64,000 nt of DNA from Thiobacillus denitrificans ATCC 25259 (GTDB taxonomy: Bacteria; Pseudomonadota; Gammaproteobacteria; Burkholderiales; Thiobacillaceae): assembly GCF_000012745.1 (NCBI RefSeq), contig NC_007404.1, positions 620,001 through 684,000 on the forward strand, given 5' to 3'. The translations under genes and the position numbers were made by a program. Within the stretch, counting starts at the first letter, position 1; each line of letters begins with the position of its first letter. Below the pieces are notes generated by a model. The model saw only the letters and a program-made list of their open reading frames with translations. It made no database searches and was not told the DNA's origin. This document shows, one piece after another, positions 1-64,000 of the stretch.

Positions 1-809
1 GCGTGTCGTCGCAGGTCGGGTGCGCGCTCGAATGCACCTTCTGCTCGACCGGTCGGCAAGGCTTCAACCGCAACCTGACGGTCGCCGAGATCGTCGGTCA
101 ACTCTGGGTCGCGCAGCACAGCCTGAAGCGCGAGCCTAATCGCACCGCGTCCGACCACGGCGCAGGCGAGATCGCCGAACGTCCGGTCACCAACGTGGTG
201 ATGATGGGCATGGGCGAGCCGCTCGCGAACTTCGAGAACGTCGTGACCGCACTCGGCGTCATGCTCGACGACCATGCCTACGGGCTGTCGCGGCGGCGCG
301 TGACCGTGTCGACCTCGGGCCTCGTTCCGGCGATGGACCGGCTGGCCGAGCGCTGCCCGGTGGCACTCGCGGTGAGCCTGCACGCACCGAACGACGCGCT
401 GCGCGACCAGATCGTGCCGATCAACCGGAAATACCCGCTGGCGGAATTGATGGCGGCCTGCCGGCGCTACCTCGTGCATGCGCCGCGCGACTTCATCACC
501 TTCGAGTACGTGATGCTGGCCGGCGTGAACGACCAGCCCGAGCATGCGCGCCAGTTGATCGCGCTCACGCGCGACGTGCCGTGCAAGTTCAATCTCATCC
601 CGTTCAATCCGTTCCCGGATTCGGGCTACGAAAAACCGCGCGCGGAAGCGATGCGCGTGTTCCGCGAGATCCTGCAGGACGCCGGCTACGTCGTGACGAC
701 CCGCAAGACCCGGGGCGACGACATCGACGCGGCCTGCGGGCAACTCGCCGGACGCGTGGCGGACAGGAGCGGTCGTGTGATGAAGCGGGTGCACAGGGAG
801 GCGGCGTGA
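1..809 (+). CDS. rlmN: RlmN, 23S rRNA A2503 / tRNA A37 C2-methyltransferase (5' end cut by window)
   Basis: Radical-SAM enzyme that methylates C2 of A2503 in 23S rRNA and A37 of some tRNAs. The readable frame starts at base 3 with GTG-TCG-TCG, but this is the middle of the gene: RlmN is usually about 370 residues, so roughly 100 N-terminal residues lie outside. The cluster motif CALECTFC (Cx3Cx2C) is at visible residues 7-14. The second catalytic cysteine sits in DIDAACGQL near visible residue 245, close to the C-terminus as expected. GMGEPL, a typical SAM-binding GGE-like loop, is also present. pilW begins 1 bp after the stop, as in most betaproteobacteria. Confidence 0.95.
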
Positions 810-810
810 C

Positions 811-1596
811 GTGGTGAAACCGGAGCTGAGAAAGTGGATCGTCGTCACGGCAGTCGCGCTCGCCGGCTGCGCGGGCCAGCCCGGTGGCGGCGGCATCGGC
901 GCGCCCGATAGCCAGGCCAGTAGCGAAAGCCGCGACCGCGCGCGCGCTTTCACGGAGCTCGCCGGCGCCTACTTCGCGCGGGCGCAGTACAAGATCGCGC
1001 TCGACGAACTGCGCAAGGCGATCACCGCCGACAGCCATTTCGGCCCCGCTTACAACGTCTACGGCCTCATCTACATGGAACTGGCCGAGGACAAGCTCGC
1101 CGAGGACAATTTCCGCCGTGCGATCGAGCTCGACCGCAACGCGTCCGACGCGCGCAACAACTTCGGCTGGTTTCTCTGTACGCGCGGTCGGTACGACGAG
1201 GGCCTCGAGCAGTTCCGCATCGCCTTGCGCAACCCGCTGTACGCCCAGCCCGAGCTGGCGATGGCCAACGCCGGCCAGTGTGCCGAGAAGAAGGGCGATC
1301 TCGCCTTGGCCGAGGCCAACTTCGTCAAGTCGCTCAAGCTCCAGCCCGACAACCCGAACACGCTGTTGAAGCTCGCCGGACTGCATTTCCGCCAGGGCCG
1401 GCTTGCCGATGCGCAGCGCGGGCTCGCGCGCCACGCCGAGCTCGCGCCGCCCAACGCCGAAAGTCTTTGGCTAGGCGTGCGACTCGAACGACGTCTAGGG
1501 GATCGCGCGCAGGCGGCGGCCTACGGCTTGCAACTGCGCAAGCGCTTCCCCGAGTCCGAGGAAGCACGCCTGCTGCAGGCGGGGCAGTACGAATGA
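811..1596 (+). CDS. pilW: PilW/PilF-type TPR lipoprotein for type IV pilus secretin assembly
   Basis: Outer-membrane lipoprotein that helps the PilQ secretin localise and multimerise. The N-terminus is a lipoprotein signal peptide with lipobox LAGC, cysteine at residue 20, followed by a Gly/Ser-rich linker. From about residue 45 onward come tandem tetratricopeptide repeats (YFARAQYKIALDEL, AYNVYGLIYMEL, NASDARNNFGWF, NTLLKLAGLHF). The length of 261 residues fits the family. Start is GTG directly after the rlmN stop; a second GTG follows it. The stop overlaps the rodZ ATG by 4 bp, so the two are translationally coupled. Other type IV pilus genes are not in the window. Confidence 0.9.
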   Translation: MVKPELRKWIVVTAVALAGCAGQPGGGGIGAPDSQASSESRDRARAFTELAGAYFARAQYKIALDELRKAITADSHFGPAYNVYGLIYMELAEDKLAEDNFRRAIELDRNASDARNNFGWFLCTRGRYDEGLEQFRIALRNPLYAQPELAMANAGQCAEKKGDLALAEANFVKSLKLQPDNPNTLLKLAGLHFRQGRLADAQRGLARHAELAPPNAESLWLGVRLERRLGDRAQAAAYGLQLRKRFPESEEARLLQAGQYE

Positions 1597-2468
1597 ACGG
1601 CGAGGTCCAACTGACCGTCGGGCAGACGCTGCGCGAAGCGCGCGAGGCGAGCGGCATGACGCTCGACGAGGCGTCCGCCCGGCTGCGGCTCATGCACCGT
1701 CAGGTCGAGGCCATGGAGGCCGACGATTTCGAGGCGCTCGGTCAGCCCGTGTTTGCGCGCGGTTTCGTGCGCAACTATGCGCGGCTGCTCGGTCTCGCGC
1801 CGGAGACGCTGCTGGCGTCGATGGAAGGCGCGCCGGCAGCGCCTGCGGAGGTCAGCTATGCGAAGCCGCCGCTCCAGCGTCCCTGGTTCGCTTCGTCCTG
1901 GGTGATCCTCCTGGCGCTGGTCGTGCTCGTCGTGCTGGCCGTCCCGGTCGGGCTCTACCTCTGGCTCAACAGCGACGTCGAGGAGGGCGGCCAGCGTCAG
2001 GTGGCGGTGTCGCAGCCGACCACTGCGGGTGCCGCGCCATCGAGTGCTCCGCCCGCCACGCGCGGCGAGGCGCCCGCCGAAACGCCGGGCGCGCCGAATG
2101 CCCCCGCCCCGGTTGAGGGAAACGGCGCGACGGACGGCACCACTGCAGACGGCACCGTCGCGGTCCCGCCTCAGTCACCGCCTGATGAAGCGGCGGAAGA
2201 CGCCGGCTCCACCACCGAGGCAAGCACGGGCGGCGCCGCGCTGCATCTCGAATTCGGCGCCGAAGCCTGGGCCGAGATCAAGGATGCGACGGGGCGAGCC
2301 GTGCTTCGTCAGCTCAACCCGGCGGGCAGCAGCGTCGAGGTAAAGGGCGAGCCGCCGTTCAAGCTCGTGATCGGCAACGCGGCGGAGACGCGCCTGACCT
2401 ACAACGGTCGCCCCGTCGATTTGAAACCCCATACCGGCATGACGGTCGCCCGCTTCACGCTCGAATAG
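1593..2468 (+). CDS. rodZ: RodZ-like cell-shape protein (HTH + single TM + DUF4115)
   Basis: Membrane-anchored morphogenesis protein that links the MreB cytoskeleton to the elongation machinery. The 291-residue product has a cytoplasmic helix-turn-helix of the HTH_25 type at about residues 8-70. A transmembrane helix follows at 103-125. A Pro/Ala/Thr-rich periplasmic linker runs from about 130 to 215, and a C-terminal DUF4115-like beta domain ends the protein (HLEFGAEAWAEIKDATG...). The start is the ATG overlapping the pilW stop (ATGA). An open frame continues far upstream but is only a shadow of pilW. The pilW-rodZ-ispG order is typical of betaproteobacteria. Confidence 0.88.
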   Translation: MNGEVQLTVGQTLREAREASGMTLDEASARLRLMHRQVEAMEADDFEALGQPVFARGFVRNYARLLGLAPETLLASMEGAPAAPAEVSYAKPPLQRPWFASSWVILLALVVLVVLAVPVGLYLWLNSDVEEGGQRQVAVSQPTTAGAAPSSAPPATRGEAPAETPGAPNAPAPVEGNGATDGTTADGTVAVPPQSPPDEAAEDAGSTTEASTGGAALHLEFGAEAWAEIKDATGRAVLRQLNPAGSSVEVKGEPPFKLVIGNAAETRLTYNGRPVDLKPHTGMTVARFTLE

Positions 2469-2477
2469 ATTCCCCAG

Positions 2478-3701
2478 ATGACGACTCAAATTGTCCGCCG
2501 CACCACCCGTCAGGTGCGGATCGGCCCGATATGCGTAGGCGGCGACGCGCCGGTGGCGGTGCAGTCGATGACCAACACCGACACGGTCGACGTCAATGCG
2601 ACCGTAAGCCAGGTGCAGGCGCTCGCTGCCGCCGGCTCGGAACTCGTGCGGCTCACCGTGAACACGCTGGAAGCGGCGGCGGCCGTGCCGCGCATCCGCG
2701 AGCGCCTCGATGTGCTGGGCTGTCGCGTGCCGCTGATCGGCGACTTCCACTTCAACGGCCACAAGCTCCTGACCCAGGTCCCCGAGTGCGCCCAGGCGCT
2801 GGCCAAACTCCGGATCAATCCCGGCAACATCGGCCGCGGCGAGAAACGCGACGAGCAGTTCGCGACGCTGATCGACGTCGCCTGCCGTCACGACAAGCCG
2901 ATCCGCATCGGCGTCAACTGGGGCAGTCTCGACCAGGCGCTGGCCGCGCGCATGATGGACGACAACGCCAGGCGCGCGCAGCCTGAAGATGCCGAGGTCG
3001 TCATGCGCCGGGCGATGGTCGCGTCGGCCCTCGAGTCGGCGCGCAAGGCCGAGGAACTCGGATTGGGCGGCGACAGGATCATCCTCTCCTGCAAGATGAG
3101 CCGGGTACAGGACTTGATCGCGGTTTACCGGGATCTCGCGGCGCAGTGCGACTATCCGCTCCACCTCGGCCTCACCGAGGCCGGCATGGGCAGCAAGGGC
3201 ATCGTCGCCTCGACCGCGGCGCTCGCGGTACTGCTGCAGGAGGGGATCGGCGACACGATACGCATTTCGCTGACCCCCGAGCCGGGCGGCGACCGCGCCC
3301 AGGAAGTCCGCGTCGGCCAGGAAATCCTGCAGGCGCTCGGCCTGCGCGCCTTCACGCCGCAAGTCACGGCATGCCCGGGGTGCGGCCGCACGACCTCGAC
3401 CGTTTTCCAGGAGCTCGCGCAGGATATCGAGACCTATCTGCGCACGCAGATGCCGATCTGGCGCAGCCGCTACCCCGGGGTCGAAACCATGCAGGTGGCG
3501 GTCATGGGCTGCGTCGTCAACGGCCCTGGCGAATCCAAGCACGCGAACATCGGAATCTCGCTGCCCGGCACGGGCGAAGTGCCGGTCGCGCCGGTCTACG
3601 TCGACGGCGAAAAGACCGTGACGCTCAAGGGCGACCGCATCGCCGCGGAGTTCCAGGCGATCGTCGAAGACTACGTGCGCACGCGGTACGGCAGCGCCTG
3701 A
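2478..3701 (+). CDS. ispG: IspG, 4-hydroxy-3-methylbut-2-enyl diphosphate synthase
   Basis: Penultimate enzyme of the methylerythritol phosphate isoprenoid pathway; reductively opens MEcPP to HMBPP using a [4Fe-4S] cluster. Length 407 residues. The N-terminal TIM-barrel shows the family opening ([19 protein letters not shown]) and IGVNWGS. Cluster cysteines are visible at residues 299 and 302 (CPGCGRT) and 345 (GCVVNGPGE), with the conserved NGPGE loop. It starts 9 bp after rodZ, so it is probably in one transcript with pilW-rodZ and hisS. Confidence 0.97.
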
Positions 3702-3726
3702 GCCCGCCCTTGACCATCCAGAATTT

Positions 3727-4986
3727 ATGAGTGAGAACATCCAATCCGTCCGCGGCATGAACGACTGCCTGCCCGACGCGGCCGACGCCTGGCAGGGTTT
3801 CGAGGCGATCGTGCGCGACTGGCTGCGGCGCTACGGCTACCGCGAGATGCGCACGCCGATCCTCGAACACACGGGCCTGTTCAAGCGCGCGATCGGCGAG
3901 GTGACCGACATCGTCGAGAAGGAGATGTATACCTTCGTCGACGAACTCAACGGCGAATCCCTGACCCTGCGTCCCGAGGGCACGGCGTCGAGCGTGCGCG
4001 CCGTGATCCAGCACAACCTGCTTTACGACGGCGGCAAGCGTCTCTGGTATAGCGGTCCGATGTTCCGTCACGAGCGCCCGCAGAAGGGTCGCTACCGGCA
4101 GTTCCATCAGGTCGGCGTCGAGGCGCTCGGCTTCGCCGGTCCCGACGTCGACGCCGAGCTGATCGTGATGTGCGCCGACCTCTGGCGCGAGCTCGGCATC
4201 GCGCCGACGCTGCAACTCAATACGCTCGGTGACCACGGCGCGCGCCAGCGCCACCGCAGCAAGCTGATCGCGTATTACGAGGCGCATCGCGACGTGCTCG
4301 ACGCCGACGCCCAGCGGCGTCTGCACAGCAATCCGCTGCGCATTCTCGACAGCAAGAATCCGGCAATGCAGGCGCTGAACGCCGAAGCGCCACGCTTGCT
4401 GGACGAACTCGAGGACGAGGCCCTGAATCATTTCGACGCGCTGCAGGGCCTGTTGCGCGCGAACGGCATCGCCTTCGAGATCAACCCGCGCCTGGTCCGC
4501 GGACTGGACTATTACAATCGCACCGTTTTCGAGTGGGTCACCGACCAGCTTGGCGCGCAGGGCACCGTCTGCGCGGGCGGTCGTTACGACGGCCTGGTCG
4601 AGCAACTCGGCGGCAAACCCGCGCCCGCGGCGGGCTTCGCGATGGGCATCGAACGCCTGCTGGCGCTGGTTGAAACGAGCGGCAAGCCGATCGTCCCGGC
4701 CGTACCCGACGCCTACATCGTCCACGCCGGCGACACGGCCGACGCCTTCGCCTGGCAGGCAGCGGCTACACTGCGGGGCGCCGGCCTCGCGGTGGTCTTG
4801 CATTGCGGCGGCGGCAGCTTCAAGTCGCAGATGAAAAAAGCCGACGCGAGCCGTGCGCGCTACGCGGTCATCATCGGCGACGAGGAGGCGGCGGCGCAGC
4901 AGGTGAGCGTGAAACCGCTGCGCGGCACGGCGGAGCAGACCCGCGTCGAACTCGCGCTCGCAATCGAATATCTGAAAAAGGCATAA
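3727..4986 (+). CDS. hisS: Histidyl-tRNA synthetase
   Basis: Class II aminoacyl-tRNA synthetase charging tRNA-His; 419 residues, a normal length. Motif 2 region ([27 protein letters not shown]) and the histidine-specific signatures [12 protein letters not shown] and GGRYDGL are present. A C-terminal anticodon-binding domain follows ([15 protein letters not shown] ... [16 protein letters not shown]). The paralogue hisZ in this window (13790-14755) is shorter and lacks this anticodon domain. The following gene starts 6 bp downstream. Confidence 0.98.
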
Positions 4987-4992
4987 GCACCC

Positions 4993-5634
4993 ATGGCAAC
5001 CTACGACCTCGATGAACAGGAACGGCTCGACGAACTGAAAGCCTGGTGGAAACGCTGGGGCAGCGTCTCAATGATCGGGCTGGCGGTGTTGATCGCCGCC
5101 GCGGCGGGCTGGCGCTACTGGCAAAACCGCACCGTCACGCAGAGCCTCGAGGCCGCGGCGGTCTACGACCAGCTCGCGCGCTCGGTCGCGGCGAACGAGG
5201 TCAAGGGCGCACGCGAAGCCGGCGCGATGCTCATCGACAAATACAAGGACACGGCCTACGCTCCGCGTGCCGCGCTGCTTCTGGCCAGGCTCAACGTCGG
5301 CGCCAAGGACGCGAAGAGCGCGCAGACTCAGCTCGAGTGGGCCGCCAGCCACAGCAAGGAACCGGCGATCAGGGATTTGGCCCGCCTGCGTCTCGCCGCC
5401 GTTCAGCTTGACCAAAAGCAATACGACGTCGCGCTGAAGACGCTCGCGGCGCGTCACAGCGACGCCTTCGGCCCGCGCTTCGACGACCTCAGGGGTGACG
5501 TGCTCGTCGCACAGAACAAGCCTGCCGACGCGCGCAAGGCGTATCAGGCCGCCCTGGGCGCGATGAGCGCCGACAATCCCTACCGCAACGTGGTCGAACT
5601 GAAGCTCGACGGCGTAGGAGGAGAAGCCAAGTGA
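4993..5634 (+). CDS. yfgM: YfgM-like membrane-anchored TPR protein (SecYEG/BAM-associated)
   Basis: 213 residues. A short cytoplasmic start (YDLDEQERLDELKAWWKRWG) is followed by one transmembrane helix at about residues 24-42. The periplasmic part is built of TPR-like helices (YDQLARSVAAN, YAPRAALLLARLNVG, IRDLARLRLAAVQLD). In E. coli YfgM is an ancillary translocon subunit that cooperates with PpiD and periplasmic chaperones. It sits directly before bamB, the usual order, and its stop overlaps the bamB GTG start by 4 bp. Confidence 0.88.
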   Translation: MATYDLDEQERLDELKAWWKRWGSVSMIGLAVLIAAAAGWRYWQNRTVTQSLEAAAVYDQLARSVAANEVKGAREAGAMLIDKYKDTAYAPRAALLLARLNVGAKDAKSAQTQLEWAASHSKEPAIRDLARLRLAAVQLDQKQYDVALKTLAARHSDAFGPRFDDLRGDVLVAQNKPADARKAYQAALGAMSADNPYRNVVELKLDGVGGEAK

Positions 5635-6773
5635 AAATTCGTCTGCTCGTCGTCGCCGGCATCGCGCTGGCCACCTCCGGCTGCACCACGATCGGCGGCT
5701 GGTTCGGCTCCGGTCCGTCCCGCCCCGAGCCGGCCGAACTCGTCGCGTTCCAGCCCCAGGCCGCCCTGGCCGAAGCCTGGAAGGTCAAGACCGACGACGC
5801 CGACGGCTACCTGTTGCGCCCGCAGGCGGAAGGCGACGCCGTCGTCGCCGCGGGTGGCAGCGTCATGGTGCGCATCGCTGTCGCCAACGGCGCCGCGACG
5901 TGGCGCAGCGAGCTCGGCGCGAAGCTCTCCGCCGGCGCCGGCGCCGGCGGCGGCGTCGCGCTGGCCGGCGGCGGCAAGGGTGAATTGCTGGCGGTCGACA
6001 TGGCCAACGGGCAGACACGCTGGAAAACGACGCTGTCGAGCGAGGTGACCGGCCAGCCGCTCGTCGCCGCGGACATCGTGGTCGCGCGCACCGGCGACGG
6101 ACGCGTGCACGGGCTCGCGCTCGCCGACGGCAGCCGCAAGTGGGTGTACAGCCGCAATCTTCCGGTCTTGAGTCTGCGCGGGTCGGGCGGCGTCACGCTG
6201 CGCGACGGCGTGTTGTACGCGGGCTTCCCTGGCGGCAAGCTCGTCGCGCTCAATGCGGCCAACGGCGCGCAGTTGTGGGAGGCGACCGTCGCGTTGCCGC
6301 GCGGTGCGACCGAACTCGAACGCGTCGCCGACGTCATGGGCGATCCGGCCGTCGACGAACGGCAGGTCTGCGCAGTCGCCTACCAGGGACGCGTCGCCTG
6401 TTTCGACCGCCGCAACGGTTCGCTGCTGTGGGCGCGCGATACCTCGAGCAACAGCGGCCTGGCGATGGACGAGCGCAACGTCTACGTCACCGACGACAAG
6501 GATGCCGTGACGGCGTACGACAAGGCGAGCGGTCGCGCCGGCTGGCGCCAGGACAAGCTGGCGCGACGCCAGGTCAGCGCGCCGCTCGCGCTCGGCGCCT
6601 GGGTCATCGTCGCCGATGGGGAAGGCTACGTGCACGTGCTTTCGTCCGACGATGGCAGCTTCGTCGCGCGCCACAAGGTGGACGGCCCGGTGCGCACGGC
6701 GCCCGTCGATATCGGCCCCGGCTTCGCGGTGCAGACGAGCGACGGCAGCGTCGTCGCGTTCAGGCTGCAATAG
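5631..6773 (+). CDS. bamB: BamB, outer-membrane assembly lipoprotein
   Basis: Beta-propeller lipoprotein of the BAM complex that inserts beta-barrel proteins in the outer membrane. 380 residues with signal peptide and lipobox ATSGC (cysteine near residue 18). Pyrrolo-quinoline-quinone-like propeller repeats are visible as WRSELGAKL, RWKTTLSSEV, KWVYSRNLPV, LWEATVALP, LLWARDTSS and GWRQDKLA. Start is GTG at 5631, supported by a strong ribosome site (GGAGGAG, about 5617-5623) and the 4-bp overlap with yfgM. Followed by der, the standard neighbour. Confidence 0.95.
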   Translation: MKIRLLVVAGIALATSGCTTIGGWFGSGPSRPEPAELVAFQPQAALAEAWKVKTDDADGYLLRPQAEGDAVVAAGGSVMVRIAVANGAATWRSELGAKLSAGAGAGGGVALAGGGKGELLAVDMANGQTRWKTTLSSEVTGQPLVAADIVVARTGDGRVHGLALADGSRKWVYSRNLPVLSLRGSGGVTLRDGVLYAGFPGGKLVALNAANGAQLWEATVALPRGATELERVADVMGDPAVDERQVCAVAYQGRVACFDRRNGSLLWARDTSSNSGLAMDERNVYVTDDKDAVTAYDKASGRAGWRQDKLARRQVSAPLALGAWVIVADGEGYVHVLSSDDGSFVARHKVDGPVRTAPVDIGPGFAVQTSDGSVVAFRLQ

Positions 6774-6824
6774 CGAGGTTCACACGGCCGCCGGTGCGCC
6801 GGCCGGCATGCTACAAGGACAGCC

Positions 6825-8234
6825 ATGCTTCCCACTCTGGTTCTTGTCGGACGCCCGAACGTCGGCAAGTCCACGCTCTTCAATCGCCTGACCGGCACCC
6901 GCGACGCGCTCGTCCATGACCTGCCGGGCATGACGCGCGACCGCCACTACGGTCGCGGCCGCATCGGCGGCAAGCCCTATCTCGTGGTCGACACGGGCGG
7001 TCTCGAACCGGTCGTCAAGGATGGCATCCTGGCCGAGATGGCGCGCCAGACGCTGCAGGCCATCGACGAAGCCGACGCGATCATCTTCATGGTCGACGCG
7101 CGCGCCGGCGTGACCCCGCAGGACAAGGTCATCGCCGACCGACTGCGCCGCGTGACGTCGCCGGTCCTGCTCGCGGTCAACAAGGCCGAAGGCATGAATC
7201 GCGCCGTGGTGACCGCCGAGTTCCACGAACTCGGCCTCGGCGAGCCGCTCGCGATCTCGGGCGCGCACGGCGACGGCATCGCCGACCTCGTGGCCGAGGC
7301 GCTGGCGCCCTTCCCCGAAGAGGAAGAGGCGAGCGACGATTTCGGCGTGCCCAAGATCGCGCTGGTCGGCCGACCCAACGTCGGCAAGTCGACGCTCGTC
7401 AACGCGCTGGTCGGCGCGGAGCGCGTGATCGCCTTCGACCAGCCGGGAACGACGCGCGACTCGATCTACGTCGACTTCGAGCGGGGCGGCAAGCCCTATG
7501 TCCTCATCGACACCGCGGGCGTCCGTCGCCGCGGCAAGGTGTTCGAGACCGTGGAAAAATTCTCGGTCATCAAGACCCTGCAGGCGATTGAGGACGCCAA
7601 CGTCGTGGTGCTCGTGCTCGACGCGCGCGAGAACATTTCCGAGCAGGACGCGCATCTCGCGGGCTTCGTGCTCGAAACCGGGCGCGCGCTGGTCGTCGCG
7701 ATCAACAAGTGGGACGGTCTCTCGGCCGAACAGCGCGACGACGTCAAGCGCGACATCGGACGCAAGCTCGCTTTCCTCGACTTTGCGCGCTTCAATTACA
7801 TCTCTGCGCTCAAGGCGAAGGGCCTGGAGAACCTGCTCAAGGATATCGAGGCCGCACACGCCGCGGCCTTCATCAAGCTGTCGACGCCCAAGCTCACGCG
7901 CGTGCTCGAAATGGCCGTCGAACAGCATGCGCCGCCGAAGAACGGGCTGTTCCGTCCGAAGCCGCGCTACGCGCATCAGGGCGGCAAGAACCCACCCGTC
8001 ATCGTGCTGCACGGCAACGCGCTCGAAGGGCTGCGCGACGACTACAAGCGCTATCTCGAAAGCAGCTTCCGCAAGGCGTTCAAGCTGCAGGGCACGCCGC
8101 TCCGAATCCAGATCAAGGAGGACGAGGGCAAGAATCCGTTCGAAGGCAAGAAGCGCGCGCCGCTCAGCGAAAGCGAGGCGACGCGGATGCGGCGCAAGAA
8201 GCGCGTACGGCGCAAGGTCTACGGCGCCGACTGA
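6825..8234 (+). CDS. der: Der (EngA), double-GTPase ribosome assembly factor
   Basis: Essential GTPase in 50S subunit maturation. Two tandem G domains are visible: the first P-loop GRPNVGKST at residues 8-16 with [14 protein letters not shown] and NKAE; the second P-loop GRPNVGKST near residue 182 with [18 protein letters not shown] and NKWDGL. A C-terminal KH-like domain ([15 protein letters not shown]) and a basic tail ([12 protein letters not shown]) finish the 469-residue protein. In many betaproteobacteria hfq and then hflX follow; here two minus-strand hypothetical genes and a GalT-like gene come next. Confidence 0.98.
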
Positions 8235-8277
8235 ACGCCGTCAGCGCTGGCGGGCCGGGGCGCAGCCGTGCTCAGGC

Positions 8278-8529
8278 TCAGTCCAGCCAACGCACTAGGT
8301 AAAACAGCCTGAACCCTTCGGACGAGCGCGACGGCCCGCTCGCGACCGCGGCGTGCCGGTGCTTCGCCGGATCGGCGTGCGCCAAGGCCTCGCCTTCACT
8401 GGCGTAGACCTCGACGACGCCCTCGGGGAAGCGCTTGCGGTTCTTGCCCGCAGGCGAATAGATCACCACCGCCGCGGTCCCGACGACCGTGGCTTCCACG
8501 TCGGAAAAGAGGCTGCTCGTCTGCGGCAT
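8278..8529 (-). CDS. Hypothetical protein, 83 residues
   Basis: Small soluble protein, not recognised. It has no signal peptide or membrane helix. It contains short beta-strand-like segments (ATVVGTAAVVIYSP, GVVEVYASEGEALAHAD, GFRLFYLVRWLD). No clear Shine-Dalgarno lies before the ATG, so both start and reality are less certain than for the neighbour at 8569-8850, which ends 39 bp upstream on the same strand. The pair lies opposite in direction to der and the GalT-like gene and forms a small inserted island. It could be a genuine lineage-specific gene or a chance frame. Confidence 0.5.
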   Translation of the reverse strand: MPQTSSLFSDVEATVVGTAAVVIYSPAGKNRKRFPEGVVEVYASEGEALAHADPAKHRHAAVASGPSRSSEGFRLFYLVRWLD

Positions 8530-8568
8530 TCGGCCGGCTTTAAACGATGCCGCGCTGAAGACGCTGCA

Positions 8569-8850
8569 TCAGTGGGTCTTTTTCGGGATGCTGCTGATCT
8601 TGACCGCGTGACTGGTCGGCGTCTCATCGGTGAAATGCGGGCGCTCGTCGAGCGTGCGTCCGGTGAGCCGGGCGAGTTCGGTCTCGCGGCTCGAAATCAC
8701 CACCAGACAATCCTTGATCCCGAGAACCGTGGCTTCGGAGAGCGGACTCGGGTTGCCGTCGCGCGGCGCGGTATCGCGCACGATAGACGTGAGGGTCTTG
8801 CGCATCATGCGCATGAGGCGCTGTTCGTCATGCAGGGCTTTTTCGTCCAT
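8569..8850 (-). CDS. Hypothetical protein, 93 residues
   Basis: Unrecognised small protein. The start ATG at 8850 is preceded by a GGAG ribosome site on the minus strand. The N-terminal half is charged and helical (EKALHDEQRLMRMMRKTLT). The second half contains GIKDCLVVISSRETELA and a region rich in Thr and Asp. There is no signal peptide or membrane helix. The gene lies between der and the GalT-like gene on the opposite strand. Its 5' end faces that gene across 171 bp (8851-9021), where divergent promoters would be expected. Confidence 0.6.
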   Translation of the reverse strand: MDEKALHDEQRLMRMMRKTLTSIVRDTAPRDGNPSPLSEATVLGIKDCLVVISSRETELARLTGRTLDERPHFTDETPTSHAVKISSIPKKTH

Positions 8851-9021
8851 GGGGGGACTCCGGGAATACGGCGGTGAACCGGCATTGTCGGCGTGGCGGC
8901 GCAGCCCGTCAACGCAAGCCCCCGATCGGTGCGAGGATAAACGGGCCGATTGGGGGCATAAGCAGATTGAACCGCGCGTGGGCGGCGTCTGTTTTATGCT
9001 TGCCGCTGAAGGAGAAGCAGC

Positions 9022-10122
9022 ATGTCAGATGCATCAAAACCCGACAGCAACGAAGTCCGCGAGATCCGCATCAACCCCGTCGTGCCGGGCGAATCGGTCC
9101 TCGTTGCCACGGCGCGCAGCATGCGGCCGAAAAAGGCCGAAGAGCTCGCGCCGCGCGACACCCGCAAGCACGTCGAGACCTGCCCGTTCTGCCGCGGCAA
9201 CGAGCACAAGACGCCACCTGCGATCCTGACCTGGCCCGACACCGGGGACTGGCAGATCCGCATGGTCGAGAACCTCTACCCCGTCCTCGGCGACGACCGC
9301 GCGCAGGCGGGATTCACGTTTGGCCTGCAGCAGACGATCGACGGCTACGGCCGGCACGAGGTCATCATCGATCACTCCGAGCATGGCATCGCGGTCCAGG
9401 ACATGGCCGAGACGCATCTCGCCGCGCTGTTCGGCGTCTACCAGACGCGCATGCGCCAGCTCTTCGACTCCGACGAGCGCCTGAAATACGTGCTCGTGTT
9501 CAAGAATTTCGGCCCGGCGGCCGGGGCGTCGATCCCGCATACGCACAGCCAGGTCATCGCGATGCCCGTGGTCCCCGAAAACGTCGACGCCGAGGTCAGG
9601 AACAGCGCCACCCACTACGCCAAGCACCACCACTGCATCTTCTGCGCGCTCATCGATGAGGCGCTGACCTTCGAAGCGACGATCTACGACCGCAATTCCG
9701 GTGCGGTGCGGCGCAAGATCAACGTCGGCCAGTACGTCGTCGAGCGCGGCGAGAAGTTCATCGCCATCAAGCCGTTCGCGAGCCGCTACGAATGGGAGGT
9801 GCACATCCTGCCGCTCGCGCATCAGGCCGATTTCCTCGACGTCCGCGGCGAGGACCTCGCCGACCTCGCGCGCGTCATGAAACGCACGATGGCACGGCTC
9901 GACGCGGTCATCGGCGGCGCCCAGTACAACTTCTTCCTGCACTCGGTGCCGCACGATGCCCAGCAGGCGACGCACGCGCCGAGCTATCACTGGCACCTCG
10001 AGATTTGCCCGCGGACCTCGATCCCGACCGGCTTCGAGTTAGGGTCGGGCCTTTTCGTCAATACGATCAATCCCGAGGAGGCCGCGGAGCGGCTGCGCAG
10101 CGTCGAGCTGCCGGCGCGCTGA
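9022..10122 (+). CDS. GalT-family nucleotidyltransferase; candidate adenylylsulfate:phosphate adenylyltransferase (APAT)
   Basis: 366 residues, about 41 kDa. Belongs to the GalT branch of the histidine-triad superfamily, whose members form a covalent nucleotidyl-histidine. A zinc-type pair CPFC is at residues 54-57. The active-site region is GPAAGASIPHTHSQ with H173-T174-H175-S176-Q177; classical GalT has Pro between the two histidines. A second HHCIFC cysteine pair lies near 202-207, and HWHLEICPR is near the C-terminus. Ribosome site GAAGGAG stands before the ATG. No other Leloir-pathway gene is nearby (galU at 38040 is distant). A GalT-like protein of this size from Thiobacillus denitrificans is known as APAT (ADP sulfurylase), which converts adenylylsulfate and phosphate to ADP and sulfate. 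Family is firm; substrate is inferred. Confidence 0.85.
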   Translation: MSDASKPDSNEVREIRINPVVPGESVLVATARSMRPKKAEELAPRDTRKHVETCPFCRGNEHKTPPAILTWPDTGDWQIRMVENLYPVLGDDRAQAGFTFGLQQTIDGYGRHEVIIDHSEHGIAVQDMAETHLAALFGVYQTRMRQLFDSDERLKYVLVFKNFGPAAGASIPHTHSQVIAMPVVPENVDAEVRNSATHYAKHHHCIFCALIDEALTFEATIYDRNSGAVRRKINVGQYVVERGEKFIAIKPFASRYEWEVHILPLAHQADFLDVRGEDLADLARVMKRTMARLDAVIGGAQYNFFLHSVPHDAQQATHAPSYHWHLEICPRTSIPTGFELGSGLFVNTINPEEAAERLRSVELPAR

Positions 10123-10361
10123 GGTCTGGCGGGGGGAGCGGCGCGGCGGCGGCCGCGCGCCGCCACTTCGACTAGAATGGGAGCCGCCCCGAATTTCGTT
10201 TCCCTGCGGCTCGATGAACGCCAAGCCTGTGTTTTTTCTCTCCCCCTTCCCGCTATCGCCTGTCGGTGCACCGGGCTCGAACGTCCCGTCCGACGCCTTC
10301 GGGAGGCCAGCGGGTGATGCCCGCTCGCGGATGAAGCAGCCGCGGAGGCGGGGAATCAGCG

Positions 10362-11531
10362 TTGTTTGATCGACACCAGGGTGGGGAGCGCGTCGTTCTC
10401 GCCGCGCTCGACCTGGGTGACCCCGATTTCGCCGAGAGCATGGCCGAACTGCGGCTGCTGGCGCGCGGCGCGGGCCTCGACATTCGCGGGGAAGTCCAGG
10501 GCAGACGCAGCCGCCCCGACGCGGCTCTCTTCGTCGGGAGTGGTAAGGCCGACGAAATTGCGGCGCTGGTCGCCGCGACCGATGCCGAAGTCGTGATCTT
10601 CAACCACGAACTCTCACCGGCGCAGGAACGCAACCTAGAACGCCGGCTGCATTGCCGCGTCATCGACCGGGTCAGCCTGATTCTCGATATCTTCGCGCGG
10701 CGCGCACGCAGCGCTGAGGGCAAGCTGCAGGTCGAACTGGCCCAGTTGCAGCATCTGTCGACGCGTCTCGTGCGCGGCTGGACCCACCTCGAACGCCAGC
10801 GCGGCGGCGTCGGGATGCGCGGACCCGGCGAAAAGCAATTGGAGACCGACCGCCGCCTGATCGGAATCCGCGTCAAGGCCTTGCGCGAACGGCTCGCCAA
10901 ACTCGGCAAGCAGCGGCGGACCCAGCGTCGGTCGCGCAGTCGCCACCGCGTGCTGTCGGTCGCGCTGGTCGGCTATACCAATGCTGGCAAATCCACGCTG
11001 TTCAACGCCTTGACGCGCGCCGGCACCTACGCTGCCGACCAGCTGTTCGCCACGCTCGACACCACGACGCGGAAGATTTTCCTCCCGCGCCTGGCCGATG
11101 CCGACGAGCCGGGGAGCGGAGAAGTCGTGCTGTCCGATACCGTGGGCTTCATCACCCGTCTGCCGCACGATCTCGTCGCGGCCTTTCGCGCGACCCTCGA
11201 AGCGACGGCCGAAGCCGACCTTCTGCTGCACGTGATCGATGCCTCGAGTCCGGTCCGCGAGCGCCAGATCGAGGCGGTCGATCAGGTGTTGCGCGAGATC
11301 GGCGCCGACGCCGTGCCACAGCTCAGGGTCTACAACAAACTCGATCTGACGGCCGCCGCGCCGGGCGTCGGGCGCGATGAGTATGATAGACTGCAGAGCG
11401 TTTATGTGTCCGCGCAAACCGGCGCCGGGCTTGAACTTTTACGCGATGCCCTGTCAGAAACGCTGCTCGCGGCACGCGAAACGGGTGCATCGGAAACGCC
11501 TTCTTCCCCATCCACAGTTCACTCTGCATAA
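10362..11531 (+). CDS. hflX: HflX, ribosome-rescue GTPase
   Basis: GTPase that splits stalled or heat-damaged 70S ribosomes. 389 residues. The N-terminal HflX domain (about 1-190) has the glycine-rich signature RGPGEKQLETDRR. The G domain has P-loop GYTNAGKST, the switch DTTTRKI, DTVGFITRLP and NKLD. Start is TTG at 10362, giving the family-typical opening LFDRHQGGERVVLAALDLG; an in-frame stop at 10332 and a GGAGG ribosome site before it support this choice. hflK follows 6 bp downstream. hfq, the usual upstream partner, is absent here. Confidence 0.96.
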   Translation: MFDRHQGGERVVLAALDLGDPDFAESMAELRLLARGAGLDIRGEVQGRRSRPDAALFVGSGKADEIAALVAATDAEVVIFNHELSPAQERNLERRLHCRVIDRVSLILDIFARRARSAEGKLQVELAQLQHLSTRLVRGWTHLERQRGGVGMRGPGEKQLETDRRLIGIRVKALRERLAKLGKQRRTQRRSRSRHRVLSVALVGYTNAGKSTLFNALTRAGTYAADQLFATLDTTTRKIFLPRLADADEPGSGEVVLSDTVGFITRLPHDLVAAFRATLEATAEADLLLHVIDASSPVRERQIEAVDQVLREIGADAVPQLRVYNKLDLTAAAPGVGRDEYDRLQSVYVSAQTGAGLELLRDALSETLLAARETGASETPSSPSTVHSA

Positions 11532-11537
11532 CAACAT

Positions 11538-12725
11538 ATGGCCTGGAACGACCCGCAATGGGGCAACAAGGGCAACCGCAACAACAGCGGTCCGCCCGAT
11601 CTGGACGAGCTTTGGCGGCGCCTGAACCAGCGCCTCGGCGGCATGTTCGGCAACCGCTCGCCGCGCGGAGGCGGGGGCGGCGACGGCCTGCCTTCCAACA
11701 TGCCGGGGGGCGGCAACTTCGTCGGACTGCTCATCGGCGCGCTGGTGATGATCTGGATCGCGAGCGGGTTCTACATCGTCGACACCGGCCAGCGCGGCGT
11801 CGTCCTCCGCTTCGGCAAGTACGTCGAGACGACCGACCCGGGACCGCGCTGGCATCTGCCGTGGCCGATCGAATCGCGCGAGATGGTCAACGTCGACCAG
11901 GTGCGTACGGTCGAGATCGGCTATCGCAACAACGTCCGCAGCAAGGTGCTCAAGGAGTCGCTGATGCTGACCGACGACGAGAACATCATCGATCTGCAGT
12001 TCGCGGTGCAGTACATTCTCAAGGACCCGCAGGATTTCCTCTTCATCAACCGCGCCCCCGAAGACACGGTGCTGCAGGTTGCGGAAACCGCGATGCGCGA
12101 AATCGTCGGCAAGAACAAGATGGACTACGTGCTGTACGAAGGCCGGGCGGACATCGCCGCGCGCGCCAAGCTGCTGATGCAGCAGATACTCGACCGCTAC
12201 AAGACCGGCATCAGCATCAGCCAGGTGACGCTGCAGAACATCCAGCCGCCCGAGCAGGTGCAGGCCGCGTTCGACGACGCCGTCAAAGCGGGCCAGGACC
12301 GCGAGCGCCTGAAGAACGAAGCCGAGGCGTATTCGAACGACGTCGTTCCGCGCGCCCGCGGCCTTGCCTCGCGCCTCAAGGAGGAAGCCGAAGGCTACAA
12401 GCTCGCGGTAATCGCCAACGCCCAGGGTGAGGCGAGCCGCTTCGCGCAGATACTCGACGAATACCAGAAGGCGCCGCAAGTGACGCGCCAGCGGCTCTAC
12501 CTCGACACCATGCAGACCGTCATGAACAACAGCAGCAAAGTGCTCGTCGACCAGAAGGGCGGCAACAGCCTGTTGTATCTGCCGCTCGACAAGTTGCAGC
12601 AGATTGTCGGCCAGCCCGGCAGTGCGCTGCCCGAAGCCTTGGGATCGCCGACCGCGGCGCCGCCCGCGGCGGCTGCGCGTACGCGCGACAGCCTGGGCGG
12701 ACGTGACCGGGAGGAGCGGCCATGA
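11538..12725 (+). CDS. hflK: HflK, SPFH-domain regulator of FtsH protease
   Basis: Inner-membrane SPFH/band-7 protein forming, with HflC, the cage around the FtsH protease. 395 residues: a Gly/Asn/Arg-rich cytoplasmic N-terminus, a transmembrane helix near residues 56-76 (FVGLLIGALVMIWIASGFYI), then the band-7 domain (TGQRGVVLRFGKYVETTDPG ... AETAMREIVGK) and an Ala/Pro-rich C-terminus. No strong Shine-Dalgarno is visible before the ATG, suggesting coupling with hflX. Overlaps hflC by 4 bp. Confidence 0.97.
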   Translation: MAWNDPQWGNKGNRNNSGPPDLDELWRRLNQRLGGMFGNRSPRGGGGGDGLPSNMPGGGNFVGLLIGALVMIWIASGFYIVDTGQRGVVLRFGKYVETTDPGPRWHLPWPIESREMVNVDQVRTVEIGYRNNVRSKVLKESLMLTDDENIIDLQFAVQYILKDPQDFLFINRAPEDTVLQVAETAMREIVGKNKMDYVLYEGRADIAARAKLLMQQILDRYKTGISISQVTLQNIQPPEQVQAAFDDAVKAGQDRERLKNEAEAYSNDVVPRARGLASRLKEEAEGYKLAVIANAQGEASRFAQILDEYQKAPQVTRQRLYLDTMQTVMNNSSKVLVDQKGGNSLLYLPLDKLQQIVGQPGSALPEALGSPTAAPPAAAARTRDSLGGRDREERP

Positions 12726-13603
12726 GCAGGAATATTGGTACGCTGCTGATCGCGCTGGTCGTGGCGCTGGTGATCCTGAGCGGAAGCATGTACACGGTCG
12801 ACCAGCGGCAGAACGCGCTGGTGTTCCAACTCGGTGAAGTGGTGGCGGTGAAGAAGACGCCGGGCCTTTATTTCAAGCTGCCGCTCGTGCAGAACGTGCG
12901 CTATTTCGATACGCGCATCCTCACGCTCGACTCGGCCGATCCCGAACGTTTCATTACCTCGGAAAAGAAAAACGTCCTCGTCGATTCGTTCATCAAATGG
13001 CGCGTCTTCGATGCCAAGCAGTTTTACGTGTCGGTCGGCGGCGACGAGATGCGGGCGCAGATCCGGCTTAATCAGACGGTCAACGACGGGCTGCGCGCCG
13101 AGTTCGGCAAACGCACGGTCAACGAGGTCGTTTCGGGACGCCGCGAGGAGATCATGAGCATCATCCGCGCCAAGGCCGATACCGACGCGCGCAAGATCGG
13201 CGTGCAGGTGGTCGACGTCCGCATCAAGCGCGTCGACCTGCCCGAAAGCGTTTCGGAAAACGTCTATCGGCGGATGGAAGCCGAGCGCAAGCAGGTCGCC
13301 AACGAACTGCGTTCGACCGGTGCGGCCGAAGCCGAAAAGATCAAGGCCGACGCCGACAAGCAGAAAGACGTGATCGTCGCCGAAGCGTATCGGGACGCGC
13401 AGCGAGTGAAGGGTGAAGGTGACGCCAGAGCGGCCTCGGTGTACGCCGCGGCCTATGGCAGGAACCCCGAGTTCTATGCGTTCTACCGCAGCATGCAGGC
13501 CTATCGCGACAGCTTCAAGAACAAGAGCGACGTACTGGTGCTCGATCCCAGCGCCGACTTCTTCAAGTACATGAAGAACCCGCGGGCGTCCGGCGCGCAG
13601 TGA
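12722..13603 (+). CDS. hflC: HflC, SPFH-domain partner of HflK
   Basis: 293 residues, the second SPFH subunit of the HflKC-FtsH complex. An N-terminal transmembrane helix at about 5-24 (TLLIALVVALVILSGSMYTV) is followed by the band-7 domain (VDQRQNALVFQLGEVV ... RREEIMSIIRAKAD). A helical coiled-coil part comes next (RRMEAERKQVANELRSTGAAE) and then FYAFYRSMQAYRDSF, typical of HflC. Start ATG overlaps the hflK stop; the stop overlaps the GTG start of the next small gene. Confidence 0.97.
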   Translation: MSRNIGTLLIALVVALVILSGSMYTVDQRQNALVFQLGEVVAVKKTPGLYFKLPLVQNVRYFDTRILTLDSADPERFITSEKKNVLVDSFIKWRVFDAKQFYVSVGGDEMRAQIRLNQTVNDGLRAEFGKRTVNEVVSGRREEIMSIIRAKADTDARKIGVQVVDVRIKRVDLPESVSENVYRRMEAERKQVANELRSTGAAEAEKIKADADKQKDVIVAEAYRDAQRVKGEGDARAASVYAAAYGRNPEFYAFYRSMQAYRDSFKNKSDVLVLDPSADFFKYMKNPRASGAQ

Positions 13604-13788
13604 GCGGCATCGACTGGCTGGCGGCTGCCGGGCTGTTGCTTCTGCTCGAAGGTCTCCTGCCGTTCGCCGCGCCGGCGCTCTGGCGCGAGGGTTTCAGCAG
13701 GATGCTGGCACTGCGCGACGGTCAGCTGCGTTTCATTGGAGCCACCTCGATGCTGGGTGGCGTTTTTTTGTTGATGTTGTCGAATTGA
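13600..13788 (+). CDS. DUF2065 family small membrane protein (YjeT-like)
   Basis: 62-residue protein made essentially of two hydrophobic helices: about 4-24 (DWLAAAGLLLLLEGLLPFAA) and 42-60 (LRFIGATSMLGGVFLLML). The motif LLLEGLLPF and a C-terminal glycine-rich helix are the marks of DUF2065 (E. coli YjeT). Function unknown. It is regularly placed behind hflC in proteobacteria. Start is GTG, overlapping the hflC stop by 4 bp; hisZ follows after 1 bp. Confidence 0.85.
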   Translation: MSGIDWLAAAGLLLLLEGLLPFAAPALWREGFSRMLALRDGQLRFIGATSMLGGVFLLMLSN

Positions 13789-13789
13789 A

Positions 13790-16068
<2,279 letters not shown>

Positions 16069-16091
16069 TGGCTAGAATAGAGTCCGAAAAA

Positions 16092-16122
16092 GTAAAAAGC
16101 CGACACGAGGTCGGCTTTTTAC
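16092..16122. terminator. Bidirectional Rho-independent terminator between purA and tRNA-Leu
   Basis: Perfect 13-bp inverted repeat: left arm 16092-16104 (GTAAAAAGCCGAC), 5-nt loop 16105-16109, right arm 16110-16122 (GTCGGCTTTTTAC). The A-run on one side and T-run on the other make it work in both directions, ending purA from the left and the tRNA-Leu transcript from the right. Confidence 0.9.
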
Positions 16123-16132
16123 TTGCAGCGTC

Positions 16133-16220
16133 TGGTGCCCAGAAGAGGACTCGAACCTCCACAGTGTTGCCACCGCTAGGACCTGAACCTAGTGCGTCTA
16201 CCAATTCCGCCATCTGGGCA
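16133..16220 (-). tRNA. tRNA-Leu (anticodon CAG)
   Basis: Read on the minus strand the gene starts TGCCCAGATGGCGGAATTGG and ends CTGGGCACCA. The 7-bp acceptor stem is TGCCCAG/CTGGGCA. The anticodon arm CTAGG-TTCAGGT-CCTAG gives anticodon CAG. A long variable arm of leucine type follows, then the T arm GAGG-TTCGAGT-CCTC. The CCA end (16133-16135) is encoded. 88 nt including CCA. It is transcribed away from rnr and towards purA, terminating at the shared hairpin. Confidence 0.98.
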
Positions 16221-16268
16221 TGAAGGCGCGCATTTTAGAGAGCCATAAATCAATTGTCAACGAAGAAG

Positions 16269-18545
16269 ATGTCTTCCAGTAAATCACGCAGCCGCGGCGC
16301 GAAACACCAGGTCCCCGCGATCCGTCTCGCCGATCCGTTCTATGCGCGCGAAACCGAGCGCTACGAATCACCGCTTCCGAGCCGCGAGTACATCCTGCAA
16401 CTGCTGAGCGACGCGGGCTGCCCGCTCGACGTCGACGCGTTCGCCGAACAGCTCCAGATCACCGAAGCCGAGCGCGACTTGTTCCAGCGCCGTCTCGGCG
16501 CGATGCAGCGCGACGGCCAGCTGATGCTGAACCGCAAGCGCCAGCTCTGCCTGCCCGACAAGCTCGATCTGATCAAGGGCCGCGTCGAGGGTCACCCTGA
16601 CGGCTTCGGCTTCGTCGTTCCCGAGGAAGGCGGCGACGACCTCTTCCTCTCGCCCAAGGAAATGCATCGCGTGCTGCACGGCGACAAGGTGCTCGTGCGC
16701 GTCGCCGGCTTCGACCGCCGCGGGCGGCGCGAGGCCAAGATCGTCGAGGTGCTCGAGCACGTCAACAAATTCGTCGTCGGCCGTTACTACCTCGAGGGCG
16801 GGGTCGGCTTCCTGATCGCCGAAAACCGCCGTATCAACCAGGACATCCTGGTGCCGCCCGAAAACGCGGGGAACGCCAAGTCCGGCCAGGTGGTGACGGT
16901 CGAGATCGTCAGCCAGCCCGGCGCGCACAACGAGGCCGTCGGCCGGGTCACCGAAGTGCTCGGCAGTTTCACCGGCCCCGGCATGGAAATCGAGATCGCG
17001 TTGCGCAAGCACGATCTGCCCTACGTCTTCCCACCCGAGGTCGAAGCGCAGGCGTCGAAGTTGCCGAACAAGGTGCTGAAAAAGGATCTTGCCGGGCGCG
17101 AGGACATCCGCCAGCTGCCGCTCGTCACGATCGACGGCGAGACCGCCCGCGACTTCGATGACGCCGTCTACTGCGAACCGCTCGGGCGCAGCGGCTACCG
17201 CCTGGTCGTCGCGATCGCCGATGTCAGCCATTACGTTCATCCGCGCGACGCGCTCGACAGCGAGGGCTTCAACCGCGGCAACTCGGTCTACTTCCCGCGC
17301 CGCGTCATTCCGATGCTGCCCGAGGCGCTGTCGAACGGCCTGTGCTCGCTCAACCCCGAGGTCGACCGCCTGTCGATGGTCTGCGACATGCGCATCACGA
17401 CCGCCGGCAACATCAAGGAATACCGCTTCTATCCGGCGGTCATCCATTCGCACGCGCGCCTGACCTACAACCAGGTGTGGGACTGGCTCTCCGGCGCTGC
17501 CAAGCCGGAAAAGAAACACGCCGCGCTGATGCCGCACCTCGAAGCGCTCGACAAACTGTTCCGCACGCTGCTCAAGGCGCGCGCCAAGCGCGGCGCGATC
17601 GATTTCGGCTCGACCGAGACGCAGATCGTTTTCGACGACAACGGCAAGATCAAGGAGATCGTGCCGGTGATCCGCAACGATGCCCATCGCATCATCGAGG
17701 AATGCATGCTTGCGGCCAACGTCTGCGCGTCTGACTTCCTGCACGAGAACAAGCAGCCCGCCCTGTTCCGCGTGCACGAGGGGCCGACGCCCGAAAAGCT
17801 GACTGCGCTGCGCGGCTTTCTGGCGGAATTCGGTCTCGATCTCGGCGGCGGCGACAAGCCACACGCCAAGGATTACGCCGCGCTGCTCGAAAACATCAAG
17901 GACCGGCCGGACCACGGCCTGCTGCAGACCGTCATGCTGCGCTCGCTCAGGCAGGCGATCTACAGCCCCGACAACAAGGGCCACTTCGGCCTGGCCTACG
18001 AGGCCTACACCCATTTCACCTCGCCGATCCGGCGCTATCCTGACCTGCTGGTGCACCGTGGCATCAAGGCCGTGCTCAACGGCGAGAAACTGCCGGCCAA
18101 GGGCCTCGCGGAAATCGGCGCCCACTGCTCGATGACCGAACGCCGCGCCGACGACGCGACGCGCGACGTCGACGCCTGGCTCAAGACCTACTTCATGCAG
18201 GACCGCATCGGCGACGAATACGACGGCACCGTCAGCGCGGTGACGAGCTTCGGCATGTTCGTCGCGATCGACGAGATTTTCATCGAGGGCCTCGTCCACG
18301 TCTCGGAGCTCGGCCAGGATTACTTCCACTACGACCAGGCCAAGCACATGATGCTCGGCGAACGGACCGGAAAAAGATATCGGCTCGGCGACCGCGTGCG
18401 CATCAAGGTGATGCGCGCCGACATCGAGACCAGCAAGATCGACTTCAGCCTCGTCGAGACGATCGAGACTGCGACCCAGCCCGAGGAGAGCGTCGCGCCG
18501 AAGAAGAAACGCAGCAAGACACGCGGCGGCGGCAAGAAGAAATGA
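16269..18545 (+). CDS. rnr: Ribonuclease R
   Basis: Processive 3'-5' exoribonuclease of the RNase II superfamily that degrades structured RNA. About 758 residues from the ATG at 16269; a TTG at 16254 in frame would add five residues, but ATG after GAAGAAG is preferred. Domain order: winged-helix N-terminus (about 30-90), cold-shock domains (GRVEGHPDGFGFVVPEEGGDDLFL), the RNB catalytic core with DGETARDFDDAVY, GLAYEAYTHFTSPIRRYPDLLVHR, a C-terminal S1 domain (YDGTVSAVTSFGMFVAI ... GLVHVSEL) and a Lys-rich tail. Overlaps rlmB by 4 bp. Confidence 0.97.
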   Translation: MSSSKSRSRGAKHQVPAIRLADPFYARETERYESPLPSREYILQLLSDAGCPLDVDAFAEQLQITEAERDLFQRRLGAMQRDGQLMLNRKRQLCLPDKLDLIKGRVEGHPDGFGFVVPEEGGDDLFLSPKEMHRVLHGDKVLVRVAGFDRRGRREAKIVEVLEHVNKFVVGRYYLEGGVGFLIAENRRINQDILVPPENAGNAKSGQVVTVEIVSQPGAHNEAVGRVTEVLGSFTGPGMEIEIALRKHDLPYVFPPEVEAQASKLPNKVLKKDLAGREDIRQLPLVTIDGETARDFDDAVYCEPLGRSGYRLVVAIADVSHYVHPRDALDSEGFNRGNSVYFPRRVIPMLPEALSNGLCSLNPEVDRLSMVCDMRITTAGNIKEYRFYPAVIHSHARLTYNQVWDWLSGAAKPEKKHAALMPHLEALDKLFRTLLKARAKRGAIDFGSTETQIVFDDNGKIKEIVPVIRNDAHRIIEECMLAANVCASDFLHENKQPALFRVHEGPTPEKLTALRGFLAEFGLDLGGGDKPHAKDYAALLENIKDRPDHGLLQTVMLRSLRQAIYSPDNKGHFGLAYEAYTHFTSPIRRYPDLLVHRGIKAVLNGEKLPAKGLAEIGAHCSMTERRADDATRDVDAWLKTYFMQDRIGDEYDGTVSAVTSFGMFVAIDEIFIEGLVHVSELGQDYFHYDQAKHMMLGERTGKRYRLGDRVRIKVMRADIETSKIDFSLVETIETATQPEESVAPKKKRSKTRGGGKKK

Positions 18546-19306
18546 GCGAGAAGCCTGCCGAAAGACTCATCTACGGTTTCCATGCCGTGCTCGCCCGGCT
18601 CCGGCACGATCCGGCGGGCGTGCTCGAAATCTACCTCGATCTCACGCGGCGTGACGCCCGCGCCCGCGATCTCGTGCATCAGGCGCGCGACAGCGGAGTC
18701 AAGCTCGCCCAGGTCGAGGCCGACCGTCTCGGGCGCCTGGTCGGCAAGGCCGCCAAGCACCAGGGCGTCGTCGCCCGCGTCAAGCCGGTCGCGCTGACGC
18801 ACTCGCTCGACGAAGTGCTCGAAAGCATCGAAGGCCCGCCGCTTCTCGTCATCCTCGACGGCGTCACGGATCCGCACAACCTCGGCGCGATCCTGCGCTC
18901 GGCCGACGCCTTCGGCGCGCATGCCGTCATCGCGCCGAAGGACAACGCGGTCGGCATCAACGCCACGGTCGAGAAGGTCGCCTCGGGCGCGGCGGACACC
19001 GTCCCCTACCTCATGGTGACCAACCTCGCGCGCACGATCGAGGAGTTGAAGGAACACGACATCTGGGTCATCGCGGCCGACATGGACGGCGAGCAGCCGC
19101 TGTCCGGCATCGACGTCAGGAGCGGCGTCGCATGGGTGCTCGGCGCCGAGGGCGCGGGCATCCGCCGCCTGGTCAAGCAGCGTTGCGATCAGGTCGCGCG
19201 CATCCCCATCGGCGGCACGGTCGAGAGCCTCAACGTGTCGGTCTCGGCGGCGCTCTGCCTGTACGAGACCGCCCGGCAACGAGGACACGCGTCGACGCGG
19301 CAGTAG
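18542..19306 (+). CDS. rlmB: RlmB, 23S rRNA Gm2251 2'-O-methyltransferase
   Basis: SPOUT-class methyltransferase modifying G2251 in the ribosomal P-loop. 254 residues: N-terminal L30e-like substrate domain (YGFHAVLARLRH) and C-terminal knotted SpoU domain with motif 1 DGVTDPHNLGAILRSADAFG, motif 2 VLGAEGAGIRRL and motif 3 IPIGGTVESLNVSVSAAL. rnr-rlmB coupling by an ATGA overlap is the classical arrangement. A second SpoU-type gene lies at 24382-25164. Confidence 0.95.
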   Translation: MSEKPAERLIYGFHAVLARLRHDPAGVLEIYLDLTRRDARARDLVHQARDSGVKLAQVEADRLGRLVGKAAKHQGVVARVKPVALTHSLDEVLESIEGPPLLVILDGVTDPHNLGAILRSADAFGAHAVIAPKDNAVGINATVEKVASGAADTVPYLMVTNLARTIEELKEHDIWVIAADMDGEQPLSGIDVRSGVAWVLGAEGAGIRRLVKQRCDQVARIPIGGTVESLNVSVSAALCLYETARQRGHASTRQ

Positions 19307-19452
19307 ACGGCGGCAGCTGCGCCGTCGCGCGGGGGCAGTCCTCCGATTCCGACTCCAAAAACGGACTATGTTGAAAGCTTGTCCGGCTCGTCAAACGAAG
19401 TCCGGGGTCGGACCCTGTGCCCGAAGGGCGTTCAACGTAAAGGAGAAGAGTG

Positions 19453-19986
19453 ATGCGTACCCAGTGGACGATCGCAGGGATGACGGTGCTCGCGCTCGCC
19501 GCCCCCATGGCGGCTGCGCAAGCGCCGGCGAAATCAGGTAACGCGACCGCCGCAGCGCCCAGCGATGCGGAGATGGAGAAGTATTACGCGGCGATGCAGG
19601 AACGCTACAAGAAGATGCAGGACCAGATGCAGCGCCTGAGCAAGACCCAGGATCCGAAAGAACGCCAGAAAATCCTAGAGGAGCACTGGACGACCATGCA
19701 CGAAGGCATGAACGCGATGATGGGCCGCGGAGGTATGGGGCGAGGCATGATGATGGGGGGGATGGGCATGCAGGGCGGAATGGGCCCCGGCGGAGCGATG
19801 GGGCCGGGCGGCCGCATGGGCCCGGGTGGCGGCATGGGCGCGGGAAGCGGCATGGGGCAGATGTCGCCCGAGATGATGGAACTGCGCCAGCGCCGCATGG
19901 AACAGCGCATGGACATGATGCAGATGATGATGGACCAGATGATGCAGCACCAGGGCATGAGCGGTCCAATGCCCCGCGCCAAGTAA
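19453..19986 (+). CDS. Methionine/glycine-rich secreted protein of unknown function
   Basis: 177 residues from the ATG at 19453, preceded by AAGGAG 7 nt upstream; a GTG directly before it is also possible. Signal peptide at about 1-24 (hydrophobic core MTVLALAAPMAAAQA, likely cleaved after AQA). Then comes a charged helical segment (KKMQDQMQRLSKTQ). About residues 90-135 form a Gly-Met repeat tract (GMGRGMMMGGMGMQGGMGPG and GPGGxMGPGG units), followed by a Met-rich helical C-terminus (MDMMQMMMDQMMQHQ). About 36 methionines and no cysteine in total. Not recognised; Met-rich periplasmic proteins often bind copper(I), which is inference only. A clear terminator follows. Confidence 0.85.
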   Translation: MRTQWTIAGMTVLALAAPMAAAQAPAKSGNATAAAPSDAEMEKYYAAMQERYKKMQDQMQRLSKTQDPKERQKILEEHWTTMHEGMNAMMGRGGMGRGMMMGGMGMQGGMGPGGAMGPGGRMGPGGGMGAGSGMGQMSPEMMELRQRRMEQRMDMMQMMMDQMMQHQGMSGPMPRAK

Positions 19987-20008
19987 ACTGGGCTGAACCC
20001 GAGCCATA

Positions 20009-20034
20009 CGCCCCGGCCGAACCGGGGCGTTTTT
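20009..20034 (+). terminator. Rho-independent terminator after the Met-rich protein gene
   Basis: 8-bp G+C stem CGCCCCGG (20009-20016) / CCGGGGCG (20022-20029), loop CCGAA, followed by five T (20030-20034). Its T-run overlaps the stop codon of the convergent RIO kinase gene. Confidence 0.85.
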
Positions 20035-20881
20035 ACGACAGTTCCTGCAAGCGCAACAGGCGCGCCGCCTCTTGCTCTCGCGCGTCGTCGATCTCCCGCA
20101 TCACGCCTTCCAGATCGACCGGCGGCATTTCACACTCGAACTGGCCGCTGAGCGCGACCTCGGGATGCAGGCTGCCGTGCTCGTAGAGTGCCCAGATTTC
20201 CTCGGCGTAGCGCGTGGTGAGCAGCGCCGGCGCGAACTGCCCAAAGTATCCCCTTAGGTTGTGTACGTCGCGCATCAGCATCGCTTGCGCGTGGTTGTTG
20301 CCGGCCGCGTCGACCGCCTGCGGCAGGTCGATGATCACCGGGCCGTCGGCACCGACGAGGATGTTGAACTCGGACAGGTCACCGTGGACGACGCCCGCGC
20401 ACAGCATGCGCACGACTTCCCTGATTAACGTTTGGTGGTGGGCGAGCGCTTCGCCTTCGGTGAACGACACGTCGTTGAGCCGGGGCGCGGCGTTGCCGTC
20501 GGCATCGGCGACCAGTTCCATCAGCAGCACGCCTTCATGGAAGTTATAAGGCGTGGGCACGCGTACGCCGGCAGCGGCGAGTCGGTATAACGCGTCGACT
20601 TCGGCGCTCTGCCAGGCGGCTTCCTGCATCTGGCGGCCGTACTTGCTGCCCTTGGCCATGGCGCGTGCCTGGCGGCTGTTCTTGGTCTTGCGGTTCTCGG
20701 TGTAGTCGACGGCCTGGCGGAAGCTGCGCTTGTTGGCTTCCTTGTAGACCTTGGCGCAGCGGATTTCGTCGCCGCAGCGCACGGCGAAGACCATCGCCTC
20801 CTTGCCGCTCATGAGCTGACGCACGACGCCGTCGATCAGGCCGTCTTCGAGCAGGGGTTCGAGCCGCCTGGGGATCTTCAT
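20033..20881 (-). CDS. RIO1-family atypical serine protein kinase
   Basis: 282 residues. Atypical protein kinase of the RIO family, which lacks the substrate-binding loops of normal Ser/Thr kinases. Visible motifs: glycine-poor nucleotide loop SGKEAMVFAV, ATP-anchoring lysine in CAKVYKE, catalytic loop HGDLSEFN (Asp as base, Asn as metal ligand) and the metal-binding IDLPQ. An acidic/helical C-terminus follows. The N-terminal winged helix of eukaryotic RIO2 is missing; the opening EPLLEDGLIDGVVRQL is RIO1-like. Bacterial RIO kinases have no settled substrate. Lies 7 bp behind ycaO on the same strand, so probably cotranscribed with it. Confidence 0.9.
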   Translation of the reverse strand: MKIPRRLEPLLEDGLIDGVVRQLMSGKEAMVFAVRCGDEIRCAKVYKEANKRSFRQAVDYTENRKTKNSRQARAMAKGSKYGRQMQEAAWQSAEVDALYRLAAAGVRVPTPYNFHEGVLLMELVADADGNAAPRLNDVSFTEGEALAHHQTLIREVVRMLCAGVVHGDLSEFNILVGADGPVIIDLPQAVDAAGNNHAQAMLMRDVHNLRGYFGQFAPALLTTRYAEEIWALYEHGSLHPEVALSGQFECEMPPVDLEGVMREIDDAREQEAARLLRLQELS

Positions 20882-20888
20882 TTGGGCT

Positions 20889-22604
20889 TTAGCCGCGCAC
20901 CTTGCGGTACGCCTCCAGCAGGCGCCGGTGGATCGCGCTGCCCTCGAAGTCGTCGCCCAGCGTGGTCAGCCCGAAGAAACGCTCGTCCTGGTTGTAGAGC
21001 GCGAACGCCTGTGCCAGCGTCTCGCGGCCATACAGCAGCGCCAGCGCCGGCTCGAACGCACCCGGGTCGTCGAGCTGGACGAGGTCGGCGATGCAGCGGT
21101 AGACCTTGAGGCGCGTATCGCTGCGCTGGCCGTACTGGGCGATCCAGGCGCAGCCTTCGAGGATCGCGTCGTCGTCGCCGATCGCCAGCGCGAGCAACAA
21201 CTTCAACTCGCCGACGCGCAGGTCGGTCCACGGCGAGTCGGGATCCGGGGCGAGGCCGATCAGCACGCTCACCAGGCGGTCGTCGGCGAGTTCGAGTTCG
21301 CCGATCAGATCGAGCAGCTCGGCGCATTCGTCGTCGGAAAGCTCGGGCAGGCGCGCGAGCGCCGGACGGATCAGGTTGCCGACGCTGTTGTTCTCGAATT
21401 CGAGTTCCTCGAAGGGGTAGATCTCGGATACCCCCGGCACCAGGATGCGACAGGCGTAGACGCCGAGGTGGGTGAAATCCGCGACGTAGATCTCGTGGCC
21501 TTCCGCATGCAGCGCGTCGACCGACCAGCGGTAATCCTCGTCGGTGGTGGTGGCGAAATTCCAGTCGACGAATTCGAAGTCGGGCGTGTCGCGCAGGAAG
21601 CGCCAGGAAATCACGCCGCTGGAGTCGACGAAGTGGATTTCCAGATTCTGCGGATCGGCGATCTCCGACTCGTCGAAGCCCGGCGCCGGGAAGCCCTCGA
21701 GCGAATCGAGCGCGCGGCCTTGCAACAACTCGGTCAAGGCGCGCTCGAGCGCGACCTCGAAGCGCGGGTGCGCGCCGAAGCTCGCGAAGCAGCCTTGGTC
21801 GTCCGGATGCAGCAGGGTGACGTTCATGACCGGGTAGCGGCCGCCGAGCGAGGCGTCCTTGACCAGAATGCCGAAGCCCGCTTCGCGCAGCCCGCGGATG
21901 CCGGCCGCGATGCGTGGATAACGGTCGATCACGGCCGCGGGGACGTCGGGCAGGCAGAGGCCATCGCGGATGATGCGGAACTTGACGTTGCGCTCGAAGA
22001 TTTCGGCGAGCGCCTGCGCCCGCGCTTCCTTCAGCGTGTTGCCGGCCGACATGCCGTTGCTGACGTAGAGGTTGCCGATTAGGTTGACCGGGAAATACAC
22101 GGTTTCGCCGTCGGCGAGCCGCTGGTAGGGGATGGCGCAGATGCCACGATCGGCGTTGCCGGAATTGAGGTCGATCAGTTGGGCGGCGCGCACGGCCCGA
22201 TCCGGGTCGTAGAGCCTCTGCAGTTCGGGCGTGAGCAGGCCTTTCGGCCAGGCGTTGCCGTCGCCCAGTTCGAACCAGCGCTCCTCGGGGTGGTGGACGT
22301 AGTGCCGGTTGGCGATCGTGTCGCCCAGATAGAAGTGGGTCCAGAAATAATTGGTCGACAGCCGCTCGAAGAATTCGCCGAGTGCGCTCGCCCGCGCCGC
22401 GAGTTCCGAGCCGCCCTTGCCGTTGGTGAACAGCAGGGGGCAGTCGCGGTCGCGGATGTGCACCGACCACACGCCCTCGACCGGGTTGAGCCAGGAGCGC
22501 TCCTCGACATGGAAGCCGATCGCCTCGAGCTTGGCATGCAGGGTGGCGATCGAGGCTTCGAGCGAGGCGTCCTTGCCGGGAATGAAATGTTCGGGGGCGT
22601 TCAT
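20889..22604 (-). CDS. ycaO: YcaO-family ATP-dependent protein (RimO accessory factor type)
   Basis: About 571 residues from the ATG at 22604, chosen because it puts the conserved FIPGKDASLEASI near the N-terminus as in E. coli YcaO; in-frame ATGs at 22625 and 22637 are alternatives, none with a good ribosome site. YcaO domain at about 60-380 with ATP-binding segments SALGEFFERLSTNYF and EARAQALAEIFERNVKFR. The C-terminal part (about 400-570) is helical and TPR-like, as in E. coli. E. coli YcaO is linked to methylthiolation of ribosomal protein S12 by RimO; other members make peptide azolines or thioamides. No precursor peptide or partner dehydrogenase is nearby, so the housekeeping role is favoured. 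Confidence 0.9.
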   Translation of the reverse strand: MNAPEHFIPGKDASLEASIATLHAKLEAIGFHVEERSWLNPVEGVWSVHIRDRDCPLLFTNGKGGSELAARASALGEFFERLSTNYFWTHFYLGDTIANRHYVHHPEERWFELGDGNAWPKGLLTPELQRLYDPDRAVRAAQLIDLNSGNADRGICAIPYQRLADGETVYFPVNLIGNLYVSNGMSAGNTLKEARAQALAEIFERNVKFRIIRDGLCLPDVPAAVIDRYPRIAAGIRGLREAGFGILVKDASLGGRYPVMNVTLLHPDDQGCFASFGAHPRFEVALERALTELLQGRALDSLEGFPAPGFDESEIADPQNLEIHFVDSSGVISWRFLRDTPDFEFVDWNFATTTDEDYRWSVDALHAEGHEIYVADFTHLGVYACRILVPGVSEIYPFEELEFENNSVGNLIRPALARLPELSDDECAELLDLIGELELADDRLVSVLIGLAPDPDSPWTDLRVGELKLLLALAIGDDDAILEGCAWIAQYGQRSDTRLKVYRCIADLVQLDDPGAFEPALALLYGRETLAQAFALYNQDERFFGLTTLGDDFEGSAIHRRLLEAYRKVRG

Positions 22605-22694
22605 TGCGTCATCGATGGAAGTCATGACCGACAGCATAAGCGACGCGTCAAGCGCGGCGTAAAATCAAGCCGATCTCCAGGTCCGAGGAAGCTG

Positions 22695-23363
22695 ATGTCC
22701 AAGCGATTGTTCGTGTTGCTGGCTCTGTGCGCGTTGCTCCCGGCCGCCCCGGCCGTGGCCGAGGTTCGCACCTTCGCGCTCGACGGCGACGAGGCCGCCC
22801 TGGCGGCCCGGCCGCAGGCGGAGTGGGTCCGGCACGCGCGGGTCTTCGAAAAACGCCGCGACTGGGCGGGCCTGTTGGCGTGGGGCGAGAATTGGGCGCG
22901 CGGCGACCCCGACAACCCGCTCGCGTGGTTCATACAGGGGCGAGCGCTCGCCGAACAGGGTCGCTACCCGGAGGCGATCGAGGCGTATCGGCAAAACCTG
23001 CGTCTCGCGCCGGGTGACGTCTTTGCCCTCAACAACCTCGGCAACGCCTACCGCGACAGCGGCGATTCGCGCGCGGCGATGCTCGCCTATCGCGCCGCGG
23101 CCGAGCGTGCGCCCGACTACGTCGCCGCGTGGCACAACCTCGGGCTCACCTTCTATCTTGCGAAGGGAGACGCGGGCGTCGCCCGCGCTCTCGACCGGCT
23201 GCACGCGACCGACCCGCAGCTCGCGGCCGTGTGGCACGCGCTCGCGCTCGAATACGCGATCACGCGCGACGAACGCGTCGCTCGCGACGCGCTGCGCGTG
23301 CTGCGCTCATTGAGCCGCGCCGAACGCAAGCGCATGTTCGATATCCTGCTCGAAACCGGCTAG
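22695..23363 (+). CDS. Secreted TPR-repeat protein
   Basis: 222 residues. Start ATG at 22695 after GAGGAAG. Signal peptide at about 1-22 (RLFVLLALCALLPAAPAVA). Three to four tetratricopeptide repeats follow (PLAWFIQGRALAEQGRYPEA, DVFALNNLGNAYRDSG, YVAAWHNLGLTFYLAKGD, LAAVWHALALEYA). Probably a periplasmic scaffold; no enzymatic domain. The frame is open further upstream, but that part is antisense to ycaO and is not credible. Its stop TAG shares the palindrome CTAG with the stop of the convergent glycosyltransferase gene. Confidence 0.8.
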   Translation: MSKRLFVLLALCALLPAAPAVAEVRTFALDGDEAALAARPQAEWVRHARVFEKRRDWAGLLAWGENWARGDPDNPLAWFIQGRALAEQGRYPEAIEAYRQNLRLAPGDVFALNNLGNAYRDSGDSRAAMLAYRAAAERAPDYVAAWHNLGLTFYLAKGDAGVARALDRLHATDPQLAAVWHALALEYAITRDERVARDALRVLRSLSRAERKRMFDILLETG

Positions 23364-24337
23364 GGACGCGGGCGTCTTCTCGGCTGCCGCTGCTCGAATT
23401 CGGCGACGACCTGGCGCAGGCGGCTCGCTTCGTGCTCCGGCCGCATCAGCGAACGGCGGCGGCGGGCGTGTTCGACGAGCGCCGAATAGAAGTCCGGATC
23501 GTTCTCGGCCTTCGACAGCAGCTTGGCGAGTTCGCGTTCGTCGCCCACCGGAAAATAGCCGGGATAGTCCTCGCCAAGCATGCCGATGTTGCCCGGCATG
23601 TAGGACGCGAGAACCGGTACGTCGGCGGCGAGCGCTTCGCAGATCACGTTGGCGCCGCCTTCCATCACCGAGCTGATGACCATCAGGTGCGCGCGCGCCA
23701 GGTGCTCGAGCACCGACCGGTGCGGTACCTCGCCGCGCCAGGTCCAGCGCGGGAGCTTGTATTGCGCCATTTCCGCCGTCGCCGCCATCTCCTCGCCGAG
23801 GGCGCTGCCGAGGTGAGTCACCCGCGCCTGCGAGTGCTCGGGCAGGTAGGCGGTGGCGAGCGCCGCCCGGAAGGGATCCTTTTCCGCGCGCAGGTGGCCG
23901 ATCACGACGACGTCGAACACGTCGCGCGTCGCGCGGCGGCGGCTGATGTCCGGCGCGGACTGATAGATCACGCGCGTACGGGCCGTGAGATGCGGCGGGA
24001 GCTCGTCGGCGCCGCGCTCCTGCAGCACGATCAGGCGGTGCGCGAGCTCGAGCGACTGCTGGGCATTGGCGTCTTCGTGAATGTCTCGGTAGAGGTCGGT
24101 GCCGGTCAGGGCCACCAACAGGGGGCGGCTCGGAAAGCGGTCGGCGAACGCGCGGATCGAATCGAAACTGCGGCGCGCGTGCAGCGCCAGCATCAGATCG
24201 GCCGGACGGCCGTCCCAGGCGACCTGCACCCGGACCTCGTGTCCAGCCTCGCGCAGGAAGCGCGCCCAGCGCGCGGCCGTGTGCCAGTTGCCGTTGCGAT
24301 GCTCCCGGCCGTAAGGGGTGATGAGGGCGATGCGCAT
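23360..24337 (-). CDS. TIGR04348/SenB-like glycosyltransferase
   Basis: 325 residues from the ATG at 24337 (GGAAG ribosome site upstream; a longer in-frame start at 24406 has no support). GT-B glycosyltransferase of the GT4 type: N-terminal opening RIALITPYGREHRNGNWHTA, and C-terminal donor-site motif VISSVMEGGANVICEALAADVPVLA with the EGGxNxxxEA signature. The opening and overall pattern match the family NCBI calls TIGR04348, whose studied member SenB makes a selenosugar in selenoneine synthesis. No senA-type sulfoxide synthase or selD homologue is adjacent, so the substrate stays open. Convergent with the TPR gene, sharing a CTAG stop. Confidence 0.75.
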   Translation of the reverse strand: MRIALITPYGREHRNGNWHTAARWARFLREAGHEVRVQVAWDGRPADLMLALHARRSFDSIRAFADRFPSRPLLVALTGTDLYRDIHEDANAQQSLELAHRLIVLQERGADELPPHLTARTRVIYQSAPDISRRRATRDVFDVVVIGHLRAEKDPFRAALATAYLPEHSQARVTHLGSALGEEMAATAEMAQYKLPRWTWRGEVPHRSVLEHLARAHLMVISSVMEGGANVICEALAADVPVLASYMPGNIGMLGEDYPGYFPVGDERELAKLLSKAENDPDFYSALVEHARRRRSLMRPEHEASRLRQVVAEFEQRQPRRRPRP

Positions 24338-24381
24338 GGCTTCCAGTGTAGCGTGCGCAACGGATCGCGGATAATTCGAGG

Positions 24382-25164
24382 ATGACCGAAACCGCCATCC
24401 GCTCACGCGACAATCCGATCTTCAAACGCCTGAAGAAGCTCGCCGAATCGAGTCGCGCGCGGCGCGAGGCCAGGATGACGCTGCTCGACGGCGAACATCT
24501 GCTGGCGGCCTACCTCGCCGCGGGCGGCACGCCGCACACGCTGGTGCGCGCCGAGTCCTGCGACGCCGCGCGCCTCGCCGCCGTCGCCGACTGCCGGCAG
24601 GCCAAGACGGTCGTCGTGCCGGACGCGCTTTTCGCCGAACTCGCGCCGGTCGCGACGCCGACCGGCGTGCTGGCCGAGGCCGCCTGGCTGACGCCGCAGG
24701 CGCCCGTCGACCTTGCGCTCGTCGTCGTGCTCGAAGACATCCAGGACCCCGGCAACCTGGGCGCGATGCTGCGCACCGCTGCGGCCGCTGGCGCCACGCT
24801 CGCCGTGCTGTCGAAGGGCTGTCACGATGCCTGGTCGCCGAAGGCGCTGCGCGGCGGGCAGGGCGCGCAGTTCGTACTGCCGATGCAGCTTGCCGCCGAC
24901 CCGGGCAGCTGGCTGCGCGATTTCTCCGGCACGAGCGTCGCGCTGGCGCCCGAGGCGGCGCACGATCTTTACACGCTGGACTACACTGGGCCTACGGCGC
25001 TAGTCGTCGGCAACGAGGGGGCGGGGCTGAGCGCGGCGACACTGGCGGCGGCGACGACGCGCGCACGCATCCCGATGCCGGGGCGGGTCGAATCGCTCAA
25101 TGCCTCGGCCGCGCTCGCCGTCGCGGTGTTCGAGGCGCTGCGGCAGCGCGGCGTTCGCCGCTAG
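24382..25164 (+). CDS. TrmH/SpoU-family RNA 2'-O-methyltransferase
   Basis: 260 residues. N-terminal substrate domain (NPIFKRLKKLAESSRARRE, LLDGEHLLAAYLAAGG) and C-terminal SPOUT knot with motif 1 LEDIQDPGNLGAMLRTAAAAG, motif 2 VVGNEGAGLSAATL and motif 3 IPMPGRVESLNASAALAVAVFE. Closest in layout to TrmH-family rRNA methyltransferases (TsnR-like or YsgA-like); target RNA not predictable. Divergent from the glycosyltransferase gene, 44 bp between starts. Its stop shares CTAG with the convergent GGDEF-EAL gene. Confidence 0.88.
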   Translation: MTETAIRSRDNPIFKRLKKLAESSRARREARMTLLDGEHLLAAYLAAGGTPHTLVRAESCDAARLAAVADCRQAKTVVVPDALFAELAPVATPTGVLAEAAWLTPQAPVDLALVVVLEDIQDPGNLGAMLRTAAAAGATLAVLSKGCHDAWSPKALRGGQGAQFVLPMQLAADPGSWLRDFSGTSVALAPEAAHDLYTLDYTGPTALVVGNEGAGLSAATLAAATTRARIPMPGRVESLNASAALAVAVFEALRQRGVRR

Positions 25165-27185
25165 GCCACGGCGCCGCCGAGCACTTCGTGCCAGTCGCGG
25201 CGCAGCAGCGCGGTCAACTGCTCGGCCGCGACCGGCTTGCTGACGAGATAACCCTGGACGATGCGGCAGCCGAGCTGCCGCAGCCGCGCGAGCTGTTCGA
25301 TGTTTTCCACGCCCTCGGCGACGGCGTCGAGATGCAGCCCGTCGCTGAGCGCCAGGATCGATGCGACGAGCGCTTCGTTGACCGAGGCGGTAGGCAGTTC
25401 GTTGATGAAATAGCGGTCGATCTTGAGGACGTTGACCGGAAAGCGCTTGAGGTGGGCGAGCGACGAATAGCCGGTGCCGAAGTCGTCGACCGCGACCGCG
25501 ACGCCGAGCGCCTTGAGCGCCTGAATCCGCGCGACGGCATTGTCGATGTCCTTCATGAAAATGCTTTCGGTCAGTTCGATCTGCAGGAATTGCGCGGGCA
25601 GGCCCGACAGCTTCAGTGCCTCGCTGATCGAGCTGATCAGCGAACCGTGCCAGAATTCCTTGCCCGAGAGGTTGACGGCGACGTCGAGATCCTTGAAGCC
25701 GGCGGCGTGCCACTGTGCGGTCTGTTGGCACGCGGCGAGCAGAAGCGCACGGCCGACGTCGAGTATCTGGCCGGTCTCTTCGAGCATTTCGAGGAACGAC
25801 GCGGGCGCCAGAACGCCTTTCTGCGGATGGTTCCAGCGGACCAGGGCCTCGACCGCACAGACGCGGCCGCTCGTGAGATCGATCTGCGGCTGGTAGTGCA
25901 GCACGAACTCGCCGCGTTCGAGCGCGTAGTGCAGGTCGGTTTCGAGTTGCAGCCGCTCCTCGGCCATCGCGTTCATGCCCGCGTCGTAAAGCTGGAAACG
26001 GTCCCGTCCGCTGCCCTTGGCGTGGTACATCGCGGTGTCGGCGTTCTTCAGCAGACTGCTGCAGTCGGCGCCGTCGTTCGGAAACACGCTGATGCCGATG
26101 CTGCTGCAGCAGAAGAGTTCGCGTTCGCCGACCCGATACGGGGCGGCGAGTGCCGCGCGGACCTTTTCGACGATATGGAGGATCTGGCCGACGCCGCGCG
26201 CATCGTTGGCGACGACGACGAACTCGTCGCCGCCGAGCCTCGCCACCGTGTCCTCGTCGCGCGCGATCGCGCGCAGGCGCTGGCCGACTTCGCAGATGAG
26301 TTCGTCGCCGCTGGCGTGGCCGAGGGTGTCGTTGACGCGCTTGAAGCGGTCGAGGTCGATGAACATCACGCCGACGAGCGTGCCGCGCCGACGGGCGCGT
26401 GCGAGTGCCTGCTCGAGGCGGTCGCGCAGCAGCATGCGGTTGGGCAGGCCGGTGAGCGTGTCCTTGGTCACCAGACGTTCGCGCTCGCGGCTGAAGCGCG
26501 CGGAATAGAACAGCACCGCGGCGGCGACGACGAGGCCCACGAGCAGCGCGATGCCGGAGAGGAAGTACATCCAGAAGCGCGCCACGCGATGCGCTTCGTA
26601 GGCCCTTTCGCTCGCCGCGATCGCGACCCGATGCACTTCTTCGTCGAGACGCGAGAGAAGCACCATGACGCTGTTCTGCGCCGGGATGGCCTGCCTGAGC
26701 GCGAGGTCGACGCCGTCCTGGGTGAAATCCGCGCTGATCAGCTCGATGACTTCCTCCTGGATCGGCTGGGCGAAAGCGATGCGTTCCTTATGGAGGTCGA
26801 TCAGGTGCCGTTCGCGGGCGCTCAGCGGCAGTTCGAGCAGTTGCAAGCGCGCGGCGACGAACTCCGACCCCTTCTCGCGGAAGCGCAGCAGCAGCTGGTC
26901 GCGCTCGAACGGGTCGTCGATCTTGGTCAGCATGAACATGATCAGCGTGCGCTCGCGCGCCGTGAGAACCATGGTCTTGGTGAGGTTTTGCTTGCGCATG
27001 TGGACGTCGACCACGGTCTTCAGGTTTTCGGTGGTCATACGCAGTTGCTGCAGCCCGATCGCCGTGACGAACAGGATCAGGAACAACTGGATGACGAAGC
27101 CCGCGAGCAGCGCGAGCTTCCAGATTTCGGCGCGCTTGAAGCGTCCCCCGCACGGCGACGAGATGGGCTCGGTACACTCAGGCAT
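25161..27185 (-). CDS. Membrane GGDEF-EAL protein (cyclic-di-GMP cyclase/phosphodiesterase)
   Basis: About 674 residues if started at ATG 27185 (a longer frame to 27269 is open but Pro/Arg-rich and unlikely). A transmembrane helix at about 23-47 (LALLAGFVIQLFLILFVTAIG) and a second near 215-240 bracket a periplasmic helical sensor region. GGDEF domain: ARLGGDEFVVVAND keeps the active motif. EAL domain: EALVRW, NLSGKEFW, LTESIF, DDFGTGYSSL, KIDRYFI and AEGVEN are all intact, so phosphodiesterase activity is expected; the cyclase half may be active or regulatory. Probably sets cyclic-di-GMP in response to a periplasmic signal. Confidence 0.92.
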   Translation of the reverse strand: MPECTEPISSPCGGRFKRAEIWKLALLAGFVIQLFLILFVTAIGLQQLRMTTENLKTVVDVHMRKQNLTKTMVLTARERTLIMFMLTKIDDPFERDQLLLRFREKGSEFVAARLQLLELPLSARERHLIDLHKERIAFAQPIQEEVIELISADFTQDGVDLALRQAIPAQNSVMVLLSRLDEEVHRVAIAASERAYEAHRVARFWMYFLSGIALLVGLVVAAAVLFYSARFSRERERLVTKDTLTGLPNRMLLRDRLEQALARARRRGTLVGVMFIDLDRFKRVNDTLGHASGDELICEVGQRLRAIARDEDTVARLGGDEFVVVANDARGVGQILHIVEKVRAALAAPYRVGERELFCCSSIGISVFPNDGADCSSLLKNADTAMYHAKGSGRDRFQLYDAGMNAMAEERLQLETDLHYALERGEFVLHYQPQIDLTSGRVCAVEALVRWNHPQKGVLAPASFLEMLEETGQILDVGRALLLAACQQTAQWHAAGFKDLDVAVNLSGKEFWHGSLISSISEALKLSGLPAQFLQIELTESIFMKDIDNAVARIQALKALGVAVAVDDFGTGYSSLAHLKRFPVNVLKIDRYFINELPTASVNEALVASILALSDGLHLDAVAEGVENIEQLARLRQLGCRIVQGYLVSKPVAAEQLTALLRRDWHEVLGGAVA

Positions 27186-27394
27186 GGGTATCCCGGGGAG
27201 TGGGGGAACGGCCCGGCGGGGTGGGGACGAGCCGGGCAATGGGCAGGCAGGCGCCCGCACGCGCCGCATGACCGAGCGTGACCCCTAGAAAATGCTTCTC
27301 CCCCATAGGGAGCTTATCGGCATGTCGGCGCGGAAATGAAGCCGCCCGACGATGAGGTGCGGTAGGCGCCGTTTTCCTCGGTCGGCTGGGGCGG

Positions 27395-28171
27395 CTAGGA
27401 CGCTCTCAGGCGGGCTGCGATTTCCTCGACCGACATGCGGCTCGTGTCGATGAGGGGGATCGCGTGCGCGGCTAAAAGGCGTTCGGCGGCGTCGAGTTCG
27501 CTTCTGCATTGCGCGACGCTCGCATAGCGGCTACCTGGGAGCCGCGCCTCGCGGATCGCCGCGAGGCGCTCGGGGGCCAGCGTGAGGCCGCGCAGGCGCG
27601 GCAGGTGCGGTTGCAGCGCCCGCGGCAAGCCGTCGTTCGCGAGGTCGTCCGGGGTGAGCGGGTAGTTCGCCGCGCGCAGCCCGTAATGCAGGGCGAGATA
27701 CAGCGCGGTCGGCGTCTTGCCGACGCGTGAGACGCCGACCAGGATGAGGTCGGCTTGGCCGAGGTGTTCCGGGCTCAGGCCGTCGTCGAGCCGGAGCGCG
27801 AAATTGACGGCGTCCATGCGCGCCTCGTAGTCGCTCGCCATGCCGTGCGTGTGGCCGCCGCTCGGCGTCGCCGGCTCGCCGAGCACACGTTCGACCGCGG
27901 GGCTGACGTGTTCGAACAGGTCGAACACGTGCAGCCCCGCGTCCTTGAAGTGCGCACGCAACGCGGGGTCGGTCAGCGAGGAAAACACGAGGGCGCGAGC
28001 GGTCACCGCGACCCGCCCGGCGGCGGCGCGGGCCTTGGCCGCGTCGTCGATGAAGGGCAGCGTAATCAGGCTAAACTCGATACGTGGGAACTGCGCCAGC
28101 ACACTCTTGGCGACCGCCTCGATCGTGAGTCCCGTGTGATCGGACACGCAAAATACGCTGTAGCCATTCAT
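27395..28171 (-). CDS. ppsR: PpsR, PEP synthase regulatory kinase/pyrophosphorylase
   Basis: DUF299 family enzyme that inactivates PEP synthase by ADP-dependent threonine phosphorylation and reverses it with phosphate. 258 residues from ATG 28171; a GTG at 28180 adds three residues. Opening [20 protein letters not shown] and the P-loop [15 protein letters not shown] are diagnostic. It is divergent from its target gene ppsA with only 11 bp between the start codons. A likely promoter for ppsR lies inside ppsA (28193-28222). Confidence 0.95.
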
Positions 28172-28182
28172 GGAGTTCACCT

Positions 28183-30522
<2,340 letters not shown>

Positions 30523-30565
30523 TGCGGGGGCGGCCATCGCGGGCGGTACGCTGCCCGCGCTGTCA

Positions 30566-33101
<2,536 letters not shown>

Positions 33102-33162
33102 GCGCCGCGGCAGGCACGGGCTCGCGGCCCGTGCTGTTGCAGCGCGGACTGATAAAGACTGA

Positions 33163-37999
<4,837 letters not shown>

Positions 38000-38039
38000 C
38001 GCGGGGATTTTTGAACCAAGACCTTACCTGGGAAGAGAC

Positions 38040-38909
38040 ATGCAACAAGTCAGAAAAGCAGTATTTCCGGTTGCCGGCCTCGGCACCCGTTTTTTGCCGG
38101 CGACCAAGGCCAGCCCCAAGGAGATGCTCCCGATCGTCGACAAGCCGCTGATCCAGTACGCAGTCGAGGAGGCGATGGACGCGGGTATCACCGACATCAT
38201 CTTCGTCAGCAGCCGCACCAAGCGCACGGTCGAGGACCATTTCGACAAGGCCTACGAACTCGAAACCGAACTCGCTGCGCGCGGCAAGAACCGTGATCTC
38301 GAACTCGTGCAGTCGATCCGCCCGGCCGGGGTCAATTTCATCTACATCCGCCAGGCCGAGGCGCTCGGGCTCGGCCATGCCGTGCTCTGCGCGCGCCCCG
38401 TCGTCGGCGAGGAACCCTTCGCGGTGATCCTGGCCGACGACCTGCTCGACGGCGCGACGTCGGTCATGAAGCAGATGGTCGACCAGTACAGCTATTACCA
38501 GTGCTCGGTCCTCGGCGTACAGCAGGTCGCGCCGGAAGACACGGCATCCTACGGCATCGTCGACGCGACTCCGCTCGCCGATCGGGTGTCGCGCGTCAAC
38601 GCGATCGTCGAAAAACCCAAGCCCGAAGAAGCGCCGTCGACCCTCGGCGTCGTGGGTCGCTACATCCTGACGCCGCGCATCTTCGACCACATCCAGCAGA
38701 TCACGCCGGGCGCGGGCGGCGAACTGCAGCTGACCGACGCGATCGCCGGGCTGCTGAAGGAGCAGCAGGTTCTCGCTTACGCCTACGACGGCGTGCGCTA
38801 CGACTGCGGAAGCAAGCTCGGCTACCTGCAGGCGACCGTCGAATACGCCCTGAAGCACAAGGAAGTCGCAGCCGACTTCGAGGCCTACCTCAAGACGCGG
38901 ATGTGCTGA
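38040..38909 (+). CDS. galU: UTP-glucose-1-phosphate uridylyltransferase
   Basis: Makes UDP-glucose for envelope polysaccharides. 289 residues. N-terminal nucleotidyltransferase motif [18 protein letters not shown], then [19 protein letters not shown], the nucleotide-contacting [19 protein letters not shown] and [11 protein letters not shown]. Ribosome site GGAAGAG precedes the ATG. Its last 25 bp overlap the end of the convergent NAD(P)HX-repair gene. Confidence 0.97.
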
Positions 38910-40303
38910 TGCTCGGGCCGGTCTGCGCCGTGCAGCCAGACCGCGGCCTCGAGCGCATTTCCGGTTTCCATTCCCTGCCCTAAAAGCGCGGCGACCATGC
39001 CGGTTAGGCGGTCTCCCGAGCCCGCCTGCGCGAGCCAGGGGCCGCCGCTCGTGTTGATCGCATAGCGCCCTCCCGGATGCGCGATCACGGTGCCGGCGCC
39101 CTTCAGCGCGACGTGGGCGCCAAAGCGCGTACTCAGTTCATGTGCTGCGCCGACGCGGTCGGCCTGGACCGCTTGCGTGTCGACGCCGAGCAGGCGGCCG
39201 GCTTCGCCGGGGTGGGGCGTGAGCACCGTGGCCGCGTTGCGCTGTGCCGCGGCGAGGCCGAGTTCAGGGTCGGTGGCGATGAGATTCAACGCGTCGGCGT
39301 CGAGCACGAGCGGGCAGTCCGCGCCCAGTGCCGTCTGCAAGAGTGCGCGGGCGCGCGGGCTGCGACCGAGCCCGGGGCCCAGGGCGAGAACGTCGAGCGA
39401 TGCCTCGACCAGCGCTTCTGCGCTGGCGAACATCAAACGCGGCGCGCCGTAGTCGACCGCGACCCGATCGTCCAATACCGCCACGCTGACGCTGCCGGCG
39501 CCCTGCGCGAGCGCCGCGCGTCCGGCGAGCAGGCAGGCGCCGACCATGCCCGGCGCGCCGCCGACGATGGCGACGTGGCCGAACTGCCCTTTGTGGCTGT
39601 TCTGCGCACGCGGCGGCAGACGATGGCGCGCGTCGAGGCCGGTGAGCGCAATCCCCTTCACCGACGGCATGTCGGCCGGATCGATACCGAGGGTGTCGAG
39701 ATGCACCTGCCCGGCGTAGTCGGGGCCGTCGGCGGTCAGGAGCCCGGGCTTGAGGCCGAGGAAGGTGAGCGTGTGGTCGGCCCGAAACGCGCAGCCGCGC
39801 GCGCGCCCGCTGTCGCTGTCGAGCCCGCTCGGCACGTCGAGCGCGAGTCTTGGACATCCGAGCGCGTTGGCCTGCGCGATCCAGTGCGCCTCGTTTCCCG
39901 CCACGTCGCGCTGCAGTCCCGCGCCGAACAGGCCGTCGACGACCAGACCGAAACGGCGTGACGGGATCTCGCGCTGCAGGGTCCCCCCTGCCTGCCGCCA
40001 GGCCGCGTGGGCGCGTGCCGCGTCGGCTGGCAGACGGGCCGGATCGGCGCCGCCGACTGCATGCACGGGCGAGCCCTCTGCGGCGAGCAGGCGCGCGGCG
40101 ACCAAGGCGTCGCCGCCATTGTTGCCCGGACCGACGAGGACGAGGACCGGGCCGCCGGCCTCTCCCGCGAGCGAAGCCGCCAGTTCCGCCGCCGCGGCGC
40201 CCGCCCTTTCCATCAGCCCGTCGGCGGCGAATCTCGTCTCGACGGCGCGCAGCTCGGCGGTCGTGTAGAGCGGGGGCGAGAGCGGGGCGGACAGGGGCGA
40301 CAT
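38885..40303 (-). CDS. nnrDE: Bifunctional NAD(P)HX epimerase/dehydratase
   Basis: Repairs hydrated NADH/NADPH. About 472 residues from ATG 40303; an in-frame ATG at 40333 is possible but adds an unconserved Arg/Pro stretch. N-terminal YjeF_N epimerase domain ([51 protein letters not shown]). C-terminal ribokinase-like ADP-dependent dehydratase ([63 protein letters not shown] with the catalytic Asp). The fusion is the E. coli YjeF type. Convergent with galU, 25-bp overlap. Confidence 0.93.
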
Positions 40304-40454
40304 GGCACGGCAGCGGGGCGGAGGTCGGAACATCTTAAACCCGCGTGACCGGCGCGCGTGTCCCGGCATGGTCCGAAATAACCATTCGCGTCAAGTCTCC
40401 AGCGACGGCGACAGGTGCCGTAGTAGTGAGATGCCCACCCGACCGGTCCGAGAC

Positions 40455-41255
40455 ATGCAAAGACGACGTTTCCTGGCAGGCCTCGCGCTGCTTCCCGTGC
40501 TGCCACTCGCCGCCCATGCCGGCAAGAGCGAATTGAACATCGGCATTTATCCCGGCACCGGCAAGGCCGACATCCTGACCGCCGACTTTCGTGCCCTCGC
40601 CGGGCCGTTTGCCACGGCACTCGGGGCAGCGCTCGGCCTGAGCGCGCACCCCATGCTGTTCCGCAGCATCAAGAGCGTGGCCCGATCGATGCAAGGGCGC
40701 CGTCTCGACGCCTATTTCGTGCCGCCGTCGGTCGCGGTGGCGGCGCTCGACAACGGCTATTCGCCGGTCGTGCGCGTCCGTGACCAGGCGAGCGGGGCGC
40801 TCGTGCGGCGCAAGGACGCCGCCCAGGTCGCGACCGTCGCCCTGACCGAGAAGGAGTCGTGGCTCGACGTCATGGCGCGCTACACGCTCAAGCGCCAGGC
40901 GCCGGAGGCGGCCCGCGTCCTCAACTTCAAGACTCAGGAAGAGGTCGCGTTGGCCATGCAGCGCGGTTTCGCCGAGGCCGGCAGCCTGCGCGCCAAGGCC
41001 GCCGACGCGCTCGTTGCGAGCGGCAGCTTCGAGGTCTGGCACGCGCTGCCGACGACGCCGGACTTCACGCTCATGGCGAGCGACCGCATGAGCGCGGCCG
41101 ACCGTGACAAGATCGGCGCGGCCGCCGTCGCGCTCGACGCCGCGGCCATCCAGGCGCTGCAGAAGACCATCCACAGCAGGGTCAGCGGCTTCGTCGTCGA
41201 CAAGGAGGCCGATTACAAGGTGATCAAGCAGGCAATCGAAGAAGCCGGCTACTGA
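40455..41255 (+). CDS. Periplasmic phosphate/phosphonate-type substrate-binding protein (PhnD-like)
   Basis: 266 residues from ATG 40455; ATG 40431 is an alternative giving eight more residues. The start MQRRRFLAGLALLPVLPLAA looks like a short twin-arginine or Sec signal. The mature part (ELNIGIYPGTGKADILTADFRALAGPFATALG ... DAYFVPPSVAVAALDNG) is the fold of PhnD/phosphite-binding proteins. No permease or ATPase gene is adjacent, so it may serve an unlinked transporter or a sensor. Divergent from the NAD(P)HX gene. Confidence 0.75.
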   Translation: MQRRRFLAGLALLPVLPLAAHAGKSELNIGIYPGTGKADILTADFRALAGPFATALGAALGLSAHPMLFRSIKSVARSMQGRRLDAYFVPPSVAVAALDNGYSPVVRVRDQASGALVRRKDAAQVATVALTEKESWLDVMARYTLKRQAPEAARVLNFKTQEEVALAMQRGFAEAGSLRAKAADALVASGSFEVWHALPTTPDFTLMASDRMSAADRDKIGAAAVALDAAAIQALQKTIHSRVSGFVVDKEADYKVIKQAIEEAGY

Positions 41256-41320
41256 GCTTGCATGGCCGGTCGACGGGCGTACACTCTGGAACCATAGCAA
41301 GCTGCAGGAGACTCATCATC

Positions 41321-41527
41321 ATGGACAAGCCGCATCGCTCCGTCACCGGCGCCGTCGTGGCCCCGTGCTCCGACGACGACACGTGCGAGATCTCGCAGTG
41401 TGAACTGTGCCTGAAGGAACTTCCCGCCGACGCGGTCAAGGTCGCCGACGCGCAGGACTACGTGCACCATTTCTGCGGTCTGGATTGCCTCGCCGCGTGG
41501 CAGAAGCGGGCCAAGGCCCGCCAGTAA
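41321..41527 (+). CDS. DUF3330-type Cys-rich small protein
   Basis: 68 residues. Start ATG at 41321 after GCAGGAG. The core CELCLKELPADAVKVADA followed by YVHHFCGLDCLAAW holds two CxxC-like pairs (CELC and CGLDC) typical of a small zinc-ribbon. The pattern resembles DUF3330 proteins, which I recall from mercury-resistance transposons and free-standing genomic copies. Three further cysteines lie earlier (APCSDDDTCEISQC). No mer genes are nearby. Metal binding is inferred. Confidence 0.75.
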   Translation: MDKPHRSVTGAVVAPCSDDDTCEISQCELCLKELPADAVKVADAQDYVHHFCGLDCLAAWQKRAKARQ

Positions 41528-41575
41528 CCGTCCCGCCAGCAAGCGCCGGGCGGGCGCCTCGATCAGGCTAAAATA

Positions 41576-41602
41576 GCGTCTTTGCCTCGTTCGCAAAGAC
41601 GC
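41576..41602 (+). promoter_or_regulatory. Perfect inverted repeat directly before the purL start
   Basis: Left arm GCGTCTTTGC (41576-41585), 7-nt loop, right arm GCAAAGACGC (41593-41602); the purL ATG is at 41604. A TAAAAT sequence just upstream (41569-41574) could be a -10 box, though no good -35 is seen. The repeat may be an operator or an RNA hairpin covering the ribosome site; the only purine-rich stretch (AAAGAC) lies in its right arm. Confidence 0.6.
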
Positions 41603-41603
41603 C

Positions 41604-44600
41604 ATGTCTTCCATTGTTTCGCTCCCCGGCAGTGCCGCGCTGTCCGCTTTCCGTATCGACAAAATCCGCGCGCAGGCCGCAGCCATGGGAGTGGCACTCG
41701 GTGAACTGAGCGCGCGCTACTGGCACTTTCTCGAACTCGACGGCGAACTCGACTCCGCCGCCGATCGGCAGCTCGCGGCGACCCTCGACTACGGCACCCC
41801 GACCGACGCGCCGGCTGCCGACGCGGTGCATCTGCTCGTCACGCCGCGTCCCGGCACGATTTCGCCCTGGTCGTCGAAGGCGACCGAAATCCTGCGCAAC
41901 AGTGGCCTCGGCATGCTGCGGCGTATCGAGCGCGGCGTCGCCTATCGCCTGTGTAATCCCGACGGCGAGGTGCTCGCAGCCGCTGCGCGACAGATGCTGC
42001 TGCCGCTTCTGCACGACCGCATGACCGAGGCCGTCATGGCCGGGCTCGGCGACGCCGCAGCGCTGTTCCAGCACGTGCCGCCGCGCCCGCTCGAGACGGT
42101 CGACCTCCTCGCGGGTGGGCGCGGCGCGCTCGTCGCCGCCAACCGCAGCCTCGGCCTTGCGCTGTCCGACGACGAACTCGATTATCTGGTCGAGAATTTC
42201 GTCCGCCTTGGACGCAACCCGACCGACGTCGAACTGATGATGTTCGCGCAGGCCAATTCGGAACACTGCCGGCACAAGATCTTCAACGCGTCCTGGGTCA
42301 TCGACGGCGCGGCGCAGGACAAGTCGCTGTTCGGCATGATCCGCGACACCCATGCCGCGCATCCGGCCGGCACGGTCGTCGCCTATTCGGACAATTCGTC
42401 GGTCATCGAGGGGGCGGACATCGACCGCTTCTATCCGCACGCCGACAGCAGCTACGGCTACAACCGCGAACGCACGCACGTCCTGATGAAGGTCGAGACG
42501 CATAACCATCCGACCGCAATCTCGCCGTTTCCGGGCGCGGCGACCGGCAGTGGCGGCGAGATCCGCGACGAGGGCGCGACCGGCATCGGCTCGAAGCCGA
42601 AGGCCGGCCTGTGCGGTTTCTCGGTATCCAATCTCGATATTCCCGGGTATCCGCAGCCCTGGGAGAGCGGGGCCTACGGCAAGCCCGAACGCATCGTCAC
42701 CCCGCTCGCGATCATGCTCGAAGGCCCGATCGGTGCGGCGGCGTTCAACAACGAATTCGGCCGGCCCAATCTGGCCGGCTACTTCCGTACCTTCGAGGAG
42801 ACCGTCGCCGGGGAGCGCCGCGGCTATCACAAGCCGATCATGCTCGCCGGCGGCGTCGGCAGTATCCGCGACGAGCACGTGCACAAGAAGCTGCTGCCGA
42901 CCGGCACGCTGCTGATCCAACTCGGCGGCCCCGGCATGCTGATCGGCCTCGGCGGCGGCGCCGCGTCGTCGATGGATACCGGCGCCAACGCCGCCGACCT
43001 CGACTTCGATTCGGTACAGCGCGGCAATCCGGAAATGGAGCGGCGCGCGCAGGAGGTGATCGACCGTTGCTGGCAGCTCGGCGAGCGCAATCCGATTCTG
43101 TCGATTCACGACGTCGGCGCCGGCGGCCTGTCGAACGCCCTGCCCGAGCTCGTGCACGGTGGCGGTCGCGGCGGCCGTTTCGAATTGCGCGCCGCGCCGT
43201 CCGAGGAAAGCGGCATGTCGCCGCGCGAGATCTGGTGCAACGAGGCGCAGGAGCGCTACGTGCTCGCGATCCCGCCGGCGCGGCTGGCCGAGTTCCGCGC
43301 GATCTGCGAGCGCGAGCGCTGCCCGTTCGCGGTGCTCGGCGAAGCGACCGAAGCGAACCATCTGCTCGTCACCGACACGCATTTCGACAATGCACCGGTC
43401 GACGTCAGTCTCGACGTCATCCTCGGCAAGCCGCCGCGCATGACGCGCGAGGTTGCACATCAGCAGGCGTTGCCCGCGCCTCTCGCGCTCGACGGCATCG
43501 AACTCCGCGACGCGGTCTATCGCGTGCTCGCGATGCCCGGGGTCGCGTCGAAGATGTTCCTGATTTCGATTGGCGACCGCAGCGTCGGCGGCCTGACCGC
43601 GCGCGACCAGTGCGTCGGCCCCTGGCAGGTCCCGGTCGCCGACTGCGCGATCACCCTCGCGGGCTACCGGACGACGCAGGGGGAAGTCTTTTCGATCGGC
43701 GAGAAGGCGCCGCTCGCCTTGATCGACGCCCCCGCGTCGGGTCGGATGGCGATCGTCGAGGCGATCACCAACCTCGCCGCCGCGCGCGTGGAGGGCCTCG
43801 GCGAGATCAAACTGTCGGCGAACTGGATGGCGCCTGCCGGCCATCCGGGCGAGGACGCCGCGCTGTTCGATACGGTCGCCGCGGTGTCGCAGTATTGCCA
43901 GGCGCTCGGCGTCTCGATTCCGGTCGGCAAGGACTCGATGAGCATGAAGACCGTGTGGCAGGACGGCGACGAGAGGAAAGCCGTGATATCGCCGATTTCG
44001 CTGGTGGTCTCGGCCTTCGCCACGACACCCGACACGACCGCTCACCTCACCCCGCAGTTGCGCGTCGACGCCGGCGAGACCGATCTCGTGCTGATCGACC
44101 TCGGGCTCGGCCGCAACCGCCTCGGCGCCTCCAGCTTCGCCCAGGCCTACAAGCAGGTCGGCGACCGCTGCCCGGACGCGCCGAGCCCCGATGCGCTCAA
44201 GGCCTTTTTCGACACGGTCCAGTCGCTCAACGCGGCCGGCCGGCTGCTCGCCTACCACGACCGCTCCGACGGCGGCCTCTTCGCCGTGCTGTGCGAAATG
44301 GCCTTCGCCGGCCACTGCGGGGTCGAGGTCGACGTCGACGAACTCTGCTCGGAAAAAATCCGCCTCGACGTCGAGGACGAAGGCCTGCCCGAGCCCGATC
44401 TCAAGGACCCCTGCGGCTACTCCGAGCGGATCTTCAACGTCCTCTTCAGCGAGGAGGCCGGTGCCGTGCTGCAGGTGCGCCGCGCCGACAGCGCCGCCGT
44501 GATGCAGGCGTTCTTCGACGCCGGCCTGCGCGGCGAGTTCTACATCATCGGCCATCCCGCCGCCAGCGACCGCGTGCGCGTGCTGCGCCGCGGCCGCGTG

Positions 44601-45560
44601 ATCCTCGACGAGGCGCGCAGCGATCTGCAAAGCGCCTGGGCCCGGACCAGCTACGAAATGGCGAAACTGCGCGACAACCCGGTATGTGCGGAACAGGAAT
44701 TCGCGCGCAACGCCGACGCCGACGAGCCCGGCCTCTACTACGCGCCGAGCTTCGATGTCGATGACGACATCGCCGTGCCCTTCGTCGCCAGCGGCAAGCG
44801 TCCGCGCGTCGCCGTGCTGCGCGAGCAGGGCGTCAACGGCCAGGTCGAGATGGCGGCGGCCTTCGACAGCGCGGGTTTCAGCGCGGTCGACGTGCACATG
44901 AGCGACATTCTGGCCGGACGCGTTGACCTGGCCGATTTCGCCGGCCTCGCGGCCTGCGGCGGCTTCAGCTACGGCGACGTGCTCGGTGCGGGCGGCGGCT
45001 GGGCCAAGTCGATTCTGTTCAATGCGCGGGCGCGCGACGCGTTCGCGGCGTTTTTCGCGCGTCCCGACAGCTTCGCCCTCGGCGTGTGCAACGGCTGCCA
45101 GATGATGAGCCAGCTGCACGACCTGATCCCCGGCGCGGCGTCGTGGCCGCGCTTCGAGCGCAACCTGTCGGAGCAGTTCGAGGCGCGCTTCGCGCTGGTC
45201 GAGGTGCTGCCGTCGCCGTCGATCTTCTTCGCCGACATGGCCGGATCGGTGATGCCGATCGCCGTGTCGCACGGCGAGGGCCGGGTCGTGTTCCGCGACC
45301 CGGCGCACGCTGCGAGGGCGCAGGCGACGCTGCGTTACGTCGATCACCGCGGCGCGCCGACCGAGACCTACCCGTTCAATCCGAACGGTTCGGCCGCCGG
45401 CCTGACCGGCTTCACGACCGCCGACGGCCGCTTCAGCATCCTCATGCCTCATCCGGAGCGGGTCTACCGCGCAGCGCAGCTTTCCTGGCGGCCGCCAGGC
45501 ATGAACGCGGCGTCGCCCTGGCTGCGGATGTTCCGCAACGCGCGCCGCGCGGTTGGGTGA
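41604..45560 (+). CDS. purL: Phosphoribosylformylglycinamidine synthase (large, single-chain)
   Basis: Fourth step of purine synthesis: FGAR, glutamine and ATP to FGAM. 1318 residues, the fused proteobacterial form. N-terminal PurS-like domain, linker, two AIR-synthase-type halves ([66 protein letters not shown]) and a C-terminal class I glutaminase ([44 protein letters not shown] with catalytic Cys, [10 protein letters not shown]). A long frame on the opposite strand is only its shadow. Confidence 0.98.
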
Positions 45561-45581
45561 TCCCCTCGACTATGCGAAAAT
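45553..45581 (+). promoter_or_regulatory. Possible sigma70 promoter of ppc
   Basis: -35 TTGGGT (45553-45558), 17-bp spacer, -10 GAAAAT (45576-45581). The -35 part overlaps the end of purL. A modest match judged by eye. Confidence 0.35.
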
Positions 45582-45632
45582 AGCGGGCTTTGTCGTTTTG
45601 AAGCCTGCTGTCCGGGCACCCCTCGATCCGCC

Positions 45633-48452
<2,820 letters not shown>

Positions 48453-48465
48453 GAACGAGCCGGCG

Positions 48466-49026
48466 ATGACGCCTCCCGCCCCCCGCCCGCCCAAGCGACG
48501 CGCACTGATCGCCTCGATCGCGATCAATGTCGTCCTCGCGCTGCTGGCGGGCGGTCTGGTGTTGTACGCGTTCATGCTCAACGTCGACCTCGGCGACGTC
48601 AAGCGGCGCCTGTCGAAGGAGGTCGAGACGCGGCAGCAGACCGAGCGCTATCTGATCGAGACACGCAACAAGCTGACCGAGAGCGTGCGCGAAATCGAAC
48701 AGCTCAAGGCGCAGCTCGCGTACAAGGAGAGCGACTACCAGGCCGGGATCGCGGTCAAGCCGGCGCTGCCGGTCGTGGTCGGGTTCCGCTCGTCGATGCT
48801 CGGCAAGGGACTGGTCGCGGTGCTCGAGAACACGAGTGACCGCTACCTGACCGTCATGCTGAGCGCGCGCAACCCGACGCTCGCGCAGGCCAAGCGCTTC
48901 CAACTCGACCTCGAGCCGCGCTCACGCGTCGACTTCGGCCACTTCGAGGGCTGGGAGTTCGCCTCGGGCGACGAGATCGCGCTCTTCCGCGACGAGTTCC
49001 GCCCGATCAGGCTGACCGTGCCTTAG
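48466..49026 (+). CDS. Hypothetical single-pass membrane protein with coiled coil
   Basis: 186 residues, not recognised. Basic N-terminus (PPKRRALIAS), a transmembrane helix at about 13-36 (IAINVVLALLAGGLVLYAFML), a coiled coil at about 40-85 (RRLSKEVETRQQTERYL, IEQLKAQLAYKES) and a beta-rich C-terminal domain (VVVGFRSSMLGKGLVAVLEN ... FQLDLEPRSRVDFGHFEG). It looks like a periplasmic domain on a stalk. It starts 13 bp after ppc. Its last 20 bp overlap the end of the convergent MMPL gene. Confidence 0.8.
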   Translation: MTPPAPRPPKRRALIASIAINVVLALLAGGLVLYAFMLNVDLGDVKRRLSKEVETRQQTERYLIETRNKLTESVREIEQLKAQLAYKESDYQAGIAVKPALPVVVGFRSSMLGKGLVAVLENTSDRYLTVMLSARNPTLAQAKRFQLDLEPRSRVDFGHFEGWEFASGDEIALFRDEFRPIRLTVP

Positions 49027-51298
49027 CCCGCCGCGGCACGCGCAGGCCGAGCAGCGCAGGCATCAGCAGCAGCTCGAAGACCTGGCCCGCGAACAGGCCC
49101 ACCGCGCAGAGCACGCCGAAATGCGCGGTGGGCCGAAAATCTGAGGTTCCCAGCAGGCTGAACTGCGCGATCAGGACGACCGAGATCGCGACGACCGCGC
49201 GCCCCGAGCTCTCGACGCTGCGGATGATCGCGAAGACCGGGCTGACGCCGCGGCGGATGCGGTGCAGATAGCCGTGATAGAGGTGGATCGTGTCGTCGAC
49301 CGTGATGCCGAGAATGACGCCTGCGATCAACACCGTGGCCACGTCTAGCCAGATGCCGAAGGCGCCCATGACGACGAAGATGAAGAAGAGCGGGGCGAGA
49401 TTGGGGACGAGACAGATCAGTGCGCCGCGGAAGGAACGGAAGAGCAGCGTCAGTAGCACCAGGATTTGCAGGAAGGCCGAGGAGAAGCTCTTGACCTGGC
49501 CGTCGACGATGCGGTCCTCCTGATCCGAGAAGAGCCGCCCGTAGCCCGCGAGTTCGACGGCGACGCCCGGAATCGGCTGCGCGGCGACGCGTTGACGCAC
49601 GCGCTCGATCACCTGGCTGATTTCGTTGGCGCCGTGGACGTTGAGACTGAGCGTGATGCGGCCGCGCTGGAACTCGCGGTTGACGAGTTCGTACAAATCC
49701 TCGCCGTCATAGATCAGCAGGAGTTGCTCGACCAGCCGCCGGTTGTCGGGCAGGGCGTTCCCACCCAGATCCTCGTCGTGGAACGCGCGGTTCATTTCCT
49801 CGAGCACGTCGACCAGCGAAAAGGCGCGGTCGACCTCCGGTTGTTGCGTCGCCCAGGTCTGCAGCGCCTTGATGCGGGCCAGCGTCGCCGGGTCCTTGAG
49901 GCTGTCGCGCGTGGCGCCGGTCAGCACGATTTCGAGGCCTGTCACGCCGGAAAGCCGGTCTTCGACGCGGCTCGTGCTGCGGCTGATGCGGTGCTCGGGG
50001 GCGAAGAATTCGATGATGTTGGACTCGACCTTGACCTGCATGACCAGCGGGATCGTCGCCACCACGAGTACCGCTGTCGTCGCCAGCACCGCGCCCGCGT
50101 GGCGCAGGCTGAATACCGCGACCGCCGCGGCGATGCGCCGGGCGTGCGCGAGGCCCGAGCGCCGGCGCGGCCAGCGCGGCGTGTCCCACTTGAGCAGGAT
50201 CGGCGGCACCAGGACGAACACGACCAGGAACACCATCAGCGTGCCGACCGCGCCCGCCAGGCCGAAGGCCTGCACCGGGGGAATGTCGACCCACAGCAGA
50301 CTGAGCAGCCCCGCCCCGGTCGTCAGCACGTTGAAGAGACCGGGGGTGAAGGTGTCCTTGAGGGCGCGCGCGATGCGCTTGGGGCGCGGCAGAAGCGCGA
50401 TGCGCGCACGCTGGACCGCGGCGTAGAAATGCAGCAGCGTCGCCGTGGTGTAGGCCGCCATCAGCGTCGGAATCATTGCCGTGATCGGCGTGTAGGGCTG
50501 GCCCGTGATGACGAGCCCGGCGACGCTGGCGCAGACGACGGTGGCCATCGCGAGTCCCCCGACGATGACCGGCCGCACGCGGCCGACGACCCATCCCATC
50601 AGCGCGAGACCGATCACGATGGTGAGCGGGATGAAGACTGCACTGTCGCGCCAGATCGAGCGCAACTCCTCGACCGTCTGCGCGACCGTACCCGCGGTCG
50701 CCGTCTGGTAGGGCGCGAGCTTCTCCGCCGCGATCGCGGCCTCGAGCGCCACGGCGATGTCGCGGCGGGCGAGGCTTTCCTTGAGGATTTTCGGCCGCAC
50801 GACGAGGGCGACGGCGCGCCCGTCGCGCGACGCGATCAGCCCCGGCGCGAAGGCGTCGCCGAGCACCCGTGCTTTCCATTGGGCCGGCGTGCGCGTGTCG
50901 AGCGCGTCGGCGTCGACCAGCGGCGAGACCGCGAAGCCGTCGTCGCTCGCGTCGACGTGCTCGACCGTCGTCAGCGTGAGGACACGGTCGACGGCCGGAT
51001 GCCGCGCCATCGTCCGCGCCGCGCGGTCGAGCGCGGCGAGAAAGGCCGGGGTGTAGAGCGCATCGCCCTCGAATAGCGCGATGACGGCTTCGTCGTTGGG
51101 AAATTCGCGGAACAGCGATTCGCGCAACGCGATGGTCGGCGAATCGGGCGGGGAATAGATGTCCGGCGCGTTGTTGAAATGCAGCTTGAGGACGAAGGGG
51201 ATCGACGCGAGCAGGATGCCGAGCAGCAGGGCCAGCGCCACCCAGGGCGGCAGCAAGGGAACCCGGCTGCCGCTCGCCAATGCCTTGAGCGTCTGCAT
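49007..51298 (-). CDS. MMPL/RND-superfamily inner-membrane exporter
   Basis: 763 residues with the MMPL layout: TM1 at about 17-37 (PWVALALLLGILLASIPFVL), a large periplasmic loop to about 225, then five more helices including SVAGLVITGQPYTPITAMIP and QAFGLAGAVGTLMVFLVVFV. The second half repeats this and contains GVILGITVDDTIHLYHGY, the acidic proton-relay motif of MMPL pumps. Members move lipids or hydrophobic compounds. It is the third gene of an operon with a LolA-like protein and an outer-membrane barrel (13 bp behind the latter), suggesting cargo leaves the inner membrane here. Cargo unknown. Confidence 0.9.
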   Translation of the reverse strand: MQTLKALASGSRVPLLPPWVALALLLGILLASIPFVLKLHFNNAPDIYSPPDSPTIALRESLFREFPNDEAVIALFEGDALYTPAFLAALDRAARTMARHPAVDRVLTLTTVEHVDASDDGFAVSPLVDADALDTRTPAQWKARVLGDAFAPGLIASRDGRAVALVVRPKILKESLARRDIAVALEAAIAAEKLAPYQTATAGTVAQTVEELRSIWRDSAVFIPLTIVIGLALMGWVVGRVRPVIVGGLAMATVVCASVAGLVITGQPYTPITAMIPTLMAAYTTATLLHFYAAVQRARIALLPRPKRIARALKDTFTPGLFNVLTTGAGLLSLLWVDIPPVQAFGLAGAVGTLMVFLVVFVLVPPILLKWDTPRWPRRRSGLAHARRIAAAVAVFSLRHAGAVLATTAVLVVATIPLVMQVKVESNIIEFFAPEHRISRSTSRVEDRLSGVTGLEIVLTGATRDSLKDPATLARIKALQTWATQQPEVDRAFSLVDVLEEMNRAFHDEDLGGNALPDNRRLVEQLLLIYDGEDLYELVNREFQRGRITLSLNVHGANEISQVIERVRQRVAAQPIPGVAVELAGYGRLFSDQEDRIVDGQVKSFSSAFLQILVLLTLLFRSFRGALICLVPNLAPLFFIFVVMGAFGIWLDVATVLIAGVILGITVDDTIHLYHGYLHRIRRGVSPVFAIIRSVESSGRAVVAISVVLIAQFSLLGTSDFRPTAHFGVLCAVGLFAGQVFELLLMPALLGLRVPRRAKARSA

Positions 51299-51311
51299 AG
51301 GCGCGCGGCGC

Positions 51312-52760
51312 TCAGAAGCGCGTACGCACGCCCAGCGAGATCAGCGAATGGTCCTCGTGGAAGCCGCCCAGCGTGCGCGCTTCGCCGTCGAAATAGTGCG
51401 CCGCGACGTAGAGTTCGTGCGGTTCCCAGCCGACGTAGCTGAGGCGCGGGCTCAGGTAGACGTCCTCGACGTTGAAGCCGCTCGCGAAGCGCAGGCCGGC
51501 CTTCCAGCGGCCCTGGCCGAAGCTCGTCTCGATCTCGCCGTTCGCGCCGTAGTACTCGTCGAGTTCGAGAACGGTCTTGTCGGTCTGTAGGGCGTGGGCG
51601 ACGAGTTGCAGGTTGACGCGCGTGTCGCCGCCGCCGGGGAAGAACTCGACCGCGCCGACCCAGTCGAGCGACTGCGTCTTGTCCATGACCGTGCTCGGTA
51701 AGGTGACCGGCACGTCGTCGGTGTAGCCGAGTTCGGTGCGCCAGGTCAGCCCGCCGCGCACAAACTCGAGGTCGGCGCCGACGAAGGTGTTGAAGGGGTG
51801 GATCGCGGTGAGCGAGAGGTTCGCGAGGTCGAGCCGGTAATAGGGCAGCGACTGGCGGGTGCGGGCGAGCGTCACGCCGAAGTCGACCGGCCCGCCCGCC
51901 TGGCTCAGGCGCAGGGCGCCGCCGCCGCTGCCGTGCTCGTCTTCCTCGATGCGTGCGTCGCCGAGCCAGGGCGTGAGCGCCGGGTCGATGCCGACGATCT
52001 GGCGGGTGGTGCGGTTGATCGGGCTCCACACGCTCGCCGGATCGGGTAATTGTGCCGCGCGGAAGACCGGCAACCAGACCGCGTCGAGCTTGGTGTCGCC
52101 GAAGCTCTGCTCCCAGCGCGCGGCGAGTTGCGCGCGCCGACGGTCGGGCAACTCGTCGAGCATGAAACGGGTGAGGTCGACGCGGCTCACGCGGTCGGCG
52201 AGCGGAACCTCGTCGACGCGGCCCCAGACGATCGTTTGCGCGCCGAGCGTCAAGCGCGTGTCGCCGTTGCGATAGCGTACGTAGGTGTCGGCGTAATCGG
52301 CCAGGAGTTCGTCGTGATCGGCGCTGCCGCCGGCCTGCTTCATGCCGTCGACGCGGGCACCGGCGCGCAACTCCCAGTTGCGGCTCGGCTGCCAGAGCAG
52401 GTAGGCGGCCGTGCGCAGGGTCGTATAGCTGTCGGCTTCGGGCGCGTCGGGCAGCACGCCGGTCTCGAGCAGCAGGTCGTCGACGCCGGCCTTGAGCGTC
52501 GGCTGGAAGCCGCGGGCGGCCGTCCTGCGGCTTCGTGTCGTCGGCGGCGGCAGTTCGTCCGCCACGTCCGCCGGGGCTTCGGCCGCGGGTGGGGCGGCGG
52601 CCGGCGTGCGCGTCGTCGCACGCGGCGGGGGGAGGTCGTCGACCGGGTCCTCGATCTCGGAACGGGGGGGCGGCAATTCGTCGGCGGCATGGGCGGCGGT
52701 CGACGCGAGGGCGGGCAGGGCGGCGAGCGCGAGGCTCAAGGGCAGCAGCAGGTTTTTCAT
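51312..52760 (-). CDS. Outer-membrane beta-barrel protein with proline-rich N-terminal repeats (DUF1302-like)
   Basis: 482 residues from ATG 52760, which overlaps the stop of the LolA-like gene by 4 bp. Signal peptide about 1-26. An N-terminal linker carries three copies of D-E/D-L-P-P-P (DELPPPR, DDLPPPR, DELPPPT) among Ala/Thr/Pro-rich sequence. From about residue 90 alternating amphipathic strands (NWELRAGARVDG, TRLTLGAQTIVWGR, GGLTWRTELGYTDD, ELYVAAHYFDGEA) end in a terminal phenylalanine (LISLGVRTRF), the usual barrel signal for BAM. Resembles DUF1302-type barrels, but the assignment is tentative. Confidence 0.75.
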   Translation of the reverse strand: MKNLLLPLSLALAALPALASTAAHAADELPPPRSEIEDPVDDLPPPRATTRTPAAAPPAAEAPADVADELPPPTTRSRRTAARGFQPTLKAGVDDLLLETGVLPDAPEADSYTTLRTAAYLLWQPSRNWELRAGARVDGMKQAGGSADHDELLADYADTYVRYRNGDTRLTLGAQTIVWGRVDEVPLADRVSRVDLTRFMLDELPDRRRAQLAARWEQSFGDTKLDAVWLPVFRAAQLPDPASVWSPINRTTRQIVGIDPALTPWLGDARIEEDEHGSGGGALRLSQAGGPVDFGVTLARTRQSLPYYRLDLANLSLTAIHPFNTFVGADLEFVRGGLTWRTELGYTDDVPVTLPSTVMDKTQSLDWVGAVEFFPGGGDTRVNLQLVAHALQTDKTVLELDEYYGANGEIETSFGQGRWKAGLRFASGFNVEDVYLSPRLSYVGWEPHELYVAAHYFDGEARTLGGFHEDHSLISLGVRTRF

Positions 52761-53563
52761 GGGCGGTATTCCGATTCCAGGCTTTCGTCGGAGAGGGCTT
52801 GCGAAGTGAAGAGTTTGGCCGGAAGTTTCTGATCGTAGAGCGCGGCGTCGACGACCATGCGCGTCTGGTGGCCGCTTTCGAGGTCGATCATGCGGCTGTC
52901 GGTCAGCGTCCAGTAGCCCTGGTTGCGCTGCTTGCCGCGCAGCAGCCAGCGTTTGGCCGGCTGCTCGGCGCCCTTCTCGAAATAGTCGATGCGTTGCGGG
53001 ATCGCGGTCGCCGGATCGATCCAGCTGATGCGCTTGCTGTAGACCGAATCGTCGGCGTCGCGCGGCACGCTCTCGAGCACGTCGCAGAGGATGCCGTTTT
53101 CGCTCTGCCGGCCGAGCACGCGATGCCGGTCGCGCGAGGGCTTGCGCTCCTGCAGGTCTTCGAAATAGAGGTCGGATCCGACGAAGCGCCCGCCCTTGCG
53201 CTCGCTCGAGATGCGGCGCACCCGGTCGAGCGCAGGCAGGTAGAGCCACTGGTCGGTGCCGCCGTCGGCCTTGTCGATGCTGAGCAGGCCTGTCCCGGCG
53301 ATGTCCTGGGGATCGACGAAGCGGATCAGGTTCGCGGTCTCGCCGCCCGACTTGTCGAGCCGATAGGTCACCATCTCGCGGATGCGCGGTGCGCGTCCCT
53401 TTTCGCTCAGCACCATGCGGCCGAGCGTCGTGAGGTCGCGCCCGTTCGGCCGGTCGTAGACCCGTTGCGCCAGCGCGGACGCCTCGTCCGCACGGGCGCC
53501 TCCGACGCAGACCAGCGCGAGCACAAGAAAACGGGCGAGTGAGATCAGGACGGCACGTGACAT
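52757..53563 (-). CDS. LolA-like outer-membrane lipoprotein-sorting protein
   Basis: 268 residues. Signal peptide about 1-25 (RFLVLALVCVGGARA). The mature part matches the LolA-like fold (PF17131-type): GRMVLSEKGRAPRIREMVTYR, RFVDPQDIAGTGLLSID, DQWLYLPALDRVRRISS, FVGSDLYFEDL, ISWIDPATAIPQRIDYFEKG and a terminal RMIDLESGHQTRMVV. Such proteins have a hydrophobic cavity for acyl chains. As first gene of the trio it likely shuttles a lipid between the MMPL pump and the outer membrane. It is not the housekeeping LolA, which is shorter and sits elsewhere. Confidence 0.82.
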   Translation of the reverse strand: MSRAVLISLARFLVLALVCVGGARADEASALAQRVYDRPNGRDLTTLGRMVLSEKGRAPRIREMVTYRLDKSGGETANLIRFVDPQDIAGTGLLSIDKADGGTDQWLYLPALDRVRRISSERKGGRFVGSDLYFEDLQERKPSRDRHRVLGRQSENGILCDVLESVPRDADDSVYSKRISWIDPATAIPQRIDYFEKGAEQPAKRWLLRGKQRNQGYWTLTDSRMIDLESGHQTRMVVDAALYDQKLPAKLFTSQALSDESLESEYRP

Positions 53564-53708
53564 GGGCGGGTTCCGGAACGGCAGCGCAATACTGGGCGGG
53601 CGGGCAGCTTTGAACTTTAACCCAAAAAACGCGGGCCGACGGCGACGGCTGGATTTCGGCGCGCGTCTATGATAAAAAAGATATTGCCATCTGTTATAGG
53701 GCGCTTTG

Positions 53709-55079
53709 ATGTCGTCGACCCCCCTCGAATTGCTCCAGAAATACAGCGTGCCCGGGCCGCGTTATACGTCCTACCCGACCGCGCCCTATTTCCACACCGG
53801 CTTCGGCGAGACCGACTGGCGCGAGGCGCTCGCGCGCGCGCGCAGCGATCGCGCCTTGTCGCTGTACGCGCACGTGCCGTTCTGCGACTCGCTCTGCTAC
53901 TACTGCGGCTGCAACATGGTCGCGACGCGGGACTACAGCAAGACCGTTCCCTATCTTGCCGCGATCGAGCGCGAAATGGAGCGCACGGCCGCCCTGGTCG
54001 ACCCGGGCCGGGTCGTGCGCCAGCTGCACTGGGGCGGCGGCACGCCGACCTACCTCAACCCCGACGACATCCGCCGCCTGATGGCGATGATGCAGCGCAA
54101 TTTCACGATTGCGCCCGACGCCGAGATCAGCTGCGAGGTCGATCCGCGCGAACTGACCTACGAGCATCTGGCGGCCTTGCGCGAGACCGGCTTCAATCGA
54201 CTGTCGTTCGGCGTGCAGGACATGGACTCCGACGTGCAGCAGGCGGTCAACCGCATCCAGTCCGAATTCCTCATCCGCCAGGTGCTCGACTGGGCGCGCG
54301 AACTCGGTTTTTCGAGCATCAACCTCGACCTGATCGTCGGCCTTCCGAAACAGACCGTCGAGAGCTTCAGCCGCACGCTTGAGCGCGTCACGAACTGGGC
54401 GCCCGACCGCCTCGCGGTCTTCGCCTATGCGCACGTGCCTTGGATCAAGAAGCACCAGAACCTGATCAACGAGGCCGACCTTCCCGACGCCGCCACACGG
54501 CTCGGCCTGCAGCAGGCCGTGAACGACGCGCTCGCCGCGGCCGGCTACGTCAATATCGGACTCGACCATTTCGCGCGGCCCGAGGACGAGCTCGTGCGCG
54601 CGCAGCAGAACAAGACGCTGTGGCGGAATTTCCAGGGCTACACGACGCACAAGGACTGCGACATCCTGGCCTTCGGCGTATCGAGCATCAGCCAGACCGA
54701 CGATGTCTACATGCAGAACGACAAGAATCTCAAGCGCTACCAGGATCGCGCGGCTGCGAACGGCTTCGCGGTCGAGCGCGGGCTGAGGCTCACGCGCGAC
54801 GACCAGGTCCGTCGCGACGCGATCACGCGCGTGATGTGCGACCTCGAACTCGATTTCGCCGCCTTTGGGAAGGAATGGGACGTCAGCTTCGGCGACTACT
54901 TCGCCGACGCCCTGGTCCAGCTACGCCCGCTGGCCGACGACGGTCTGGTCGACATCGCGGCGGACCGGATCAGCGTCACCGCGACGGGCCGCCTTTTCCT
55001 GCGCAACATCGGCATGTGCTTCGACCGCTACCTCAAGGAGGCGGCCGGTGAGCGGCCGCGCTATTCCCGCACGGCCTGA
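53709..55079 (+). CDS. hemN: Oxygen-independent coproporphyrinogen III dehydrogenase
   Basis: Radical-SAM enzyme making protoporphyrinogen IX without oxygen. 456 residues. PRYTSYPTAPYF opening and cluster motif CDSLCYYCGC (Cx3Cx2C plus the extra Cys of HemN), then WGGGTPTYL, VDPRELTYEHL, GVQDMDSDVQQAVNRIQ and the C-terminal HemN domain (RRDAITRVMCDLELDF). Start ATG 53709; a TTG directly before it is in frame but unnecessary. Heme supply under low oxygen fits the cbb3 oxidase operon 2 kb away. No FNR box recognised upstream. Confidence 0.96.
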   Translation: MSSTPLELLQKYSVPGPRYTSYPTAPYFHTGFGETDWREALARARSDRALSLYAHVPFCDSLCYYCGCNMVATRDYSKTVPYLAAIEREMERTAALVDPGRVVRQLHWGGGTPTYLNPDDIRRLMAMMQRNFTIAPDAEISCEVDPRELTYEHLAALRETGFNRLSFGVQDMDSDVQQAVNRIQSEFLIRQVLDWARELGFSSINLDLIVGLPKQTVESFSRTLERVTNWAPDRLAVFAYAHVPWIKKHQNLINEADLPDAATRLGLQQAVNDALAAAGYVNIGLDHFARPEDELVRAQQNKTLWRNFQGYTTHKDCDILAFGVSSISQTDDVYMQNDKNLKRYQDRAAANGFAVERGLRLTRDDQVRRDAITRVMCDLELDFAAFGKEWDVSFGDYFADALVQLRPLADDGLVDIAADRISVTATGRLFLRNIGMCFDRYLKEAAGERPRYSRTA

Positions 55080-55128
55080 ACCGCCCGCCGGCGTGTCCGG
55101 CGTCGCGCATCCCTGATCTCCGCTCCGG

Positions 55129-55158
55129 TTGACAAAGCAGCTGCCGCTTCGCGATAGT
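55129..55158 (+). promoter_or_regulatory. Predicted sigma70 promoter of the leader peptide/MASE1-GGDEF unit
   Basis: -35 TTGACA (55129-55134, perfect), 18-bp spacer, -10 GATAGT (55153-55158, four of six). Transcription would start near 55165, before the leader ribosome site at 55172-55178. Confidence 0.5.
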
Positions 55159-55186
55159 GGCTGCATAACGAGCGGAGGACGGCAAA

Positions 55187-55258
55187 ATGCCCACCGAAAG
55201 GATCGCCGCAGGCGATCGGTCGCCTCGTCGCGCCCACCTCGAGCCGACGGCTGCGTGA
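55187..55258 (+). CDS. 23-codon leader reading frame coupled to the GGDEF gene
   Basis: ATG at 55187 preceded by GCGGAGG (55172-55178), the best ribosome site in this intergenic stretch. It encodes 23 residues, Arg/Ala/Pro-rich (MPTERIAAGDRSPRRAHLEP plus three). The stop TGA (55256-55258) overlaps the GTG start of the GGDEF protein as GTGA. It may be a translated leader that couples translation, or the true N-terminus separated by a frameshift. Confidence 0.5.
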   Translation: MPTERIAAGDRSPRRAHLEPTAA

Positions 55259-56808
55259 GTCAGTCGCTGCGGCACATGCTGTTGCTTCCGCTCGCGACCG
55301 GGCTCGCGTATTACCTGGGCGCGGTGCTCGGCGTCGCCGCCTCCGCGATGTCGGAAGGCATCGCCATTTTCTGGCTGCCGAACGGCATCCTGCTGGTCGT
55401 GCTGCTCTCGACGGCACGGCACCACTGGCCGCTGCATCTCGCCGCCGCGGTGCTCGCCGAAATCGCGGCCGACCTTCCGACTTTCACCCTCCTCCAAGCG
55501 CTCGGTTTCGCCGCTGTCAACGTCGTCGAATGCCTGCTCGCCGCGCTCCTGCTCGAGCGCCTCGCGCGGCCGTTCAGGCTCGAGAGCCTGCGCCACGTCA
55601 TCGCTTTCGGTGGCTACGTCTTGGTCATCGCCTGCGGCCTCGCCGCCTTGCTCGGCGCCGCGATCTATTCGCTGACAGGGCAGGCGACGACCGCGTTCTG
55701 GACCTACTGGCGGATATGGTGGTTCGGAGACGGACTGGGCATGCTTCTGGTCGCGCCGCTCGCGCTGGGCTGGCTGCAGCCCCGGAGTCGGCCCGGCGAG
55801 CGCCGGTCTTTCGAAGCGACCGCCTTGTTCGGCCTCACCCTGCTGTTCTCGCTATGGGTTTTTTACCCGTCCGCCGCCCATGTCGAAGCGGCCTTTCCGC
55901 GGCGCGCCTTCCTGCTGCTGCCGTTCGCGCTCTGGGCGGCGGCGCGCTTCGGCGTGTGGGGCACGGCCAGCGTCGCACTGCTGCTCGCCGGCATCGCGAT
56001 CCCCGCGACGCTCACCGATCGCGGCCCCCTTGCGCTGGCGGCGCCCGAGGCCACGGTGCTGTTGTTGCAGGAATATCTTGTAGTGCTGAGCCTGCCGGCA
56101 CTCGCGCTGGCGGCGCTCCTGCAGGAGCTGCGCGACCGGAACGCGCGCCTGCAGTCACGGGAGACCGAATTGCGCATGACGCACGATGCGCTCGATCGAG
56201 TCAATCGCGAACTCGAAACGCGGGTGCGCACACGGACCGAAGCGCTCGAGGTCGCGAACCGTCGTCTCAAGGCGCTGGCCTCGGTCGACTCGCTGACGGG
56301 GATCAGCAACCGCCGTCATTTCGTCGAGCAGGCCAAGGCCGAAATCAGCCGTGCCAGACGCCAAGGCCTGCCGCTGTCGGTGATCATGTTCGACATCGAT
56401 TTCTTCAAGACGGTCAACGACCGCTTCGGCCACGAGGCCGGGGACCAGACCTTGAAGGCGCTGACGAGCACGGTCAGCGGGAACCTTCGTGCCGGCGACA
56501 TTTTCGCGCGGCTCGGCGGCGAGGAGTTCATCCTGATGCTGCCGGGGCAGGGCCTCGGTGACGCCGTGCAGACCGCCGACCGTGTGCGCGCGTTGGTCGC
56601 AGAGACGAGTCGCACCCACTACCCAGTGCCGATCACGCTCAGTGCGGGTGTCGCCGGGCTGGCCGGATCGGAAGATCTCGACGGCCTGCTGCGCCAGGCG
56701 GACCGCGCGCTCTACGCGGCGAAGCACCAGGGACGCGACCGCGTGTGTGTCGCGCCGGCGGCGGGTGCGCCCGAAACCCTGCCGAGCGCTGGGCCGTTCA
56801 TGGGCTGA
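55255..56808 (+). CDS. MASE1-GGDEF diguanylate cyclase
   Basis: About 517 residues from GTG 55255; ATG 55276 is an alternative. The N-terminal MASE1 sensor has about eight transmembrane helices to residue 290 (LRHMLLLPLATGLAYYLGAV, IAIFWLPNGILLVVLL, FWTYWRIWWFGDGLGMLLVA). A short coiled coil (about 295-345) is followed by a GGDEF domain with ARLGGEEFILMLPG (active GGEEF) and DIDFFKTVNDRFGHEAGD. An RxxD inhibitory site upstream of the motif is present as RAGD. It makes cyclic-di-GMP in response to an unknown membrane signal. Ends 3 bp before the stop of the convergent small membrane gene. Confidence 0.88.
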   Translation: MSQSLRHMLLLPLATGLAYYLGAVLGVAASAMSEGIAIFWLPNGILLVVLLSTARHHWPLHLAAAVLAEIAADLPTFTLLQALGFAAVNVVECLLAALLLERLARPFRLESLRHVIAFGGYVLVIACGLAALLGAAIYSLTGQATTAFWTYWRIWWFGDGLGMLLVAPLALGWLQPRSRPGERRSFEATALFGLTLLFSLWVFYPSAAHVEAAFPRRAFLLLPFALWAAARFGVWGTASVALLLAGIAIPATLTDRGPLALAAPEATVLLLQEYLVVLSLPALALAALLQELRDRNARLQSRETELRMTHDALDRVNRELETRVRTRTEALEVANRRLKALASVDSLTGISNRRHFVEQAKAEISRARRQGLPLSVIMFDIDFFKTVNDRFGHEAGDQTLKALTSTVSGNLRAGDIFARLGGEEFILMLPGQGLGDAVQTADRVRALVAETSRTHYPVPITLSAGVAGLAGSEDLDGLLRQADRALYAAKHQGRDRVCVAPAAGAPETLPSAGPFMG

Positions 56809-56811
56809 GCG

Positions 56812-57108
56812 TCAACAACAGCCGCCGGTGTCGCGCTTGGGACAGCCTTCGGGCCGGTCGGGCGGCGGCAGTGGACAACGATTGATCTCGTCGGCGCTGC
56901 GCTGGAAGTAGCAGGTCGTCGCGCTCGACGCGATGCCGAGCAGCCAGAACACGAAGAAGCCGAACGTGTAGGCCCCGATGCGGTCGTCGAAGAGCGCTTC
57001 GCCGTCGTAGACGAGGTTCAGTGGGTCGAACAGGGTCGTGAAGACGATGTCGGCGACCCCGGCGACGAGGAAGGACGGCCAGAGAATATGGATCAGGCGC
57101 TGCATCAT
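56812..57108 (-). CDS. Small membrane protein with cysteine-rich tail, end of the cbb3 cluster
   Basis: About 98 residues from ATG 57108, preceded by GCGGAGG on the minus strand. Two hydrophobic helices (about 7-27, IHILWPSFLVAGVADIVFT, and about 46-66, YTFGFFVFWLLGIASSATT). The C-terminal tail contains five cysteines (NRCPLPPPDRPEGCPKR then GGCC plus CYFQ). Not recognised. Its position at the end of cco-fixH suggests a role in oxidase assembly, perhaps metal handling; this is inference. Confidence 0.75.
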   Translation of the reverse strand: MMQRLIHILWPSFLVAGVADIVFTTLFDPLNLVYDGEALFDDRIGAYTFGFFVFWLLGIASSATTCYFQRSADEINRCPLPPPDRPEGCPKRDTGGCC

Positions 57109-57131
57109 CGCGGGTCCTCCGCTGGCGACGT

Positions 57132-57266
57132 TCATTCCTTGGGGTCGTTCATCCTGCACTTGACCCAGGCCGACATGAAAAAGCCCATCCCGATGATGAA
57201 CACGATCGTGAACAGGCTCAAGAGTCCGATCGGACTCGTCAACAGCAGGTTCAGTGCAGCTTCCAT
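57132..57266 (-). CDS. DUF3149-type 44-residue membrane protein
   Basis: Short protein with one hydrophobic helix (LSLFTIVFIIGMGFFMSAWV) and an ending VKCRMNDPKE. Start ATG 57266 follows GGGAG overlapping the fixH stop. The pattern fits DUF3149, tiny proteins often found beside fixH in betaproteobacteria. Function unknown. Confidence 0.75.
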   Translation of the reverse strand: MEAALNLLLTSPIGLLSLFTIVFIIGMGFFMSAWVKCRMNDPKE

Positions 57267-57267
57267 C

Positions 57268-57795
57268 TTAGTCTCCCTGTGCAGTGGATGTGACGCCCGC
57301 GCCGAGATCGGCCGGACGGGTGAAAGGGCTGTAGACCACCCCCGACAGGCGCCACGCCCTGGTGTCGTCGCTGAGCTGCGCGTGCCATTTGCCGGCCGGC
57401 AGGGCGGGCAGGGCGGTGCGGTAGCGGCCGGCCCCGGCGTGGTGCAAGACCAGCGTCTGATCCATACCGGCACGGGTCGGGTGCGCGAGCACGAGCGTGA
57501 GCCGTTCGGGATGCATCGCGAGCCGTCCGCCGAGGCTCAGTGCGAGGCTTCCGTCCTCGGTTTGCAGCGTCGCGCGGAGGTCGAGCCTGCGCGCCTCTTC
57601 GTCGCGCGCAAGCACCTGGTTGATCGCGAGGCCGGCCTTGTAATAGTCGCCCACCACGAGGCCGTCGGCGTTGGTCGCCGCGATCCACACGGTCGCGATC
57701 CCTCCGACGACGGCGGCAGCCGGCAGGCTGATCAGAAACCACGGCCAGGGCTCGCGGTACCAGGGTTTGCTCGGAGGATCGCTCGGACGGTTCAT
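57268..57795 (-). CDS. fixH: FixH-family cbb3 oxidase assembly protein
   Basis: 175 residues. N-terminal transmembrane helix at about 18-40 (PWFLISLPAAAVVGGIATVW), then NADGLVVGDYYKAGLAINQ, the conserved FixH motif, and a periplasmic beta-sandwich (LTLVLAHPTRAGMDQTLVL, YRTALPALPAGKWHAQL). FixH works with copper ATPase FixI in cbb3 maturation. ccoI and ccoS, common partners, are not in the window. It starts 4 bp after ccoG. Confidence 0.9.
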   Translation of the reverse strand: MNRPSDPPSKPWYREPWPWFLISLPAAAVVGGIATVWIAATNADGLVVGDYYKAGLAINQVLARDEEARRLDLRATLQTEDGSLALSLGGRLAMHPERLTLVLAHPTRAGMDQTLVLHHAGAGRYRTALPALPAGKWHAQLSDDTRAWRLSGVVYSPFTRPADLGAGVTSTAQGD

Positions 57796-57799
57796 GCGC

Positions 57800-59212
57800 T
57801 CACCGGTTGAAGAATTTGGTCTCGACTGCGGCCCTGATGCGGGGGTCGTCGGTCGCCTGGACGACGAAGCTGACCTCGATCGAGCGGCCTTGCAATTCGG
57901 TCGGGTCGGCGATCAGGCTGACCGGCACGTCGATCGTCTGCAGCGGCGCGGCCACGATCTGGCGGGTCGCCGTCGCGACCTCGAGGCCTTTGATGCCCGT
58001 CGCGCCGATCGTGTAGCGGTGCGGCGCGCCGTCCTTGTTGATGATCTGCAGGCGATAGACGTTCTCGATCAGTCCCTCGTCGGTTTCCTTCGACAGCGCG
58101 ACGCGGTCGCGCACGACGTCGACGCGCAGCGGCACCCGGGTCGCGAGGCTGAAGACGAAGGCCCCGGCGCTCGCCAACAGCAGCACGCTGTAGATGACCG
58201 TGCGCGGGCGCAGCACGTGGCGAAGGATGCCGGCGTCGGGGTATTTACCCTTGACGACGTTTTCCGTCGTGTAGCGGATCAGCCCGCGCGGGTAGCCCAT
58301 CTTGTCCATGATCTGGTCGCAACCGTCGATGCACGCCGCACAGCCGATGCATTCGTACTGCAGGCCGTTGCGGATGTCGATGCCGGTCGGGCAGACCTGG
58401 ACGCAGACGCCGCAGTCGACGCAGGTGCCGAGCCCGGCCGCCTTGTAATCGGTCTTCCTGCTGCGCGGTCCGCGCGGCTCGCCGATCGAGTTGTCGTAGG
58501 TCACGGTCAGCGTGTCGGAATCGAACATCACGCTCTGGAAGCGCGCGTAGGGACACATGTACTTGCACACCTGTTCGCGCATGAAGCCGGCATTGCCCCA
58601 GGTGGCGAAGGCGTAGAACAGGATCCAGAAGGTTTGCCAGGGCGTCAGTGCAGCGTTCAGGACCTCGGTGGCGAGCGTCTGGATCGGCGTGAAATAGCCG
58701 ACGAAGGTGAAACCGGTCCACAGCGCGATCGCGATCCAGACGACGTGCTTGAGGCCGCGTTTTCTGAGCTTGGTCGCGTTCCACGGCGACTTGTCGAGCT
58801 TGCGGCGCGCGACGTGGTCGCCCTCGAGCCAGTTCTCGACCCACATGAAGATTTCGGTGTAGACGGTTTGCGGGCAGGCGTAGCCGCACCACAGCCGTCC
58901 CGCGACCGCGGTGAACAGAAACAGCGCGAGCGCGGAGAGGATCAGGATGGCCGTCAGATAAACGAAATCCTGCGGCCAGAACACGAGGCCGAAGATGTAG
59001 AACTTGCGCGCGGCAAGATCGAACAGCACGGCCTGCCGATCGTCCCAGCGCAGCCAGGGCAGGCCGTAGTACACCGCCTGGGTCAGCAGCACGAGCGCGA
59101 TGCGCCAGTTGGCGAACACGCCGTGCACGGCGCGCGGCTGGATTTTTTGCCGGATCGCGTAGAGCTGCTGCTCGATCGGGGCCTCGGGGGCCGTCTGCTT
59201 GTCGTCGGTCAA
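57800..59212 (-). CDS. ccoG: CcoG/RdxA-type polyferredoxin, cbb3 oxidase maturation
   Basis: About 470 residues from TTG 59212 (giving LTDDKQTAPEAPIEQQLYAI); a GTG at 59251 lies inside a hairpin and is less likely. Six transmembrane segments, with a [4Fe-4S] binding module (CVDCGVCVQVCPTGIDIRNG and ECIGCAACIDGCD) in the cytoplasm and an Ig-like C-terminal periplasmic domain. CcoG reduces copper(II) for oxidase assembly. The weak start and hairpin upstream hint at reduced expression relative to ccoNOQP. Confidence 0.94.
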   Translation of the reverse strand: MTDDKQTAPEAPIEQQLYAIRQKIQPRAVHGVFANWRIALVLLTQAVYYGLPWLRWDDRQAVLFDLAARKFYIFGLVFWPQDFVYLTAILILSALALFLFTAVAGRLWCGYACPQTVYTEIFMWVENWLEGDHVARRKLDKSPWNATKLRKRGLKHVVWIAIALWTGFTFVGYFTPIQTLATEVLNAALTPWQTFWILFYAFATWGNAGFMREQVCKYMCPYARFQSVMFDSDTLTVTYDNSIGEPRGPRSRKTDYKAAGLGTCVDCGVCVQVCPTGIDIRNGLQYECIGCAACIDGCDQIMDKMGYPRGLIRYTTENVVKGKYPDAGILRHVLRPRTVIYSVLLLASAGAFVFSLATRVPLRVDVVRDRVALSKETDEGLIENVYRLQIINKDGAPHRYTIGATGIKGLEVATATRQIVAAPLQTIDVPVSLIADPTELQGRSIEVSFVVQATDDPRIRAAVETKFFNR

Positions 59213-59237
59213 TGGGGTTCCAGTGTCGGGTTCTGAG

Positions 59238-59271
59238 CCGCGTGAGCGCACCGCGCGATGCGCTCACGCGG
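59238..59271 (-). other. Strong hairpin in the ccoP-ccoG gap
   Basis: 13-bp perfect inverted repeat: CCGCGTGAGCGCA (59238-59250) and TGCGCTCACGCGG (59259-59271) around an 8-nt loop. A second hairpin GCCGGG-CATGC-CCCGGC lies next to it (about 59275-59291). No T-run follows on the minus strand, so this looks like an RNA-stabilising or processing structure rather than a full terminator. Confidence 0.65.
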
Positions 59272-59301
59272 CCCGCCGGGCATGCCCCGGCGAGCCGTCG
59301 G

Positions 59302-60255
59302 TCACTCCGCGGTCGACCCCTGTGGTGCCGCGGCGCCGTCCTGCCGCGACAGGCCGTACACATAGGCCGCGAGCAGGTGCAGCTTGGCGTCGCGGTTCGA
59401 GGTCGTGCCCAGCGTCTGCGTCATCGCCGGCATCACGCCGTTGCGTCCCTTGGTGATGGTCTCGATGATCGTCGCCTCGCTGCCACCGTACAGCCATACC
59501 TTGTCGGTCAGATTGGGCGCGCCGAGCGCCTGCATGCCGGTGCCTGCAGGCGTGTGGCAGGCGGCGCAGTTCTGCTCGAACTTGGGCTTGCCGGCGGCCG
59601 CGAGCGCGGCGTCATGCTTGCGTCCGGAGAGCGAGAGCACGTAGTTCGCGACTTCGCGCGTGCCTTGCGGTCCGAGCGCCGCGCCGAGCGCCGGCATCAC
59701 GCCCGAGCGGCCGTCGGTCAGCGTCGCCTTGATCGTGTCGGGGTCGCCGCCATACAGCCAGTCGGAGTCGGTCAGGTTGGGAAAGCCCCGGGCACCGGCC
59801 GCGTCCGAGCCATGACACTGCGAGCAGTAGGTCAGGAACAGATGCTTGCCGATCGCGCGCGCATCCGGGTCGGCGGCGACCGTGGCGATGTCCTGCTTCA
59901 TGAAGCCGGCGTAGACGGGGCCGAATTTCGCCTCGGCCGCCTTGACCTCGGCCTCGTATTCGCCGAGCGAGGTCCACTTCAGGAGGCCGGCGAAGTTGCC
60001 GAGGCCCGGCCACAGCGCGAGGTAGACCAGCGCGAAGATCATCGTGCCGTAGAACAGCCCGAGCCACCAGCGCGGTAAGGGGTTGTTGAAGTCCTGCAGG
60101 TCGCCGTCCCAGGTGTGCTCCATGAGTTCGGCCTTCTCGCCGGGCGCGAGCCGCCGCGTGGTCTGCTTCTTGAGAAAGATCCAGGTGCCGACGATGCTCG
60201 CCAGGGTGAGCACGCTGATGTAGATCGGCCAGAAGCCGCTGGTGAAATCGCTCAT
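59302..60255 (-). CDS. ccoP: cbb3 oxidase diheme subunit CcoP
   Basis: 317 residues from ATG 60255 (overlapping the ccoQ stop). N-terminal transmembrane helices (SGFWPIYISVLTLASIVGTW and a second near 60-80), then two cytochrome c domains with CSQCH (near residue 142) and CAACH (near 230), and distal methionines in GVMPAL and GVMPAM. It receives electrons from cytochrome c. Part of the ccoNOQP operon. Confidence 0.96.
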   Translation of the reverse strand: MSDFTSGFWPIYISVLTLASIVGTWIFLKKQTTRRLAPGEKAELMEHTWDGDLQDFNNPLPRWWLGLFYGTMIFALVYLALWPGLGNFAGLLKWTSLGEYEAEVKAAEAKFGPVYAGFMKQDIATVAADPDARAIGKHLFLTYCSQCHGSDAAGARGFPNLTDSDWLYGGDPDTIKATLTDGRSGVMPALGAALGPQGTREVANYVLSLSGRKHDAALAAAGKPKFEQNCAACHTPAGTGMQALGAPNLTDKVWLYGGSEATIIETITKGRNGVMPAMTQTLGTTSNRDAKLHLLAAYVYGLSRQDGAAAPQGSTAE

Positions 60256-60416
60256 TTCTTGTCTCCGTTTTTGGGGGCGTCGTCTTCCTCGAAGGGCAGG
60301 CGGCCGGCGTCGTCGAAACGCGGCTTGTTGCCCTTGCTGAAAGCCCACCAGACGATACCGATGAACACCACGATGAAGATCACCGTGACGATGCCGCTGA
60401 TGAAGCCGCTGTCCAT
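60252..60416 (-). CDS. ccoQ: cbb3 oxidase small subunit CcoQ
   Basis: 54 residues. One transmembrane helix (FISGIVTVIFIVVFIGIVWW) followed by the usual FSKGNKPRFDDAGRLPFEED motif. Stabilises the oxidase. Its stop overlaps the ccoP start by 4 bp. Confidence 0.93.
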   Translation of the reverse strand: MDSGFISGIVTVIFIVVFIGIVWWAFSKGNKPRFDDAGRLPFEEDDAPKNGDKK

Positions 60417-60424
60417 GGGTGTTC

Positions 60425-61030
60425 TCAGTTCTTCGGCGCGTGGGTGCCGAGCACCTGCAGGTAGGCGATCACGGCCTCGAGTTCGGTCTTGCCTTCGAGC
60501 GCGGCCGGCGCCTCGGCGATCTCCTTGTCCGTGTAGCCGTGGCCGACCAGATTGAGCCGGCGCATCTTGGTCTGGATCGCCGACGCGTCGAGCGGGCGGT
60601 CGAGCCAAGGGTAGGCCGGCATGTTCGACTCGGGTACGACGTCGCGCGGGTTCATCAGGTGGGCGACGTGCCAGGCGTCGGAATAGCGTCCGCCGACGCG
60701 CTGCAGATCCGGCCCCGTGCGCTTCGAACCCCAGAGGAAGGGACGGTCGTAGACGAACTCGCCGGCCACCGAATAATGGCCGTAGCGCTCGGTCTCGGCG
60801 CGGAACGGGCGCACCATCTGCGAGTGGCAGCCGACGCAGCCCTCGCGGATGTAGATGTCGCGCCCCGAGAGTTGAAGCGGGGTGTAGGGCTTGAGGCCCG
60901 CGACCGCCGTCGTCGTCGACGTCTGGAAGAACAGCGGAACGATCTGCACCAGGCCGCCGACGCTGACGATCAGGATGGTCAGCACGATCAGCAGACCGAG
61001 GTTCTTTTCAATGCTTTCATGCGAAATCAT
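60425..61030 (-). CDS. ccoO: cbb3 oxidase monoheme subunit CcoO
   Basis: 201 residues from ATG 61030. N-terminal transmembrane helix ([20 protein letters not shown]), cytochrome c motif [14 protein letters not shown] near residue 68 and the axial Met in ESNMPAYPW. Directly follows ccoN. Confidence 0.97.
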
Positions 61031-61041
61031 GGTCGGTCTCC

Positions 61042-62463
61042 TTAGGCGTGGACGGCTTGCGGGATCGGGGCGTCGTTGACGACGCGGCCGACGCGGACGG
61101 TCTGCCAGACGTTGTACGCCATCATCAGCATGCCCGAGAGGAACATCGCGCCGCCGAGCAGACGGATGCCGTAGAAGGGATACATCGTGTTGACGACCTG
61201 GGCGAAGCTGTACGCCAGCGTGCCGTCGGCGTTCGCCGCGCGCCACATCAGGCCCTGCGCGACACCGGCGATCCACATCGACGCGATGTAGAGCACGACG
61301 CCGATCGTCGACAGCCAGAAGTGCCACTCGATCAGCCGTATGCTCGCCATCGAATCACGGCCGAAGAGCCGCGGGATCAGGTAGTACATCGAGCCGATCG
61401 TGATCATCGCGACCCAGCCGAGCGCGCCCGAGTGCACGTGGCCGACGGTCCATTCGGTGTAGTGCGAGAGCGCGTTGACGGTCTTGATCGACATCATCGG
61501 CCCTTCGAAGGTCGACATGCCGTAGAACGACAGCGCAGTGACCATGAACTTGAGGATCGGGTCGGTGCGCAGTTTGTGCCATGCGCCCGACAGCGTCATG
61601 ATCCCGTTCATCATGCCGCCCCACGACGGCGCGAGCAGCATCAGCGAAAACACCATGCCGAGCGACTGCGCCCAGTCGGGCAGCGCTGTGTATTGCAGAT
61701 GGTGCGGGCCGGCCCACATGTAGATGAAGTTGAGCGACCAGAAGTGAACCACTGAAAGCCGATACGAGTAGATCGGCCGCCCGGCCTGCTTCGGAATGAA
61801 GTAGTACATCATGCCGAGGAAGGCGGTGGTCAAGAAGAAGCCGACCGCGTTGTGCCCGTACCACCACTGCACCATCGCGTCCTGTACGCCGGCGTAGGCC
61901 GAGTAGGACTTGGTCAAGGTCACCGGCAGCTCGGCGCTGTTGACGATGTGCAGCAGCGCGATCACGAGAATGTAGGCGCCGAAGAACCAGTTCGAGACGT
62001 AGATATGTTTCGTCTTGCGCTTGACGATGGTGCCGAAGAACACCAGCGCGTAGGACACCCAGACGGCGGCGATCAGGAGATCGATCGGCCACTCGAGCTC
62101 GGCGTATTCCTTCGAACTCGTGTAGCCCATCGGCAGCGAGATCGCCGCCAGCACGATCACCGCCATCCAGCCCCAGAACGTGAAGGCCGCGAGCTTCTCG
62201 GCCCAAAGTCGCACCTGGCAGGTGCGCTGGACGATGTAGTAGGACACGGCGAACATCGCCGAGCCGCCGAAGGCGAAGATCACCGCGTTCGTATGCAGCG
62301 GCCGCAGACGCCCGTAGGAAAGCCATTCGATGCCGAACGTCAGGTCGGGCCAGATCAGTTGCGAGGCGATGATCACCCCCACCAACATGCCGACGATCCC
62401 CCACACCACCGTCATGATGGCGAACTGGCGGACCACTTTGTAGTTGTAGGTTGCCGCTTCCAT
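61042..62463 (-). CDS. ccoN: cbb3 oxidase catalytic subunit CcoN
   Basis: 473 residues, twelve transmembrane helices. Heme-copper oxidase residues: low-spin heme ligand in [18 protein letters not shown], CuB and active-site residues in [20 protein letters not shown] (His with following Tyr of cbb3 type), [13 protein letters not shown] and [12 protein letters not shown]. High-affinity terminal oxidase for low oxygen. Ribosome site GGGAGG precedes the ATG. Promoter at 62545-62572. Confidence 0.98.
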
Positions 62464-62953
62464 TCCACACGCCTCCCGTGATTGATAACTGTATTACTGG
62501 TTTAGTACATGCGAATCCAATAATGATTTACGCATATGTGGATAAATATATCTCGTTAGTCGGGTGTGTCAAGAAGTCCCCGTCGGCAGCGTTGTTTTTA
62601 CGGCATAGGGGATTCGAAACGCGACCGGGATGCGACGCGGTTGCGCGAAACGTGGTAGTTGCGCCGTCAAAACTGTCGGCTGGCCTCACGCTGTTGCGGG
62701 TACGCCGATGCTGGCAAGCACGTTCGGATGCATTGGGTCGTCAGCCCGCGCCAACGTGTCGCGCGGACGCAAGCAGTGGGTGGACCCGAGTGCGGAGAGG
62801 AGGAAGCGTGCGGCGGAAACCGGAGGGCGTGGGGGCAGCGAGCCGGATCAAGGAAGCGTGGAACGAGGCGCCCCGTCGGACCGGCAAGTCCGGCCGACGC
62901 ACTGCCGGGGCTTCCCCGGGCGGGGGAAAGAATTCGAAGCCTTGGCCGGCCGC
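62464..62953. other. 490-bp intergenic region between ald and ccoN
   Basis: Holds the ccoN promoter and an A+T-rich patch (about 62480-62575) unusual for this GC-rich window. From 62580 to 62953 I see no credible gene; open frames there have atypical composition. Short inverted repeats near 62868-62892 and 62909-62925 lie where transcripts from ald would end, without a T-run. Confidence 0.6.
62545..62572 (-). promoter_or_regulatory. Predicted sigma70 promoter of the ccoNOQP operon
   Basis: Minus strand -35 TTGACA (62572-62567, perfect), 16-bp spacer, -10 TATATT (62550-62545, five of six). Start expected near 62538, giving a leader of about 75 nt. A single FNR-like half-site (TTATCAA) lies closer to the gene, but no full FNR palindrome was found. 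Confidence 0.6.
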
Positions 62954-64000
62954 TCAGTCGAAGTTGAGATCGAGTGCGAGCCCGGCGTGCATGATCTTGC
63001 CGGCGTGGACGTGCAGCCCGGCGTGCAGTCCGGGGTCGGCGGCGAGCGCTTCGAGGCCTTGCGCGGCGAGTGCCTCAACGTAGGGCAGCGTCGCGTGGGT
63101 CAGCGCTTCGGTTGCGGTGCGGGCGACGGCACCGGGCATGTTGGTGACGCAGTAATGGACGACGCCTTCGGCCGTGAAGAAAGGGTCGCTGTGGGTGGTC
63201 GGGCGCGAGGTTTCGGCGATGCCGCCCTGGTCGATCGCGACGTCGACGAGCACGCTGCCGGCGCCCATGCGGCGCAGCAGGTCGAGGCTGATCAGGCGGG
63301 GCGCGTGGCGCCCCGGGATCTGCGCCGCGCCGATCACGATGTCGGCCTGCTCGACGCATTCGGCGATCGCGTCGGGCGACGAAAAGCGCGTCTCGACGCG
63401 CGCGCCGAACAGGGTTTCGGCCTGCGCGAGCTTGTCGCGCAGGCGGTCGATGAGGGTGACGCGTGCACCGAGGCCGATCGCTGTGCGCACCGCTGCCATG
63501 CCGACGACGCCGGCGCCGATGACGAGGACGTGGGCCGGCGCGACGCCGGGCAGGCCGCTGATCAGCTTGCCGTTGCCGCCGTGCGAGCTGTGCAGCCCGA
63601 GCGCGCCCATCTGCGGGGCGAGCCGGCCCGCGATGTCGGACATCGGCTGCAACAGCGGCAGGCCGCCCGCGGGGCCGACGACGGTTTCGTAGGCGATCGC
63701 GCTGACGCCGCGCGTCATGAGTTCGCGCGCGAGCGAGGGCGCTGCCGCGAGGTGCAGATAGCAGAAAAGCAGCTGCCCCGCCCGGAGCCGCTGTGTCTCT
63801 TGCGGCTGCGGTTCCTTGACCTTGACGACGAGCTCGGCCGCCCACACGCCGGCTGCATCCGGCACGACGGTCGCACCCGCGGCGCGGTAGGCGTCGTCGC
63901 CGAAGCCGACCGCGGCGCCGGCGTGGCTCTCGACGCTCACCGCATGGCCGGCATCGACGAGCGAACGCGCGCCTTCGGGGGTGAGCGCGACGCGGTATTC
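62954..64000 (-). CDS. ald: Alanine dehydrogenase (5' end cut by window)
   Basis: NAD-dependent L-alanine/pyruvate interconversion. 349 codons visible; the first ~17-20 residues (the MRIGVPKE-type start) lie beyond base 64000, since the sequence enters at EYRVALTPEGARSLVDAG. An internal GTG at 63940 is not the start. Visible family features: VVKVKEPQ (substrate lysine), HLAAAPSLARELM, PLLQPMSDIAGRLAPQMGA, the NAD fold VLVIGAGVVGMAAVRTAIGLGA, DQGGIAETSRPTTHSDPFF and VTNMPGAVARTATEALTHATLPY. Upstream of the cco operon on the same strand. Confidence 0.95.
   Translation of the reverse strand, partial: EYRVALTPEGARSLVDAGHAVSVESHAGAAVGFGDDAYRAAGATVVPDAAGVWAAELVVKVKEPQPQETQRLRAGQLLFCYLHLAAAPSLARELMTRGVSAIAYETVVGPAGGLPLLQPMSDIAGRLAPQMGALGLHSSHGGNGKLISGLPGVAPAHVLVIGAGVVGMAAVRTAIGLGARVTLIDRLRDKLAQAETLFGARVETRFSSPDAIAECVEQADIVIGAAQIPGRHAPRLISLDLLRRMGAGSVLVDVAIDQGGIAETSRPTTHSDPFFTAEGVVHYCVTNMPGAVARTATEALTHATLPYVEALAAQGLEALAADPGLHAGLHVHAGKIMHAGLALDLNFD

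Follow-up and report, generated by a model that had tools for sequence, protein, structure and literature searches.

A GalT-like gene between der and hflX of Thiobacillus denitrificans is a probable gene for adenylylsulfate:phosphate adenylyltransferase

The gene and its locus

The DNA analysed here, referred to as the window, is a stretch of 64,000 bases (G000:C1:620001-684000) from the T. denitrificans genome (G000), which forms one contig of 2,909,809 bases. Within the window, an open reading frame (ORF) of 366 codons runs on the forward strand from an ATG start at position 9022 (9022..10122), and the ORF listing together with profile and fold comparisons marks it as a likely gene for adenylylsulfate:phosphate adenylyltransferase (APAT). 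A probable ribosome-binding site, AGGAG, was read from the sequence 5′ of the ATG (9010..9014, forward strand), and the mass computed from the translation is 41,130 Da (41.1 kDa). By ORF listing and family match, the upstream neighbour is der, encoding the EngA GTPase (6825..8234), and the downstream neighbour is the GTPase gene hflX (10362..11531, counted from the first listed start codon, a TTG), both on the forward strand.

In galactose-1-phosphate uridylyltransferase (GalT) of E. coli, six residues, C52, C55, H115, H164, H166 and Q168, align with C54, C57, H121, H173, H175 and Q177 of the ORF product (alignment to PDB 1hxq), and all six positions are invariant in a 63-row alignment. The E. 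coli residues serve as zinc ligands and as the histidine nucleophile. By analogy, C54 and C57 of a CPFC motif (residues 54-57; 9181..9192, forward strand) are probable zinc ligands, as is H121 (9382..9384, forward strand), the counterpart of E. coli H115. The HTHSQ motif (residues 173-177; 9538..9552, forward strand) would likewise supply a probable zinc ligand in H173 and a predicted AMP-accepting nucleophile in H175, followed by Q177. A second histidine motif, HWHLE (residues 323-327; 9988..10002, forward strand), lies in the C-terminal, HIT-like half and is found in 117 of the 120 relatives listed. Alignments and predicted fold agree on a GalT-superfamily protein that retains the nucleophile histidine motif and the metal ligands, and with 2849 of 8000 scored candidate proteins matching at E ≤ 0.001, the similarity is not due to chance.

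An earlier, sequence-only reading of this DNA had described a GalT-family protein with CPFC and HTHSQ, of 366 residues fitting about 41 kDa, inside a conserved housekeeping locus. Both motifs stand at the residues given above, E. coli GalT having HPHGQ in place of HTHSQ, and the computed mass agrees with the size proposed. The locus also recurs elsewhere: der precedes and hflX follows the gene in 44 of 80 relative loci, with der only in 7, hflX only in 4 and neither in 25, some loci being cut by contig ends. In gammaproteobacterial relatives, the setting is one of dapA, ACT-protein and peroxiredoxin genes (families checked in single examples). Both settings consist of housekeeping genes and are uninformative on the substrate.

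Several smaller features of the locus may be recorded here. Two small ORFs on the reverse strand between der and the APAT gene (8281-8529 and 8572-8850) have coding-like third-position GC and match no Pfam family. Only about 240 bases separate the APAT gene from hflX in the window; among the 48 loci that have both genes, 30 carry between them a relative of a GAF-GGDEF-EAL gene (L007:7139-8950; also L042:7185-9011). The hfq gene usually adjoins hflX. No ORF between der and hflX in the window (8234-10362) was recognised as hfq, and the sole Hfq match in the genome (G000:C1:1618279-1618464) lies about 990 kb away.

Kinship of the protein

One reading of the ORF is a true galactose-1-phosphate uridylyltransferase. 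The product exceeds the cut-off of the Pfam GalP_UDP_transf family, the names given to its relatives by JGI and in some cases by NCBI agree with such a function, and one of two fold comparisons gives a tie with E. coli GalT. However, both NCBIfam GalT models stay under their cut-offs (102.8 of 448 bits and 78.1 of 102.1 bits), a search of the whole genome for galactokinase gave zero matches to TIGR00131 at E ≤ 0.001, and all 120 relatives listed have HTHSQ, as against HPHGQ in E. coli. A galactose role was discarded on the missed cut-offs and the unmatched galactokinase, and a true GalT is almost certainly not what the gene encodes. That no galactose genes are close, as had been remarked from the sequence, holds for the immediate neighbours, der and hflX, and extends to galactokinase in the genome at large. 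The genome also has no second match to the protein at E ≤ 0.001.

The best solved match by sequence is the ADP-glucose phosphorylase of Arabidopsis, At5g18200 (E 1.4e-53, versus 1e-16 for E. coli GalT). The sequence-only reading had named a closer match to true GalT enzymes as evidence that would count against APAT; by sequence, the closer match is to ADP-glucose phosphorylase, a rival that it did not mention. According to the available text of two sources (PMC4136846, PMC11066809), At5g18200 splits ADP-glucose, and the available part of a review (PMC11066809) gives its function as unknown. Such an enzyme would convert ADP-glucose and phosphate to ADP and glucose-1-phosphate, and would place the gene in glycogen rather than sulfur metabolism.

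Fold comparisons point the same way in part: Foldseek ranks ADP-glucose phosphorylase first, and the second comparison ties it with E. coli GalT, neither naming a substrate. The tree also joins the Arabidopsis enzyme to the clade of HTHSQ proteins at 94/80; it is not relied on here, because the program warns of the long branch. Identity to the Arabidopsis enzyme is only about 32%, and the kinship seen in sequence and fold reflects a shared superfamily and is no proof of substrate. Since the closest solved relative by sequence is this very enzyme, homology alone cannot separate an APAT from an ADP-glucose phosphorylase, and the distribution of the protein carries the argument further.

Distribution among sulfur bacteria

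The class sample comprised 274 genomes, G000 among them, with matches to the protein in 56. In 43 the match was of a close type (at least 62% identity; in two pieces in G045 and in fragments in G267), counted below as carrying the protein, and in 13 it was of a distant type (at most 36%). The aprA gene of dissimilatory adenylylsulfate (APS) reductase was over the cut-off in 80 of the 274 genomes, and four contig-end pieces were added as present. Genes dsrA and sat were scored at E ≤ 1e-60, which gave 92 genomes for dsrA, 87 of them above the curated cut-off, and 161 for sat, 160 of them above it; the set with glgC numbered 147, five of its members being placed by best E-value.

The protein is associated with the sulfur genes. 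Carriers have aprA in 36 of 43 cases, compared with 48 of 231 genomes without the protein (33 of 43 and 47 of 231 if the contig-end pieces are excluded). For dsrA the figures are 38 of 43 against 54 of 231, for either aprA or dsrA 41 of 43 against 57 of 231, and for sat 39 of 43 against 122 of 231. At the level of families, 29 of the 32 that carry the protein have aprA, compared with 25 of the 140 that do not carry it; the denominator, 172, is the top family label assigned in this sample, and counting in this way lessens the effect of kinship without removing it. The 13 genomes whose sole match is of the distant type served as a negative control, and aprA did not exceed the cut-off in any of them.

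In an order sample of 310 genomes, again including G000, aprA accompanies the protein in 8 of 8 genomes where it is intact and in neither of the two where it is in fragments, those genomes being 67-68% complete, as compared with 60 of 300 genomes without the protein and 2 of 13 with the distant type.

Co-occurrence with glgC, the point at which ADP-glucose phosphorylase can be weighed, is a different matter. The T. denitrificans genome encodes glgC, and the gene is enriched among carriers overall (32 of 43 versus 115 of 231, p 0.004, as for all p-values here with kinship ignored). Within aprA genomes, however, the association is gone (27 of 36 versus 34 of 48, p = 0.81, kinship ignored), and within aprA-free genomes it is not significant (5 of 7 versus 81 of 183, p 0.25, from few genomes and with kinship ignored). 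The converse association persists, with aprA in 9 of 11 carriers against 14 of 116 other genomes where glgC is lacking (p 2e-6, kinship ignored). Those 11 of the 43 carriers have no glgC over the cut-off, three of them having partial matches (E 1e-79 or better). Taken with the sat and apr genes that neighbour the gene in three genomes, described below, these results leave ADP-glucose phosphorylase an improbable identity for the T. denitrificans protein.

Seven of the 43 carriers are exceptions that lack aprA (G001, G043, G099, G131, G178, G184 and G270). Five of these (G001, G043, G099, G131 and G184) have dsrA; G099 is 73% complete, and G131 has a 38-bit scrap of aprA at a contig end. Two of the five, G043 and G184 (loci L117 and L118), belong to one genus, are near-complete and possess the protein, dsrA and sat, with no aprA over the cut-off. 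It is conceivable that the protein is an AMP-transferring phosphorylase of broad range, or one that acts mainly on something else, such as Ap4A or APS and ADP-glucose alike, with APS cleavage as a side activity. The five carriers with dsrA and no aprA over the cut-off would suit such an enzyme, as would remote fold matches to Ap4A phosphorylases; we consider this reading very unlikely.

Sulfur genes around relatives of the gene

The T. denitrificans genome itself has sat, three dsrA genes and two aprA genes over the cut-off, one near aprB-like and sat-like sequence and one near aprB-like and aprM-like sequence, and about 290 kb lie between the APAT gene and the nearest aprA. The two aprA genes fit the two Apr enzymes, of lineage I and lineage II, that the available part of one study lists for strain ATCC 25259 (PMC2211403).

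Three other genomes, from two families (G102, G219 and G126), carry the gene at a distance of 2 to 2.5 kb from aprA, whose cluster also includes sat. The G102 and G219 copies, from a single genus, have a HIT-family gene after them, beyond which sat, an aprM-like gene, aprB and aprA run on the opposite strand; the G126 copy diverges from a group made up of sat, an aprB-like stretch and aprA. Family matches confirm the genes of loci L114 and L116, and the gene labelled aprM in L111, L114 and L115 is presumably that gene, going by its position. If the genes were placed at random in 2.5 Mb, the probability that 36 genomes would yield two independent cases within 4.5 kb is about 0.0075, as reckoned post hoc. 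Across the 80 relative loci, whose flanks extend to at most 6 kb, apr and sat are absent from the vicinity of the gene, and among all loci examined the arrangement occurs in G102, G219 and G126 only. The APAT assignment of the sequence-only reading is supported, its link to sulfur gaining independent backing from the association with aprA and from the sat-apr adjacency in three genomes.

Two further neighbours deserve mention. In G044, the gene has an adenylate kinase gene about 2.5 kb downstream of it. By the apr-sat cluster, a HIT-family gene stands directly 3′ of the APAT gene (L114:8157-8567 and L115:7981-8391, the L115 copy by 92% identity), and some HIT proteins cleave APS.

Proposed role

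APAT was reportedly described from T. denitrificans by Brueser, Selmer and Dahl in 2000, as 'ADP sulfurylase', perhaps from a different strain, and its subunit is said to be kin to GalT and about 41 kDa in size. The 41,130 Da computed here agrees with that size. Because this is the species in which APAT was described, the ORF is probably the described gene or its ortholog, and we think it very likely that its product is APAT, with the predicted reaction of APS and phosphate to ADP and sulfate.

According to the available text of two sources (PMC8551704, PMC8232776), APS reductase converts sulfite and AMP to APS, which yields ATP when ATP sulfurylase uses pyrophosphate and ADP when APAT uses phosphate, and adenylate kinase makes ATP from ADP. 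In T. denitrificans, AprBA would form APS from sulfite and AMP, and APS could then leave by two exits, with pyrophosphate to ATP through Sat or with phosphate to ADP through APAT. In the latter, H175 would take the AMP moiety from APS in a putative covalent His-AMP step, freeing sulfate, and would then hand it to phosphate, the presumed acceptor, to yield ADP. The ADP may in turn be converted by adenylate kinase to ATP and AMP. APAT seems to supplement Sat and not to replace it, since 39 of the 43 carriers also have sat.

More broadly, we lean towards the view that the entire HTHSQ clade, under its database labels of GalT or DUF4931, constitutes the APAT family, a widely overlooked, phosphate-driven second exit for APS that stands alongside sat in about one in six of the sampled class genomes and is marked by HTHSQ and FKNFGPxAG[AG]S. 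Wherever a source gives a public name to a relative, it is a galactose-enzyme or DUF name, and the APAT gene is easily missed for that reason. APAT activity has been reported in sulfur oxidisers, including Acidianus ambivalens (PMC8551704, available part), and a pathway legend in a survey of sulfur-oxidiser genomes has Apr and Sat, the word APAT being absent from that survey (PMC6397845). In the literature searched, no mention of DUF4931 or DUF4921 was found. With a sequence marker, it becomes testable which sulfite oxidisers form ADP with phosphate and which form ATP with pyrophosphate, and why sat is also present in nearly all genomes that carry the protein.

Comparison with known systems

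The protein can be set against four known groups. E. coli GalT (1hxq, 1gup) has HPHGQ and a uridylyl substrate, and the T. denitrificans protein falls under the GalT model cut-offs. The Arabidopsis enzyme At5g18200 (1z84, 2h39), at the identity given above, differs in its substrate, ADP-glucose. A sister group of proteins (P0121-P0240) resembles the HTHSQ clade in having CPFC in 119 of the 120 members listed and in Pfam domains mostly common to both, and differs in having HPHSQ in 107 of the 120 listed (58 of 68 and 49 of 52) and in being 30-37% identical to the T. denitrificans protein. In the one locus of this group examined, the gene for a 36% identical protein adjoins a trehalose synthase-type glycosyltransferase gene (L132:7418-8455 and 8643-9893), hinting at a nucleotide-sugar role for the sister group.

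Finally, the described APAT shares with the ORF product its species and, reportedly, its kinship to GalT and its size of about 41 kDa, and the genome holds no second match to the ORF product. APAT is an enzyme already known and not new in kind; what is added here is the test of its distribution against ADP-glucose phosphorylase, the relatives linked to sat and apr, and the galactose-enzyme and DUF naming of the relatives.
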